Below are positions 1-54,258 of a DNA stretch of 54,258 bases, piece after piece. The notes beneath the pieces are model-generated. The model worked only from the letters and a program-made list of their open reading frames with translations. It did no database searches and was not told the origin of the DNA. Source of the DNA: Natrinema pallidum DSM 3751 (GTDB lineage: Archaea > Halobacteriota > Halobacteria > Halobacteriales > Natrialbaceae). A program made the position numbers and the translations under genes. Position 1 is the stretch's first letter; the number at the start of each line of letters is the position of its first letter. The stretch is from the NCBI RefSeq assembly GCF_000337615.1, contig NZ_AOII01000088.1, forward strand, positions 101,371 through 155,628. The letters are read 5' to 3'.

Positions 1-1490
1 AAGACGTTGACGTAGTCGGTCATCGCCTTCTGGAGTTTCGCGCGGATTTCGGCGTGCTGAACGCCGTCCTCTTTGTCCATCAGATGGTCAACGCGCTGGC
101 GGGCCGTCTCGACGGTGCGCTCGAGGACCCCCTCGGCGTCGGCCGTGACGCCGCCGTCCGCAGCGACGCCGCCGGCCGTGTCGACTCCCGCGTCGCCCGG
201 TGTGACCGGCAGCTCGGTCTCGGTCTCGTCCTCGACATCGTCGCCGTAGCCGGTCCGGATTTCGGGCTCGCCGAGATCCTCGCCTGCGGCGTGGCGGCCG
301 GCGCGCTTGCCGAAGACGATCAGCTCCGGCAGGGCGTTCCCGCCGAGTCGGTTGCCGCCGTGGACCGAGACGCAGGCACACTCGCCGGCCGCGTAGAGCC
401 CGTCGACACAGGTCTGGCCGTTCTCGTCGACCTCGATGCCGCCCATCGCGTAGTGCTGTCCGGGCTTGACCGGCATGGGCTCGACGAGTCCGTCGACGCC
501 CTCGAAGTCCTCCGCGAGATGCAGGATGTTCTCGAGCCGATCCATGATGCGTTCCTCGCCGAGGTGGCGCATGTCCAGATGGACGTACTCGTCCTCGACA
601 CCCCGGCCCTCGCCGACTTCGGTGAGTTCGGCCCGGGCAACGACGTCGCGCGAGGCGAGTTCGCCGGAGTTGTTCGCGTAGCCGTGCTCGAACATGAACC
701 GCTCGCCCTCGCTGTTGTAGAGGATACCGCCCTCGCCGCGGACACCCTCACTGATGAGGACACCCGTCGACGGCAGCGACGTGGGGTGGAACTGGATGAA
801 CTCCATGTCCTCGAGCGGTGCGCCGGCGCGATAGGCCATCGCGTGTCCGTCGCCCGTACAGGAGACGGCGTTGGTGGTGTGGTCGAAGGCCTGACCGGGG
901 CCGCCGGTCGCGAGGACGACGCCCTGGTTCGCTTTGAAGCCCTCGATAGTACCGGACTGAACGTCGTAGGCGACGACGCCGTGACACTCGCGGTCGTTGG
1001 GGTCGGCCTCGTCGGTCGTCGCGAGGTTCATCACGTACCACTCGTCGTAGACCTGAATGCCCCGTTTGACGACCTGCTCGTACATCGTATGTAGCAGGTG
1101 ATGCCCCGTCTCGGCTCCGGCGTACGTGGTCCGGGGATAGGAGAGTCCGCCGAACGGCCGCTGGGAGACGGTGCCGTCTTCCTCGCGGGAGAACGGCATA
1201 CCCCAGTGCTCCAGGTTGATCGTCTCCTCGGGGGAGTTCTTGGCGAGGGTCTCGACCGCCGGCGCGTCGCCGAGGTAGTCCGACCCCTTCATCGTGTCGT
1301 AGGCGTGGAGTTCCCAGTCGTCTCCCTCCTGGAGGGCGGCGTTGATGCCACCCTCCGCCGCGCCGGTGTGGCTACGGACGGGATGGAGTTTCGAGACCAT
1401 CGCCACGTCCGCTCCTGCTTCGTGCGCTGCGATCGCGGCCCGGAGGCCGGCGCCGCCGGCGCCGACCACGATAACGTCGTGTTCGTACAT
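1..1490 (-). CDS. sdhA: Succinate dehydrogenase flavoprotein subunit SdhA (C-terminus cut by window edge)
   Basis: Catalytic subunit of complex II, oxidising succinate to fumarate with FAD on the cytoplasmic face of the membrane. The 496 residues visible begin with the Rossmann motif VVGAGGAG (about 8-15). Next comes SHTGAAEGG, whose His41 is the expected attachment point of covalent FAD, then the substrate-site stretches HPTSLPSTG and GVRGEGG, and a late HGGNRLGGNALPE. The ATG lies two bases after the sdhB stop, so it is translationally linked to the upstream genes. It is the last visible gene of the sdhCDBA operon. The stop codon and last part of the protein lie outside the window. Identification is secure from motif content and from operon context. 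Confidence 0.97.
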   Translation of the reverse strand, partial: MYEHDVIVVGAGGAGLRAAIAAHEAGADVAMVSKLHPVRSHTGAAEGGINAALQEGDDWELHAYDTMKGSDYLGDAPAVETLAKNSPEETINLEHWGMPFSREEDGTVSQRPFGGLSYPRTTYAGAETGHHLLHTMYEQVVKRGIQVYDEWYVMNLATTDEADPNDRECHGVVAYDVQSGTIEGFKANQGVVLATGGPGQAFDHTTNAVSCTGDGHAMAYRAGAPLEDMEFIQFHPTSLPSTGVLISEGVRGEGGILYNSEGERFMFEHGYANNSGELASRDVVARAELTEVGEGRGVEDEYVHLDMRHLGEERIMDRLENILHLAEDFEGVDGLVEPMPVKPGQHYAMGGIEVDENGQTCVDGLYAAGECACVSVHGGNRLGGNALPELIVFGKRAGRHAAGEDLGEPEIRTGYGDDVEDETETELPVTPGDAGVDTAGGVAADGGVTADAEGVLERTVETARQRVDHLMDKEDGVQHAEIRAKLQKAMTDYVNV

Positions 1491-1492
1491 GA

Positions 1493-2365
1493 TTACCAGA
1501 ATTTCAGGTTCTTCTTGACTGCTTCCCGCTTGAGCTCCTGAATGTGCTCGGTGAGCGGAATGTCCTTCGGACACACCTCGGTACAGGAGAACTGCGTCTG
1601 GCACCGCCAGACGCCGTGTTCCTGCTCGAGAATGCGGAGTCGGTGCTCCTTGATCTGCTCGTCCTCGCGGTCGTCCATCGCGAACTTGTAGGCCTTGTTG
1701 ATCGCTGCGGGGCCCAGATACTCGTTGTCGCCGGCCGCGATGTTACACGAGGACATACACGCGCCACACCAGATACACCGCGAGGACATCTTGATCTTCT
1801 CGCGGTTCTCGGGGGTCTGGCGCTGTTCCTCGAGGTCCTCGGTCGCGGGCGTGTCCTCGTCCTGGAAGTAGGGCTCGACGGTGTGCATCTGGTCGTAGAA
1901 GTGGTCCATGTCGACGACCAGGTCCTTGACGACCTCCTGATGAGGCAGCGGCTCGATGCGAACCGGCTGCTCCAAGTCGGAGATCTGGGTCTTACAGCCG
2001 AGTCGCTGCTTGCCGTTGACGAAGAAGGCGTCGGAGCCACAGACGGCCTGCCGACAGGAGTGGCGGAACGTCAGCGACGAGTCGTACTCGTCGCGGGCGT
2101 ACATGACCGCGTCGAGAACGGTCATCCCCTTTTCGAAGGGCACGTGGAAGTCGTCGAAGCGGGGTTCCTGCTTGCCCTCGACTTCGGGATCGTACCGGAA
2201 CACCTTGATGTGGACCGTCTCCCCCTCGAGTTCCGCTCGTTTTTCGGCGTGGTCGTCGACCATACCGCCGCCAGTCTGTTCGTCGGCCGCCGGCGATTCT
2301 GCCCCTTTCATCGCCGGGTCTTCCGGTGCCTCCTGGCTTTCGGGTTCGGCTTGTTGTGTACTCAT
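1493..2365 (-). CDS. sdhB: Succinate dehydrogenase iron-sulfur subunit SdhB
   Basis: Carries electrons from the SdhA flavin to the membrane subunits through three Fe-S clusters. The 290-residue protein has a haloarchaeal acidic N-terminal extension of about 50 residues. A plant-type [2Fe-2S] site follows with Cys104, Cys109, Asp112 in the place of the third Cys (as in E. coli SdhB) and Cys124. The C-terminal ferredoxin-like half has CIWCGACMSSC and a final CTEVCPKDI. Its start is one base after the sdhD stop and its stop is two bases before sdhA, so it sits mid-operon. Length and motif order are normal for the family. Confidence 0.97.
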   Translation of the reverse strand: MSTQQAEPESQEAPEDPAMKGAESPAADEQTGGGMVDDHAEKRAELEGETVHIKVFRYDPEVEGKQEPRFDDFHVPFEKGMTVLDAVMYARDEYDSSLTFRHSCRQAVCGSDAFFVNGKQRLGCKTQISDLEQPVRIEPLPHQEVVKDLVVDMDHFYDQMHTVEPYFQDEDTPATEDLEEQRQTPENREKIKMSSRCIWCGACMSSCNIAAGDNEYLGPAAINKAYKFAMDDREDEQIKEHRLRILEQEHGVWRCQTQFSCTEVCPKDIPLTEHIQELKREAVKKNLKFW

Positions 2366-2366
2366 A

Positions 2367-2732
2367 TTAGATCATTCCTCGCATCGCGAGCGCGACGTAG
2401 ATACCCTGTGCGACGAGTGCGACGCTGGCGAGGGTCAGTACTGCCAGCACGGCCTTCTTTCGTCCCCCCTCGAGTCCCTGATTGACGAGGGCGTTGTAGA
2501 CGCCGTTGACGCCGTGGAACGTGGCGGTAATCAGGAACAGGACCATCGTCAGGAAGTATCCGACGTTCTGCATTCGGGTCTGCGTCCCCATGAAGGTTAC
2601 CTCGTACGCGTGGTTGACGAAGTGCAGGAGGAAGAAGTGGAAGGCGAGAACGACGACGAGAAACGCCGCCGTGATCCGCTGGAGGAACCAGCCGGTGCCG
2701 CCGGGGGTGAACGAGGAGTATCGTTCCGCCAT
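2367..2732 (-). CDS. sdhD: Succinate dehydrogenase membrane anchor subunit (SdhD type)
   Basis: A 121-residue integral membrane protein with three hydrophobic helices, roughly at residues 15-36, 54-74 and 92-115. It starts with [16 protein letters not shown] His in the first helix (AFHFFLLHF) and another in TATFHGVNG are candidate haem ligands. The ATG overlaps the stop of the preceding sdhC by one base (ATGA-like junction), so both anchors are probably made together. Its place between a longer anchor and SdhB identifies it. Which anchor is called C or D follows the usual haloarchaeal order C-D-B-A. Confidence 0.88.
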   Translation of the reverse strand: MAERYSSFTPGGTGWFLQRITAAFLVVVLAFHFFLLHFVNHAYEVTFMGTQTRMQNVGYFLTMVLFLITATFHGVNGVYNALVNQGLEGGRKKAVLAVLTLASVALVAQGIYVALAMRGMI

Positions 2733-3163
2733 TAGATGGTCACCCCCGTCAGGAAGGTCGGGACGCTCGCGACGGTGATCGCGCCCGTCAAGACCAGCGA
2801 GGCGTAGAAACTCTTATCCTGGGCCTCGAGCCCGACGCCGAGATCAACCATCAGCAGGCGCAGCCCGTTCAGGATGTGGAAGACGGCGACCGCGAGCAGG
2901 CCGACCTCGAGCAGTCGGATGAGGAACAACCCCTCGAGTCCCTGCAGCGTCGCAGTGTACACGTTGAGTTCCTCGCCGCCGACCATCGTCGTTTCGCCCT
3001 GTGCGCCACCGATAGAAGTGCTCAGCACGGCGATATGGGTGAACAAGTAGCCGATTAACACCCACCCGGTGAACTTGTGGAAGATCCACGCCCACATGCC
3101 GGCCGAGAACTCCTTCCAGCGACCGAAGTCCTCGACGAGACCGCGATTGTAAGACTGACTCAT
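2732..3163 (-). CDS. sdhC: Succinate dehydrogenase cytochrome b subunit (SdhC type)
   Basis: First gene of the operon, 143 residues from the ATG at 3163 ([16 protein letters not shown]). The open frame continues upstream to 3241, but that extension is basic and Pro/Ser-rich, unlike the family, and runs through the promoter, so I chose the internal ATG. There are three membrane helices. A His in the first ([10 protein letters not shown]) and [10 protein letters not shown] in the second are typical haem b and quinone-site neighbours. It anchors SdhAB and passes electrons to menaquinone. Confidence 0.88.
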
Positions 3164-3191
3164 GCGCTCATGTGGACCGTTTGACCGTGGG

Positions 3192-3212
3192 GGTATAGAA
3201 GTTACTTTTATC
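3192..3212 (-). promoter_or_regulatory. Probable TATA region of the sdhCDBA operon
   Basis: On the minus strand two AT-rich boxes, GATAAAAGT (3204-3212) and TTCTATAC (3193-3200), lie about 30-50 bases before the chosen sdhC ATG. The nearer one is correctly placed for an almost leaderless haloarchaeal transcript. Nothing else in 3164-3325 looks like a gene. Confidence 0.4.
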
Positions 3213-3325
3213 GCTCCGCTCGCAGCCTCGGTTCGGTCCACCAGAGACGGGACGGAACCACTGTTGCGGCGGATTCCCGAAGTCGTTCGGGCGGCAGTTA
3301 CCGCCAGGTCTATCGCCGGGGACCG

Positions 3326-4420
3326 TCAGTCGTTCTGCCGGAGGTCGGATCGCGAACTCTCAGTCGTCCGCTCGCGCTCGAGGGCAGTGAGCGTGTCCGG
3401 CGAGAGCCCAACGAGGTGACAGAGGGGGTTCCCCGGATAGACGACTGGGTTCTCGAGAACGCCGACGATGAGGCCGGTAAACGGAGCCTCGACGGTGACG
3501 ATGTCTTCCTCTTCCTTGAACGGGTTGGTGATGGTACAGATCGCTTCGCCGGCCTCGACGAGCGCGCCGCGGCCGCGTTTCATGTCGACGATGCCACCGG
3601 CGTCCGCGCGGAGCCAGGTTTTCTCGTTGTCGTCGTCGATGATGGTCCGCCAGCCGGGCCAGTGGACCGACGATTCGCGGTGGCATCCGAATTCGGCTAG
3701 GACGCTCGCGACGCCGGTGAGCGCGCGGTCGATCAGGCGGCGCTGAAACCGGTGGGCCTCGCCCATTTCGACGGTGATCGTCGGGATGCCGTCTTCGGTC
3801 GCCTCCCGCCGGAGCGTCCCGGACGGCCCCTCGCCCGCGATGATGACGTTGGAACTGAACGCCTTCGCGAGCCTGGCGACGCCCGACTGCTCCATGTTCG
3901 CACGGACGTGGAGCATGTTCGTTCGGCCGCGCGTCGACGTGTGGAAGTCGACCCCGAGGTCGCAGGGTTCGATAAAGTTCGTGTAGATCCGGTGGGCCAT
4001 CCGTCTGGCGCTGGTCGACCCCTCGCGGCCGGGAAACGACCGGTTCAGATCGCGGTCGTAGATCGGCAGATAGCGCTCCTGTGCGAGAAAGCCCGGTACG
4101 TTCATCACCGGGAGACAGACCAGCGTTCCGTGGAGTACGGAGTGGTCCCAGTCGTGGGCCACCTCACGGACGACTTCGATCCCGTTGAGTTCGTCGCCGT
4201 GTGCCGCCGCGGAGAGAAAGACCGTCGGACCCGGATGCTCGCCGTTGATGACCGTAACCGGAATCCTGACCGGGTCCCCGAGATACGTTTCACTGATGCC
4301 GTAGCGGATGTTCGCCGACTCGCCGGGGTCGACCCGGCCGCCGTTGTACGTAAACGCTTCGGCCATCGGTTCGGAATCCGCTGCCCGGTCGGGCGGTTCG
4401 GTCGCCGCGTCGTCGCTCAT
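3326..4420 (-). CDS. Succinylglutamate desuccinylase/aspartoacylase-family metallohydrolase
   Basis: A 364-residue zinc-dependent amidohydrolase of the AstE/aspartoacylase clan (carboxypeptidase-like fold). The zinc ligands are visible as AHGDELNG (His74, Glu77) and DFHTSTRG (His160). The DLNRSFPG stretch holds family arginine and asparagine substrate contacts, and VEMGEA carries the probable catalytic Glu. The last 100 residues form a beta-rich C-terminal domain as in other archaeal members. The natural substrate (an N-acyl amino acid or other amide) cannot be read from sequence. It is followed only by the sdh promoter region and is divergent from the acetyltransferase gene at 4603. Probably a single-gene unit. 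Confidence 0.85.
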   Translation of the reverse strand: MSDDAATEPPDRAADSEPMAEAFTYNGGRVDPGESANIRYGISETYLGDPVRIPVTVINGEHPGPTVFLSAAAHGDELNGIEVVREVAHDWDHSVLHGTLVCLPVMNVPGFLAQERYLPIYDRDLNRSFPGREGSTSARRMAHRIYTNFIEPCDLGVDFHTSTRGRTNMLHVRANMEQSGVARLAKAFSSNVIIAGEGPSGTLRREATEDGIPTITVEMGEAHRFQRRLIDRALTGVASVLAEFGCHRESSVHWPGWRTIIDDDNEKTWLRADAGGIVDMKRGRGALVEAGEAICTITNPFKEEEDIVTVEAPFTGLIVGVLENPVVYPGNPLCHLVGLSPDTLTALERERTTESSRSDLRQND

Positions 4421-4602
4421 ATGACGTTCTCCGGGGGCATCACCGTGAATCTTCTCCCTTCACCGTCCACGATGAGTGTCCGACCCGCTTCCGAGTCGTC
4501 GGTGGTACTTTTCGCGGGGAACGGGGCGTTCCCTCGAACAACGGCGATCAAAATTTGCGGCCGTGGGCATACGTTTTGTATCTCGGTGTGATATGGACAC
4601 GC

Positions 4603-5355
4603 ATGGACATCCGCGAAGCGACCCGTTCGGACGCCGATGCGATTCGCTCGATCGCCCGCGATTCGCTCAGTTCCACGTACACGGCCTTCATCGATGAAGG
4701 AACCATCGACGACGCGATCGAGCAATGGTACGGCGACGCGTTTTCCGACGAACTCACCGACGACCGCTCGCTCTTCCTGATCGTCGAACGCGACGGCGAC
4801 GTCGTCGCGTTCTCCCAGAGCGAACTGGTCGGCCAGCAGTCGAAGACCGGACGCCTCCTCTGGCTGCACGTCCATCCCGACCACCGCGGCGACGCCACGG
4901 GCGTGCGACTGCTCGTCCGCACTCGCGAGGCACTCCTCGAGACGGGCGCGGATCAGATTCGCTGTTTCGTCCTCGAGGACAACGAGGGCGGCAACGAGTT
5001 TTACCGGAGCCACGGCTTCGAACAGGCCGGCCAGCGCGAGGTCGAGATCGGTGACGAAACGTTCACCGAGAACGTCTACGTCGAGTCCGATCTCGAGGAC
5101 GACGGCGAGTGGGGCGCGATCGACGAAGTCACGGTCGACGGCCGGACGCTCTACGTGAGCTACGGCGAGGCCACCCGCGGGACGCGCGCCCCGTTTTACA
5201 CGGCCTACGAGAGCCCGGACCGACACGAACTGTACGCGTGGTTCTGTGGGAACTGTGATTCGATCGACAACGCGATGGACGCGATGGGACGGATCGAGTG
5301 CAACGAGTGTGGCAATCGGCGGAAAGCGACGCGGTGGGACGCCTCGTACCTGTAG
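4603..5355 (+). CDS. GNAT N-acetyltransferase with C-terminal zinc-ribbon-like domain
   Basis: A 250-residue protein. Residues 1-160 are a GNAT acetyltransferase: beta-strand LLWLHVHPDHRGDATG (about 85-100) gives the acetyl-CoA pyrophosphate loop, followed by the usual FYRSHGFE near the end of the fold. Residues about 165-250 form a separate small domain ending with CGNC and CNEC pairs, a four-cysteine metal site. I recall this tail as a haloarchaeal domain of unknown function (DUF5816-like), but that name is from memory. The ATG at 4603 is preferred over one at 4555 because the family N-terminus MDIREATRSD starts there. Acceptor substrate unknown. Confidence 0.85.
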   Translation: MDIREATRSDADAIRSIARDSLSSTYTAFIDEGTIDDAIEQWYGDAFSDELTDDRSLFLIVERDGDVVAFSQSELVGQQSKTGRLLWLHVHPDHRGDATGVRLLVRTREALLETGADQIRCFVLEDNEGGNEFYRSHGFEQAGQREVEIGDETFTENVYVESDLEDDGEWGAIDEVTVDGRTLYVSYGEATRGTRAPFYTAYESPDRHELYAWFCGNCDSIDNAMDAMGRIECNECGNRRKATRWDASYL

Positions 5356-5710
5356 ATCGGCGTCCCCGTCGCACGTCACGGACGGGACACGGACGCGATC
5401 GCTCCTTCGCTCTCCTCGCCGTTCCGTTCAACCCGCGTCTCTGTTCGCGACGGCGGAGTCATTGTCTCAGTTACCTGTACGGGCGTGTTTCGGCCATTTG
5501 AGTGGCATTACAGGGAGTCCGTCTCCGGATGCAGTCGGACCGTCGCCGTCGATGGAGCCACGTCCCGGACCGAACTCCCCCACCGATTCTGTTGTGGCCG
5601 CTTTCGGGCTGTTGTCTCCCCATTACAATTGACCGAGACCGCGAGTTTCCGACCACGTTGGTCGCTCTCGATGTCGGTCAGTCACGAGTGTCACACCGTC
5701 CGCGTCTACC
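5356..5710. other. Intergenic stretch without a recognisable gene
   Basis: 355 bases between the acetyltransferase and the flippase. Open frames here have no family features. It is less GC-biased towards its end and presumably carries the flippase promoter, but I see no clear TATA box, repeat or RNA gene. Confidence 0.5.
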
Positions 5711-7180
5711 ATGAACAGGGAAGACCACATCATCCACGGCTTCAAAGCAACGCTCGTTGCGCGCGCCATCTACATGCTTTCGAGCGCGCTGTTAATGTTC
5801 GTGCTGGCGCGGTACTTGCTCGATCCGGACGGGTATGGCGCGCTGTACTGGGCGATCGGCATCCTGGCTATCGTCCAGTTGTTCGCGGACCTCGGGCTCA
5901 GTAGATCCGTCGCGCGGTACATCTCGGAGTACCGGGAGTCCGATCCGGGGCAGGTACCACACCTCCTCGGATCGGTGATCACGGCCAAGATCGTCCTGCT
6001 GACGGTCGTCGGCTACGCCCTGTTGCTCTTTCACGAGCAGATCGCGGCCACGCTCGGTGATCCCGGCGCGGCCCCGTTTCTCGCCGCGGGCGTCCTCTAT
6101 CTGGTCGCCTTCTCCGGCAGCACCTTCGCACAGGTGGCGTTGCAGGGATTCAACCACCTCGGCTACAGCGCGATCGTCCAGGCGATCAGCGGGGCCGGTC
6201 GGCTCCTCTTTGCCGTCGCCTTCGTCCTGGCGGGCCTCGGTGCCCTCGGCGCGTTCTTCGGCTATATCGTCGGCTACGCCATCGCCGCCACCGTCGGCAT
6301 GGGCATCCTCTACTACGGGTTCTACAGGCGATACGAGACCGCCGTGGAGTACGAAGCCGGGCTCTCGCGTCGGCTGCTCGAGTACAGCATTCCGCTGACG
6401 GCGACCCGAAGCGCGAACGTCATCGACAAGCAGATCGATATCGTGTTGGTGGGAGTGTTTCTCAATCCCGCTGCGGTCGCCTTCTACACCCTCGCAAAGC
6501 AGATTACCGACTTCGTGCTCGCGCCCGCGGAGTCGCTCGGCTTCACAATTTCGCCGAACTTCGGCGAACAGAAAGCGGCCGGCGAACTCGAGGAAGCCAG
6601 ACGGATCTATCAGACGTCGCTGACGAACGTCCTGTTGCTCTATATTCCGGCGGCGGTCGGCCTCGCGATCGTCGCGGAGCCGTTCCTGACGATGGTCATC
6701 GGGGAGGACTACGCCGGGGCCGTCCCCGTGTTACAGGTGCTCGCCGGCTTCGTCGTCCTCCAGGCGATCACGAACCTGACCAGCGACAGCCTCGATTATC
6801 TCGGACGCGCTCGAGCGCGCGCCGTCGCGAAGGGCGGGACGGCGCTGGCCAACCTCGGGTTGAACGTCCTGCTGATTCCGACGATCGGCGTCGTCGGCGC
6901 TGCGATCGCGACGGTCGCGACGCATTCGGTGTACGTCGCCGTGAACCTCTATATCGTCCACACCGAACTCGGCCTGAACGTGATACGGATCGCCCGGACG
7001 ACGGCGCTGATCTGCGCGATTACGGGCGTGATGGCGGTTACGGTGTTGCTCGTGACGCCGCTGGTCTCGAGTCTGCTCATGCTGGGCGGCGCGATCGCCG
7101 TGGGTGCGATCACGTGGGGTGCGCTGGCGGTACTGAGCGGACTCGTCGATCCGGGGCAGGTGCGGTCCGTCATCGGCTGA
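5711..7180 (+). CDS. Polysaccharide/oligosaccharide flippase (MOP superfamily, Wzx-like)
   Basis: A 489-residue membrane protein with about 12-14 hydrophobic helices covering the whole length. It starts HGFKATLVARAIYMLSSALL, the typical first helix of Wzx/RfbX flippases, and has the conserved early arginine-rich loop GLSRSVARYISEYR. A second-half helix start, EYSIPLTATRSANVIDKQ, matches the polysaccharide biosynthesis C-domain. It should move lipid-linked sugars across the cytoplasmic membrane for glycoprotein or exopolysaccharide assembly. No glycosyltransferase lies next to it, so the lipid-linked substrate is unknown. Confidence 0.88.
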   Translation: MNREDHIIHGFKATLVARAIYMLSSALLMFVLARYLLDPDGYGALYWAIGILAIVQLFADLGLSRSVARYISEYRESDPGQVPHLLGSVITAKIVLLTVVGYALLLFHEQIAATLGDPGAAPFLAAGVLYLVAFSGSTFAQVALQGFNHLGYSAIVQAISGAGRLLFAVAFVLAGLGALGAFFGYIVGYAIAATVGMGILYYGFYRRYETAVEYEAGLSRRLLEYSIPLTATRSANVIDKQIDIVLVGVFLNPAAVAFYTLAKQITDFVLAPAESLGFTISPNFGEQKAAGELEEARRIYQTSLTNVLLLYIPAAVGLAIVAEPFLTMVIGEDYAGAVPVLQVLAGFVVLQAITNLTSDSLDYLGRARARAVAKGGTALANLGLNVLLIPTIGVVGAAIATVATHSVYVAVNLYIVHTELGLNVIRIARTTALICAITGVMAVTVLLVTPLVSSLLMLGGAIAVGAITWGALAVLSGLVDPGQVRSVIG

Positions 7181-7265
7181 GCGGTCCGGCCGTCGGCCTA
7201 TCAGTGACGCAACCGAAACTGAACGAACTGCCAATACTTATCCGGGGAGTGGGCGTCTAGTTCGT

Positions 7266-8612
7266 ATGGCTGTTGCCGATCCCGTGACCGTCGGGGTACT
7301 GAGTCTGCATACGAGCAAGGAAACGAAAGCGATTCTCAATGCCGTCGAGGAGCTCGGGCACGATAGCGAGTGGCTCCGGAACGAAAACACGTCGATCAGC
7401 GTCGCGGACGGGAGTCCGCTCCTCGAGCCCGAGGTCGACGTGATCGCGAACCGAATGTTGCTGTCGAACACCGAACAGCCCGCCGAGGAACTCGGGCTGG
7501 TCAACGCCTTCTCGCAGTTGGTACCGACGCTCAACGAACCGAGCGCGGTGATGACGGCGATGCACAAGCTCTCGACGGCGACCGCGCTGGCATCGAACGA
7601 CGTTCGAACACCGGACGTGACCCTCGCGCTCAGCGGCGAGAAGCTCAACGCCGCGCGCGAACGGTACGGCGAGGAAGCGGTGTACAAGACGGCGATCGGC
7701 ACTCACGGCGGCGGCACCTGGAAGGTGGGGCCCGACGATCCGGTCAACGCGAAGGTCGGCAACCGCTATGCCTTCCTGCAGGAACTCGTCGATCAGGAGG
7801 ACGTTCGCCACCGCGACCTGCGGGTCTACGTCGTCGGCGGCGAGATCGTCGCCGCGATGTACCGCTACGCGCCGGACAACGACTGGCGAACCAACGTCGC
7901 TCTCGGCGGCTCCGTCGAGGACGCGACCGAGGACCTCCCCGCGGAAGCAAGCGAGATGGCCAAGCGAGCGGCGGCTGTCGTCGACCTCGACTACGCCGGC
8001 GTCGACCTCGTCGAGGGCGACGAGGGATGGTTCGTCCTCGAGGTCAACCCGACTGCGGGGTTCAAAGGGCTGTACGAGGCGACGCAGGTGAGTCCGGCAC
8101 CCTACATCGCAAAGCTGGCGATCGAACGCGCCGGCGGGGAAGTGGACGACGACCGCGTGCGCGACATCGCGAACGTCCTCGACGATTCCCGACCGACCGC
8201 CCAGCCCCCGGAATCGGTGTCCCAGAATACGGAGCCCGCGGTCATCGGATATACCGAGGAGGTCGTGCTCTCCGGAACGAGCGGCTCGAAGTCGGTGCTC
8301 GCGAAGTCCGACACGGGCGCGACGCGGACGAGCATCGATACCAGCCTCGCCGCCGATATCGGTGCCGGGCCGATCAAGTCCATCACTCGGATTCGCTCCG
8401 GCAGCAGCAAACAGTCCAAGAGCCGACCGGTCGTCGATGTCGTCGTCGGCGTCGGCGGCAACCAACACACCGTCACAGCCAGCGTCGAGGACCGCAGTCA
8501 CATGGATTACCCCGTCTTGCTCGGCCGTGACATCCTCGAGAACTATCAGGTCGACGTCAGCCGTCGGATCGATAGCGACGCCGCCGAGACGCCGGAGGAG
8601 GAAGAAGAGTAA
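7266..8612 (+). CDS. RimK-type ATP-grasp ligase fused to a retropepsin-like (RimB/ATP-dependent zinc protease) domain
   Basis: A 448-residue two-domain protein. Residues 1-290 are a RimK/LysX ATP-grasp ligase that joins an amino acid to a carboxylate using ATP: KTAIGTHGGGTWKV (about 141-154) is the glycine-rich ATP loop, and LEVNPTAGFKG (258-268) is the Mg-binding end. After a linker, residues 325-435 carry the retropepsin-like domain annotated in bacteria as RimK-associated protease: SDTGATRTSID with Asp349-Thr-Gly-Ala, and PVLLGRDIL (416-424) as the psi-loop. A TATA-like ATACTTATC about 30 bases before the ATG suggests a leaderless message. Substrate unknown. The fusion implies making and cutting of the same amide tag. 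Confidence 0.9.
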   Translation: MAVADPVTVGVLSLHTSKETKAILNAVEELGHDSEWLRNENTSISVADGSPLLEPEVDVIANRMLLSNTEQPAEELGLVNAFSQLVPTLNEPSAVMTAMHKLSTATALASNDVRTPDVTLALSGEKLNAARERYGEEAVYKTAIGTHGGGTWKVGPDDPVNAKVGNRYAFLQELVDQEDVRHRDLRVYVVGGEIVAAMYRYAPDNDWRTNVALGGSVEDATEDLPAEASEMAKRAAAVVDLDYAGVDLVEGDEGWFVLEVNPTAGFKGLYEATQVSPAPYIAKLAIERAGGEVDDDRVRDIANVLDDSRPTAQPPESVSQNTEPAVIGYTEEVVLSGTSGSKSVLAKSDTGATRTSIDTSLAADIGAGPIKSITRIRSGSSKQSKSRPVVDVVVGVGGNQHTVTASVEDRSHMDYPVLLGRDILENYQVDVSRRIDSDAAETPEEEEE

Positions 8613-8702
8613 GCCGCGGGGACGGACCGCTCCCCGTGCGCCGTCGTCCGTCGCCGCCGCTTCCGGTTATTTTATTGATCTGTTTTGCGAAAGGCGACTC
8701 AC

Positions 8703-8960
8703 ATGACGACGGTTCTCGCTTCCACGCTCTCCGACACGCCGGTAATGGGCTCCGACGGGACGAAAATCGGAACGGTTCACAATATCACCATGAACGTCGA
8801 AACCGGCGAGCTCCAACGACTGCTCGTTACCCCGACGACCGACGACGTTCGCGGGTTCGACACGAACGACGACGGAAAACTCGTCGTCCCGGCCAGCCGT
8901 ATGAACGACATTGACGACTACCTGATCGTCGATCTGACGAGCCGAAAGTCCGGGACGTAA
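8703..8960 (+). CDS. Small PRC-barrel domain protein
   Basis: An 85-residue protein consisting of one PRC-barrel: VMGSDGTKIGTVHNITMN, LQRLLVTP, and KLVVPASRMNDIDDYLIV are the beta-strands and turn typical of the fold. The start at 8703 (MTTVLAST) is preferred over 8685 because it matches the domain onset. An AT-rich TTATTTTATT box lies about 30 bases upstream, so the gene has its own promoter. Archaeal single-domain PRC-barrel proteins include the cell-division adaptors CdpB1-3. The sequence style (MGSDG, NITMN) resembles CdpB2/3 more than CdpB1, but this is from memory. Confidence 0.85.
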   Translation: MTTVLASTLSDTPVMGSDGTKIGTVHNITMNVETGELQRLLVTPTTDDVRGFDTNDDGKLVVPASRMNDIDDYLIVDLTSRKSGT

Positions 8961-9196
8961 TCGGCTGTTACGGTCTATCCCCCGCCGTCTCGGGACGCCA
9001 CCGACCGGTCCGTCCCGACTCGGGACTGAGAGCCGCCGCGATCGGGGTGGCGGTGGTGACGGGAGCGTATTGCTCGCGCTCTCGGATTGACGTGCTCGCA
9101 TGCTATCGTCCGTCTGCCGCCGCACTTCTCTGGACACGCCACGCCCCTTTCCGCTATCGAAAATATAGTGTCCGAAACCTGAAGATGAGGTTGTGA

Positions 9197-11386
<2,190 letters not shown>

Positions 11387-11481
11387 TCGCGCCGACACGA
11401 CACGATCGCTGAAGGCCTACTCCGACCGTTTTCGCTGGGGCGATGTCTCGCTCGGTCGGGGGCTCCGACCGGTGTCCCGCC

Positions 11482-12756
11482 TTACTCGCTCCGAACGACG
11501 ATTGCGTCGTCCGTGATCTCCAGTATCTGCGAGGAGTCGACCGGATAGTCCTCGTCACCGTGGCCGCCCCAGTCCAGACGTGCTTTGAGCCGATCCGTCA
11601 GTCCGGGCTCCGGATCGACGTACGCGGTCTGGCCCTCGACCGCGGCGACCATGCCGATCTGCTGACCCGACTCGTCGACGACGTCTTTCCCCTGCTCGTG
11701 GTGTGACAGTTCGATCGGCGACGCGTCCGCCGGTTCGTTCGTCGACCCCACGCCGGCCTCGGTCTCGGGACTCGCCGTCGACTCGTCGCCCATGGCTCCG
11801 GTTTCCATCTCGCCGGCCTCCAGCCTGTCGTACTCCTCGATATCGATGATCTCCCCGTCGAGCACCTCGCTGCCGACGACCTCGGACTCGAGCAGTTCCG
11901 ACTCCTCGAACACGTAAACCAGCCGCCGCCGCTCGTCGAGTTCCTCCTCGACGGTCCGCCGCTCGATGAGTTCGCTTCGGACGGCGTCGCCTTCCGTCCG
12001 CTGGCTCTGGATGACCTCCCGCTCGAGGACGTCGTCGGCTGCCACGCTGGACCGGAGGACATCGCTCTCGAGGATCGACCGCTGGACGCTCTCGAGTTGG
12101 ATATCCGTTTCGACGACATCGCGTTCCATCTCCTGATCCTGTTCGATGTCGATATCGACGATGCGGCTCTCGACGATGTAGCGTTCGATCTCCTCGATCG
12201 TATCGAGGCGCGTCTCGTCGACGGCTACCTCGATGGTGTCGTCGCCGACGAACTCGGTGTCGACGATGTCGCGGGACAGGCGTTCGGAGTCGACGACCTC
12301 GCGTTCGACCAGTTCCGTGTCGATCACCTCGCTCTCGATCGTGTCCCGCTCGACGACCTCGGTCTCGACGACCTGCGTCTCGACGATCTCCGTCGTCACC
12401 GTTTCGCCGCGTCGCAGCGAATCCTCGAGTTCGTCCCGGCCGAGGTCGGCGCGTTCGAACGCCCGGTCGCGCTCGACGATTTCGAAGAAGCCCATCCCCT
12501 CTCCGGCCGGCTCCTCTTCGTGGTAGACGAATACGAGGTCGTCGTCTTCGAACCGCTCCGTGAACTCGTCCCAGGTGGCCTCCTCGTGGCGCTCGCCCAT
12601 CTCGTCGCGGCGAGCGAAGGAGTGGCCGTGCCCCTCGCTGTCCCGGACCCTGACCGGGACGGCGTCGCGGGCCTCGGCCCACTCCCTGATGCGCTCGGGA
12701 TCGGTCGTCAGTCGTCGCTGCGCCGGTGTCTCGGACGGGGGTGTATCGTCTGCCAT
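11482..12756 (-). CDS. Acidic protein with about 37 tandem five-residue repeats and a PRC-barrel-like tail
   Basis: A 424-residue protein that I cannot assign to a named family. Residues 1-115 are a charged globular-looking region (RDSEGHGHSFARRDEM, LVFVYHEEEPAG). Residues about 117-310 are a near-continuous array of pentapeptides with consensus [S/T/R]-[E/D]-x-[V/I/L]-[E/D], for example TEIVE, TQVVE, TEVVE, SEVID, TELVE, REVVD. One single-residue slip occurs near residues 220-226. Residues 311-340 are a low-complexity acidic linker. Residues 345-424 look like a PRC-barrel (GKDVVDESGQQIGMVAAVEG, then SQILEITDDAIVV). No signal peptide or membrane helix. A regular five-residue period with alternating acidic and aliphatic residues suggests a solenoid or long beta-structure. 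Function unknown. Confidence 0.75.
   Translation of the reverse strand: MADDTPPSETPAQRRLTTDPERIREWAEARDAVPVRVRDSEGHGHSFARRDEMGERHEEATWDEFTERFEDDDLVFVYHEEEPAGEGMGFFEIVERDRAFERADLGRDELEDSLRRGETVTTEIVETQVVETEVVERDTIESEVIDTELVEREVVDSERLSRDIVDTEFVGDDTIEVAVDETRLDTIEEIERYIVESRIVDIDIEQDQEMERDVVETDIQLESVQRSILESDVLRSSVAADDVLEREVIQSQRTEGDAVRSELIERRTVEEELDERRRLVYVFEESELLESEVVGSEVLDGEIIDIEEYDRLEAGEMETGAMGDESTASPETEAGVGSTNEPADASPIELSHHEQGKDVVDESGQQIGMVAAVEGQTAYVDPEPGLTDRLKARLDWGGHGDEDYPVDSSQILEITDDAIVVRSE
11827..12408 (-). repeat. Coding 15-bp tandem repeat array (pentapeptide repeats)
   Basis: DNA behind residues 117-310 of the preceding gene. At 12350-12394 the 15-bp units are nearly identical (plus-strand form TCGACGAcCTcgGTC, repeated three times with one to three changes). 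Elsewhere only the encoded pattern is kept, so the array is old and under protein-level selection rather than a fresh slippage product. Confidence 0.8.
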
Positions 12757-12986
12757 CTCGCTAGGCCATGTGACCGACCCGCACTTGAGTCACCAGGGCC
12801 GTCCCGTCGGGTCAGTGTCTCGTTTCTCGACCCCCCACTGGCGGCCGGCACGGGCCGGGTCGTAATCCGCTATTGCCGTCTCCGCTGGCAACCGTTTCAT
12901 CGCTCGACTCGCGCGTAGCACGTGCTTACCGCTTGCGGGGGTCGGGCCACATCTCGCGTAGTGAACGAGACGCGTTCCCGCTCGGC

Positions 12987-13577
12987 TCAATCGGACTCGT
13001 ACTCGGCCCAGATGTATCGCGTCGCGGCGCTTCGATACGGCCGCCACGGCTCGGCGATCTCGCGCATCTCCGCCCGGGTCAACTCGTCGCCGTCGGCGTA
13101 CAACTCCTCGATTCCGCGCCGAACGGCGAGATCGCCGAGGGGAAGCACATCGGGCCGCTCGAGGACGAATAGGAGGTACATGCGTGCAGTCCACGCGCCG
13201 ACCCCCTTGATCTCGGTCAACAGGTCGATGACCTCGTCGTTGGCGTAGGAGGCCAGCCCCGCCCGCGTGTAGTCGGTTTCCTGAAACGCCCGCGCGGCGT
13301 TTCGGATGTACTCGACCTTGCTTCGGGAGAGGCCCGCATCGCGGAGCGCCGCCTCGTCCGCAGCCAGGACGGTTGCCGGGGTTACGTCCCCCTCGAGCAA
13401 GTCGAAGACGCGCTCTCGAACCGCCGCCGCGCTCGCCGTCGAGAGCTGTTGGTTGATGATCGAGATACAGAGCCGTTCGTACTCGTTCCAGTCCGGTTCG
13501 ACGTAGGGATCGTGCCGATCGACGAGCGCCGCCATCACGGGATCGTCGCGAAGGACGGCGTGTGCCGCTTCGTTCAT
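12987..13577 (-). CDS. DNA-3-methyladenine glycosylase (AlkA-like, HhH-GPD superfamily)
   Basis: A 196-residue base-excision repair enzyme. It removes alkylated bases from DNA. The helix-hairpin-helix is LLTEIKGVGAWTARM (119-133), and the catalytic Asp149 follows in LPLGDLAVRRG. An upstream ISIINQQLSTASA helix is typical of compact AlkA-like proteins. The ATG at 13577 gives MNEAAHAVLRDDPV. A longer frame extends upstream but overlaps the flavoprotein gene and has no family similarity. It follows the flavoprotein gene by 76 bases on the same strand and could share a transcript. Confidence 0.9.
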   Translation of the reverse strand: MNEAAHAVLRDDPVMAALVDRHDPYVEPDWNEYERLCISIINQQLSTASAAAVRERVFDLLEGDVTPATVLAADEAALRDAGLSRSKVEYIRNAARAFQETDYTRAGLASYANDEVIDLLTEIKGVGAWTARMYLLFVLERPDVLPLGDLAVRRGIEELYADGDELTRAEMREIAEPWRPYRSAATRYIWAEYESD

Positions 13578-13653
13578 ACGGTGGTGTGGATACGGGAGTA
13601 GGGAGCCGCGAACGCATATGCGTCTCGGTTGGACGGGCGGTCGAACCGACGGC

Positions 13654-15534
13654 TCACTCGAGGTGGTGGTAGTCGAGTTCGTACCCCTCCGCGAGCGCCT
13701 CTCGGACGGCCGGGCTGGGTTCGCCGACGCCGCGCCGACCGATCGAGAGGCCGTCCGTGCCGGCGGCGATGACCAGATTGGCCCGCCAGTCGGCGTCCGT
13801 CTCGGGGGCGTCCGTCCGATAATGAGCGCCGCGGGATTCGGATCGCTCGAGCGCCGCTTGGAGCATCGCTTCGGCGACGGTGAGGCTCGCCGAGAGGTCG
13901 ACAGCGTACTCGACGGACTTCGAGGTGAGGTCGCCGTCGACGCGGAGGTCGGCCGTTCGCGTCCGCAGGTCCGCGAGCGTCGCGAGCCCCTCGCGGAGCC
14001 CTGCCTCGTCGCGGAGGATGCCGGCGTGGTCCCACAGCAAGTCGCCGAGTTCCGCGAGAAGGGCCGTCGGCGCGACGCTCCCGTCCGAATCGGCGAGCGC
14101 TCGGAGCGCGCCGAATTCACGTTCGGCGAGCGCTCGCTGGCCGTCGGTCACGGTGGGGTCAGCGTCGCCGTCGGTCACCGCGCTCGCGACGTGGTCGCCG
14201 ACGAGCTTGCCGATCGCGACGGTCTCGGCGAGCGAGTTCCCGCCGAGGCGGTTCGCGCCGTGGACGCCCGCGACCGTCTCACCGACGGCGTAGAGCCCGT
14301 CGACGCCGGTTTCACCGGTCCGGAAGTCGATGTCGACGCCGCCCATCGTGTAATGGGCCGTCGGGGCGACCGTCATCGGTTCCGCGGTGATGTCGACGCC
14401 CAGCGACTCGAAGCGCTCGACCATCGACGGCAGCCGCTCGCGAATGTACGCGGCGTCCCGGTGGGAGATATCGAGGAAGACGCCACCGTCGTCAGTGCCT
14501 CGTCCCTCGCGGACCTCCTGTGCGATGGCGCGTGCGACGACGTCGCGGGCGTCGAGTTCCATCTGATCGGGCGAGTATCGCTCCATGAACCGCTCGCCCT
14601 CCGCGTTGTACAGTCGCCCGCCTTCGCCGCGGACCGCCTCCGTGACCAGTCGGCCGTCCCACTCCTCACCGTAGCGGTCGCCGACCATCCCGGTCGGGTG
14701 GAACTGGACGAACTCGAGGTCGACCAGCCGTGCCCCCGCCTCGAGCGCCAGCGCCTGCCCGTCGCCGTTGTTCTCGTCGTCCCGCGAGGAGTGGCGGTGA
14801 TAGAGCGCCGAGAACCCACCCGCCGCGAGGACGACGTGATTCGTTCGGACGAGCAGTCCCTCCCCGGACTCCATATCGAAGCCGACGGCACCGTCGACGC
14901 GCTCCCCGTCCGAAAGCAAGCGCGTGATCAGCACATTCTCGCGGTAGGGTATGTCGAGGGCCTGCGCGCGCTCGATGAGCGTCTCGAGCATGGCCTCGCC
15001 GGTCCGGTCGCCGACGAAACAGGTCCGCCGGTAGGACTGCGCGCCGAAGTACCGCTGGTTGATGTCGCCGTCCGCGGTCCGGTCGAACGGCATCCCCCAC
15101 GCCTCGAGTTCGCGGATGCGGTCGGGCATCTCTCGGGTCGTCAACTCGACCGCTTCGGGGTCGTTCAGGTGATGGCCCTCGGTGAACGTGTCCGCCGCGT
15201 GGATCGTCCAGTCGTCCTCGGGATCGAGCGAGCCCAGCGCGGCGTTGATGCCACCGGCCGCCCACGTCGTGTGTGCATCGCCGTGATCGCGTTTGCCGAT
15301 TACGAGCGGATCGATCCCCGATTCGGCGAGTTCGATCGCGACGCGAGCGCCCGCCGCACCCGCCCCGACGACGAGCACGGGCGTCGTCACCGTCTCGTAC
15401 GGGAGGCCACCGCCGGACCCGGGGTCACCCTCGGTCTCGATGCGGTTCTCGATGCCCGCGGTCGACGGGTCGTGGCTCGTCGGTCGGCGCTCGTCGCCCG
15501 TCGTCCCGTTACCGTTCGCTGGTGTTTTTGTCAT
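13654..15534 (-). CDS. FAD-dependent oxidoreductase of the SdhA/FrdA/NadB family (second copy)
   Basis: A 626-residue flavoprotein, a paralogue of the SdhA at the left edge. The N-terminus has about 50 disordered residues, then the Rossmann motif VLVVGAGAAGA (54-64). AHTTWAAGGINAAL (87-100) follows, where His88 aligns with the covalent-FAD His of SdhA/FrdA. L-aspartate oxidase NadB lacks this His. HPTGMVGD, AVRGEGG, HYTMGGVDIDF and HGANRLGGNSLAE are substrate and FAD-site motifs. No Fe-S or membrane subunit gene is adjacent, so its electron partner is unknown. Fumarate reductase-like or aspartate oxidase-like activity are both possible. No nadA or nadC lies nearby, which speaks mildly against NadB. 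Confidence 0.8.
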   Translation of the reverse strand: MTKTPANGNGTTGDERRPTSHDPSTAGIENRIETEGDPGSGGGLPYETVTTPVLVVGAGAAGARVAIELAESGIDPLVIGKRDHGDAHTTWAAGGINAALGSLDPEDDWTIHAADTFTEGHHLNDPEAVELTTREMPDRIRELEAWGMPFDRTADGDINQRYFGAQSYRRTCFVGDRTGEAMLETLIERAQALDIPYRENVLITRLLSDGERVDGAVGFDMESGEGLLVRTNHVVLAAGGFSALYHRHSSRDDENNGDGQALALEAGARLVDLEFVQFHPTGMVGDRYGEEWDGRLVTEAVRGEGGRLYNAEGERFMERYSPDQMELDARDVVARAIAQEVREGRGTDDGGVFLDISHRDAAYIRERLPSMVERFESLGVDITAEPMTVAPTAHYTMGGVDIDFRTGETGVDGLYAVGETVAGVHGANRLGGNSLAETVAIGKLVGDHVASAVTDGDADPTVTDGQRALAEREFGALRALADSDGSVAPTALLAELGDLLWDHAGILRDEAGLREGLATLADLRTRTADLRVDGDLTSKSVEYAVDLSASLTVAEAMLQAALERSESRGAHYRTDAPETDADWRANLVIAAGTDGLSIGRRGVGEPSPAVREALAEGYELDYHHLE

Positions 15535-15564
15535 CGAGTGAACGTACCCGCCGGCCGGATTTAG

Positions 15565-15583
15565 GCATCGTCCCGAACGATGC
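15565..15583. promoter_or_regulatory. Perfect inverted repeat before the flavoprotein gene
   Basis: GCATCGT-CCCGA-ACGATGC, a 7-bp perfect dyad with a 5-base centre, ends about 30 bases before the ATG at 15534. On the minus strand it is directly followed by a TATA-like CCTAAAT. The position suits an operator for a regulator. A terminator for a gene on the plus strand is unlikely, since none ends here. Confidence 0.4.
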
Positions 15584-15817
15584 AGAACGCGCGCCTCAAC
15601 GACTCTGGAGCCGACTTTCGTGTTTCGATCGTCGCCAAGCGTTGCGGAGAAAGTCGACTCGCGTACCGATCACCCAACTGCGACGGCCCGTCAGCGACAC
15701 TCGACGCGCCCGATCGGCTCGTCCGTCCACGGAGACGCGAGCCACGGCAATCGTGTCGCCGGGCATCTCGAGGGCCTGCCACCCCTCACTCCGGACCGGC
15801 GGACGGACGATGCGGCG

Positions 15818-18319
15818 TTACCGATCGTCCCTCGCGGCATCCGCGGGCCGCTCGGGATCGACGCTCGCGAGGCGCATCGCGTTGCCGGTGACGCCGAGAC
15901 TCATCCCCATGTCACCGACCACGACAGCCAGCGCGACGCTCACCAGTCCCAGCGGCACGCCGATCGCGAGCAGGGCCTTCACGGCCAGGCTCGCCCAGAC
16001 GTTCTGCCGGATGACGCCGTTGGCCGTGTGAGACAGGTCGTACAGATACGGTAACTTCCCGATATCGTCGCCCATCAGTGCGATGTCCGCCGTCTCGAGG
16101 GCGGTATCGGTGCCGGCCGCGCCCATCGCGATGCCGACCTCGGCGGTCGCGAGCGCGGGCGCATCGTTGATGCCGTCGCCGACCATCGCCACCTCGCCGG
16201 ACGCCGCCTGCAGTTCCTCGACGGCCGCGACCTTCTCGTCGGGCAGGAGTTCGGCGCGGTACTCGTCGACGCCGACCTGTTCGGCGATCGCCCGCGCCGT
16301 CCCTTCGTTGTCCCCGGTCAGCATCACGACGTGCTCGACGCCGAGGGCGTGGAGCCGCTCGACCGCCCATCGCGAGGCGGGTCGGACCTCGTCGGCGATC
16401 GCGATCGCGCCCAGCAACGCCGTCTCCGTTCCGACGAGGACGACCGTTTTGCCCTCCCGCTCGAGCGCGGCGAGCGTTCCCTCGTCGAACGTCGCCTCGA
16501 CGGCCTCGACCGCACCCTCGGGGGCGACGCCACCGTCAGTCCGCGGGTCCGACGAGCCGTCAGCGGCCGCATGGGCCCGCGACAGATCGAAGCCTAACTC
16601 TTCGAACAGCGCGGGCTTGCCTACGTAGTAGGTCTCGCTACCGTCGGACGCGTCCGCCGAGCCTCCGGCTTCGCCGGAGACGTCGATCTCCCCGCGGATT
16701 CCTCTGCCAGTCAGGCTCTCGAATCCCGTCGGTTCGGGGAGATCGCCGACGCCCGCCTCGTCGGCGCGGGCGAGGATCGCGTCTGCGATGGGGTGCTCGC
16801 TGCGTCGCTCCAGTCCGGCAGCGCGGCGCAGCAGCGTCGCTTCGTCGGTGTCGCCGACCGGGACGACATCGGTGACGGCCAGCTCACCTTTCGTGAGCGT
16901 CCCGGTCTTGTCGACGGCGACGACATCGACCTCGCCCATCGCCTCGAGGTAGTTGCCGCCTTTGATCAGGACGCCGTTCTTCGCGGCGCTCGTGACCCCT
17001 GAGACCACCGACACGGGCGTCGAGATGACGAACGCACAGGGACAGGCGATCACCAGCAACGTGAGTCCGCGAACGAACCACGTCCCCCAGTCGCCGGCGA
17101 ACGCGATCTCGTAGCCGGCGACGCCCGCGGTGACCGGATCGCCGATCACCAGCGGCGGCACGGCGGCGGTCAGGATCGCCAGCACGACCACGACGGGCGT
17201 GTAGTGCCCCGCGAACCGGTCGACGAACTGCTCGGTCTCGGTCTGCTTCGCTTGTGCGCCCTGGACCATCTCGATGATCCGCGAAAGCGTCGAGTCGCCC
17301 GCCGTCGAGGTCACCTCGACCTCGAGATAGCCATCCTCAGTGATCGAACCGGCGTACACCTCGTCGCCCTCGGACTTGTCAACGGGGACGCTCTCGCCGG
17401 TAATCGGCGATTCGTCGACCGCGCTTCCGCCCTCGCGGACCGTGCCATCGAGCGGGATCTTGTCGCCGGGCCGGACGACGACGGTCTCGCCGACCGCCAC
17501 GTCGTCCGCGTCGACGGTCACCTCCGCGCCGTCGACGGCTTCGCCGTCTGCTCGGGGCGTCTCCGACGACCCGGTGTCGCGAACGACCGTGGCCTCGTCC
17601 GGCGAGAGTTCCAGCAGTTCGCGCAACGAGTCTCGGGCCCTGTCCATCGCGTAGTCCTCGAGCAGTTCGGCGATGCTGAAGAGGACGGCCAGCGTCGCGG
17701 CCTCGACGAAGTAGCCGATGCCGGTCGCGGCGATGATCGCCGTTCCCATCAGAAGGTCGATGTCGAGGCTCCGGTTCGTCGCGGAGTAGTAGCCGCTCCG
17801 AACGACGGGAACGCCGCTAACGGCGACCGCCCCGAGGAAGAGCAGGTCCGCGACGTGAAGCGGGTACTCGAGAACGCTCGCTACCGCGGCGTTCCCGCCC
17901 GTCAGGACGAACTCGAAGCTCAGCCCGAGGGCGACGAAGACCGCGCCGAGCCACGTCTTCTTCGCGCGGGGACTCGTCCAGACCTCCGAGGGCGGCGCGA
18001 CGTTGACGCCGCCGGCGCTCGAGTCCGACTCGGTCGCCCCGTCACCGCCGTCCATTCCCCCGGTGACCTCGTAGCCGGCACCCTCGATCGCCTCGACCAC
18101 GTCGGCCTCGGCGGCTCGATCGGGGTCGTACGTGACCGTGGCCGTCCCGGTTGTCGGATTGAGGTCGGCGTCGACGACTCCGTCGACTCGTCCCAGGCTC
18201 TTGTCGACCTTCCCCGCACAGGACGGACAGTCCATCTCGGGGACGGCGAGCCGGGCGGTCAACTCCCGTCGTTGGCCGCCACCGTCCGATTCCCTCGTCG
18301 CGTCCGCTTCAGTACTCAT
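15818..18319 (-). CDS. zntA: Heavy-metal P1B-type ATPase, Zn/Cd/Pb exporter class
   Basis: An 833-residue ATP-driven metal exporter in the cytoplasmic membrane. Order: an N-terminal metal-binding domain with MDCPSCAG (Cys31, Cys34), two helix pairs, the actuator TGES loop, and the transport helix Cys426-Pro-Cys428 inside CPCAFVISTPVS. After these come DKTGTLT (phosphorylated Asp470), SEHPIADAI and GDGINDAPAL. The CPC helix sequence and the following AAKNGVLIKGG are those of the Zn/Cd (ZntA/CadA) class rather than copper CopA. The metal is inferred, not proven. A probable regulator gene lies just upstream on the same strand, with a perfect palindrome between. Confidence 0.92.
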   Translation of the reverse strand: MSTEADATRESDGGGQRRELTARLAVPEMDCPSCAGKVDKSLGRVDGVVDADLNPTTGTATVTYDPDRAAEADVVEAIEGAGYEVTGGMDGGDGATESDSSAGGVNVAPPSEVWTSPRAKKTWLGAVFVALGLSFEFVLTGGNAAVASVLEYPLHVADLLFLGAVAVSGVPVVRSGYYSATNRSLDIDLLMGTAIIAATGIGYFVEAATLAVLFSIAELLEDYAMDRARDSLRELLELSPDEATVVRDTGSSETPRADGEAVDGAEVTVDADDVAVGETVVVRPGDKIPLDGTVREGGSAVDESPITGESVPVDKSEGDEVYAGSITEDGYLEVEVTSTAGDSTLSRIIEMVQGAQAKQTETEQFVDRFAGHYTPVVVVLAILTAAVPPLVIGDPVTAGVAGYEIAFAGDWGTWFVRGLTLLVIACPCAFVISTPVSVVSGVTSAAKNGVLIKGGNYLEAMGEVDVVAVDKTGTLTKGELAVTDVVPVGDTDEATLLRRAAGLERRSEHPIADAILARADEAGVGDLPEPTGFESLTGRGIRGEIDVSGEAGGSADASDGSETYYVGKPALFEELGFDLSRAHAAADGSSDPRTDGGVAPEGAVEAVEATFDEGTLAALEREGKTVVLVGTETALLGAIAIADEVRPASRWAVERLHALGVEHVVMLTGDNEGTARAIAEQVGVDEYRAELLPDEKVAAVEELQAASGEVAMVGDGINDAPALATAEVGIAMGAAGTDTALETADIALMGDDIGKLPYLYDLSHTANGVIRQNVWASLAVKALLAIGVPLGLVSVALAVVVGDMGMSLGVTGNAMRLASVDPERPADAARDDR

Positions 18320-18356
18320 TACGTCGAGGTACGGGCGTCAGTTCGATAAGCTTTGG

Positions 18357-18370
18357 TTGGAATATTCCAA
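18357..18370. promoter_or_regulatory. 14-bp perfect palindrome in the zntA promoter
   Basis: TTGGAATATTCCAA is its own reverse complement. It lies 38 bases before the ATPase ATG and 15 bases beyond the stop of the upstream regulator gene. It contains a central AATATT that could double as part of a TATA region. Likely an operator controlling the ATPase separately from its regulator. Confidence 0.55.
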
Positions 18371-18385
18371 GACGCTGCGGCACCG

Positions 18386-19135
18386 CTAGAGCGGCGTCGA
18401 CGTCCCGTCGGCAAATCCGTCGTCCGCGACGTACCGTTTGGCCAACCGTTCCTCGGCCCGGCGGAGCCGGTAGGTGAGCGTCGACCGGGGCACGTCCAGA
18501 TGGGCGGCGAGGTCGCCGACATCGATCTCTCGAGGCGACTCGTAGTACCCGTGTTCGACCGCGCCCCGAAGCGCGGCCTCCTGTTCGGGGGCGAGGCCGT
18601 TCGCCCCGTCGTTCGGTTCGCCCGTCGACGCGGCGGCGTCGGCCGTTCGGAGCATCTCCATCCGGGCGCTGTCGCCGATCGCCGCCTCGAGAGCGTCGAA
18701 GAACCCCGCCGCGTCGCCCTCGCCGGAGTGGACGACCCGCCACGTGTAGTGGCGGCCCTCGTGCCGCGTCTCGAACAGCACGCCGTCGCCGAGGTGATCG
18801 CGGGCGATGTGCGGGACGGATGCACAGGTCGGGGTGCGCTCCCAGTCGGAGTAGAGGACGAGCGTGTCGTCGGTGCGGTCGAGGACTTGCGTGGCCTGGG
18901 TCGCGCCGCAGTCGTCGGTCGCCAGACAGTCGGCGTAGTAGTCGCTGTTGAGAAAGGCCTCCTCGATATCCGCGAGGGCCGCCGCCGTGCCGGTCACGTG
19001 GTCGACCCGCCAGAGGCGCTCGTCGGTGGCGTGCAGCGATAGCGACCGGATTCTGGCGTCGGGATGGTCGGCGAGCGCGTCCGCCACCCTGTTACAGCCG
19101 GGTTCGTACTCGAGGGCGAAGACGAACTCTCGCAT
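18386..19135 (-). CDS. HTH-10 (bacterio-opsin activator type) transcriptional regulator
   Basis: A 249-residue regulator with an N-terminal ligand or sensor region starting MREFVFALEYEPGCNRVADALADHP. A C-terminal HTH-10 helix-turn-helix follows at about residues 195-245 (EIDVGDLAAHLDVPRSTLTYRLRRAEERL, quoted in two halves as IDVGDLAAHL and RSTLTYRLRRAEE). The open frame goes on upstream to 19369, but that part crosses a transposase relic and is not regulator-like, so the start at 19135 is chosen. Several cysteines (for example in CLATDDCG) could bind metal. Its position right before the metal ATPase suggests metal-responsive control of that gene. This is an inference. Confidence 0.8.
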   Translation of the reverse strand: MREFVFALEYEPGCNRVADALADHPDARIRSLSLHATDERLWRVDHVTGTAAALADIEEAFLNSDYYADCLATDDCGATQATQVLDRTDDTLVLYSDWERTPTCASVPHIARDHLGDGVLFETRHEGRHYTWRVVHSGEGDAAGFFDALEAAIGDSARMEMLRTADAAASTGEPNDGANGLAPEQEAALRGAVEHGYYESPREIDVGDLAAHLDVPRSTLTYRLRRAEERLAKRYVADDGFADGTSTPL

Positions 19136-19300
19136 ACCGACGGTAGGGACCGCTGCGACAAAGGGTTTCCCGCTCGCTTCCATCGTCAGACCCGGGGCCG
19201 CGATGTTCGAACACGTCTTCGCGCACGTGGTCTTCGTCGCGCTATCGGTGGCGATCGTGATCGCCTGACTGGGCGAATTAGTTCGACGTTCGCGACGACA

Positions 19301-19340
19301 CTTGATGAGAGAGTTCAGCACCGAGTGAGTGAAGAATTGC
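19301..19340 (-). mobile_element. Short relic of an IS6-type transposase gene
   Basis: Read on the minus strand this 40-bp piece matches 20525-20564 of the neighbouring IS at 34 of 40 positions. It encodes AILHSLGAELSHQ against AILRSLGIERSHQ of the intact copy. Similarity stops on both sides, with no terminal repeat. It marks the left border of the AT-rich island and shows an older, mostly lost insertion in opposite orientation. Confidence 0.6.
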
Positions 19341-19348
19341 CTTCTCTC

Positions 19349-19384
19349 TTTATATATGGGAATATACATAAGTTATTTATACAT
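19349..19384 (+). promoter_or_regulatory. Strong AT-rich promoter before the Tat-peptide gene
   Basis: Several TATA-like boxes follow each other (TTTATATA at 19349, AATATACAT at 19361, TTATTTATACAT at 19373). The last is 24-35 bases from the ATG at 19408, the spacing expected for a leaderless transcript. Confidence 0.5.
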
Positions 19385-19407
19385 ATCTAATATAGATATA
19401 ATCGCAG

Positions 19408-20034
19408 ATGAAAAGCAACGAATTCGATGATGGATGTGGACGTAGAAAAATTCTAAAAGCAGCAACCGGTGTTGGGGGCTTGAGTGTGGCCTCATTGTTT
19501 GCAACAGGTGTTGGAAGCGCTCAAACGATAACATCTGGCAGTGAAGGTTACGTAATTAATGAAGATGGATACATGGAGTACCAGGGCGATAAAGACGAGA
19601 AGTACATCAAGAAAGCGGTTGAGGGGATGAACAAGGCTAAACAAACTGGTGAGGCTAGTTTTACGATCGAGGACGGTCAAGTTGTAGTACAATCCGAGCA
19701 GCAATCGCAATTCACAACTTCTGATGACTGCCCTGGTGAGAATAGTTACTCTAATTCTGCTCAATTAAATGGAGTAAAGCACACTATCAAAATAGATCAT
19801 TGTCTTACTAATGATGTTATTGATGCAATGCTTGCTGGGGCGGGTGCCGCTCAAATCGCTGCAATCCTCACTGGTGGACCAGTAAATGCACCTGCCTTCG
19901 TAATTAGCGAATGTGCTGCCGTCCTTCTAGCTACAGGGTGGCAGATACTTGACAACAATGCGGAGGGAGAAGGCGTTGAAATTGTCTTCTTCCTCCCTAA
20001 TGTTATTGGTGTTCCAGGTATTGACCCACAGTGA
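19408..20034 (+). CDS. Tat-exported protein with hydrophobic helical tail, peptide-toxin-like
   Basis: A 208-residue protein of no family I recognise. Residues 1-38 are a Tat signal (GRRKILKAATG, then a hydrophobic stretch and GVGSA for cleavage). Residues 39-105 are soluble and acidic (YVINEDGYMEYQGDKDEKY). Residues 108-208 hold three cysteines (108, 132, 169). They also hold a long Ala/Gly-rich hydrophobic hairpin at about 138-180, split by GGPVNAP, ending with hydrophobic VEIVFFLPNVIGVPG. A Tat leader, an acidic middle and a hydrophobic Cys-containing tail recall the layout of halocin precursors, though it is not halocin C8. Codon use is AT-rich, unlike the chromosome. A small membrane protein gene follows. 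The peptide-toxin role is an inference. Confidence 0.6.
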   Translation: MKSNEFDDGCGRRKILKAATGVGGLSVASLFATGVGSAQTITSGSEGYVINEDGYMEYQGDKDEKYIKKAVEGMNKAKQTGEASFTIEDGQVVVQSEQQSQFTTSDDCPGENSYSNSAQLNGVKHTIKIDHCLTNDVIDAMLAGAGAAQIAAILTGGPVNAPAFVISECAAVLLATGWQILDNNAEGEGVEIVFFLPNVIGVPGIDPQ

Positions 20035-20111
20035 GGCTATGCTACCCATTCAAAAGTCCGTATTTTAACCACACACAAGGTTTTATTACCTATCTTACAG
20101 TATTGTGAATC

Positions 20112-20312
20112 ATGCTAAACCAGATCAGGGAATATTTCCATACGATGTATAATCCCGATCCTCAAGCACTGAAGATCATTGCTATCAGTTCAATATTTAT
20201 TCTACTTTTATTCATATCAAATCCAAATTTTGAGAATATATATTATATTTTTGGTCTTCTATTGACAATTATAACTATTATTCTTGCAATATTTTTCCTC
20301 GCCATTGAATGA
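20112..20312 (+). CDS. Small two-helix membrane protein, possible immunity partner
   Basis: A 66-residue protein with two hydrophobic helices (about 21-37 and 43-63) and a short positively charged N-terminus, very AT-rich. It is preceded by TTTTATTACC about 25 bases before the ATG, so it may have its own promoter rather than share the upstream one. No family recognised. Next to a Tat-exported hydrophobic protein, a tiny membrane protein is the usual form of an immunity factor, but only position supports that here. Confidence 0.6.
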   Translation: MLNQIREYFHTMYNPDPQALKIIAISSIFILLLFISNPNFENIYYIFGLLLTIITIILAIFFLAIE

Positions 20313-20389
20313 ATACATTACCCATCTCGGGGCACCGTCTAGTTAGCACAGTTTGAGGAACGAGCAGGTCGTAGAGTTAGTTTGGATCA

Positions 20390-21120
20390 ATGCTCGCAGA
20401 CCTGCTCAGCGAGAGCTACGCGGCGGAATTTGATGAATGTTGGGAGCGTGAGCGGACGGCGACGCCCGTCAGGGCGTTCGCCGTCCAGTTCCACGCGGCT
20501 GGTTGTTCGCTCCGAGAGACACAAGCGATTCTTCGCTCACTCGGCATTGAACGCTCTCATCAAGCAATCTGGCACTGGGTGCATCGGCTAGCTGACAGTG
20601 TGCCAGACCCGCCGACGTCCACGAGAACACAGTTCTCGTGCGGCCCATCAGAACGCTTCGCGTTCTGAGGACGGCGAAGCCGTCGCGGGTCGCGGTAGAT
20701 AAAACTGTTGTCAGGATTAACGGCGATCGATCTTGGATGTGCGCTGCAATAGACCTTGACACGAAACTCATTCTCGATGTCGCGCTCTTTGGGCGGCGAG
20801 GCACCGATCCAGCTGCTGCGTTTCTGCATGGACTCACCGAGAAACACGATCTCTCCGACGCTGAGTTTCTCGTCGATGGTGCTGGCTATCTGACTGCCCT
20901 CTCTCGATTGGGATTGAGCGGTCTCCTCGACTATGTCGATCGAAACCACATGGAAAAGTGGTTTCACACGCTCAAAATGCGGACCGACCGCTTCCATAAT
21001 TCGTGGGTGGGAAGTCGGGCGAGCGTCAGAGAATGGCTTGAACAATTTGTACACTACTACAACACACAGCGACCGCACCACTCACTCAACGGACAGACGC
21101 CAGCGGAGGTGCTAAACTAG
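20390..21120 (+). pseudogene. IS6-type transposase, frameshifted by an internal insertion
   Basis: DDE transposase. The first part (20390-20616) codes for the N-terminal zinc/HTH-like region, including ETQAILRSLGIERSHQAIWH. The second part (from about 20673, another frame) carries the catalytic core: VAVDKT with the first Asp, AAIDLDTKL with the second, and NHMEKWFHTLKMR with the Glu, ending HHSLNGQTPAEVLN. The two parts differ by two bases in phase, exactly what a 56-bp insertion gives. Joining 20616 to 20673 restores one frame of normal length (about 224 residues) through PPTAKPSRVAVD. Confidence 0.85.
20617..20672. repeat. 56-bp twin-hairpin insertion inside the transposase gene
   Basis: Contains two perfect 9-bp stems with 3-base loops: CACGAGAAC-ACA-GTTCTCGTG (20620-20640) and TCAGAACGC-TTC-GCGTTCTGA (20648-20668). 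A three-base GAC is present on both sides (20614-20616 and 20670-20672). A third hairpin, GACGGC-GAA-GCCGTC (20670-20684), belongs mostly to the original transposase gene and lies at the insertion point. Confidence 0.75.
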
Positions 21121-21151
21121 ACAGTGCCCATCTCGAGTAGCACCTCCGGAA

Positions 21152-22303
21152 TTAGTCGTTTAGCAGTTCCCGCGCGATGACGTTCTTCTGGATCTCGGTG
21201 GTGCCCTCGTAGATCTGGGTGATCTTCGAGTCACGGTAGAAGCGCTCGACGGGGAAGTCGTTGACGTAGCCGGAGCCGCCGTGGATCTGGACGGCTTCGT
21301 TGGACACCTCGACGGCGATCCGCGAGGCGTACTCCTTGGCCATCGATGCCAGCTTGGTGATGTCGTTGCCCTGGTCGACGTTCCAGGCGGCCTTGTAGGT
21401 CAGGTTCCGCGCGGCCTCCGTCTCGGTGGCCATCTCAGAGAGCTTGTGCTGGATGGCCTGGAACTCGGAGATGGACTGCCCGAACTGCTCGCGGTCCTCG
21501 GCGTAGTCGAGCGCCGCCTCGAGCGCCCCCTTGGCGATCCCGAGCCCCTGTGCGGCGACGCCGGTTCGGGTGGCGTCGAAGAAATGCATCTGCTGGAGGA
21601 ACGCGGCGTCCCGGTCGCCGACGAGGTTCTCCTCGGGCACGCGGACGTTGTCGAAGATGAGTTCGGCGGTGTCGGAGGCGCGGATGCCGAGTTTGCCCGT
21701 GATCTTGTCCGAACTGACGCCGTCGCGGTCGGCCTCGACGATGATCTGGCTGAAGCCGTCGTAGCGGCCGTCCGCGTCGGGGTCGGTCTTACAGAAGACG
21801 ACGAAGAAGTCGCCGACGGTGCCGTTGGTGATCCACATCTTGTTGCCGTTGATCACCCACTCGTCGCCGTCCTTCTCGGCGCGGGTCGAGACCGACGAGA
21901 CGTCCGAGCCGGTATCGGGTTCCGAGATCGCAGCGCCGGAGATCTTCTCGCCCGTCGCGACCGGCTCGAGGAACCGCTCTTTCTGGTCTTCGGTCCCGAA
22001 CTCGCGGATGGCTTCGGTCCCGAACGAACAGGCCATAATCGAGAGCGCGATCCCGGGGTCGTGGGAGAACAGTTCCTCGGCGATGATGGCCGACTCGAGG
22101 GTGGAGTAGCCGGCACCGCCGTACTCGATCGGGATCGAGGAGCCGACCAGCCCCATTTCGGCGGCCTTGTCGACGATCTCGTGGGGGAACTTCTCCTCGG
22201 TGTCGTACTCCTCGGCGTTCGGAACGATCTCGTTTTCGGCGAACCGGCGGACCTCATCGCGGATCTGTTCCTGTTCTTCGCTGAGTCCGAATTCCATGGA
22301 CAA
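21152..22303 (-). CDS. Acyl-CoA dehydrogenase
   Basis: A 383-residue FAD enzyme of fatty-acid or amino-acid breakdown that introduces the 2,3 double bond into acyl-CoA. Full-length: the N-terminal helical domain, the middle beta domain with ISGAAISEPDTGSDVSS and WVINGNKMWITNG, and the C-terminal helical domain. The catalytic Glu is in ITQIYEGTTEIQ, and AVQIHGGSGYVNDFPVERFYRD forms the FAD contact. It is divergent from the fused beta-oxidation gene at 22413, sharing a promoter region of 109 bases. Chain-length preference cannot be read. The IS6 element sits just beyond its stop. Confidence 0.95.
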   Translation of the reverse strand: MSMEFGLSEEQEQIRDEVRRFAENEIVPNAEEYDTEEKFPHEIVDKAAEMGLVGSSIPIEYGGAGYSTLESAIIAEELFSHDPGIALSIMACSFGTEAIREFGTEDQKERFLEPVATGEKISGAAISEPDTGSDVSSVSTRAEKDGDEWVINGNKMWITNGTVGDFFVVFCKTDPDADGRYDGFSQIIVEADRDGVSSDKITGKLGIRASDTAELIFDNVRVPEENLVGDRDAAFLQQMHFFDATRTGVAAQGLGIAKGALEAALDYAEDREQFGQSISEFQAIQHKLSEMATETEAARNLTYKAAWNVDQGNDITKLASMAKEYASRIAVEVSNEAVQIHGGSGYVNDFPVERFYRDSKITQIYEGTTEIQKNVIARELLND

Positions 22304-22412
22304 TCGTTACGATGCAAACGATAAAGAGCTTTGTAACCGGTAGTAAACCGAATTATCGTTTCTACTCTGTGAGAGGGAAACGTTGAAACGGGTTCGAATA
22401 GGATTTTTGACC

Positions 22413-24386
22413 ATGGACATCGAGGACATCAACACCATCACAGTTCTGGGTGCGGGCAACATGGGTCACGGTATCGCCGAGGTCGCCGCGATGGCGGGTT
22501 ACGACGTGAACATGCGGGATATCAAAGACGAGTTCGTTCAGAACGGCTACGAACAGATCGAGTGGTCGCTGAACAAGCTCGCCGAGAACGACCAGCTCAC
22601 CGACGAGGAGGCCGACGCCGCCAAAGAGCGGGTGACGCCGCTGGTCGACATGGAGGAGGCCGTCGCCGACACCGATTTCGTCATCGAAGCGGTCCCCGAA
22701 CAGATGGAGATCAAACGTGACGTGTACACCGAACTCGAGGAGGCCGCGCCGGAGCACGCCATCTTCGCGACGAACACCTCGAGCCTCTCGATCACCGATC
22801 TCGCGGAATTCACCGACCGTCCCGAGCAGTTCTGCGGGATGCACTTCTTCAACCCACCGGTCCGGATGCCGCTCGTGGAAGTGATTGCGGGTGCCGAGAG
22901 CGCCGCAGAAACGCTCGATCTGACGGCGGAGCTCGCCGAGGACCTCGGTAAGACGCCGGTGCGGGTCCACAAGGACTCGCCCGGGTTCATCGTCAACCGC
23001 ATTCTCGTTCCCCTGATGAACGAGGCTGCGTGGCTCGTCAGCGAGGACGAGGCGACCATCGCCGAGGTCGACTCGACGACGAAGTACGACATGGGCCTGC
23101 CGATGGGGAGCTTCGAACTCGGCGACCAGGTCGGCAACGACGTCAGCTACCACGTCCTCGAGTACATGAACGAGGTGCTGGGCGAGGCCTACGAGCCGGC
23201 CCCGCTGCTCGCGGAGAAAGTCGAAAACGAGGAGTTCGGCAAGAAGACGGGCAAGGGCTTCTACGATTACGAGGACGGCGACGGCGTCGATATCCCGACC
23301 GACCAACAGTCGGAGTTCGTCACGGAACGGCTCCTCGCGACGATGGCGAACGAGGCCGCGAAGCTGATCGGCGGCGACGTCGCCCCGCCGGAGTCGATCG
23401 ACGAGGCCGTCAAGCTCGGGGCCGGCTTCCCCGACGGGCCCGTCAAAATGGTCGACGACTACGGTCTCGAGGCGCTCCACGAAACGCTCACTGAGGCCTA
23501 CGAGGAGACCGGCCACGAGCGGTACGCGCCCGCGTCGTACCTCGCGGACCGGGCCGAGGCGGGCGGGTTCTACGACGACGAGGAGGACGCGGACGCGATG
23601 GACTTCGAGACGATCCGCGTCGAGTACCCCGGTGACATGGTCGGCCACGTCGTCCTCGACCGACCCCACCGGATGAACACCATCAGCGACGACCTCCTCG
23701 AGGAACTGTCGACGGCGATCGAGCACCTCGAGGCCGATGACGAGGTTCGAGCGCTCCTCGTCACCGGCGAGGGTGAGAAGGCCTTCTCGGCGGGAGCGGA
23801 TGTCCAGAGCATGGCCGGCGACGGTGCCGATCCGATCGAGGGACAGGAACTCTCGCGGCTGGGGCAGTCGACGTTCGGCGAACTCGAGGCCTGCGATATG
23901 CCCGTCGTCGCCGGCATCGACGGCTTCTGTCTCGGCGGCGGGATGGAACTCGCAACGTGTGCCGACCTGCGCGTGGCGAGTGACCGGTCCGAGTTCGGCC
24001 AGCCCGAACTCGATCTCGGACTCATTCCCGGCTGGGGCGGCACCCAGCGGCTCAAGCACATCGTCGGCGAGGGGCGAGCCAAGGAGATCATCCTCACCGC
24101 GGAGCGCTACGACGCCGAAACGATGGCCGACTACGGCTTCGTCAACGAACGCGTCGGCAACGACGAACTCGAGGACCGCGCGCTCGAGATGGCGACCGAA
24201 CTCGCCGGCGGCCCGCCGATCGCCCAGCGATTCACCAAGCGCGCGATGCTCGCCGGCCGCGACGACACGGCGGCCGGCCTCGAGTACGAGGCGTCCGCCT
24301 TCGGGCACCTGATGGCGACCGACGACCTGATGGAGGGTATTACGGCCTTCATGGGCGACGAGGAGCCGGAGTTCGAAGGCAAATAA
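22413..24386 (+). CDS. Fused 3-hydroxyacyl-CoA dehydrogenase / enoyl-CoA hydratase
   Basis: A 657-residue bifunctional beta-oxidation enzyme. Residues 1-390 are the NAD-dependent hydroxyacyl-CoA dehydrogenase: NAD loop GAGNMGHG (13-20), catalytic His in MHFFNPPVRMPLVEV, and the C-terminal dimerisation domain with DSPGFIVNRI. Residues about 398-650 are a crotonase-fold hydratase (LVTGEGEKAFSAGADVQ for the oxyanion hole, then PELDLGLIPGWGG). The order, dehydrogenase first, is the archaeal arrangement and opposite to bacterial FadB. The ATG at 22413 is chosen because the NAD fold begins right after. Divergent acyl-CoA dehydrogenase supplies the substrate. Confidence 0.95.
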   Translation: MDIEDINTITVLGAGNMGHGIAEVAAMAGYDVNMRDIKDEFVQNGYEQIEWSLNKLAENDQLTDEEADAAKERVTPLVDMEEAVADTDFVIEAVPEQMEIKRDVYTELEEAAPEHAIFATNTSSLSITDLAEFTDRPEQFCGMHFFNPPVRMPLVEVIAGAESAAETLDLTAELAEDLGKTPVRVHKDSPGFIVNRILVPLMNEAAWLVSEDEATIAEVDSTTKYDMGLPMGSFELGDQVGNDVSYHVLEYMNEVLGEAYEPAPLLAEKVENEEFGKKTGKGFYDYEDGDGVDIPTDQQSEFVTERLLATMANEAAKLIGGDVAPPESIDEAVKLGAGFPDGPVKMVDDYGLEALHETLTEAYEETGHERYAPASYLADRAEAGGFYDDEEDADAMDFETIRVEYPGDMVGHVVLDRPHRMNTISDDLLEELSTAIEHLEADDEVRALLVTGEGEKAFSAGADVQSMAGDGADPIEGQELSRLGQSTFGELEACDMPVVAGIDGFCLGGGMELATCADLRVASDRSEFGQPELDLGLIPGWGGTQRLKHIVGEGRAKEIILTAERYDAETMADYGFVNERVGNDELEDRALEMATELAGGPPIAQRFTKRAMLAGRDDTAAGLEYEASAFGHLMATDDLMEGITAFMGDEEPEFEGK

Positions 24387-24656
24387 GCGATGCCGACCGA
24401 TCGCGACTGAACGGCGGGGTCGGTCCGAACCGTCCGACCGAGTTCGTCGCGTTGGTACCCCCGTCCGGCCGTCGGCAACCGGCCGCCGCTCCGACGATAT
24501 GTCAGCGTTCGAAGTGAACGCGACGCCGCTTGCCGAACGATCTCGCGTCCGTGTCGACTATATATCATCTCCACCAACAAAATCTGATGGTTGGTCGCGA
24601 GATTTATCACCCAGAGGTACCATTGGTGACGCGTGGCTGTAATCGATGAAGAGAAC

Positions 24657-24664
24657 GGAGGGGG
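24657..24664 (+). promoter_or_regulatory. Shine-Dalgarno site of the HalX gene
   Basis: GGAGGGGG ends seven bases before the ATG at 24671. A clear ribosome-binding site is unusual here, since most genes in the window look leaderless. A TATA-like CTATATATC about 100 bases upstream (near 24560) fits a leadered transcript. Confidence 0.5.
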
Positions 24665-24670
24665 AACCCA

Positions 24671-25243
24671 ATGAATGACGGGCCCGAGGTGCTCGTCGTC
24701 GACGACGAAGCCCGACTTGCGGACCTGTTCGCCGCGTGGCTGCAGGGCGAGTGGGCCATCGAGACGGCATACGACGGCGAGGAGGCACTCGAGAAGATGG
24801 CCGATTCCGTCGAGGTCGTCCTGTTAGACCGGCGGATGCCGGGACTCTCCGGTGACGAAGTACTCGAGCAAATCCGCGGGCAGGGATACGATTCGCGGGT
24901 CGTCATGGTGACGGCGGTCGACCCCGACTTCGATATCATCGAGATGGGCTTCGACGACTACCTCGTCAAACCGGTCTCGAAGGACGAACTCGTCGAGATG
25001 GTCGCGGATGTGGCCGATCGATCGGACTACGAAGCCGACATTCAGGAGTACTACGCCCTCGTCTCGAAGAAGGCGTTACTGGAGTCCGAGAAAGCCGACC
25101 GCGAACTCGCGGACAACACGGAGTATCAGGACCTCTGTGACCAGGTCGAAGCGCTCGAGCAGCGAGTCGACGAGACGGTCTCGGACATGTCCACCCACGA
25201 CGACTTCGTCGGCGCGTTTCAGGACCTTCAGTCCGAGAACTGA
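24671..25243 (+). CDS. HalX-type response regulator
   Basis: A 190-residue two-component regulator. Receiver domain: acidic pair Asp11-Asp12, phosphorylation site Asp53 in VVLLDRRMPGLSG, Thr81 and Lys100 (DDYLVKPVSK). The C-terminal 70 residues are the helical HalX domain (YYALVSKKALLESEKADREL), found in haloarchaea in place of a DNA-binding domain. It probably signals by protein contact. Its 3' end overlaps the convergent sensor kinase gene by 16 bases. A functional pairing with that kinase is possible but not shown. Confidence 0.93.
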   Translation: MNDGPEVLVVDDEARLADLFAAWLQGEWAIETAYDGEEALEKMADSVEVVLLDRRMPGLSGDEVLEQIRGQGYDSRVVMVTAVDPDFDIIEMGFDDYLVKPVSKDELVEMVADVADRSDYEADIQEYYALVSKKALLESEKADRELADNTEYQDLCDQVEALEQRVDETVSDMSTHDDFVGAFQDLQSEN

Positions 25244-27201
25244 GCGTCGAGTTCGAACTCGAGGCGTGCTCCTCCGCTCTCGCTCTCCGTCGCGACGACC
25301 GACCACCCGTGCCCGGTAGCGACTTCTCTGACGATCCAGAGGCCGATCCCTAACCCTTCCGTCGACGTGGATGCCGACGGATCGAAGAGTTCGTCCCGGA
25401 GTTTCGCGGGGAGTCCCTCACCGTCATCCTCGATAACGAACCCCCGCGCCGCGTCCGGCCGCTCGTCGTTCTCGAGGGGACCGATGCGAACGGTTTCGGT
25501 CGTCTCGCCGTGTTCGATACTGTTCCGGAAACAGTTCTCGAGAAGTCGCAAGAGTCTCGACCGGTCGGCCGAGAGCGTCATCGTTTCCGTGACCGACAGC
25601 GTCGCTTCGGCGGTCGAGACGTGACCCCACGCCTCGCGAGCGACCGACTCGAGGTCGACGGGTTCGGTGTCAGCGGCCCACTCCCCCTCGCGGGCGATGG
25701 CCAGGACGTCATCGATGATCGACTCCATCCGGTCGAGTCCGTTGCGAGTCTTCGCGGCGTATCCGGAGTCGCCGGTTTCCTCGAACAGGTCCAGATAGCC
25801 CTGTGCGACGCCGAGCGGGTTCCGGAGGTCGTGGCTGACGATCCGTGCAAAGGCATCGAGTCGCTCGTTACGTTCGCGAAGCTTCCGTTCCTGCCGTTTC
25901 CGCTCGGTGACATCGCGAAGCACGCCGACCGAGCCACGGAACTCGCCGTCGGGAACCAGAACGGCAATCTGGACCTCACAGGGGATCGTTGCTCCGGCTT
26001 TCGTCTCCACGCTCAACTCGAGCGTGTCGGTGCTCTCGCCGCTTGCGAGGAGCGAACGGATGATCGTCTTGCCGGCCTCGATATCCTCGGGATCGAACAG
26101 AATCGAGACGTGCTCGCCGAGTAGCCCTTCACGACTGAATCCGGTCATCTCGACGAGCGCGTCGTTGACGGTCATGAGGTGGCCCGCGTCGTCGAGCACG
26201 TACATTCCGTCGCCGGCCGTCTCGACGAGTCGCTCGTACCGGTTGAGCGTTCGTTCCCGTTGCTCGAGCCGCCCCCGGACGGCGATCGTCTCGAGGACGT
26301 GGGACGCGGCCTCGGCGATCGCCCGAACCGCGTCCCGTTCGTGTTCGGAGAGTCGTTCCGTCGCGTAGATGACGGCGACGCCGTATAGGTCGCCGTTTGC
26401 GGCGAGTGGGATGGCTGCGACCGACCGAACACCCCGCTCGAACGCACGATCGTCGAAGGGGACCGCACCGCTGGTGTCCGCGTCGTACTGGTGGGTCCGA
26501 AGGGTTCGGGTTCGGATCACGCGTTCGAGCAGCGGGTGGTCGCCGGTGCCGATATCGAACGTTTGCTGGAGCGGCCACTCGGTGGCGTCGGGATCGGACA
26601 GCCACGGAATGATCGCCCGTTCGCGGCGGTCGTACTCCCCGAGCCAGACGAACGCGAATCGATCGCCGTCCGTCAGTTCCTCGCGGAGCACGCGTTCGAC
26701 GGTCAGCAACGATGTGGCGTCGACCAACCGACTCCGGACGCGACTCACGAGTCGCTCGAGGTCGTCGGGGAGGTCCCGCTCCGCGGCGACGGTCCCGTCG
26801 GCCGTGGCGCTCCCGCCGGCGTCGCCCTCGGGTTCGGTCGGCAGTTCGGCATCCGTCCCTGCTGCGATGTGTTCGGTGATCGTGTTCGAGAGGCGCGTCG
26901 CCGACTCGTCGTCGGCTGCCGGAGTGGTGACCCGTGCCAGCACGGCGCCGGTATCGCCATCCGTCTCCTGGTAGACGAACGTCGGCGTCCCCGACTCGAC
27001 GGCATCGACGAGCGCGGCGGTGTTTGCGATCGTTCTCGCATCGATGACGACTGCGTCGATCGACTCGTGATTGAGCCGGTCGATCGCGTCGACGAATCGC
27101 TGTGCGATGATGACATCGACGGGTGCGTCCGTCAGCGACAGCGTAAGCGACGCCCGCGTCGAGCGATCGGCACTGACACAGAGTACGCGTGACCGACTCA
27201 T
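25228..27201 (-). CDS. Multidomain sensor histidine kinase (receiver-like, GAF, PAS, HisKA, HATPase)
   Basis: A 657-residue soluble kinase. Residues 1-120 resemble a degenerate receiver (RVLCVSADRSTRASLTLSL ... VVIDAR). About 170-350 is a GAF-like sensory domain, about 355-480 a PAS domain (GMYVLDDAGHLMTVNDALVEM) with its C-terminal PAC, and His457 lies in IVSHDLRNPLG. The HATPase end holds NCFRNSIEHG and GLGIGLWIVREVA. No membrane helix, so it senses an internal signal such as redox or light. The ATG at 27201 (MSRSRVLCVS) is preferred to upstream frames that lack family sequence. Convergent overlap with the HalX gene. Confidence 0.92.
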   Translation of the reverse strand: MSRSRVLCVSADRSTRASLTLSLTDAPVDVIIAQRFVDAIDRLNHESIDAVVIDARTIANTAALVDAVESGTPTFVYQETDGDTGAVLARVTTPAADDESATRLSNTITEHIAAGTDAELPTEPEGDAGGSATADGTVAAERDLPDDLERLVSRVRSRLVDATSLLTVERVLREELTDGDRFAFVWLGEYDRRERAIIPWLSDPDATEWPLQQTFDIGTGDHPLLERVIRTRTLRTHQYDADTSGAVPFDDRAFERGVRSVAAIPLAANGDLYGVAVIYATERLSEHERDAVRAIAEAASHVLETIAVRGRLEQRERTLNRYERLVETAGDGMYVLDDAGHLMTVNDALVEMTGFSREGLLGEHVSILFDPEDIEAGKTIIRSLLASGESTDTLELSVETKAGATIPCEVQIAVLVPDGEFRGSVGVLRDVTERKRQERKLRERNERLDAFARIVSHDLRNPLGVAQGYLDLFEETGDSGYAAKTRNGLDRMESIIDDVLAIAREGEWAADTEPVDLESVAREAWGHVSTAEATLSVTETMTLSADRSRLLRLLENCFRNSIEHGETTETVRIGPLENDERPDAARGFVIEDDGEGLPAKLRDELFDPSASTSTEGLGIGLWIVREVATGHGWSVVATESESGGARLEFELDAQFSD

Positions 27202-27390
27202 ATCGGTGGAAAGATGGCGTGAAACATCTCTAGCGCGACGATAGCGTGTTTGACGAGGGACATGACCCCGAACGGGATCGTTCTTTCGGCTGATCGGTCT
27301 ATCGCCGGACGGCTCGGGGCTCGGCCCCGGTCGGTTCACGGGGCGGACGTCCGATGGGAGAACAGGCGACGGGCCGCCGCTCGCGCTCGC

Positions 27391-28542
27391 TCAGGGAGCC
27401 TGGCCGTAGATCAGGTTGCGCTGAATCTCGTTTGCACCCTCGTAGATGACGGGGATTCGTGCGTCGCGGTAGACGCGGGCGATCCGTCGCTCGTCGAGGA
27501 CCGATCGGCCGCCGTGGAACTGCATCCCCTGCTCCGCGACGTCGACGGCCGTCTCGGTCGCCTTCGTCTTCGCCATCGCAGCCCAGTAGCCCGCGTTGTC
27601 CGCCTCGGCGACCTTCTCGCGGGCGCGCCAGACGAGGGTCCGGGCGCTCTCGAACTCGACCAACATGTCCGCGAGGCCGTGTTGGACGGACTGGAAGTCG
27701 CTGATCGTCCGGCCGAACTCCTCGCGATCGTGAGTGAACTCCCAGGCTTCTTCGATGGCGGCCGCCGCGATACCGATGCCGTGGCCGGCGACGGCGACGC
27801 GGCCGTGGTTGAAGAAGTCCGCGAGCAGCATGAAGCCGTCACCCTCCGACCCGATCAGGTTCGCCGCGGGAATCCGGCAGTCGTCGAACTCGATGTGTGC
27901 CTGTTTCGAGGCGCGCATCGCCATCTTCTCGGGGATGTGTTCGGCCTCGTAGCCGTCCGTATCCGTCGGGACGATGAACATCGAGTGGTTGCCGTAGCGG
28001 TTGTCCTCGTCGTCGCCGGTGCGCGCGTAGAGCGTTATCCAGTCCGCTTCGACGCCGTTGCCGATCCAGTATTTTTCGCCGTTGATGACGTACTCGTCGC
28101 CGTCTCTCTCGGCCGTGGTCTGCATCCCCGCGAGGTCGCTGCCCGTCTCCGGCTCCGAGACCGCCAGACCGGACCGTTGCTCACCCTCCGCAACGGGTCG
28201 AACGTATCGTTCGCACTGCTCCTCGGAGCCGTGCTCGTAGGTGATCTCACAGCCGAAACTCGCCAACTGCAGCGTCAGTGCGATCCCCGCGTCGGCCCGG
28301 TAGAACTCCTCCGTCATCGCGAGCAGTTGGGCCAGATCGAGCCCCCGACCGCCCCATTCTTCGGGGATATCCTGTGCGACGAGGTTCGCTTCGCGACCCG
28401 CCTCGAGGATCTCCTCGGGATAGTCCCCCGACTGGAAGTACTCCTGGGCGTTGGGTTTGATATGGTCCTGTGCGAACTCGCGGGCCTCTGCCTTGATGTC
28501 GCGTGCGTGTTCCGGGACGATGCTATCGTCGAGCAGTTCCAT
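27391..28542 (-). CDS. Acyl-CoA dehydrogenase (second copy)
   Basis: A 383-residue FAD enzyme, same family and length as that at 21152 but clearly diverged. Landmarks: SGLAVSEPETGSDLAG, YVINGEKYWIGNG, GMQFHGGRSVLDERRIARVYRD and the catalytic Glu in IPVIYEGANEIQ. The start at 28542 (MELLDDSIVPEHARD) is chosen. The open frame further upstream, to 29118, is an out-of-family shadow of the neighbouring membrane-protein gene. It stands alone between the kinase and a small membrane protein gene. Substrate unknown. Confidence 0.94.
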   Translation of the reverse strand: MELLDDSIVPEHARDIKAEAREFAQDHIKPNAQEYFQSGDYPEEILEAGREANLVAQDIPEEWGGRGLDLAQLLAMTEEFYRADAGIALTLQLASFGCEITYEHGSEEQCERYVRPVAEGEQRSGLAVSEPETGSDLAGMQTTAERDGDEYVINGEKYWIGNGVEADWITLYARTGDDEDNRYGNHSMFIVPTDTDGYEAEHIPEKMAMRASKQAHIEFDDCRIPAANLIGSEGDGFMLLADFFNHGRVAVAGHGIGIAAAAIEEAWEFTHDREEFGRTISDFQSVQHGLADMLVEFESARTLVWRAREKVAEADNAGYWAAMAKTKATETAVDVAEQGMQFHGGRSVLDERRIARVYRDARIPVIYEGANEIQRNLIYGQAP

Positions 28543-28622
28543 ACTCGCAAGACGGACCGGCGGTGGAAATAGTCGGGGGCGAATAGTGCAACCCGAACCC
28601 GCGCTTTCGCGGCGCGCTCCCA

Positions 28623-29048
28623 TTATCGGAGCCTGCGGACGAGGTCGTCCGTCGAAACCGCCCGATCCGCGTGCGCCTCGAGCAGGTGGATGTCCCAGAC
28701 GAGATCGGTCAGCAGGTGGGTATAGAGGACGACGCCGGTCACGATCGCGAGGGGGAGACTGACGGCGGCGGTCGCCGGAACGACGACGCCGGCGATCACC
28801 ACGTGGCTCAACAGTCGCGAGAGGACGCCCACATCGCCGGGTTCGAAAATTTCCGACTGATCGGTGACCGCTGCACGCGGGTTCGAGAGACAGAACCGTA
28901 CGGCGTCCCAGCGCCCGGTCTTGAACCGGGCGATGAGGACGTGATCGAAATCGATGCAGACGCCGACGGCGGTGCCGTAGGCGACGACCGCCGCAGACGG
29001 GATCGAGTGGCCAAGCACGGAAACCGGCGGGAGCAGGACCACCAGCAC
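28623..29048 (-). CDS. Small integral membrane protein, metal-dependent-hydrolase-like
   Basis: A 141-residue protein from the GTG at 29048, with about four hydrophobic helices. VGVCIDFDHVLIARF with Asp and His, and a later LYTHLLTDLVWDIH, are spaced like the motifs of YdjM-type membrane metal-dependent hydrolases. That match is weak. In the same frame, coding-like sequence continues 15 codons upstream (YSKHHAAISLVVAG) to an ATT at 29093, just after a stop. The true start could be that ATT, which would complete the first helix. Function unknown. Confidence 0.65.
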   Translation of the reverse strand: MLVVLLPPVSVLGHSIPSAAVVAYGTAVGVCIDFDHVLIARFKTGRWDAVRFCLSNPRAAVTDQSEIFEPGDVGVLSRLLSHVVIAGVVVPATAAVSLPLAIVTGVVLYTHLLTDLVWDIHLLEAHADRAVSTDDLVRRLR

Positions 29049-29187
29049 GCCGGCGACGACCAGCGAGATCGCTGCGTGGTGTTTCGAGTAAATCGGGAGT
29101 CACCCACACTGACGACACCGTGTGACTACTAAGTCGTCACGCAGTCGGTCGGTCCCGTGGCCCGAAATCGGCCCGTCGACGACTCGA

Positions 29188-29562
29188 CTAGCCGGCGAAG
29201 CCGGACAGCGACCACTCCTCGTCGCCGTCCTCGTCCGCGATACTCGGCGCGCTCACGAGCACGAACGCACTCTCGCGGTCGCCGTTGCGGATCTGGCGCG
29301 TCGATTCGGGCGGAATCCACAGCGCGTCGCCGGTCTCCATCGCGACCGGTTCGTCGTCAACGACGACCGTCGCCGTCCCCTCGATGAGAACGTAGACCTC
29401 CTCGTGGTCGTTGTCCGTGTGGTCGTGGGGCTTGCTGTTCCAGCCGGGATCGCAGCGGGCGACCGTTACCCCCACCTGCTCGGTCTCGAGGGGATCGCTG
29501 AGAACATGCATCGCGCTCGAGACCTGCTCGACCTCCTCGTAGTTGACCTTTCGGTATGTCAT
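29188..29562 (-). CDS. Single-domain cupin protein
   Basis: A 124-residue beta-barrel protein. The first cupin motif is KPHDHTDNDHEEVYVLIEG, with His46, His48 and Glu55 as metal ligands. The second is weaker (GDALWIPPESTRQI). The ATG at 29562 (MTYRKVNYEE) is chosen over 29610 because the upstream part is Cys-rich and off-family. Small cupins of this sort are dioxygenase-like, isomerase-like or ligand-binding. The role is open. Confidence 0.85.
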   Translation of the reverse strand: MTYRKVNYEEVEQVSSAMHVLSDPLETEQVGVTVARCDPGWNSKPHDHTDNDHEEVYVLIEGTATVVVDDEPVAMETGDALWIPPESTRQIRNGDRESAFVLVSAPSIADEDGDEEWSLSGFAG

Positions 29563-29954
29563 ATTGCCACATTCGCGAGGACAACAGTAAAACCATACTA
29601 TCGACTGCAATCAGGTAGCGGGTCGACGAGCAGGTCGACGAATCGCTCACGCGGCCGGTAGCAGACGATCGAGACGCCCTCCGCGGGACGGTAGCGTCCC
29701 GGCCTCTTCGATGGGAGTCCACGTCGCACGTGGTGGCATCCATCGCAGGTCGGCCGCGGCACGCGTGCACTCGCGTCGGGAACACGCTCCCGCTCCCGTT
29801 GGGTCGACTCGCCTCCCGTTCTCTCGAGTGCGGTAATAACTCGGCTCGCTATAGCACGACATGTTATTAACAGAGAGGCCATCCAGCGCCCAGAATTAAT
29901 AATATCCACTAACGAGATAATAACCCTTATACTCCGCTGGGACGACTCACCTGT
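29563..29954. other. Intergenic region, zinc-importer control region at its right end
   Basis: 392 bases. The left 250 bases are GC-rich with no convincing gene; they include a small dyad CCACGT-CGC-ACGTGG at 29719-29733. The right 120 bases turn AT-rich and carry repeated GTTATTA/TAATAAC sites and a TATA-like CTTATA (29926-29931) 24 bases before znuA. Confidence 0.6.
29834..29924. promoter_or_regulatory. Candidate operator sites of the zinc-importer operon
   Basis: The heptamer TAATAAC occurs at 29834-29840 and 29918-29924 and in inverted form (GTTATTA) at 29863-29869. The middle copy is part of the perfect 11-bp palindrome TGTTATTAACA (29862-29872). The last copy abuts the TATA box of znuA, a good place for a zinc-dependent repressor. 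Confidence 0.45.
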
Positions 29955-31028
29955 ATGAAGCTGACACGACGTGCGCTGGTGAAAGGGGGGACCGGCGCAG
30001 TTGCGACTGGAGCACTCGCCGGCTGCCTCGACGACGTCGGCAACGTGACTGCGGCGTTCGATAGCGGCTACGCCGCCTTCTTCACCCTGTGGGATTGGGC
30101 CGACCGAGTGAGCGGCGACGCGGTCGACTTCCGGAATCCGATCGGAACGGGCCAGGCCGGACACGGCTGGTCACCCAGCGGCGACCTCACGCGAGACATC
30201 GCGGACTCCGGTGTGTTCGTCTACTTCGATACGCCCGAGTTCTCGTGGGCGCAGGATATCGCGGCGACGCTCGAGGCCGACTACGACACGGTCACCGTGA
30301 TCGACGGGCTCGACGGGCTGGACGACCGACTCCTCGGCTGGGATCACGAGGTCGATGTCGGCGCTCATCCCGACGGCCACGGCGACCATGACGACGGACA
30401 TCACCATGAGCACGACGATCACGATGGGCATCACCACGGAGCCGATGCTCACGATGGACACGACCACGACCGGTCGTCGATCGATCCCCACGCCTGGCTC
30501 GATCCGGTCCTCGCACAGGACATCGTCACCACCATCGCCGATGGACTCGCAGAGGCGGACCCGGACGCCGCCGAGACCTACGAGACCAACGCCGACGAGT
30601 ACACGTCGGGCCTCGAGTCCCTCGACCGAACGCTTCGCGAACTGTTCGAGACGGCGGATCGACGGACCGCCGTCTTCGCCGGCCACGACTCCTTTACCTA
30701 CCTTCAGGAGCGATACGGGTTCGAGCTTCACACGCCCGTCGGGGTCTCGCCCCAGGAGAACCCGTCCGCCGAGGAAATCTCCGAGACGATCGATCTGGTC
30801 GATTCGGACGGGATCGAGACGATCCTTTACGATCCCTTCGAGGCACCCAACAGCCAGTATCCGCCGCTCGTCGATACCATCCTCGAGGGGAGCAACGCCA
30901 CCGACGCGATGCCGCTGACCCATCTCTCGGGTACCCTCGCGAAGTGGCACGAGCAGGGCTGGGGCTACCGGACCCAGATGGAAGAAATAAACCTCCCCGC
31001 GTTCAGAGAGGCACTAGGAGCACAGTGA
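29955..31028 (+). CDS. znuA: Zinc ABC transporter substrate-binding lipoprotein
   Basis: A 357-residue extracellular metal-binding protein of the cluster A-I (ZnuA/TroA) family. Tat lipoprotein leader: TRRALVKGG, then LAGC with lipidated Cys24. Residues about 136-174 are a long His/Asp-rich loop (clusters such as HHHEHDDHDGHHH) that in ZnuA collects zinc. Later DPHAWLDPV and the Glu/His sites of FAGHDSFTYL complete the binding site. The His loop favours zinc over manganese. First gene of znuACB. Its TGA overlaps the GTG of znuC. Confidence 0.93.
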   Translation: MKLTRRALVKGGTGAVATGALAGCLDDVGNVTAAFDSGYAAFFTLWDWADRVSGDAVDFRNPIGTGQAGHGWSPSGDLTRDIADSGVFVYFDTPEFSWAQDIAATLEADYDTVTVIDGLDGLDDRLLGWDHEVDVGAHPDGHGDHDDGHHHEHDDHDGHHHGADAHDGHDHDRSSIDPHAWLDPVLAQDIVTTIADGLAEADPDAAETYETNADEYTSGLESLDRTLRELFETADRRTAVFAGHDSFTYLQERYGFELHTPVGVSPQENPSAEEISETIDLVDSDGIETILYDPFEAPNSQYPPLVDTILEGSNATDAMPLTHLSGTLAKWHEQGWGYRTQMEEINLPAFREALGAQ

Positions 31029-31762
31029 CCGTCGTCAACCTCGAGAACGTGACGTTTGCCTACGCCGAGCAGCCGGCCGTCAAAGACGTCTCGCTGACGG
31101 TCGAGGAGGGTGACTTTTTGGGGCTGGTCGGACCCAACGGGTCGGGGAAGACGACCCTCCTGCATCTCATGCTCGGCCTGCACAGTCCCGACAGCGGCTC
31201 GATCGAACTCTTCGGCGAACCGGTCGCCGCGTTCGACGACGGCGAGCGGATCGGCTATGTCTCCCAACAGGCGACCAGCCGCGGCGGCTCGATGCCGGTC
31301 ACCGTCCGCGAGGCCGTCACCATGGGCCGGTTCGCGCACGCGGGCCACGGGCGACTGACCGACGCGGACCGCGCGACCGTCGACGACGCGCTCGAGACGG
31401 TCGGCATCGCCGACCTGGCCGACCGACAGGTCAACCAACTCTCCGGCGGCCAACGCCAGCGGGCCTACATCGCACGCGCGCTGGCCTCCGAAGCGGACCT
31501 GCTGGCGTTGGACGAGCCGACCGTCGGCGTCGACGCCGAATCCCGCGACGCGTTCTACCAGTTGCTCGAGTCGCTCAACGCGTCGGGGATGACGATCATT
31601 CTGATCGAACACGACATCGGCGTCGTCACGGATCGCGCAAATCGGATCGCCTGCATCAACACGGAGCTTTACCACCACGGTGACACCGAATCGTTCGTCG
31701 AAAGCGACGCCCTGACCGAGGCCTACGGTGCGACGGGCCAGGTCCTTCATCACCACCACTAA
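31025..31762 (+). CDS. znuC: Zinc ABC transporter ATP-binding protein
   Basis: A 245-residue ABC ATPase powering zinc import. Walker A GPNGSGKTT (36-44), signature LSGGQRQRAYIARAL, Walker B LLALDEPTVG, switch His in IILIEHDIG. The GTG start at 31025 overlaps the znuA stop (GTGA). An upstream ATG frame would run inside znuA. The protein ends in four consecutive His, an unusual tail that may bind zinc. Its TAA overlaps the znuB ATG (TAATG). Confidence 0.93.
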   Translation: MTVVNLENVTFAYAEQPAVKDVSLTVEEGDFLGLVGPNGSGKTTLLHLMLGLHSPDSGSIELFGEPVAAFDDGERIGYVSQQATSRGGSMPVTVREAVTMGRFAHAGHGRLTDADRATVDDALETVGIADLADRQVNQLSGGQRQRAYIARALASEADLLALDEPTVGVDAESRDAFYQLLESLNASGMTIILIEHDIGVVTDRANRIACINTELYHHGDTESFVESDALTEAYGATGQVLHHHH

Positions 31763-32781
31763 TGGGACGGACCGGACCTCTCCGCCGCCGATTCGAGCAG
31801 ATCGGGCTCGGACTGACCGCGATCCTCGCGGTCGCGATGATCGGCCTGCTGACCGTCGATGCACTGCGATCGTACCCCCTCGTTGGCGGCCTCTACGATC
31901 AGGCTCGGATCGCGGGTCGATTGCTCGACTCCCTCCTCGGGACGAACGTCTTCTCCCATCCGTTCATGTGGCGATCGATCGCGACCGGAATCCTGATCGG
32001 AGTCGTCGCGCCGCTGGTCGGCACCTATCTCGTCCACCGCGAGATGGCCCTGATCGGCGAGACGCTGGCGCATACGGCCTTCGCCGGGGTCGCCGTCGGT
32101 CTCCTCGTGAGCGCGACGACCGGCTGGGAAGGATCGCTCATGCTCGTCGCGCTCGTCGTGGGAATCCTCGGTGCCCTTGGCGTCCAGTGGCTGGCCGAGC
32201 GGACCAACACCTACGGCGACGTCCCGATCGCGATCATGCTGACCGGGAGCTTCGCCGTCGGGACGCTCATCATCAGCTACGGCCGCGGGATGAGCGGGTT
32301 CAACGTCGAGGGCTACCTCTTCGGGAACATCTCGGTCGTCACTCCATCGGGGGCACGGCTGATGGCCGTCATCAGCGTCCTCGTCGTCGGCGTCATCGTC
32401 GCGACGTACAAACAGTTGCTTTTCATCACGTTCGACGAGCAGGCCGCCCGCGTCGCGCGGCTCAACGTCACCTGGTACAACACGCTGCTGATCGTGATGA
32501 CGGCGATCGTCGTCGTCGGCGCGATGCAGATCCTCGGCGTCATCCTCGTCGCCGCGATGCTCGTCGTCCCCGTCGCCGCGGCCACGCAGGTCGCCCACAG
32601 CTTCCGAGAGACGCTCTCGCTGTCGATTCTCTTCGGGCAGGTGTCGGTTATCGGCGGCTTCGTGGTCTCGATCTCCCAGGGGCTGCCCACCGGCGGCTCG
32701 ATCGTCGTCGTCGCCATTGCCTGTTACCTGCTCGCGATCCTCGCCTCGAGTCGGTCGACGGCACCGATATCGGCGCACTGA
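31762..32781 (+). CDS. znuB: Zinc ABC transporter permease
   Basis: A 339-residue membrane component of the ABC-3 family, with eight to nine hydrophobic helices. Typical stretches are VAPLVGTYLVHREMALIGETLAHTAFAGVA (split here: LVHREMALIGETL and HTAFAGVAVG) and ILGVILVAAMLVVPVAAATQV near the end. It is longer than bacterial ZnuB by an N-terminal part of about 60 residues with one extra helix. Last gene of the operon. Confidence 0.92.
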   Translation: MGRTGPLRRRFEQIGLGLTAILAVAMIGLLTVDALRSYPLVGGLYDQARIAGRLLDSLLGTNVFSHPFMWRSIATGILIGVVAPLVGTYLVHREMALIGETLAHTAFAGVAVGLLVSATTGWEGSLMLVALVVGILGALGVQWLAERTNTYGDVPIAIMLTGSFAVGTLIISYGRGMSGFNVEGYLFGNISVVTPSGARLMAVISVLVVGVIVATYKQLLFITFDEQAARVARLNVTWYNTLLIVMTAIVVVGAMQILGVILVAAMLVVPVAAATQVAHSFRETLSLSILFGQVSVIGGFVVSISQGLPTGGSIVVVAIACYLLAILASSRSTAPISAH

Positions 32782-33018
32782 GCCCCGACACGTCCGGGTT
32801 TCGGTTCGTAACCGTCGACGCAGGCGATACATCGAACGCCACCGTCCGGTTGCCGTTCGTGCCAGTACGCGACGACAGCGACGGCTCGACCCCGAGCCAT
32901 GCTTTCCGGCACCCGATCCCGGCCGGAACCGTCGACGGTCACGTGAACCCCGATTCGGTTTCCCCGACGGCGGGAACATGGTACATCCTTAACAGCCTAC
33001 TCGATCAACTACAGCCCG

Positions 33019-35130
33019 ATGGGACGGTTATCCACACTCTTCGATCCCGAGACCGTCGCCGTGGTCGGTGCGACCGACCGCGAGGGCGCAGTCGGACGGG
33101 CGATCCTCGAAAACCTCCAGGCGGGGTTCGACGGCGAGGTCGTCCCGATCAACCCCTCGCGCGACGAGGTGCTCGGGCTCGAGTGTTACGAGGATGTGCA
33201 GCACGCGCCGCCGATCGATCTGGCGGTGGTCGTCGTACCGCCCGATATCGTACTCGACTCGATCCGCGAACTCGCCGCGGCGGGCACCGACGACATCGTC
33301 GTCATCACCGCCGGCTTTGCCGAGACGGGCGGGGACGGTGCCGAGCGCGAACGGCAACTGCGCGAGATCGCCACCGAAAACGACCTCAACGTCGTCGGCC
33401 CGAACAGCCTCGGGATCATGTCGACGCCGACGGGCATGAACGCCACGTTCGGCCCCGAGGACGCCCGTTCGGGTTCGATCTCCTTTATGAGCCAATCCGG
33501 CGCGTTCATCACCGCCGTACTGGACTGGGCCAACGAACAGGGGATCGGCTTTCAGGACGTGGTCTCGCTCGGCAACAAGACGGTCCTCGACGAGACGGAC
33601 TTCGTCCGGGAGTGGGGCGACGACCCCGAGACCGATGTCATCATCGGCTACCTCGAGGACATCGACGACGGACAGGGGTTCATCGAGGCCGCTCGCGAGG
33701 TGACGGCGGAGACGCCGATCGTCCTCGTCAAGTCCGGCCGTACGGACGCCGGTGCCCAGGCCGCGTCCTCACACACCGGCGCGATCGCCGGCAGCGAACG
33801 GGCGTACGAGGCGGGACTTGAGCAGGCCGGCGTGCTTCGCGCCCGCTCGGTGCAGGAATTGTTCGACTACGCGCGGGCGTTGGCCGGTCTGCCGGAACCC
33901 GAGTCGGACGGCGTCGCCGTCGTGACCAACGCCGGCGGTCCCGGCGTGCTCACGACCGACGCCGTCGGCGATTCGACCCTCGAGATGGCCAGTTTCGCCG
34001 ACGAGACGATCGACCGACTCGCCGCGGCGATGCCCGACGAGGCCAACGTCTACAACCCGATCGACGCGATCGGCGACGCCGACATCGAGCGCTTCGGCGA
34101 GGCCCTCGAGATCGCGCTCGAAGACCCGAACGTCGGCAGCGCGGTCGTCGTCGCCGCCCCGACCGCGGTGCTGCCCTACGACGACCTCGCCGAGACGGTG
34201 ATCGAGAACGTCGAGGCGCACGATACGCCGGTCGTCACCTGCCTGATGGGCGGGAAACGCGCTCGCGACGCGGAGACGACGCTCCGGGAGTCCGGCATTC
34301 CGAACTACTTCGATCCCTCGCGGGCCGTCTCGGGGCTCGACGCGCTCGCCCGGTACCGGGACAGCAGCGAGCGGACGGTCGCCGACCCACGGACGTTCGA
34401 TGTCGACCGCGAGCGCGCTCGCGAGGTGCTCGAGCGCGCGCGACGACGGAACGACAACCGACTCGGGGTCGAATCGATGGACCTGCTCGAGGCCTACGGC
34501 ATCCCGACCCCACAGGGGGAGATCGTCGACGATCCCGACCGCGCGCGCGAGGTCGCCGAGAGCATCGACGGCGATGTCGTCATGAAGATCGTCAGTCCCG
34601 ACATCACCCACAAGTCGGACATCGGCGGCGTCAAAGTCGGCGTGGCCGCGGCCGACGTCTACGACGCCTACGAGGATATCGTCGCTCGAGCGCGCAACTA
34701 CCAGCCCGACGCGACGATCACTGGCGTCCAGGTACAGGAACTGCTCGACCTCGAGGCGTCGACCGAGACCATCGTCGGGATGAACCGCGACCCGCAGTTC
34801 GGCCCGCTCTTGCTGTTCGGCCTCGGCGGCATCTTCGTCGAAATACTCGAGGACACCTCGGTTCGCGTGGCCCCGGTCGACGAGGGAACGGCTCGCGAGA
34901 TGGTCGACGAGATCCAGGCCGCCCCGCTGTTGCGCGGCGCTCGCGGCCGCGAACCCGCGGATGTCGACGGCGTCGTCGAAACGATCCAGCGACTCTCACA
35001 GCTGGTGACTGACTTCCCGTCGATCCTCGAACTCGATATCAACCCGCTCGTGGCGGGCCCCGATGGCGTACAGGCGATCGACTTGCGACTCACCGTCGAT
35101 CCGGACGAACTCGACACGGAGGAACCATGA
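33019..35130 (+). CDS. acdA: ADP-forming acetyl-CoA synthetase, alpha and beta parts fused
   Basis: A 703-residue enzyme converting acetyl-CoA, ADP and phosphate into acetate and ATP, the usual archaeal acetate-forming step. The alpha part (1-460) has the CoA-binding Rossmann start TVAVVGATDREGAVGRA, and His252 in SSHTGAIAGSE is the phosphorylated residue. The beta part (about 480-700) is an ATP-grasp domain (VVMKIVSPDITHKSDIGGVKVGV). Fused form is normal in haloarchaea. Its stop overlaps the next start (ATGA), so both proteins are probably made together. Confidence 0.93.
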   Translation: MGRLSTLFDPETVAVVGATDREGAVGRAILENLQAGFDGEVVPINPSRDEVLGLECYEDVQHAPPIDLAVVVVPPDIVLDSIRELAAAGTDDIVVITAGFAETGGDGAERERQLREIATENDLNVVGPNSLGIMSTPTGMNATFGPEDARSGSISFMSQSGAFITAVLDWANEQGIGFQDVVSLGNKTVLDETDFVREWGDDPETDVIIGYLEDIDDGQGFIEAAREVTAETPIVLVKSGRTDAGAQAASSHTGAIAGSERAYEAGLEQAGVLRARSVQELFDYARALAGLPEPESDGVAVVTNAGGPGVLTTDAVGDSTLEMASFADETIDRLAAAMPDEANVYNPIDAIGDADIERFGEALEIALEDPNVGSAVVVAAPTAVLPYDDLAETVIENVEAHDTPVVTCLMGGKRARDAETTLRESGIPNYFDPSRAVSGLDALARYRDSSERTVADPRTFDVDRERAREVLERARRRNDNRLGVESMDLLEAYGIPTPQGEIVDDPDRAREVAESIDGDVVMKIVSPDITHKSDIGGVKVGVAAADVYDAYEDIVARARNYQPDATITGVQVQELLDLEASTETIVGMNRDPQFGPLLLFGLGGIFVEILEDTSVRVAPVDEGTAREMVDEIQAAPLLRGARGREPADVDGVVETIQRLSQLVTDFPSILELDINPLVAGPDGVQAIDLRLTVDPDELDTEEP

Positions 35131-36272
35131 CCGACACCGACTCAGAACCCGACTCCACGGACGCCGAACCCAGTACCGACACCGCCGACAGCGATCCCGT
35201 CGCCGCCAGCGGTGACTCCGAGACGCTGCTCGTTAGCTCGCTCGAGGAGAGCACCGGCAAGACGGCCATTACGCTGGCGCTCGCCCGCCTCGCGGTCGCC
35301 GACGGCGAGCGCGTCGGCTACATGAAACCGAAAGGCACCCGACTGCAGAGCAACGTCGGGAAGACCCTGGACGAAGACCCGCTGCTCGCTCGGGAACTGC
35401 TCGACCTCGACGCCGAAATGCACGACCTCGAGCCGGTGGTCTACTCGCCGACGTTCGTCGAGCAGGCGATCCGCGGCCGCGAGGACCCGGCCGAACTCCG
35501 CGACCGGGTCCGCGAGGCGTTCGAGACGCTCGCGGCGGATCACGACCGGCTGTTCGTCGAGGGCGGCGGCCGGTACGACATTGGCGGGATCGTCGACCTC
35601 GCCGACGCCGACATCGCGAATCTGTTGGACGCGCGCGTCCTGCTGGTCGCGCCCTACGAGATGCCATCGGACATCGACGACATCGTCGCCGCCGCCGAGA
35701 CGTTCGGCGACCGCCTCGCCGGTGTCGTCTTCAACGACGTTCCCGACGCGGTCTACGACAGCCTCGAGACGGACATCGTCCCGTTCCTCGAGGGCCGGGA
35801 CATCCCGGTCTACGGCGTGCTCCCGAGCGAGCGGGAGCTGTCCGGCGTGACGGTCGCCGAACTCGCCGACGAACTCGGTGCCTCGACGCTCGTCGACGAT
35901 GGACAGGACAACTACGTCGAACGGTTTACCGTCGGCGCGATGGGGCCCGACAGCGCCCTCCGGCACTTCCGGCGGACGAAAGACGCCGCCGTCATCACCG
36001 GCGGCGACCGTGCCGAGATCCACACTGCCGCGCTCGAGGCCCCCGGCATTCGCTGTCTCATCCTCACCGGCGGCCACCGGCCGTCGGGAGCGATCCTCGG
36101 GCAAGCCAGCGAGAAAGACGTGCCGATTCTGTCGGTCCAGACGGACACGCTCACGACTGTCGAGCGCGCCGAGGATATCGTTCGCAGCGGACGCACACGG
36201 GACGCCGAGACCGTCGACCGGATGGAACGGCTGCTGTCCGATCACGCGGCCGTCGACTCGATTCTCGAGTAG
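35127..36272 (+). CDS. BioD-like P-loop plus DRTGG-domain protein (phosphotransacetylase N-terminal type)
   Basis: A 381-residue protein. Residues about 32-210 are a dethiobiotin synthetase-like P-loop domain (SSLEESTGKT, 37-46; VEGGGRYDIGG later). Residues about 225-345 are a DRTGG domain (NYVERFTVGAMGPDSALRHF, CLILTGGHRPSGAIL). This pair forms the N-terminal regulatory half of long phosphate acetyltransferases, but the catalytic PTA half is absent. Four-base overlap with acdA suggests it regulates or assists the acetyl-CoA synthetase. An acidic, Thr/Asp-rich N-terminal 28 residues are likely disordered. Confidence 0.85.
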   Translation: MTDTDSEPDSTDAEPSTDTADSDPVAASGDSETLLVSSLEESTGKTAITLALARLAVADGERVGYMKPKGTRLQSNVGKTLDEDPLLARELLDLDAEMHDLEPVVYSPTFVEQAIRGREDPAELRDRVREAFETLAADHDRLFVEGGGRYDIGGIVDLADADIANLLDARVLLVAPYEMPSDIDDIVAAAETFGDRLAGVVFNDVPDAVYDSLETDIVPFLEGRDIPVYGVLPSERELSGVTVAELADELGASTLVDDGQDNYVERFTVGAMGPDSALRHFRRTKDAAVITGGDRAEIHTAALEAPGIRCLILTGGHRPSGAILGQASEKDVPILSVQTDTLTTVERAEDIVRSGRTRDAETVDRMERLLSDHAAVDSILE

Positions 36273-36401
36273 GGCTCGCGTCCCGAGCCGGGACGCGACC
36301 CGGTCCGGGCCGCCCCTCGGGCGAGTCGGCCGCGTCGTTTTCGCGCCGCTGACTGTCGTGTCTGACCAAAAGTTAAGAGTCCGCCACGCATGAGGCCAGT
36401 T

Positions 36402-36695
36402 ATGGACGACATTCCCCAAGAAATCACGTCTCTCGTCGGCCGCGAGGTGTACTCGAACAACGGCGTCTTCGTCGGCGAAGTCGAGGACCTTCGACTGAAC
36501 GTCGACGGCGAAGCCGTCACCGGCCTGGCGCTGGCGAAGTTGAACGGCGAACTGTTCGCGGAGGAAGCCCGCAGCGGACAGGGTATCATCGTGCCCTACC
36601 GCTGGGTCCGCGCCGTCGGCGACGTCATTCTCATCAACGACGTGGTCGAGCGCGTCCGCGATCCCGACGAGGAAGAGGACGAACTGCTGGCCTGA
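36402..36695 (+). CDS. PRC-barrel protein, CdpB1-like cell-division adaptor
   Basis: A 97-residue single PRC-barrel domain (VGREVYSNNGVFVGEVEDLRLN, shown in two halves as VGREVYSNNG and VFVGEVEDLRL; IIVPYRWVRAVGDVILI). It ends in an acidic tail DEEEDELLA. From memory it strongly resembles haloarchaeal CdpB1, which works with SepF and FtsZ at the division ring. I give no symbol because I cannot align it. An ATG at 36390 is an alternative start. The AAAAGTTAAGAG box at 36368-36379 fits a short leader from either start. Convergent with the phosphoesterase gene, with 21 bases between the stops. Confidence 0.85.
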   Translation: MDDIPQEITSLVGREVYSNNGVFVGEVEDLRLNVDGEAVTGLALAKLNGELFAEEARSGQGIIVPYRWVRAVGDVILINDVVERVRDPDEEEDELLA

Positions 36696-36716
36696 TTGCG
36701 GCCCCGAATTCGTGAT

Positions 36717-38177
36717 TTAGCTCCCGTTCGAGCTTTCGCTGCTGCTTCCCTCGACGCCCATCGCGTCGAACAACGTCCGCTTGACCGCCTCTTCGGTCAG
36801 TTCGAGCAACGTGTCCCGCGTATCCTCCGAAATCTCGATCCCGGTGAAAATACCCAGCGGGATCTCCGCGCTGGCCTGGGTCGAGTGGCCGGCCGTCTCG
36901 CCGATCTCGCCGTAGGCGTCGGCCAGCACTTTCCCGATATTGATGCGAATGTCCTTCGACCTGCCGGCGAGGAAGATCGTCTCGTCGGCGATTCCGAACA
37001 CCGCGGTCGTGGTGACGCCCTCGAGGTTCAGGAGGTGGCTTGCGGCCTGGGTCAGCGCCTCACGGTCGCGGACGAAGCCGGCGTTGGAGACGAGATGGCT
37101 CCCCTGGACGTCCCGATTCGTAATCGCCTCCGCGAGCACGTCGAGGGTTTCGGGGGACATCGACGGCGATTCGACCTGCTCGAGAGTATCGTGGTTGGCG
37201 AAGGGGTAGAGATAGGCGGCGGCGGTCAGGTCGGCGGGAGTCGTGTCGCGTTTGAAATCCAGGGTCTCCGCGCGGATGCCGTAGAGCAAGGCGGTCGCGA
37301 CCTCCTCGGAGACGTTCATGTCGAATTCCTGAATGTACTTCGTCATGATCGTCGACGTCGAGGACATGTTCGGACGAATGTCGACGAACTCGGGTTCGAC
37401 CCCCTCCTCGGTCTCCGTTTCGTGATGATCGATCACGATGTCGACCGGGAGTTCCATCTCGCCCGAGGTCGCGTGATCGACCAGGGCAACGGTATCGTAG
37501 ACGGAGTGGTCCTCGACCTCGTCCCACTGGACGAGATCGATGCCGAGCAGGTTGACGAACGCCCGGTTCTCCTGGTGGCCGACGTCGCCGAGATAGATGA
37601 TGTCGGATTCGACGCCGAGGTGTGTCGCGATCGCCTGCAGTGCCGCCGCGCTGGCGATCGAGTCCGGATCGGGGCTATCCTGGGTGATGATCGCCAGCCG
37701 CGTCGCCGTCTCCTCGACCAGATCGGCGAGTTTGCCGGCGTTGTACTCGAGTTCGCCCGACTCGAGGGCTCGCAGTGCGGATTCGGCGATGACGGAGGAA
37801 GGGTTGATGACGATGTCGGCACCGAGCTCCGAGAGTTCGTCGCCGGAGACGGGATCGCTCGCGCGGGCGACGATGAACTGGTCGGCACCGCTCTCGCGGA
37901 TGTGTCCGACGGCGCGTTTGTTCGATTCGACGTTCGAGGCGAGAATGAGGACGACATCGCGGTCGGCCACCAGATCGGCGATCTCGGCGTCGCGAATGTC
38001 GGCCGTCTTGGCGTCCAGATCCTGATCCCGAAGCGATTCGACGCGGCTGTCGTCGCGGTCGATGATGGAGACGTCTTTACCCTGTTCGACGAGTTCCTCT
38101 GCAACCGCATATCCCACGCTTCCACAGCCTAAGATAGCGTAGTCAGAAATTGACGAAATCGTAACCCCCGTGCTCAT
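36717..38177 (-). CDS. TrkA-N plus DHH-family phosphoesterase
   Basis: A 486-residue cytosolic protein. Residues 10-140 are a TrkA-N/RCK nucleotide-binding domain (ILGCGSVGYAVAEELVEQG). Residues 150-360 are a DHH phosphoesterase domain with DPDSIASA, LVDHATSG and VIDHHETE as Mn-binding motifs. The C-terminal DHHA1 domain includes GGRSKDIRINIGK-like text (AGRSKDIRINIGKVL). The architecture suggests hydrolysis of a small nucleotide such as a cyclic dinucleotide product or pAp, under ligand control. The start at 38177 (MSTGVTISSI) is chosen. Upstream frame lacks family sequence. Confidence 0.9.
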   Translation of the reverse strand: MSTGVTISSISDYAILGCGSVGYAVAEELVEQGKDVSIIDRDDSRVESLRDQDLDAKTADIRDAEIADLVADRDVVLILASNVESNKRAVGHIRESGADQFIVARASDPVSGDELSELGADIVINPSSVIAESALRALESGELEYNAGKLADLVEETATRLAIITQDSPDPDSIASAAALQAIATHLGVESDIIYLGDVGHQENRAFVNLLGIDLVQWDEVEDHSVYDTVALVDHATSGEMELPVDIVIDHHETETEEGVEPEFVDIRPNMSSTSTIMTKYIQEFDMNVSEEVATALLYGIRAETLDFKRDTTPADLTAAAYLYPFANHDTLEQVESPSMSPETLDVLAEAITNRDVQGSHLVSNAGFVRDREALTQAASHLLNLEGVTTTAVFGIADETIFLAGRSKDIRINIGKVLADAYGEIGETAGHSTQASAEIPLGIFTGIEISEDTRDTLLELTEEAVKRTLFDAMGVEGSSSESSNGS

Positions 38178-38341
38178 TGCCCGAGTGGTCGGACCGGTCG
38201 CACTTAACGCTCCCGAAGGCTCCGATACGATGAGAGCGGCGGCCCCACGACTCGAGGGCGATGCCCGTCCCGCGTGGATTACTGTCACGGCGGCTGCCAA
38301 GGGAAACGTATTTGAACGACCGAGGGAAAGTCGGAGGTACA

Positions 38342-38415
38342 GGGCCGGTAGCTCAGTCCGGCAGAGCGTCTGACTCTTAATCAGACGGTCGCGTGTTCAA
38401 ATCGCGCCCGGCCCG
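38342..38415 (+). tRNA. tRNA-Lys (anticodon CTT)
   Basis: Seven-base acceptor stem GGGCCGG / CCGGCCC, discriminator G, D-arm with AGCTCAGTCCGGCAGAGC, anticodon stem TCTGA / TCAGA with loop CTCTTAA giving anticodon CTT, and T-arm GCGTG-TTCAAAT-CGCGC. No intron, and CCA is not encoded. The 3' third serves as attachment site of the integrated element that starts here, and the tRNA is left intact. Confidence 0.95.
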
Positions 38416-38419
38416 CTTT
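38387..38419 (+). repeat. attL (left attachment site)
   Basis: 33 bases starting GGTCGCGTGTTCAAAT and ending GGCCCGCTTT, covering the T-arm and 3' acceptor of tRNA-Lys plus four bases beyond. Identical to 44552-44584. The bases just outside differ (C against G on the left, C against T on the right). Confidence 0.9.
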
Positions 38420-38979
38420 CCGAAGGACGGATACCAAGTCAGACTATTAGCGGCTGAACTGTTAGTTCATAGTGTTCCTGTCCATTAGAAGGTTCGGAAA
38501 CCCCCACCATTTCGACGTGAGTTCGTTTCGAATCTGATGCGCGTCCGCGCTATCCAGCGGTTTTCCAATAGCCGATAGTTGATTCAGTACCTCTTGCTGT
38601 GTTCTACCTCATCGAGTCGTTGGTTCACAATATCAGCGGGCTGAGGATGCACCACTACACCGGGAGTAGGCGAGAAGCGGGAACTTCGCCGCGAGGAGTT
38701 CGGAATGGAGTAGCGAACACGGCTTCAACCCATCTTTGGACGTGACTCCCCGGGTTAGACCGTCCAAAACCAGCCTGAATTTTTTAATTCTCTTGCAAGA
38801 ACCTCGGCGTTGTCCATGGGTTTCGGTATCTTTTTGTCACTGGCTCCCGTTTGTTTAAGTGAAGGGTTTTCGCCGGAGGCTACCTTGAGCAGTCGCGGGT
38901 ATCGTGATCAGTTCCACGGTTCCTCGCATAGAGCGCAAGTGTTGACGTTCCACCGAGAGCCTTCTCCATCCTTCGACCT
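38420..38979. other. Left end of the element, no gene seen
   Basis: 560 bases between attL and the replication gene. No open frame with protein-like composition. A TATA-like GTTTGTTTAAG lies at about 38850. This is a reasonable place for the replication origin, but I see no iterons. Confidence 0.45.
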
Positions 38980-40626
38980 ATGAGTACAGATACATCTCCG
39001 TCTCCATCAGCGAGTAGTACAGCGACAACGTCGAACAGCAATGATCTCCCGTGCGTGCAGTACGGCTTTCCTGACGGGCCGCATCGGACGCCGAAACTCC
39101 AGACGGTTTACGAGCCGATTCCCGATAACGCCGCGACCGCCAGCCCCATCTACAAAGTCCCGAGAGCGCAGTACGAACGGCAAGACGAGTTCGAGAGAGG
39201 CTACGAGGTAGCGGGGACGACCTCGATAGCGACCGAGATCCAAGACGATTGCGAGGCCGATGACCGCGTCCTTTACCCCATTCACATCGAGTCTGATGCA
39301 TACCACGAGGTTGGCCCGGATACGCTTCTTTCGTGGTTCCGCGAGTTCGTCGAGGACTTCCTCGAAGTCCCGTTCAACACGTGTATGTTGTATTTCTCGG
39401 GAAATCGGTCGATTCACGTTCACGTTCCTCGGTTCGTGTCCGGTGAAGATGACCGGGAGTGGCTGAAGGAATTGGCTGAGTCATACTGCGAGGAGGCCGG
39501 GGCAGACCTCGATTTGGGGCTGTACTCACGGAAACGTCTATTCCGACTTCCCGGCGTCGAACACGCGAAGTCCAGCATCCCGAAGGTCGAAATCGAACCG
39601 ACATGGGACAGAACTCGTATCTTCCGTGAGGCAAACGGAGCGACCCCAAGTACGCCCGCAACGTACGCGGATGTACTGTGGGGTGTGTTTGGGCAGGACG
39701 GTCTGACAGTCGAGACAAGCGGCCCTGACGTGGACACCCCACAGAATCTGTTTCGAGTTCTTGACCCCGAGAAGACGCTCTTGGAGTTCACGCGCGATGA
39801 GCCGGTGAGTGAAATCAAGACTCCCCTCATCGAGCAGGTGGCATATCCCGCCGACCCGACTGACGTTCCGGAGTGGTCGATGTACAATACGCAGGAGTTC
39901 TCTCCGTATGCCCACGCGTCCGGGAATCCTCGAAGTGTCGCGGCGCTTCGCGTGAAAAGAGGGGTATTCGCCCGAGAGGACAAGCGTGGCGGCGCGACGA
40001 TGGTGCCAGCGTACTTCTACGGGGCGGTTGGGTGCAATGGGGGGTTCACGAAGCAGGACGTACACGCGCCACTCCAGTTGTCGAAGAAGGACTACCGGAA
40101 GTGGGACCACGCATCCGGGGAGAAGGTCGTCATCATCGGCGGCAAAAGCGGGAGTTCCCGAATTTTCAGCGTCTCCTCGTGGGAAGCCATCGAGGTCGGC
40201 CATGCGCTAACAAGCGATAAGGGTGGGCGAGATACTGCCCTCGACTATCTCTCCGAGCAGGGTTACGATGTTGGGGCGTCTGGTTCCACGGTGTCCGACT
40301 CGAAGGGGACGACTGCATTGAGGTCGGCGACTCCCGGCGAGGAACCACGGACGATCTGGCCCGCACGAGAGAATCCACAGACAGAAGCAGAATCCTTCCA
40401 GCAAACAGCAGAGCAAGGAGACATACACACGCTCTCACACGACGAGAAAATCCAAGTTGCGTGCCGCCATCTCCAATACGGATGGGAACCAACATGGGAG
40501 TGGTTCAGGGAGCAGTTTGGCTCCACATTCAAGCCCGGTGTTACATGGCGCTTCCTCAAGGAGATTGCTGAAGATCCTAACTTCCCGGAGTACGACGATG
40601 TGGACGTGCCTGCGAAACCTGCATAG
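38980..40626 (+). CDS. Archaeo-eukaryotic primase-like replication protein of the element
   Basis: A 548-residue protein. Residues about 95-205 look like the catalytic core of the AEP superfamily: PIHIESDAYHE (Glu104, Asp106) at the motif I position, YFSGNRSIHVHVP (Ser140-His146) as motif II. Then comes LFRLPGVEHAKSSIPKVEI with preceding acidic residues as motif III. Motif I reads E-x-D instead of the usual D-x-D. The remaining 340 residues are unassigned. They include a C-terminal helical part (ACRHLQYGWEPTWEWFREQF) that may bind DNA. As the only large gene of the element it is the likely replication initiator or primase. Confidence 0.65.
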   Translation: MSTDTSPSPSASSTATTSNSNDLPCVQYGFPDGPHRTPKLQTVYEPIPDNAATASPIYKVPRAQYERQDEFERGYEVAGTTSIATEIQDDCEADDRVLYPIHIESDAYHEVGPDTLLSWFREFVEDFLEVPFNTCMLYFSGNRSIHVHVPRFVSGEDDREWLKELAESYCEEAGADLDLGLYSRKRLFRLPGVEHAKSSIPKVEIEPTWDRTRIFREANGATPSTPATYADVLWGVFGQDGLTVETSGPDVDTPQNLFRVLDPEKTLLEFTRDEPVSEIKTPLIEQVAYPADPTDVPEWSMYNTQEFSPYAHASGNPRSVAALRVKRGVFAREDKRGGATMVPAYFYGAVGCNGGFTKQDVHAPLQLSKKDYRKWDHASGEKVVIIGGKSGSSRIFSVSSWEAIEVGHALTSDKGGRDTALDYLSEQGYDVGASGSTVSDSKGTTALRSATPGEEPRTIWPARENPQTEAESFQQTAEQGDIHTLSHDEKIQVACRHLQYGWEPTWEWFREQFGSTFKPGVTWRFLKEIAEDPNFPEYDDVDVPAKPA

Positions 40627-40799
40627 CACTCACATGCATACTGTATCCTATCACCCATTCAATTCTTACGGATAACCGCATTACTCAGACTGAAACGCAG
40701 TTTGACTTACATTCCCTCAATGAGCTGTTCCATTCATGGAGTGGGATTGGCCTCTCTGTAGACTGTCCACCCTTCTCCTCCCTACACCACCTACACCAC

Positions 40800-40817
40800 C
40801 ACTAAGTTATGGTGCGA
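40800..40817 (-). repeat. Triplicated 18-bp motif, copy A
   Basis: Plus-strand form CACTAAGTTATGGTGCGA, one mismatch to copy C. Similarity continues loosely for about 20 bases on its right. Reading on the minus strand it is followed by GTGGTGTAG twice and then by remains of a small gene. Confidence 0.65.
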
Positions 40818-41037
40818 AACCGCTGTACGGCGAACGGGTATTTCAGAGGATCGGGAGATCGTATTTAAAGGATGTTTCCATAGATGACCAAGCCACAGGC
40901 GTCTGAGGCGACCGCTATACGATGCGATAGATAAGTTATCTTTTGTAAAACAGTGCAGGTGGTATGATAGGGACGTTCGAAAGACTCCATGCTCTCTGAT
41001 TCAGGTTTACCAACAACAGGAATAGTGGCTGTCCAAG

Positions 41038-41057
41038 CAAGTAATTAACCTTACTTG
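41038..41057. promoter_or_regulatory. Perfect inverted repeat upstream of the membrane-protein genes
   Basis: CAAGTAA-TTAACC-TTACTTG, a 7-bp dyad with a 6-base centre, 120 bases before the first membrane-protein gene. Could be an operator. It is not followed by a T-run. Confidence 0.35.
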
Positions 41058-41177
41058 GTGGGGGAAGTTAGGTCAGTTGATATGGAGTGGTGACAGTAGA
41101 TACCATTGTTCAGGAAATACATATATTTTAAAATCAGAATTGTTATCCGTATAACTACATCACAAATACTCAGGCAG

Positions 41178-41594
41178 ATGCAAGTTAAGAATCTGGTTCA
41201 GAAGTTATTCAGCGCCAGTATATTAGTGGTAGCCATTGGCACTTTACTACCATGGGGAGTAGCTGTTTCTACGGGGGTTAGAGGGACTACAAGAGGGTTA
41301 ACTACAGTTGGTGGGTTTGCTGTTCTATCTCTGTCAATAATTCTTGGAGTATATACACTCAGGAACAGCGTTTCAGAAATTATTGGTTCCGCTGTTGCTT
41401 CCATAGCAATTTTTGTTTCGTTATTCTATATCGTTAACCCAGTCTTCCCTGAAACTTCTGGTAATATGTTTGTAGGTCAGGTCTATCCGGGGATTGGTGT
41501 TTACCTCTCACTTTTCGGTGGGGTAATAGCGCTTGCTTCTGTATGTATTATCAAATTCAGCAGTACTAAAACGGGAGAAACTCGTCCAATATAA
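41178..41594 (+). CDS. Four-helix membrane protein of the element, unknown function
   Basis: 138 residues from the ATG at 41178 (MQVKNLVQKLF). A start at 41106 would add a basic stretch without clear meaning. Four hydrophobic helices at about 12-32, 44-62, 66-86 and 106-127, with LLPWGVAV and a Gly/Thr-rich loop between the first two. The codon use is AT-rich. No family recognised. Similar small four-helix proteins are common in haloarchaeal plasmids and viruses. Confidence 0.65.
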   Translation: MQVKNLVQKLFSASILVVAIGTLLPWGVAVSTGVRGTTRGLTTVGGFAVLSLSIILGVYTLRNSVSEIIGSAVASIAIFVSLFYIVNPVFPETSGNMFVGQVYPGIGVYLSLFGGVIALASVCIIKFSSTKTGETRPI

Positions 41595-41681
41595 AGCCCT
41601 CATCACAGAGCATAATTATATTCTTACTCTCTGGCAGAAATCGGTTCGGTCAGTGAAAAGTAATACGCTCTTGTGTAGCAC

Positions 41682-41803
41682 ATTGTTGATACGGAGCTGT
41701 CCTGCGATTCTGCGGCGAGTGCGATAGATCACGAAGTTGCATCTCAGTGGCTCTGGCGGACAGGTATTGACTCGAGCCGACGACGGGAAGATGTATCAAC
41801 AAT
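41682..41803. repeat. 11-bp inverted repeat around a GC-richer segment
   Basis: ATTGTTGATAC (41682-41692) is mirrored by GTATCAACAAT (41793-41803) with 100 bases between. The enclosed DNA is richer in GC than its surroundings and is open in the frame of the following gene. It may be a small captured chromosomal piece. Origin unknown. Confidence 0.4.
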
Positions 41804-41855
41804 CTCCGCCATAAGAGCGAAAGTAATAAGTATTCTTAATGTGTTGGATATTGGG

Positions 41856-42332
41856 ATGACTGCCGTAACAATCCCTCACCCGCGTGAGGACGCGAAGACA
41901 GTTGTGAAGGCCGCATTCGAGGACTGTTCAGACATTGATACATACTTTGACGATGGTATTCGCATTACTGGTAAAACAGGGGCAAGCTTAGGACTTATCA
42001 CCTCCAGTTACGGTGAAAAGGTTATAATAGAGGTTCCAGAAAACCAGGCAAGTGAGACTGAGACAATGGTATCTGTGACTGGAGAAAAGGAAGTAAGCGC
42101 AAACATCGGAGCTGATCCAGAGAAATACATCTCACGGGTTATCAAGTCAATAAATGACATAAAGGGTAAAGATATTGATGTAATTATTGAGGTTTTGGAT
42201 GAGAACAATGTTAGTGAAAATAGTAAAGAAGTTAGGAATGAAGCTGATCAGGCGGGCGGAAAGGGGATCTTGATTCTTGTCATGGTACTGATTATGTTTT
42301 TCGTCTTCCTCATGCCGCTAATAATAATATGA
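41856..42332 (+). CDS. Tail-anchored protein of the element, unknown function
   Basis: 158 residues from the ATG at 41856 (MTAVTIPHPRED). Residues 1-130 look like a soluble alpha/beta domain (TVVKAAFEDCSDIDTYFDDG, then KVIIEVPENQ). The last 22 residues form a single hydrophobic helix (ILILVMVLIMFFVFLMPLIII split as ILILVMVLIM and FVFLMPLIII). So a membrane-anchored protein facing the cytoplasm or, less likely, a fusion-type surface protein. Its stop overlaps the next ATG (ATGA), showing co-translation. Confidence 0.65.
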   Translation: MTAVTIPHPREDAKTVVKAAFEDCSDIDTYFDDGIRITGKTGASLGLITSSYGEKVIIEVPENQASETETMVSVTGEKEVSANIGADPEKYISRVIKSINDIKGKDIDVIIEVLDENNVSENSKEVRNEADQAGGKGILILVMVLIMFFVFLMPLIII

Positions 42333-42682
42333 AGTCGATTATTGGTGCGGTATTGGTATTTATCGGAGTAGGTATTCTTCTACTTGGAGTTGCCGCCCCC
42401 TCAACGTCAACACAAACATCAACCACCTGTTACGATAGCCCAACAGGATATGGGCAAGACTGTGTGCAATCATCCTATGAAACACCAAACACGGGCAAGG
42501 GAGGGATGATTGGAGCTGGTATCTTTGTCGCTATTATTGGTGGGATACTTACTATGTCTAACTCATCATCCGCAGAATCCTCTGGTCAATCATCGCAAGA
42601 CGGAACTCAGAGTTTGAAAGACCAAATACAGGAACGACAATCAGAAAGAGAACAAAAAGAAAGTGTGGGTGTTGATAAATAA
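42329..42682 (+). CDS. Two-helix membrane protein with hydrophilic tail, unknown function
   Basis: 117 residues. The first helix is at 4-23, followed by a Ser/Thr-rich loop with two cysteines (TTCYDSPTGYGQDCVQ) likely exposed outside. The second helix is at about 58-76, then a Gln/Ser/Glu-rich charged tail in the cytoplasm. It is overlapped by four bases with the upstream tail-anchored gene, which suggests the two act together in the membrane. No family recognised. Confidence 0.65.
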   Translation: MKSIIGAVLVFIGVGILLLGVAAPSTSTQTSTTCYDSPTGYGQDCVQSSYETPNTGKGGMIGAGIFVAIIGGILTMSNSSSAESSGQSSQDGTQSLKDQIQERQSEREQKESVGVDK

Positions 42683-42988
42683 CAAATTCATTCCGTTGTT
42701 CAATCCATTGAGGTAGTTGTTTCTTCTTCTCGCTCGATGGAGTGAGTCCACCTTTCCTGTTTCCGTTCATCGAGTCGGTTGTTTCTCCACTTGCCTCAAA
42801 GAGTCTGTTATCTCTAAGATGGACCCTCACTAAGTTCTGTTGCGATAATCACAGTACAACGTGGATTCGAGATCTTCGAAGTCCAGAGAAAATGAAACCA
42901 GGCAATCCTGACTCTCAGCCGGAAATTTCGCAGGCGGAGTTACCTAATACGCGCTCGCGTGCGCTCGGTGATGTTCTAACTGGTGAGG
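42683..42988. other. Intergenic region with motif copy B and a decayed minus-strand gene
   Basis: 306 bases. Reading leftwards from motif copy B, the minus strand encodes MNGNRKGGLTPSSEKKKQL, which resembles WNGNRRGNGHI...LTDRERELI of the intact small gene at 42989 but soon runs into unrelated sequence. I take it as a truncated paralogue. Confidence 0.45.
42828..42845 (-). repeat. Triplicated 18-bp motif, copy B
   Basis: Plus-strand form CACTAAGTTCTGTTGCGA, one mismatch to copy C. On the minus strand it ends in GTG, in the same position as the start codon after copy C. Confidence 0.65.
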
Positions 42989-43285
42989 TTACTGCATCGG
43001 GTCGTCTATTCCTTCTCCTCTACTCGATGTGCTGGTGCCTTCTGATTCACACACCACCTCGCAGAGTCCCGCGTAGAGGCCAGGATAGTTCTCTCGCAGT
43101 ACCGCTACGTCGGTCGTCAGTTCATCCTCAATTTTCCGCCAGACTCGGGAGATTGTTTGGTAGCGGAGGTTTTCATCGACGGTGTCTCCACCCTCTATGA
43201 GTTCGCGCTCTCGGTCGGTTAGCAGAGCACGGCCCTCAATGTGTCCGTTACCTCTGCGGTTCCCGTTCCACACAACACACTCCAC
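42989..43285 (-). CDS. Small acidic protein of haloarchaeal mobile elements, unknown function
   Basis: 98 residues from GTG at 43285, alternatively from the in-frame GTG five codons downstream that gives VWNGNRRGNG. The basic start and GRALLTDRERELIEGG, then YQTISRVWRKIEDELTTDV, predict a helical protein, possibly DNA-binding. I recall similar proteins encoded in many haloarchaeal plasmids and integrated elements, without a known role. The motif copy C covers the region just before and including its GTG start. It lies between the membrane genes and the integrase, in the integrase direction. Confidence 0.7.
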   Translation of the reverse strand: MECVVWNGNRRGNGHIEGRALLTDRERELIEGGDTVDENLRYQTISRVWRKIEDELTTDVAVLRENYPGLYAGLCEVVCESEGTSTSSRGEGIDDPMQ

Positions 43286-43300
43286 TAAGTTATGTTGCGA
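43283..43300 (-). repeat. Triplicated 18-bp motif, copy C, at the start of the small acidic gene
   Basis: Plus-strand form CACTAAGTTATGTTGCGA. On the minus strand it reads TCGCAACATAACTTAGTG, whose last three bases are the GTG start. A further GTTGC upstream forms an inverted pair with the GCAAC of the motif. Likely promoter or operator. Confidence 0.65.
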
Positions 43301-43449
43301 GAACCACGGTAAGGCAACGAGGTAGTAGCATAACTACAGTCACCGCCTATATAAAAGAACGTCCCTCTGACTCCTTCTTTGCCGAATTTGTCCCGCTGGT
43401 CATTAACGGGGGAGTCGAGTAGCCCCGTCGATGCCCTCCAACCGTCGAG

Positions 43450-44472
43450 TTAGATGTTGTCGAAGTAACCTCGCCGGTTCTTCATCTCCTGTTTCTTCGT
43501 GCGTTTGTCGTAATGCTTCTTCAGCACATCCGCGCTCACGTCCATCCGTTCGGATACGGCTTCAATCGGGATTTCGCTCCGTCGTGCGTGCGTGATTGCT
43601 CCCTTCCGCAGAGAGTGTGAGGCGTGAGAGGAGGGACACTTAGACGCCGCGTGATAGGAATTTGCCGCGTCGCACTCCTTGGATTCTCGGTCGTGTGGAC
43701 AGTCAAGCCCGTACTTGCACGGACGGGTAGCGCGGTAGCAGTTGCTTCGGATAGATGTTTTCGAGATACGTCCCTGTCGCGTCGTCAGTAGCGGCTCGCG
43801 TCCAAACTCATCGGTTTTGGCGAATCTGTGATGCGCGATGTAGTCCTGCACTATCTGGTTGACTTTTGGCTTGAGAGAGACAACACGTTCGCCCTCTTTT
43901 CCGTTCTTTAGCGGAGTTTCCTCCTCCGGACGATGATGGATTTCGAGCGTGCGTTCTCCCTTATCGTAGTCATCGAGGTCGATAGCCCGGAGTGCACCAT
44001 TCCGCATCCCGGTATGCCACAGTAACTCGAAGATGACGTGTTCGCGTTGAGAGTAGTTGAAGTTCCGCTGATACTCGATGATAGCCTGCCCGGTGTCTGT
44101 GTCGATGTAGTCGTCATTCACGTCCTCTTTGTTCTTCATTGTCGGCGGGTCGATGTAATCCGACAGGCCGGGTTGGACGGCGTCAATGCCCTCACAGAAG
44201 TCGATGAAGACCTTGAGCGTACTCAGTTGGGTCGCCATCGTGACCTTGTTGCAGTCGCCTTTCGCTCGTCGCCACTTCTTGTACTGGTGGAAGTGCCGCC
44301 CGCTAAGGTCGTTCATATTGGTCACCTCTCCCTCGGTGTCGCACCATTCAACGAACGGGGAGAGTCGATACTTGTGCGCTCGATAGGTAGCGTCAGCCAG
44401 TTCGCCGCGTCGATTTTCGAGATACCACTCCTTCGCTTCCTGCGGGTCTATTGGCTTGAGATCGGTTGTCAT
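43450..44472 (-). CDS. Tyrosine recombinase/integrase of the element
   Basis: A 340-residue site-specific recombinase. The N-terminal SAM-like arm domain is at about 10-100. In the catalytic domain, Arg157 lies in WHTGMRNGALRAIDL, His286 and Arg289 in HASHSLRKGAITHARR, and the nucleophile Tyr321 in LKKHYDKR. Between them is a cysteine-rich insert (Cys245, 252, 258, 267, 279) that may bind zinc. This general form is that of SNJ2-type haloarchaeal integrases. It points towards and lies 79 bases from attR, the normal place for the gene that catalyses integration into the tRNA. Confidence 0.92.
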   Translation of the reverse strand: MTTDLKPIDPQEAKEWYLENRRGELADATYRAHKYRLSPFVEWCDTEGEVTNMNDLSGRHFHQYKKWRRAKGDCNKVTMATQLSTLKVFIDFCEGIDAVQPGLSDYIDPPTMKNKEDVNDDYIDTDTGQAIIEYQRNFNYSQREHVIFELLWHTGMRNGALRAIDLDDYDKGERTLEIHHRPEEETPLKNGKEGERVVSLKPKVNQIVQDYIAHHRFAKTDEFGREPLLTTRQGRISKTSIRSNCYRATRPCKYGLDCPHDRESKECDAANSYHAASKCPSSHASHSLRKGAITHARRSEIPIEAVSERMDVSADVLKKHYDKRTKKQEMKNRRGYFDNI

Positions 44473-44530
44473 TAGTGGGCCTCGCGCTCAGCACACCAAG
44501 TGCGTCACCTCGGTAATCCTCCTTCCCGTA

Positions 44531-44545
44531 GGCGCTGAAAGCGCC
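44531..44545. repeat. Perfect hairpin beside attR
   Basis: GGCGCT-GAA-AGCGCC, 6-bp stem and 3-base loop, six bases before the att core. Same style (short stem, three-base loop) as the hairpins in the IS6 transposase. Could be an arm site for integrase or a small palindromic repeat. Confidence 0.5.
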
Positions 44546-44551
44546 GGAGGG

Positions 44552-44584
44552 GGTCGCGTGTTCAAATCGCGCCCGGCCCGCTTT
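44552..44584 (+). repeat. attR (right attachment site, tRNA-Lys 3' fragment)
   Basis: Exact 33-bp copy of 38387-38419. Lacks the 5' half of the tRNA, so it is not a tRNA gene. Confidence 0.92.
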
Positions 44585-44636
44585 TTCGACGACCGGTTTC
44601 GTACAGAGCGAAGCGGCGACGGCGATTTGAACCGGA

Positions 44637-44668
44637 CCAGAAAGGCACAGCAAAGCGAGCATTTCTGG
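44637..44668. repeat. Inverted repeat downstream of attR
   Basis: CCAGAAA and TTTCTGG, 7-bp perfect arms 18 bases apart, just after a T-loop-like GATTTGAACCGG on the plus strand. Sequences of this type occur after haloarchaeal tRNA genes in my recollection. It may be a relic of an older integration. Confidence 0.35.
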
Positions 44669-44705
44669 GCGGAGCTCACAATCGCGCCCGGCCTCGCCGT
44701 CGGTC

Positions 44706-45140
44706 TCACTCCGTCGTGTTCGTCTCCGCGGGCGGGTCCACATCCGTTTCGTCGGCCATCGCGTGAAGGTGCTCGAGCAGGAGGCCGACCCCCTCCGGCT
44801 TGATCCAGGTCGTGACCGCCCCCTCGTCTTCGGCCTCCGTAATGACCCGCTCGGCGTCGCGGACGGGAACCGAGAACTCGACCGGCTGGTCGAAGCGGTC
44901 CTCGTTTCCGTCGATTAGGGATTTGACCTCGGCAAGTTCGCGACGGACGTACTCGTAGGGAGCCATCGACTCGGTCTCGTCGCCGATGACGAACCGGCGG
45001 GTGCGTCCGTCATCGAGTCGGAGTCTGACGACGCCCGCGTCGATGCGGTCGGCCTCGAGATACTCCGCCAGCACGTCCTCGAAGAAATCGGTCGTCATCC
45101 GATCGCCTCGCAGTTTCGAGTCCGAGTGATCAGGCGACAT
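44706..45140 (-). CDS. Acidic haloarchaeal protein of unknown function
   Basis: 144 residues, or 130 from the internal ATG at 45098 (MTTDFFEDVLAEYLEADRID), which I consider at least as likely. Mixed alpha/beta composition: VVRLRLDDGRTRRFVIGDE, EYVRRELAEVKSLID, VEFSVPVRDAERVITEAE, VTTWIKPEGVGLLLEHL. No motif, signal or membrane helix, and no family recognised. It lies outside the integrated element and is divergent from the d1 locus, so it was probably the next chromosomal gene after tRNA-Lys before integration. Confidence 0.7.
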   Translation of the reverse strand: MSPDHSDSKLRGDRMTTDFFEDVLAEYLEADRIDAGVVRLRLDDGRTRRFVIGDETESMAPYEYVRRELAEVKSLIDGNEDRFDQPVEFSVPVRDAERVITEAEDEGAVTTWIKPEGVGLLLEHLHAMADETDVDPPAETNTTE

Positions 45141-45323
45141 GGGTCCAACTATCGGGTGAGTTATAGAAGACGGTACCGACGACTCCTATGCGCTGGGAAC
45201 CGCAGCTGCGTGTGGCTGATCTGAGACCGACTTTTGAGGGCTGAGAGGGCGAATTTTTCCACCCGGAGTAGGTGTTCGCGGAACGGAAAAACCCCGCGAC
45301 GAACATCTTCCCGTGATCTCTCA

Positions 45324-45353
45324 CGAACTCGAAACGTTGTGGTCCGGTTATAG
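45324..45353 (+). promoter_or_regulatory. Promoter region of the nitrogen-oxide locus
   Basis: A TATA-like GGTTATAGG (45344-45352) lies about 40 bases before the ATG at 45392. Upstream of it CGAAC (45324-45328) and GTTG (45336-45339) make an imperfect dyad. The haloarchaeal anaerobic regulator NarO is reported to use CGAAC-N4-GTTCG. Here the spacing is seven and the right half is incomplete, so NarO control is only possible. Confidence 0.35.
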
Positions 45354-45391
45354 GTGCGTGCTCCAGAGGGTCGATTGGAGAGGTGCCCACA

Positions 45392-47224
45392 ATGTCACGA
45401 TCGGAGTCACCGGCCGAGTCGATTGCGGAGCAGGAGGAGCGAATCAAGCGCCACTTGAGCGCGTCGCGGGAGATCGCGGAGCGCCTGGAGTTCAACGACG
45501 AACTCAGCTTCGAGATGGGGTTGCCCAGTCCGGGCCGTCGGACGTTCATCAAGACCAGTGGCGTCGTGGCGGCGTCGGCAGCACTGGCGGGCTGTGCCGG
45601 CGACGATGATGACGACGGGCCGGAGTCGACGGACGACGAGGAGTCGCCCGACGAGGAAACGCCGGAGGCCGAACGGAGCGAAACAGTGCAGTTGACCGCC
45701 AAGCAGTACGAGTTCCAGCCACAGGAGATCCGGGTCCCGCCGAACACGGAACTCACGATCGAGTTCACACAGTCGACCTTCGAGAAGAACGAGGAGTTCA
45801 CGATGCATACGTTCTACCTCGAGGACCCGTACGACATCGGCCCCATCGAACTCCCCGAGAACACGGACGACGGCCCCATCGATTCGGTCACGTTCGTCAC
45901 CGACGAGGAGGGGACGTTCGATTTCGAGTGTAGCGCCTACTGCGGGGACGGCCACGCACAGATGAACGGCCAACTGTACGTCGTCCCGGAGGGCGAGTCC
46001 GTCGACGAGGTGGACTTCACCGATATGGGGACGCTGAAGGAGCGCCACGAGATCCTCAAAGAGGAACGCGAACTGGTCCAAGAGCCCCAACACGACCTCG
46101 ACCTGCGGGACATCATGGTCGTCACCGAGCGCAACAACGCCTCGGTCGCGATGATCGATACGGTCAACGATCGGCTCATGGAGCGCGTCGAGAACGTGGG
46201 GAAGGCGATCCACGTCCACGACTTCCATCCGGAACTGCCCGAGCAGACTCGGGAGGGCGCGTACGTGTACACGCAATCCCGGCAGGGTGAGATGTACAAA
46301 ATCGACCTGTTCGACTTCGAACGGGTCGCCGTCGCCGACGCCGGGACGGACGCCCGGGACATCGCCGTTTCCCGGGACGGCAACTACGTGATCGGCGGGT
46401 TCTACAACCCGAACCATCTGGTCATCTGCGACGCCGAGACGATGGAGCCGATCAAGCGGATTCCGACCCACACCGTCAATCCGGACGGCGAGAGCCTGGG
46501 GAGTCGCGTCTGCTCGCTGTACGACGTCCCCGAGGAGGGGCTATTCCTCGCGGGCCTGAAAGAGGGGGGAGAGGTGTGGCTCATCGATTATACCCAAGAG
46601 GACTTCCCGGTCGTGGCGACCATCGAGTGCGGCCGGACCCTCCACGACGGCTTCTTCACGGCGGACGGCCGCTACTTCATGATCGCCTCTCAGACGGACA
46701 ACCAGATGGACATCATCGACACGCAGGAGCGGAGCCACGTCGCCGCGATCCCGATGAACGGGGTCCCCCACCCCGGTCCGGGCGCGCTGTACCCCGACGA
46801 GGATCTCGCCTTCACCACCCACGCCGGTTCGTCGAGCGTTGGCGTCTGGAACACGGAGACCTGGGAGGCGGAGACAATGATCGATGTCAGGGGCTCCGGG
46901 CTGTTCATCCGGAAACACGAGCACAGCGACTACGTCTGGGCCGACATCATCCTCACCGACACCGAGGACGACGCCTACGTCTACACCATCGATCCCGATA
47001 CTCTCGAGGTGGACCAGGAGATCGACTGTAGCCAGTGGGGAGCCGCGGCGGCGATCCACCCCGAGTTCAGCCGCGACGGCGAGAAGGTCTATATCAGCGT
47101 CTGGAAGGGCGAGAACGAATCGATCCTCGTGTTCGATCCGAACACGGGCGAGTTGCTCACCCAGATCGAAGACCTGCTCGCACCGACCGGCAAGTTCCTC
47201 GGCGTCCGCGCGGAGGGGCACTGA
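45392..47224 (+). CDS. CuA-type cupredoxin fused to cytochrome-d1 propeller (NirS/NirN-like) Tat lipoprotein
   Basis: A 610-residue exported enzyme. An N-terminal extension of 48 residues precedes the Tat motif GRRTFIKTSG and lipobox LAGC. The cupredoxin domain (about 95-200) has a full CuA set: His139, Cys180, Cys184, His188, Met191 in CSAYCGDGHAQM. Residues about 240-610 align along the whole d1 propeller of NirS: His274 in KAIHVHDF matches the proximal d1-haem ligand. DARDIAVS, TLHDGFF (His418, one distal His), VPHPGPGA, FTTHAGSSSVGVW and LLAPTGKF follow in order. The second distal His of NirS (HPEPR) is replaced (ESLGSR). No CxxCH haem c site. I infer nitrite reduction or a d1-linked dehydrogenase fed by copper. 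A start at the internal ATG 45515 is possible. Confidence 0.8.
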   Translation: MSRSESPAESIAEQEERIKRHLSASREIAERLEFNDELSFEMGLPSPGRRTFIKTSGVVAASAALAGCAGDDDDDGPESTDDEESPDEETPEAERSETVQLTAKQYEFQPQEIRVPPNTELTIEFTQSTFEKNEEFTMHTFYLEDPYDIGPIELPENTDDGPIDSVTFVTDEEGTFDFECSAYCGDGHAQMNGQLYVVPEGESVDEVDFTDMGTLKERHEILKEERELVQEPQHDLDLRDIMVVTERNNASVAMIDTVNDRLMERVENVGKAIHVHDFHPELPEQTREGAYVYTQSRQGEMYKIDLFDFERVAVADAGTDARDIAVSRDGNYVIGGFYNPNHLVICDAETMEPIKRIPTHTVNPDGESLGSRVCSLYDVPEEGLFLAGLKEGGEVWLIDYTQEDFPVVATIECGRTLHDGFFTADGRYFMIASQTDNQMDIIDTQERSHVAAIPMNGVPHPGPGALYPDEDLAFTTHAGSSSVGVWNTETWEAETMIDVRGSGLFIRKHEHSDYVWADIILTDTEDDAYVYTIDPDTLEVDQEIDCSQWGAAAAIHPEFSRDGEKVYISVWKGENESILVFDPNTGELLTQIEDLLAPTGKFLGVRAEGH

Positions 47225-47250
47225 TCGCGGTCGATCGCTCCCACAGGCCC

Positions 47251-48393
47251 ATGCCCGAGAGACATTCCGACGCGATGACGACGACACCGGCGCGACGAGG
47301 ACCGGGACCGCTCGCACTCGTCAAGCACCTCCGCGGTACGGGGCTGACGGTGATCGACGCGGCCGCCCACGAACCGCTCGGTCGGATCGGCGACGGTCGC
47401 CAGCCCCACGCACTCGCCGTCCGTCCCGGCGGCCGCTGGGCGTACGTCCCGTACATGGCGTCGAACGCGCTCGAGATCGTCGACCTCTGGACGCTGTCCG
47501 TCGCGGGTCGCGTCGATGAGGTCGGGACCGCGCCCGTGGGAGCGGTGCTGAGCCGAACGGGGCGGTACCTGTTCATCAGTACCTACGGCGATCTCCCGGG
47601 CAACGACCGCCCGGGACTGGCCGTCTTTCGGACGGCCGGCGAGCGGGTCGAGTTGATCGCGCAACGCCCCGTCGGGAAGGCCGCCGGCCTCGCCGTCGAC
47701 GCCGGCAACGACGTGTGGGTCGCGCTGCGAGACGACGATGAGTTGCTCCGGATCGATGGAACGCCCCCGTTCAACGTCCTGGATCGGTTCGCGGTCGGTG
47801 CCGGTCCGCAGGACTTGGCCTCCGAATCGAGCCGAGGACTGCTTGGCGTGAACAACGCCGACGGGGACAGCGTGACCGTCGTCGATACGCGCGCGGCGAC
47901 GGTCCTCGGGACGGTCCCCGCCCCGAACCCGAGGGGCGGGACCGCCGTGCCGGGCAGCGACCGCTGGGTCGTCGGCGACACGGCGGGTGATGGCCTCACG
48001 GTCATCGATCTCGGGGCGGTCCGACGCGGGGACGGCGAGGGGGCGGTCGCCGACCGTGTCTCGCTGGGAACGCCGACGGCCTTTCCCGACGTTACCCCGG
48101 ACGGTGCCGTCCTCGCCGTCGACGCGTACGACGACGACCGGGTCACGTTCCTCGACCCCTCGAGTCTGGATGTCCTCGAACGGGTCGAGACCGGAGCGAC
48201 GCCGCGTCATCCACGGTTCAGCGCGGACGGCGGGGTCTGTTACGTCCCCAGCGTCGACGCCGACGCGGTCACCGTCATCGACGTCGACGACGTTCGAGCC
48301 GACGAACCCGATCCGATCGTAACGAGCATCGACGTACCCGAGGGAGCCGCCCCTGCGGGCTGTTTTCGTACCGATAGAGGGAGAGACACATGA
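47251..48393 (+). CDS. YVTN/NirF-like beta-propeller protein 1
   Basis: A 380-residue all-beta protein with six to seven blade repeats of the type LTVIDAAAHEPLGRI ... PHALAVRPGGRWAYVPYM. Related to the propellers of NirF and NirN, proteins for heme d1 synthesis and insertion. No signal peptide is visible, so it appears cytoplasmic. ATG 47251 gives MPERHSDAMTTT, and 47275 is an alternative start. The first is 26 bases after the d1 protein. Its stop overlaps the next ATG by four bases. The NirF role comes from context and fold, not from catalytic residues. Confidence 0.75.
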   Translation: MPERHSDAMTTTPARRGPGPLALVKHLRGTGLTVIDAAAHEPLGRIGDGRQPHALAVRPGGRWAYVPYMASNALEIVDLWTLSVAGRVDEVGTAPVGAVLSRTGRYLFISTYGDLPGNDRPGLAVFRTAGERVELIAQRPVGKAAGLAVDAGNDVWVALRDDDELLRIDGTPPFNVLDRFAVGAGPQDLASESSRGLLGVNNADGDSVTVVDTRAATVLGTVPAPNPRGGTAVPGSDRWVVGDTAGDGLTVIDLGAVRRGDGEGAVADRVSLGTPTAFPDVTPDGAVLAVDAYDDDRVTFLDPSSLDVLERVETGATPRHPRFSADGGVCYVPSVDADAVTVIDVDDVRADEPDPIVTSIDVPEGAAPAGCFRTDRGRDT

Positions 48394-49529
48394 CATCAGA
48401 GACTGAGACCGACACCGTTGCGAGCGACCGCTCGTCCGGCGCGCCGACGATCGTGAAAAACGCCGCGAGCAGCCACTTCAGCGCGGTCGATCTCGCCGCG
48501 GGCGAGGTCGTCGCGGAGTTCGGGGAGGGCCGATACCCGCACACGGCAGTGTTCCACCCCGACGAACCGGTCGCGTACCTGTTGTACATCGCCAGCGCCC
48601 ACCTCGAAGTGGTCGATCTCGAGGCGCTCGAGACCGTCCAGCGCATCGACCGGCTCGGGACGATGCCCGTCGGGAGCGCGCTCGGCCCGGGCGGCGACGT
48701 GCTGTTCGTCGGGACCGCAGTCGACCTGCCCGCGTCGTCGGAGCCGGGCGTCCTCGCGTTCGTGATCGGCGAGGATGGCCGACTCGAGCCCGCGGGAACG
48801 CGCCCGCTCTCGCGGAGTTCCGGCATGCGAATCGGCCCGGACGAGCGGCTTTACGTGGGCCAGAAGACCGAAAACGAGATCGCCGTCCTCGGTGCCGATC
48901 CCGGCCTCGACCTCGCGGCCGAGATTCCGGTCGGGCCGGAGCCACACGACCTGTACGTCCTCGCGGAGGGGCTGGTGGTCGCCAACCACGCCGGCGGGGC
49001 GTCGGCTGCGTTCGTCGACCCCGCCGCCGAGCGGGTTCGCTGTACCGCCGAGACAGGGACGAACCCCCACGGGTTCGCCGTCGCCGACGGCCCCGACTAC
49101 CGGTATGGTTTGTTTCCGGCCCGCGAGGACGACCGCGTCGCCGTCGTCGACCTCGAGGCGGTCGCGGCCGGCGACGACTCGCCGACCGAACGGCTGCTCG
49201 ATGTCGGGACGACGACCGGTTTCGCCGCGACGACGCCGGACGGCCGCTACGCGATCGTCGACTCCTACGAGGAGCCGTTCGTGACGATCCTGGACCTGGC
49301 CGACCTCGCGGTCGCCGGCCGCGTCGAGGTCGGCGGGGAACCGCTCCATCTCGTCTTCGGCCCCGACGGGGAGGAGTGTTACGTCGGGAACATGACGCGG
49401 ACTGACATCGCGGTACTGGACGCGCGACCGCTCGCCGACGGTCGCCCGGCGGACGTTGCCGTCGACCGCCGAATCGACGGACTCGGCGAGAAACCGAGCG
49501 GTATCTTCCGCCCGGAGGTGGACCAATGA
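48390..49529 (+). CDS. YVTN/NirF-like beta-propeller protein 2
   Basis: A 379-residue propeller, clearly a paralogue of the preceding one: IVKNAASSHFSAVDLAAGEVVAEFGEGRYPHTAVF (given as SSHFSAVDLAAGE and RYPHTAVFHPDEP), RTDIAVLDARPLADGRP near the end. Cytoplasmic, no leader. Four-base overlaps with both neighbours (ATGA at each junction) show tight translational coupling with propeller 1 and the radical SAM gene. The pair may form a heterodimer that handles the d1 precursor, replacing single NirF. Inferred. Confidence 0.75.
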   Translation: MTSETETDTVASDRSSGAPTIVKNAASSHFSAVDLAAGEVVAEFGEGRYPHTAVFHPDEPVAYLLYIASAHLEVVDLEALETVQRIDRLGTMPVGSALGPGGDVLFVGTAVDLPASSEPGVLAFVIGEDGRLEPAGTRPLSRSSGMRIGPDERLYVGQKTENEIAVLGADPGLDLAAEIPVGPEPHDLYVLAEGLVVANHAGGASAAFVDPAAERVRCTAETGTNPHGFAVADGPDYRYGLFPAREDDRVAVVDLEAVAAGDDSPTERLLDVGTTTGFAATTPDGRYAIVDSYEEPFVTILDLADLAVAGRVEVGGEPLHLVFGPDGEECYVGNMTRTDIAVLDARPLADGRPADVAVDRRIDGLGEKPSGIFRPEVDQ

Positions 49530-50746
49530 TCGATCTCACGCGACTCATCAGAGGCCTCGACAACCGACCGGAACAGATCCGATACGAGAACCGCCGCGCG
49601 AGCGACGCGCTCGTCCCGCTGGTCGTCTGGAACACGACTCCCGCCTGCAACCTGCGGTGCAAACACTGCTACTTCGGGGCCTGCGATGAGCGCGACAGCG
49701 AGGAGCTGTCGACGGCCGAGGCCAAGGCGTTCATCGACTCGCTGGCCGCGGTGAACGTCCCGGTGCTCGTGTTCAGCGGGGGCGAGCCGTTCTTCCGCGA
49801 CGACATCGCCGAACTCACTCGGCACGCGTCCGCGCGGGGAATCCGGCCGATCGCCTCGAGCAACGGTACGTTCCTCACCGAGGAGCGCGCGCAAGCGGTC
49901 GCCGACGCGGGGATGCAGTACGTCGGCGTCTCGCTGGACGGCGTCGGGGCGACCAACGACGAGTTCCGCGGCGTCGATGGGGCCTTCGAACGGGCCCGCA
50001 ACGGGCTCCGCAACGCCCGCGACGCCGGGATGGGGACCGGCATTCGGTGTACGATGACCGAGGGGACCGTCGACGACGTCCCCGATGTGATCGACCTCGC
50101 CGTCGAGGAGGGGATCGATCGGGTGAACGTCTTCCACCTGATCTACTCCGGTCGCGGCGGGGACATCACCGACGCCGACCTCTCCGTCGAGCGGACGCGG
50201 GCGGTCGTCGACTCCCTCTACGAGCGCACCAAAACGCTCGCCGAAACCTATCCCGACATGCAGCTCCTGACCGCCGGCAACTACGCGGACGCGGTCTACC
50301 TCTACCACCGCATTCGGGAGGACATGCCGGCCCACGCGGATCGGGCGCGAAAACTCCTGTTCGACGACGGCCCCGGTCGCGTCGTCAAGAACGGCGACGC
50401 CGGTCCCAAGGTCGTCAATGTCGACCACCGCGGCGATGTCCACCCGAGCATGTTCCTCTCGCAGTACACGCTCGGGAACGTCCGCGATCGCCGCCTCGAC
50501 GAGATCCTCGCTGACAGCGACCTCTGGGACGAACTGGCCGAACCGACCGATCACCTGAAGGGGAAATGCGGTCGCTGTCCCTGGAAGGAGGTCTGTGGCG
50601 GGAACTCCCGGGCCCGCGCCGCGGCGGTCCACGACGACCTCTGGGCTGAAGACCCCCGGTGTTACCTCACCGAGGCCGAGTACAGCACCGACGAACTGCC
50701 AACCGACCACGCGCCACCGGTCGACGCGACCGCAGCACTCGAGTAG
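49526..50746 (+). CDS. nirJ: Radical SAM/SPASM enzyme, NirJ-like (heme d1 synthesis)
   Basis: A 406-residue iron-sulfur enzyme. The radical SAM cluster is Cys41-x3-Cys45-x2-Cys48 in TPACNLRCKHCYFG, followed by VFSGGEPFFRDDIAEL for SAM binding. The C-terminal SPASM-type cluster has CGRCPWKEVCGGNSRARAAA, the form seen in NirJ and AhbD, which modify tetrapyrrole propionates. In NirS organisms NirJ acts on didecarboxysiroheme. The neighbouring d1 protein and HemA favour NirJ over AhbD, PqqE-like or other SPASM enzymes. Overlaps the propeller gene by four bases. Confidence 0.82.
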   Translation: MIDLTRLIRGLDNRPEQIRYENRRASDALVPLVVWNTTPACNLRCKHCYFGACDERDSEELSTAEAKAFIDSLAAVNVPVLVFSGGEPFFRDDIAELTRHASARGIRPIASSNGTFLTEERAQAVADAGMQYVGVSLDGVGATNDEFRGVDGAFERARNGLRNARDAGMGTGIRCTMTEGTVDDVPDVIDLAVEEGIDRVNVFHLIYSGRGGDITDADLSVERTRAVVDSLYERTKTLAETYPDMQLLTAGNYADAVYLYHRIREDMPAHADRARKLLFDDGPGRVVKNGDAGPKVVNVDHRGDVHPSMFLSQYTLGNVRDRRLDEILADSDLWDELAEPTDHLKGKCGRCPWKEVCGGNSRARAAAVHDDLWAEDPRCYLTEAEYSTDELPTDHAPPVDATAALE

Positions 50747-50750
50747 GCCG

Positions 50751-52052
50751 ATGCACGTACCCGACGCAGCGCCACCGGATGCGAGACCCGAGCCCGGGCC
50801 GTCGCCGGTCGCGGCGGTGCCGAAGAGCGTCCGCCGACTCGCGTGTTATCGGCTCGACCACGAGACCCGATCGACCGAGGAACTGGGCGCGGTCGCTCCG
50901 GACGACCCCGTCGCCGCCGCCCGGCGGATCGCGGCCCACGACCGCGTTACCGAGGCGGTCGTGCTCTCGACGTGCAACCGCGTCGAGGCGTATCTCAGCA
51001 CGCGCACGCCGGCGGACCGGGACGCGGGGCTCGATGCCGCACGCGAGGCGCTGGGCGATCCCGACGGCGCGCGGACCGAGACCGGACTCGCAGTCGTCGA
51101 CCACCTGTTTCGCGTCGCCTGCGGCCTCGAGAGCGCCGTCATCGGCGAGGCGCACGTCCTCGGACAGGTCCGTCGAGCGTTCGAGACGGCGCTCGACGCG
51201 GACCTCGCCGGCGGGGTGGTGACCCGGGCCGCGGACGCTGCCGTCTCGGTGGGACGGCGCTGTCGCGACGAAACCGGCATCGCCGAGGGAACGGTCGGCT
51301 ACGGGAGCGCGACCTGCGAGGCCATCGCCGACGAGGGCGACGTCCTCGATCGCCTCGTCGTCGTCGGTGCCGGCGAAATGGCGACCGAGGTGGCGAACGC
51401 CGCCGGCCACCGCTGGGACTGCCGCGTCGACGCCGTCAACCGCTCGGCCGCCCCGGAGCTGCCGACTGACGATGGTCGGGACTGGCCGCTCGAGGCCCTC
51501 GAACGGGCGCTCGCCGACGCCGACGCGATCGTGACGGCGACGGGCGCGCCGGACCCGGTGGTGACCACCGAGGCGATGCGGCGAGTCGGGCCGGAGACGC
51601 CGGTCGTGGACCTGGCGAGCCCGCCCGATGTCGCCGAGGCCGTTCGGCGATCGGCCGTACCGGTCGTGGCCCTCGACGTGATCCAGCGTCGGATCGAGGC
51701 GGCCGTGGCGGATCGGCGGGCGGCGGTCCCGGCTGTCGAGGATGCAGTCACCGACGCGGTCGCGGCCTTCGTCGACCGGGAACGCGAGAACCGCGCCGAG
51801 GACACGCTCCGCGAACTCCACCGGGCGGCGGCCGCGATCCGCGAGAGCGAACTCGAACAGGCCCGTACCCGACTCGAAAACGGGGCCGATCCCGAGATCG
51901 TCCTGGCGGACTTCGCCAGCGCGCTGACCGGCTCGCTCCTCGGCACGCCGACCGAACGCCTCCGGACGGCCGCGCGCGACGGCGACGATGCAGTCATCGA
52001 CGCCACCCACCGGCTGTTCGACCTCGACGGCGATCGCGAGCGGTCGGAGTGA
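50751..52052 (+). CDS. hemA: Glutamyl-tRNA reductase HemA
   Basis: A 433-residue enzyme making glutamate-1-semialdehyde from glutamyl-tRNA, first committed step of tetrapyrrole synthesis. Catalytic Cys75 in VLSTCNRVEAYL, GEAHVLGQVRRAFE for the tRNA/substrate site, NADPH-binding VVVGAGEMATEVA, then the dimerisation helix (TLRELHRAAAAIRE). The ATG at 50751 lies four bases after the nirJ stop. The first 25 residues are Pro-rich extension. Being placed in a d1 operon and not with hemL or hemB suggests a copy dedicated to higher tetrapyrrole demand when nitrogen oxides are respired. Confidence 0.93.
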   Translation: MHVPDAAPPDARPEPGPSPVAAVPKSVRRLACYRLDHETRSTEELGAVAPDDPVAAARRIAAHDRVTEAVVLSTCNRVEAYLSTRTPADRDAGLDAAREALGDPDGARTETGLAVVDHLFRVACGLESAVIGEAHVLGQVRRAFETALDADLAGGVVTRAADAAVSVGRRCRDETGIAEGTVGYGSATCEAIADEGDVLDRLVVVGAGEMATEVANAAGHRWDCRVDAVNRSAAPELPTDDGRDWPLEALERALADADAIVTATGAPDPVVTTEAMRRVGPETPVVDLASPPDVAEAVRRSAVPVVALDVIQRRIEAAVADRRAAVPAVEDAVTDAVAAFVDRERENRAEDTLRELHRAAAAIRESELEQARTRLENGADPEIVLADFASALTGSLLGTPTERLRTAARDGDDAVIDATHRLFDLDGDRERSE

Positions 52053-52341
52053 CTGCGTCCGTTGGTATCCGGCCACGCGGCGGTCTCCGATCGCGTGTCG
52101 TCCGCCCCGGCAGCCGTCGGTTTCGCCGTCCGTTGCCCGTGTCTCCGTCCTCGAGCGGCGGGTGAGGGTGGGTACGGCCGGCGATCGGCGTGCTCCGCCC
52201 CCCATTTGAAAACCCGCCATTAGCCGGATTTCGGCGGTAGCGTCCTCAGAGCGTGGGAACAGCCGGGGACCGGTTAAAGATGAGAGGGACAAGGTCACCG
52301 TGTATGCTACTGAAACGCTCCGCCACACGAGGTGGTCGGCG

Positions 52342-54258
52342 ATGAGTCTCTCGCGACGCGATTTCCTGGCGGCCGCCGGGACGGGGACAGTCGGTGCCCT
52401 GCTCGGGTCCGCGTGGGGAGCGACGCAATCCGTCGACACCATCACGCAGGTCGACAATCCCCTCAAGTCCTATCCGAACCGGGACTGGGAAGAGGTTTAC
52501 CACGACATCTACTCGTACGACAGGGTCGACTGGACGGTCTGTCACCCCAACTGTACGCAGTCGTGTGCGCTGAACTTCTACATGAAAAACGGCGTGCCGA
52601 TCAGGGCCGAGCAGATCTACCACGAAGAGGAGGGGAGCCCCGGCCCGGGGAGCCCCGGCGGCTACGAGGAAGCGGGCGTCAGCCGCCACTGGAACCCGCG
52701 CGGTTGCATGAAGGGGCTGACGCTTCACCGCCGGACGTTCGAGCCCAGTCGGATCAAGTATCCCATGGTTCGCAAGGGGTGGAGCCCCGACGACCCCAAC
52801 CCCGAGGGCCGCGGCGAGGACGAGTTCGAGCGCGTCTCCTGGGACGAGGCGATCGACCTGATCGCCGAGAAGATGGCGAGTCTGGAAGACGAGAAACGGT
52901 TCCACATCTTCAACGCGATCAAGGCCGACGGGCTGATCACCCGCCACGGGGCCGGCCGGCGGCTCGCGTCGGTCTTCGGCGGTTGCGAGTGGACGGAATA
53001 CGACTGGTACGCCGACCTGCCGCCGGGCCACGTCATCACGACGGGCTATCAGACCAGCGATGCCGACGCATCGGCGTGGCGAGCCGCCGATTACACCATC
53101 ATTCAGGGGAAGAACCTGATCCACAACAAGCTCGCGGACAACCACTTCCTCCAGGAGACCCGCGAGCGCGGCGGCAAGATGGTCGGCGTCTACCCCGACT
53201 ACTCGCCGACCGTCCAGAAGTGCGACCGCTGGCTCCCCGTCCGCCCGGGCAGCGACCCCGCGTTCGCCCTGGGCGTGGCTCACGTCATCATCGACGAGGA
53301 CCTGTACGACGAGGAGTTCATGCGGAAGTTCACGACCCTACCGCTGTTGATCCGGCAGGACGACGGGAAGTACCTCCGCGCCCACGAGGTCTTCGCGGAT
53401 CACGAGCCGCCCGCCGAAGACAGCGAGCAGCGCCACGAGGAGAACGACTGGGGCGACTTCGTCGCCCTCGACGAGAACGGCAACCCCGTCCCCGTCACTC
53501 GCGAAGAAGTCGGCGACGAGACGCCCGTGACACCCCGGCTCGAGGTCGACACCGAACTCGAGCTGGCAAACGGCGAGTCGGTCGGCGTCCACACCGATTT
53601 CGTCCGGCAGCGGTCGAACATCATGGCGAACTACGATCCGGAGACGGTCGAAGACATCACGACGATTCCGGCCGACGCGCTTCGGAAAACCGCCCGGGAG
53701 TTCGCCGACGCAGAGAAGGCCCAGTGGTTCACCGGCGAGGGGATCAACCACTGGTTCCACTCGAACGACTCGCTCCAGCGGACGATCTTCTTCGTCCAGT
53801 CGATGCTGGGCAACATCGGCGAGCGGGGGGCCGGCTACTACAACTACTCCGGCCAGTACAAGATCGAACTGCTGGACGGCTACCCCTCCTACGTCAACCC
53901 CGACGGCAACGCGGCCCACGGGATGTATCCCGGCTACGCGTTCGCGTTCTTCGGCGGCGAGCAGCTGGACGCCCACGAGATTCGCGGGGACTTCGACCGC
54001 GAACTCGACCTCGTGCCACAGGGCGACGCCGAGGAGCCGGTGATGCCGACGAACGCCGAGTCGTACACGATGTCGAAGCCGACGATCCTGTGGACGATGA
54101 ACTGCAATCTCCTGAATCAGACCAAACATCAGGAGCACGTCATCGAGAACTTCGTCAAACACCCCGACACGAGCAACGAACTCTCGATCGTCTCGGACAT
54201 GCACATGACCTACTCCGCGCGCCACGCGGACATCGTGCTCCCGGTCCCCTCCTGGCTC
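52342..54258 (+). CDS. narG: NarG-type respiratory molybdenum oxidoreductase, catalytic subunit (cut by window edge)
   Basis: The first 639 residues of a Mo-bisPGD enzyme of the type II DMSO-reductase family, exported by Tat (LSRRDFLAAAGTG). The iron-sulfur site is Cys67-x3-Cys71-x3-Cys75 and Cys122 in RGCMKG, so Cys stands where E. coli NarG has His. EYDWYADLPPG contains Asp225 in the position of the Mo-ligand Asp of NarG. Halobacterial nitrate reductase faces outside, in agreement with the leader. I prefer nitrate reductase to selenate, chlorate or dimethylsulfide enzymes because of the locus, but the call rests on partial sequence. ATG 52342 is chosen; an in-frame GTG exists at 52300. Confidence 0.8.
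   Translation, partial: MSLSRRDFLAAAGTGTVGALLGSAWGATQSVDTITQVDNPLKSYPNRDWEEVYHDIYSYDRVDWTVCHPNCTQSCALNFYMKNGVPIRAEQIYHEEEGSPGPGSPGGYEEAGVSRHWNPRGCMKGLTLHRRTFEPSRIKYPMVRKGWSPDDPNPEGRGEDEFERVSWDEAIDLIAEKMASLEDEKRFHIFNAIKADGLITRHGAGRRLASVFGGCEWTEYDWYADLPPGHVITTGYQTSDADASAWRAADYTIIQGKNLIHNKLADNHFLQETRERGGKMVGVYPDYSPTVQKCDRWLPVRPGSDPAFALGVAHVIIDEDLYDEEFMRKFTTLPLLIRQDDGKYLRAHEVFADHEPPAEDSEQRHEENDWGDFVALDENGNPVPVTREEVGDETPVTPRLEVDTELELANGESVGVHTDFVRQRSNIMANYDPETVEDITTIPADALRKTAREFADAEKAQWFTGEGINHWFHSNDSLQRTIFFVQSMLGNIGERGAGYYNYSGQYKIELLDGYPSYVNPDGNAAHGMYPGYAFAFFGGEQLDAHEIRGDFDRELDLVPQGDAEEPVMPTNAESYTMSKPTILWTMNCNLLNQTKHQEHVIENFVKHPDTSNELSIVSDMHMTYSARHADIVLPVPSWL

Follow-up and report, generated by a model that had tools for sequence, protein, structure and literature searches.

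The long acidic array encoded in a 54,258-nucleotide stretch of Natrinema pallidum DSM 3751 DNA (hereafter, the window) raises the question of whether a five-residue repeat of unusual composition is a folded domain, perhaps a new salt-adapted β-solenoid, or an extended spacer, and what it does in the protein that carries it. The array belongs to a single gene on the minus strand (12756-11482; ATG at 12756, stop codon at 11482-11484), whose product, P0001, is an acidic protein of 424 amino acids. The span 11827-12408 reported in the first-pass annotation, which left the strand unstated, corresponds exactly to residues 310-117 of P0001 and contains 38-39 pentads. Relatives in Natrinema and Natronococcus share 92-65% identity with P0001 across its full length. 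The protein is built in four parts, all read from the minus strand: an N-terminal domain, three array modules (A, B and C), a linker and a PRC barrel, in this order. Neither a signal peptide nor a membrane segment was noticed on inspection by eye, and P0001 is probably cytosolic.

The five-residue period of the array is strong. Its hydrophobic power at period 5 is 4.82, compared with a maximum of 2.27 among 2000 shuffles, and the power at periods 2, 3.5, 3.6 and 7 is at background. Autocorrelation, which had been proposed as a check, gives identity z-scores of 5.3, 5.4, 3.8 and 2.3 at lags 5, 10, 15 and 20. The phase is steady from residue 117 to about residue 221 and then shifts by -1 after about residue 222, in agreement with the single-residue slip described earlier, and the period persists through residues 223-306. 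The earlier figure of about 37 units stands for the period (194 residues divided by 5) but not for the motif written with it, since the strict pattern [STR][ED]x[VIL][ED] occurs just 11 times (mean 1.6 and maximum 8 in 5000 shuffles); the figure therefore describes a period and not a motif. The acidic character is borne out by 33% D+E against 10% K+R. The observation that little identity is left at the DNA level also holds, as Tandem Repeats Finder shows just two short stretches with a 15-bp period, one of 7 copies with 67% match (12290-12394) and one of 2.3 copies (12155-12188).

The same period is found in the homologues, where its absence had been named as a reason to abandon the idea. From 75 ORFs, excluding those that match only past query residue 20 except L060 and L061, 71 distinct homologues were obtained, and period 5 is dominant in all 71, each time above the maximum of 200 shuffles. 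Since these homologues were collected by similarity to an array-bearing protein, the common period reflects descent and is not independent evidence. The best-window power has a median of 3.94 in a family set of 39 ORFs, which includes at least one low-power ORF (minimum 0.28), versus a maximum of 1.74 among 283 neighbouring genes. For family-wide comparisons, 36 of 38 cluster representatives (without L061 and L065) were aligned as A1, from which alignments A4 and A5 retain 34 and 35 of the 36, respectively; identity among the 36 drops to about 29%.

Substitutions and indels separate domain from spacer. When P0001 is compared with six relatives, dN/dS is 0.19-0.34 in the array, 0.17-0.52 in the N-domain and 0.10-0.46 in the PRC domain, but 0.48-2.2 (undefined in one pair) in the acidic low-complexity linker at residues 311-348 (11713..11826). 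Indels are distributed in the same manner. None of 70 homologues has an indel in the core of module B (residues 177-206) or in that of module C (residues 253-285), while 16 of 70 have one in residues 116-170, 29 of 70 in the A/B junction (residues 171-176; 12229..12246) and 69 of 70 in residues 309-347. In other genera, the A/B junction accommodates inserted loops that reach about 100 residues. This contrast in dN/dS and indels indicates domain-type constraint on the array and identifies the linker as the spacer. The array is thus very probably a folded, or otherwise sequence-constrained, domain, and the suggestion of an extended acidic spacer fails for it, because it is under purifying selection equal to that of the flanking domains; the real spacer is the segment at residues 311-348.

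The array is further divided into module A (residues 117-171; 12244..12408), the most regular one with 11 pentads, module B (residues 174-242; 12031..12237) and module C (residues 243-312; 11821..12030). Modules A and B align by hhalign with a score of 38.7, which none of 60 pentad-permuted controls reached (mean 23.3, maximum 33.9), and modules A and C with a score of 49.7, which 1 of 60 reached (mean 38.6). The B-C score of 22.6 does not exceed its control, as 40 of 60 permutations were as high. Although 60 permutations are few, module A is shown by these sequence comparisons to be a relative of both B and C, over and above the bare period. An intrinsically disordered acidic spacer, or one that folds upon binding of a partner, with a period inherited from an old tandem duplication, is an unlikely account of the array: the remnants of 15-bp repeats, the one-third of acidic residues and the low model confidence across module A (see below) would all suit such a segment, but its purifying selection matches that of folded domains, its cores are nearly devoid of indels with position-specific conservation, and the adjacent true linker shows a very different pattern. 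Folding upon a partner is nonetheless compatible with these data.

What fold the array adopts is less clear. In the module A unit, the five positions are occupied by S/T (0.52) or R/K (0.25), E/D (0.73), an aliphatic residue (0.79), another aliphatic residue (0.91) and E/D (0.72), respectively. The ratio of V+I+T to L+A+M+K+Q, given as medians of 71 homologues, is 4.00 in module A, 2.56 in B and 1.75 in C; the same ratio is 1.00 in the N-domain and 0.77 in neighbouring genes. A period of 5 makes no amphipathic helix. AlphaFold2, run on the full-length protein and on the array alone with an input alignment of 7 close sequences, gave pTM values of 0.24 and 0.19 for the two models. It drew no solenoid and no regular structure in module A (pLDDT about 27-40), and the full-length model has helices of low-to-middling confidence at residues 206-234 and 241-293. 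In the array-only model, a single block of 10 residues reaches a pLDDT as high as 80. A prediction of disorder or coiled coil, which the first-pass annotation had listed as grounds for refutation, was hence obtained in part and weakly, in the form of the low pLDDT of module A and the weak helix within residues 206-293. A published study reports that AlphaFold2 over-predicts β-solenoids for perfect repeats (PMC11795689), and therefore the lack of one in the present models counts slightly against a solenoid. Covariation analyzed by mean-field DCA (118 aligned rows merged per ORF, of which 103 sequences with >70% coverage were kept; effective number 70) was noise beyond lag 4 and gave no coil length from i,i+15 or i,i+20. 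Composition and period favour β structure in module A, and the predicted model speaks weakly against it in modules B and C. A β-solenoid is a serious candidate for the fold of the array, short of being the expected one.

Among known five-residue folds, the pentapeptide repeat is the obvious reference. A pentapeptide repeat protein is defined by at least eight contiguous consensus pentapeptides, with L/F at the centre in the 2019 consensus (PMC8145042). The description of the array as non-standard is justified: the commonest pentad in the array is S/T-E-V-V-E/D, and none of the 36 members matches a pentapeptide Pfam model at E ≤ 0.1. The source genome also has no match to PF00805. Of the 11 pentads of P0001 module A, 2 fit the published 2019 version and none the 2006 version, and across the 71 homologues the corresponding counts are 54 and 0 of 807 pentads. 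Relaxing the 2019 consensus to a V/I/M/L/F centre and admitting I/L at the position after it brings the fit to 279 of 807 pentads, in one phase and hardly in the others, and shuffled module A fits the same relaxed form at 0.042 per pentad. Indeed, the centre is V/I/M in 431 of the 807 pentads versus L/F in 172. As judged from sequence, the array resembles pentapeptide repeats in register and may work like a pentapeptide tower.

It is nevertheless improbable that the array is simply a variant of the pentapeptide right-handed quadrilateral β-helix, a fold with four pentads per coil, with V/I substituted for the central L/F and E for D/N. The S/T-E-V-V-E/D register of module A does align with the published consensus, and the fit to the relaxed consensus far exceeds that in shuffles, but few pentads fit the 2019 consensus and none the 2006 one, Pfam recognizes none of the members, the most conserved hydrophobic residue is the outward V/I at i+1 (0.91 versus 0.79 at the centre), which the classical fold does not need, and AlphaFold2 draws no such helix. 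A new, salt-dependent and Halobacteria-specific repeat fold has also been considered, namely an acidic β-rod of three modules of S/T-E-V-V-E/D pentads with aliphatic residues at two neighbouring positions per unit, one packed in the interior and the other lining up on the exterior, where the rod would self-assemble or bind a partner, in contrast to the pentapeptide helix; this reading is speculative and rather unlikely as it stands. That residues about 206-293 are helical, as a coiled coil or bundle, with module A alone being β, is quite unlikely, for although AlphaFold2 places helices there, with pLDDT up to 80 in one block of the model of the array alone, and the β-branched excess declines from A to C, the five-residue period runs on through residues 223-306 and power at period 3.6 stays low in all 40-residue windows of P0001, leaving no heptad-like stripe, and shallow alignments of charged sequence can give rise to spurious helices, possibly also here.

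The N-terminal domain (residues about 16-105; 12442..12711) has a homologue of 87 aa in Rhizobium bangladeshense (P0002, WP_064712032.1), with 39% identity over 84 columns, a pairwise E of 1e-14 and an hhalign E of 1.5e-15, and its AlphaFold2 block has pLDDT values mostly of 50-74. The rhizobial protein has no Pfam or NCBIfam name above the cut-off, and neither the array nor the N-domain has a credible relative in Pfam, NCBIfam or the PDB. At the other end, the array had been proposed to be coupled to a PRC-barrel-like tail (residues 349-424; 11485..11712). This is supported by PF05239, which matches 9 of 36 members (best E 2.2e-5) though not P0001 itself at E 0.1, and by Foldseek, in which PRC-barrel chains fill the first ten places among the PDB matches to the full-length model, none of them at E ≤ 0.001; the outcome of this full-length search is used here for the PRC tail alone. 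Stand-alone small proteins with a PRC-type domain occur in the same genome (C88:167200 and C71:34682), and the window encodes two more small PRC-barrel proteins at 8685-8960 (+) and 36390-36695 (+).

No neighbouring gene is widely common to the 36 loci of the family component, and the neighbourhood therefore indicates no partner. An ATP-grasp gene (7 loci) and katG (6 loci) adjoin the array gene in close relatives only. In the window, a RimK-like ATP-grasp protein that carries a fused Zn_protease/aspartyl-protease-like domain at its C-terminus (7266-8612 (+); PF08443, E 1.3e-21; PF05618, E 5.1e-11) is encoded two genes from the array gene, and a catalase-peroxidase gene (9248-11386 (+); PF00141, E 1.7e-70) is convergent with it. 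An apparent degenerate remnant of the array lies beside a katG-like antisense frame in another genome (L119, G689:C1:3125000-3130500), which also has an intact array copy on contig C2.

In the genomes searched, genuine copies of the array are confined to Halobacteria. Searched with P0001, 200 of 292 Halobacteria genomes give a match at E ≤ 0.001, though many of these matches involve nothing but the PRC tail. With the array profile A3, matches at E ≤ 0.001 come from 112 of 391 Halobacteria genomes, of which 107 are at E ≤ 7.3e-9; the five weak ones range from 8.9e-5 to 2.1e-4, and the four inspected were judged spurious or mere fragments. Across 392 genomes of the phylum, 24 match, three of them outside the order. 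The matches outside Halobacteria (G397, G567 and G587) were rejected by eye as DNA tandem repeats or S/T-rich or repeat-coding frames, the weak matches in G031, G127 (C2), G249, G283 (C11), G635 (C2), G154 and G682 (C68) as antisense frames or simple repeats, and a match within the N. pallidum genome (C80:10184) as an apparent PhoU-type helical protein. Exact tandem pentads arise from 15-bp DNA repeats in a genus outside Halobacteria, with about 11 copies of NSEVI at the end of an ABC-transporter ATPase ORF (L109, G587:C11) and about 8 copies of NTELV (L110, G567:C16). In viral contigs, 11 stretches fit the pattern and none was confirmed, and the array search of phages gave no match. A divergent member, L113, has array-like segments and a PRC-like tail with no N-domain recognizable by eye, and no Pfam match. 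A homologue on a Haladaptatus plasmid is annotated as 'hypothetical protein', and no paper on such a protein was found among the titles and abstract openings of the mainly open-access literature.

The array is, therefore, a real, conserved and unnamed repeat domain of haloarchaea. Taken as a whole, P0001 is best explained, tentatively, as a scaffold or adaptor, as far as searched restricted to Halobacteria, in which a folded, acidic and V/I/T-rich domain of three related pentad modules, followed by the flexible linker, connects the small N-domain to the PRC barrel. The pentads would form a β-rich solenoid or tower-like rod stabilized in molar salt, its acidic surface would keep the rod soluble, and the rod would hold the N-domain at a fixed distance. 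The PRC barrel, tethered by the linker, might then dock on a partner, which could be a second PRC protein, in the manner of the CdpB1-CdpB2 pair; this docking role is doubtful. A widespread haloarchaeal family has a large conserved domain without a name in any library, and it shows that selection can maintain an acidic period-5 repeat one unit at a time, the adjoining spacer serving as a built-in control. Should the array fold, it would offer a natural test of repeat cohesion in molar salt with one-third acidic residues and two aliphatics per five, and a candidate design element.

Several known systems share individual features with P0001. First, pentapeptide repeat proteins (PF00805, PF13599) have in common with module A the period of 5 and an aliphatic centre preceded by an acid (i-1) and S/T (i-2), but the centre of the array is mostly V/I instead of L/F and a second conserved V/I follows at i+1. 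Second, an acidic haloarchaeal protein of another genus (L114, G031:C1:465500-470000, + strand, about 2231-3976) looks secreted and has five-residue hydrophobic arrays of its own, which differ from those of P0001 in their [VI]-E-x-[LVA]-T pattern, as does the protein in its hydrophobic, signal-like start and NETDD low-complexity spacers; it matches Pentapeptide_4 weakly (E 0.0067, below the model's cut-off), and two apparent relatives in its genus (L120 and L122) were judged from antisense frames. Third, YsnF-type stress proteins combine DUF2382 with PRC, a V/E-rich domain plus a PRC barrel as in P0001; DUF2382 (PF09557) is found in none of 246 Halobacteriota genomes, that of N. pallidum included, and in none of the 36 members. 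Fourth, the rhizobial homologue of the N-domain, a hypothetical protein, stands alone on a plasmid and, unlike P0001, has neither array nor PRC barrel. Finally, the PRC proteins CdpB1 and CdpB2 act in division of Haloferax (PMC12186497), and a CdpB divisome protein is characterized by binding of partners (SepF, a CdpB paralogue) together with that role in division. The fold of CdpB1/CdpB2 and of A. fulgidus PRC1/PRC2 (PDB 8qzo and 8onw; Foldseek ranks 11-12 and 2-3, respectively, with weak E-values) resembles that of the C-terminal domain of P0001, but these entries are chains of 75-168 residues, whereas the PRC domain of P0001 is the tail of a 424-aa protein that also bears the N-domain and the array.

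Follow-up and report, generated by a model that had tools for sequence, protein, structure and literature searches.

The stretch of DNA analysed here (the window, 54,258 nucleotides) lies on contig NZ_AOII01000088.1 of Natrinema pallidum DSM 3751, whose assembly comprises 3.9 Mb in 115 contigs. Towards its end it carries an operon of five genes, the first of which encodes a protein that joins a CuA-type cupredoxin domain to a cytochrome d1 propeller (CuA-d1). Among named organisms, Natrinema altunense and N. gari come closest at this locus, with 97 and 96% protein identity, respectively. The following features were identified:

45392..47224, + strand: CuA-d1 protein, 610 aa, with a Tat/lipobox signal, a CuA cupredoxin and a cytochrome d1 propeller (Pfam, PDB profile searches, homologue alignments, structural model and fold matches)
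45536..45595, + strand: Tat signal and lipobox, approximate, RRTFIKTSGVVAASAALAGC, residues 49-68 (homologue alignment, weak Pfam TAT match)
45665..46027, + strand: CuA cupredoxin domain with the ligands H139, C180, C184, H188 and M191 (alignments, profile search, fold model)
46100..47210, + strand: cytochrome d1 propeller with the codons of H274 (46211-46213), H418 (46643-46645) and H460 (46769-46771)
47275..48393 (start at 47251 or 47275), + strand: NirF-like propeller 1, no evident export signal, collinear with NirF (hhalign E 2e-10)
48390..49529, + strand: NirF-like propeller 2, no evident export signal, collinear with NirF (hhalign E 6e-10)
49526..50746, + strand: NirJ/AhbC-type radical SAM enzyme (Cys motifs, NCBIfam scores, co-occurrence, tree)
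50751..52052, + strand: second glutamyl-tRNA reductase, HemA (TIGR01035, 222 bits, over the cut-off; STCNR motif)
52300..54258, + strand: NarG-type molybdopterin oxidoreductase, continuing past the end of the window

In Natrinema the operon runs into narGHJ, and the order downstream of it in the host is the NarG-type gene, NarH, a nitrate reductase delta subunit and an EB_dh-domain protein. The break of the NarG frame at the window end (54258, corresponding to C88:155629) is an assembly artefact caused by a scaffold join with a single N and a short duplicated stretch. Upstream of the operon, in Natrinema as well as in Halorubrum, lies a divergent gene for a protein of 144 aa without Pfam match (44706-45140) that could encode a regulator or an accessory protein. 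The preceding segment of about 6 kb (38342-44700), reaching from a tRNA-Lys gene (38342-38416) to the gene at 44706, has no counterpart at this site in N. altunense AJ2. It includes a tyrosine recombinase (43450-44472), and a second copy of the tRNA-Lys end appears to lie near 44552, which fits an integrated element.

The open reading frame of CuA-d1 (+ strand, ending at 47224) could start at a GTG (45383) or an ATG (45392), the latter being the likely start since homologues begin with MSxSE at the same point. The protein matches the Pfam families Cytochrom_D1 (PF02239, residues 240-607, 3e-75) and Cupredoxin_1 (2e-6), with Pfam positions counted from the GTG, i.e., shifted by +3 relative to the numbering of the 610 aa protein. 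These E-values, together with the conservation across several genera, exclude that the architecture arose by chance. A twin arginine and a lipobox cysteine were found in all ten homologues checked, and CuA-d1 is the sole product of the operon with an export signal. Scanning the sequence for CxxCH, the haem attachment motif of the N-terminal cytochrome c domain by which NirS is recognised, gave no hit, and the place of this domain is taken by the cupredoxin. Profiles, predicted folds, ligand conservation and a d1-type operon thus all bear out the core of the initial annotation, which had proposed that a CuA cupredoxin replaces the cytochrome c domain on a d1 propeller, making the protein a copper-fed relative of NirS.

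A complete set of CuA ligands had also been proposed for the cupredoxin domain, and indeed H139, C180, C184, H188 and M191 are all present and do not vary among ten sequences with identities as low as 50%, in the arrangement H, C-x3-C-x3-H-x2-M on a cupredoxin fold that defines CuA. When a profile of the cupredoxin alone was searched against the PDB, the best relatives of solved structure were CuA domains, namely those from NosZ and from ba3 oxidase (E 3e-5, ligands aligned). Structure prediction, suggested at the outset as a check, agreed with the annotation for both domains (see below for the propeller), as CuA domains were the first Foldseek matches of a separate cupredoxin model (pLDDT 85). 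In a second fold comparison (VIA) CuA domains ranked among several cupredoxins with tied Z values of about 10-12, so that the fold alone is not decisive for the CuA type and it is the ligand spacing that decides. On plasmids, the annotated proteins most closely related to the domain are subunits II of oxidases, for the most part from haloarchaea. Its fold and its complete set of ligands are shared with the CuA domains found in subunit II of ba3 oxidase and in NosZ, but those feed a haem-copper site or CuZ, whereas the cupredoxin described here sits on a d1 propeller. In Halobiforma-type genomes a divergently oriented Sco1/SenC gene adjoins the CuA-d1 gene. Proteins of the Sco1/SenC family are known for the delivery of copper to CuA.

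The propeller aligns with NirS, NirN and NirF in PDB profile searches, and the model of the whole protein (pLDDT 71, with the propeller mostly between 65 and 95) matches the folds of NirS (Z 47), NirN (Z 45) and NirF (Z 38.5). As annotated initially, H274 aligns with the proximal haem histidine of NirS and H418 (LHDG) with its first distal histidine. The second distal histidine had been described as changed, which has to be corrected: H460, located in the motif PHPGPGA, aligns with PHPGRGA, i.e., with H369 of P. aeruginosa NirS, and is conserved throughout the CuA-d1 proteins. The NirS triad is therefore complete (H274/H418/H460) and invariant in all CuA-d1 proteins aligned, and with the whole triad in place the reading as a copper-fed relative of NirS is stronger than originally held. 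By contrast, the alignment shows that the first distal histidine is lost from NirN (LDD for LHD) and NirF (PYD), both of which share the propeller family with CuA-d1. An assignment as NirN was rejected, given the kept LHDG and the lack of a CxxCH for the N-terminal cytochrome c domain that NirN carries, and an assignment as NirF was rejected because CuA-d1 keeps LHDG in place of PYD and has two domains, unlike the single propeller of NirF. With NirS (P. aeruginosa 1nir, P. pantotrophus 1aof) the protein has the propeller fold, the proximal and both distal histidines in common, and NirS operons likewise include NirJ- and NirF-like genes; however, NirS has a cytochrome c domain where CuA-d1 has a CuA cupredoxin, and CuA-d1 is a predicted Tat lipoprotein. 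As the d1 site is common to both and the cytochrome c domain is missing, we regard CuA-d1 as a variant of NirS that probably works like NirS, and not as a cytochrome cd1. In the NirS enzymes with solved structures, electrons enter via haem c.

The order CuA-d1, two propellers, radical SAM enzyme and second HemA is the same in the window and in nine other loci, and genes 2 and 3 as well as genes 3 and 4 overlap by four bases. The alignments of the two propeller proteins (genes 2 and 3) with NirF span the whole length and include the position of the proximal histidine and a C-terminal SGIF-type motif; both proteins also match other YVTN propellers, some of these better than NirF. The radical SAM enzyme carries CxxxCxxC and CX2CX5CX21C; a motif CX2CX5CX20-21C has been given for AhbC and NirJ (PMC12505453). 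It scores 368 bits with the NCBIfam model NirJ1 and 332 bits with NirJ, both below the cut-offs (515 for NirJ), is about equidistant from NirJ and AhbC (33-42% identity), forms its own group in the tree and differs from the cell's own AhbC-like and AhbD-like genes. Siroheme decarboxylase domains of the AhbA/AhbB type are present in two two-domain genes. A strict NirN or NirC was not identified, and since in addition the radical SAM enzyme does not resemble NirJ more closely than AhbC, the cofactor of CuA-d1 could differ from haem d1.

Full-length relatives of CuA-d1 were found in 15 of 391 Halobacteria genomes, belonging to six genera; Natrinema, Halorubrum, Natronomonas and Halobiforma are among the named carriers. 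Neither the rest of the archaeal phylum sample nor 72,556 plasmids yielded a further relative of full length. (One extra match of the phylum search, L054 in G682, is an ordinary bacterial-type NirS with CxxCH that might stem from contamination or transfer.) The operon is conserved in all 15 carriers with the CuA-d1 gene in first position. Its radical SAM and propeller genes occur in every carrier and in none of 13 non-carriers of the same genera (Fisher 3e-8, ignoring kinship), and the second HemA in 14 carriers (the exception being G223) and again in none of the 13 (Fisher 7e-7, likewise ignoring kinship).

In a tree of d1 domains, the CuA-d1 group together with a propeller-only paralogue is placed beside NirS and NirN (support 80/92 and 89/90). 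The best tree thus has CuA-d1 outside the NirS clade, with a grouping of CuA-d1 and NirS not being rejected (AU p 0.29). A special tie to alphaproteobacterial NirS, which gives the top BLAST match (38% identity), is disfavoured (AU p 0.047). The paralogue, in the host located at C34:39573-40781 (L020) next to genes for a multi-pass membrane protein and a small TusA-like protein, has the complete NirS-type histidine triad and lacks both a cupredoxin and an evident signal. It was found in eight of the 15 carriers and in no other genome of the class sample. In the tree it nests within the CuA-d1 group (alternative placement p 0.064), which suggests that it has lost the cupredoxin, and it might act as a cytoplasmic carrier or chaperone of d1 haem. 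A role as obligatory NirF was rejected, as it was not found in seven carriers. On a plasmid of Natrinema thermotolerans (CP031304.1, L040 12001-13226) a copy that is unannotated in PLSDB matches in two pieces and may be frameshifted.

All 15 carriers also have NirK (in one case as fragments), compared to seven of the 13 non-carriers (one in fragments), which identifies the carriers as denitrifiers. This rules out CuA-d1 as a replacement of NirK and makes it look redundant as a second nitrite reductase. Of the seven carriers tested for the cytochrome c assembly family PF01578, six, among them the host, do not have it, the exception being a Halobiforma-type genome (G320). The family is also missing from relatives of two carriers in which the CuA-d1 gene does not occur, which makes its absence a general trait of these haloarchaea. 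With most hosts being devoid of this family, CuA could have taken the place of cytochrome c.

From these genomic data we consider it fairly probable that CuA-d1 is a Tat-exported, lipid-anchored, extracellular d1-haem nitrite reductase of denitrifying haloarchaea that is fed via CuA. In the proposed mechanism, a small extracellular donor, possibly of the halocyanin type suggested in the initial annotation, would reduce the N-terminal CuA centre, from which the electron would pass to a d1-type haem held by H274 in the eight-bladed propeller, and nitrite would be reduced to NO at this haem with the aid of the H418/H460 pair, as in NirS. We infer nitrite as the substrate because the NirS triad is complete, nitrate reductase genes lie nearby and denitrification genes co-occur; the universal presence of NirK among the carriers leaves room for another role. 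Starting from siroheme, the AhbA/AhbB proteins of the cell and then the NirJ-like radical SAM enzyme and the two NirF-like propellers of the operon would synthesise the d1-type haem, with the second HemA possibly raising the tetrapyrrole supply. The Tat signal indicates that the protein could be exported in a folded state with the haem in place, i.e., loaded in the cytoplasm, and copper might then be added outside the cell by Sco. CuA would stand in for cytochrome c in hosts that mostly lack the cytochrome c assembly family tested. Put most simply, in cells without the canonical assembly of cytochrome c, a NirS-like enzyme would have lost its cytochrome c domain, or never possessed one, and would take up electrons through CuA. 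Whether these proteins form a class of d1-haem nitrite reductases of their own, with electron entry through CuA, no c-type cytochrome, a condensed operon in which a NirJ-like radical SAM enzyme and two cytoplasmic NirF-like propellers replace NirF, NirC and NirN, and Tat export possibly in haem-bound form, we judge to be evenly balanced.

Several other explanations have to be weighed against a nitrite reductase. With NirK already performing the NO-forming step in every carrier, and with a d1 group that stands apart from the NirS clade in the tree, the main reaction of a CuA-fed d1 enzyme might be a different one, for example the chemistry of NO, oxygen or hydroxylamine, or the balancing of nitrite and NO. 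We regard this as unlikely, since the catalytic histidine triad of NirS is intact and the operon lies beside nitrate reductase genes in Natrinema; moreover, more than one nitrite reductase also occurs in several bacteria (PMC10999283). The protein might also serve in the biosynthesis, storage or carriage of haem d1 in the manner of NirN or NirF, with CuA as electron acceptor and without being a terminal reductase. NirN, which scores level with NirS in pairwise profile searches and lies with NirS beside the CuA-d1 group in the tree, is likewise a redox enzyme built on this propeller. However, the first distal histidine missing from NirN and NirF is kept in CuA-d1, among the operon proteins it alone carries an export signal, and a PF02239 search of the host yielded no other candidate for NirS besides the propeller-only paralogue, which renders such a role improbable.

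A NirS-like enzyme could instead hold a different modified tetrapyrrole, produced by the unusual operon of a radical SAM enzyme and two propellers. The equal distance of the former to NirJ and AhbC, the merely distant relationship of genes 2 and 3 to NirF and the lack of an identified strict NirN/NirC set would fit this idea, but propeller and ligands match the d1 family strongly and the same kinds of enzymes are found in related operons, so that we consider it distinctly improbable. Finally, the combination of a propeller with a CuA domain resembling that of NosZ recalls nitrous oxide reductases of the NosZ or L-NosZ kind, and the NCBIfam model of L-NosZ does match part of the propeller (2e-13). 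Its score of 49.6 bits is nevertheless far from the cut-off of 700, the d1 profile is a far better match and the domain order is reversed, with CuA at the C-terminus of NosZ (residues 546-637) and at the N-terminus of CuA-d1. On the score and the N-terminal CuA we rejected membership in these families, and an activity of this kind appears hardly credible.

One study reports NirK alone for haloarchaea (PMC8400030). In another survey, 21 genomes of haloarchaea are listed as having nirK together with a KEGG nirS, in the genera in which we find CuA-d1 (PMC11052009, Table 6). A NirS-like protein of Halobacteriota without cytochrome c has been taken as an outgroup to NirS and its clade excluded (PMC10999283). 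Very probably this clade and the KEGG nirS genes are the same genes as those encoding CuA-d1, because the genera coincide (Natrinema, Halobiforma, Halorubrum, Natronomonas), a cytochrome c domain is missing and NirK is found in the same genomes. Neither a CuA domain nor a five-gene operon is described in the main texts of PMC11052009 and PMC10999283. The C1-C2-NirS of Chloroflexi carries an N-terminal cupredoxin (PMC8756737) and resembles CuA-d1 in the N-terminal fusion of a copper domain, but there the cupredoxin or plastocyanin-like domain comes on top of two cytochrome c domains, whereas in CuA-d1 it is of the CuA type and replaces them. In the main texts of freely accessible papers we found no description of CuA on a d1 propeller. 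In several alphaproteobacteria (L036, L037, L043) we observed nirS followed by a NapC/NirT gene and a gene for a plastocyanin/azurin-like or copper-binding protein. Copper proteins may be more common as partners of NirS.

Surveys are affected by these genes, as haloarchaea have been treated as having NirK only (PMC8400030), nirS has been counted in the same genera (PMC11052009) and the clade has been excluded (PMC10999283). If the proposed function holds true, it would show that another centre of electron entry can be wired to the d1 catalytic module, in hosts without the cytochrome c assembly family tested. The synthesis of haem d1 in bacteria has been described with the cytochrome NirC (PMC13168839); a NirC-free synthesis of this cofactor and its insertion in the cytoplasm would, in that case, become directly testable.
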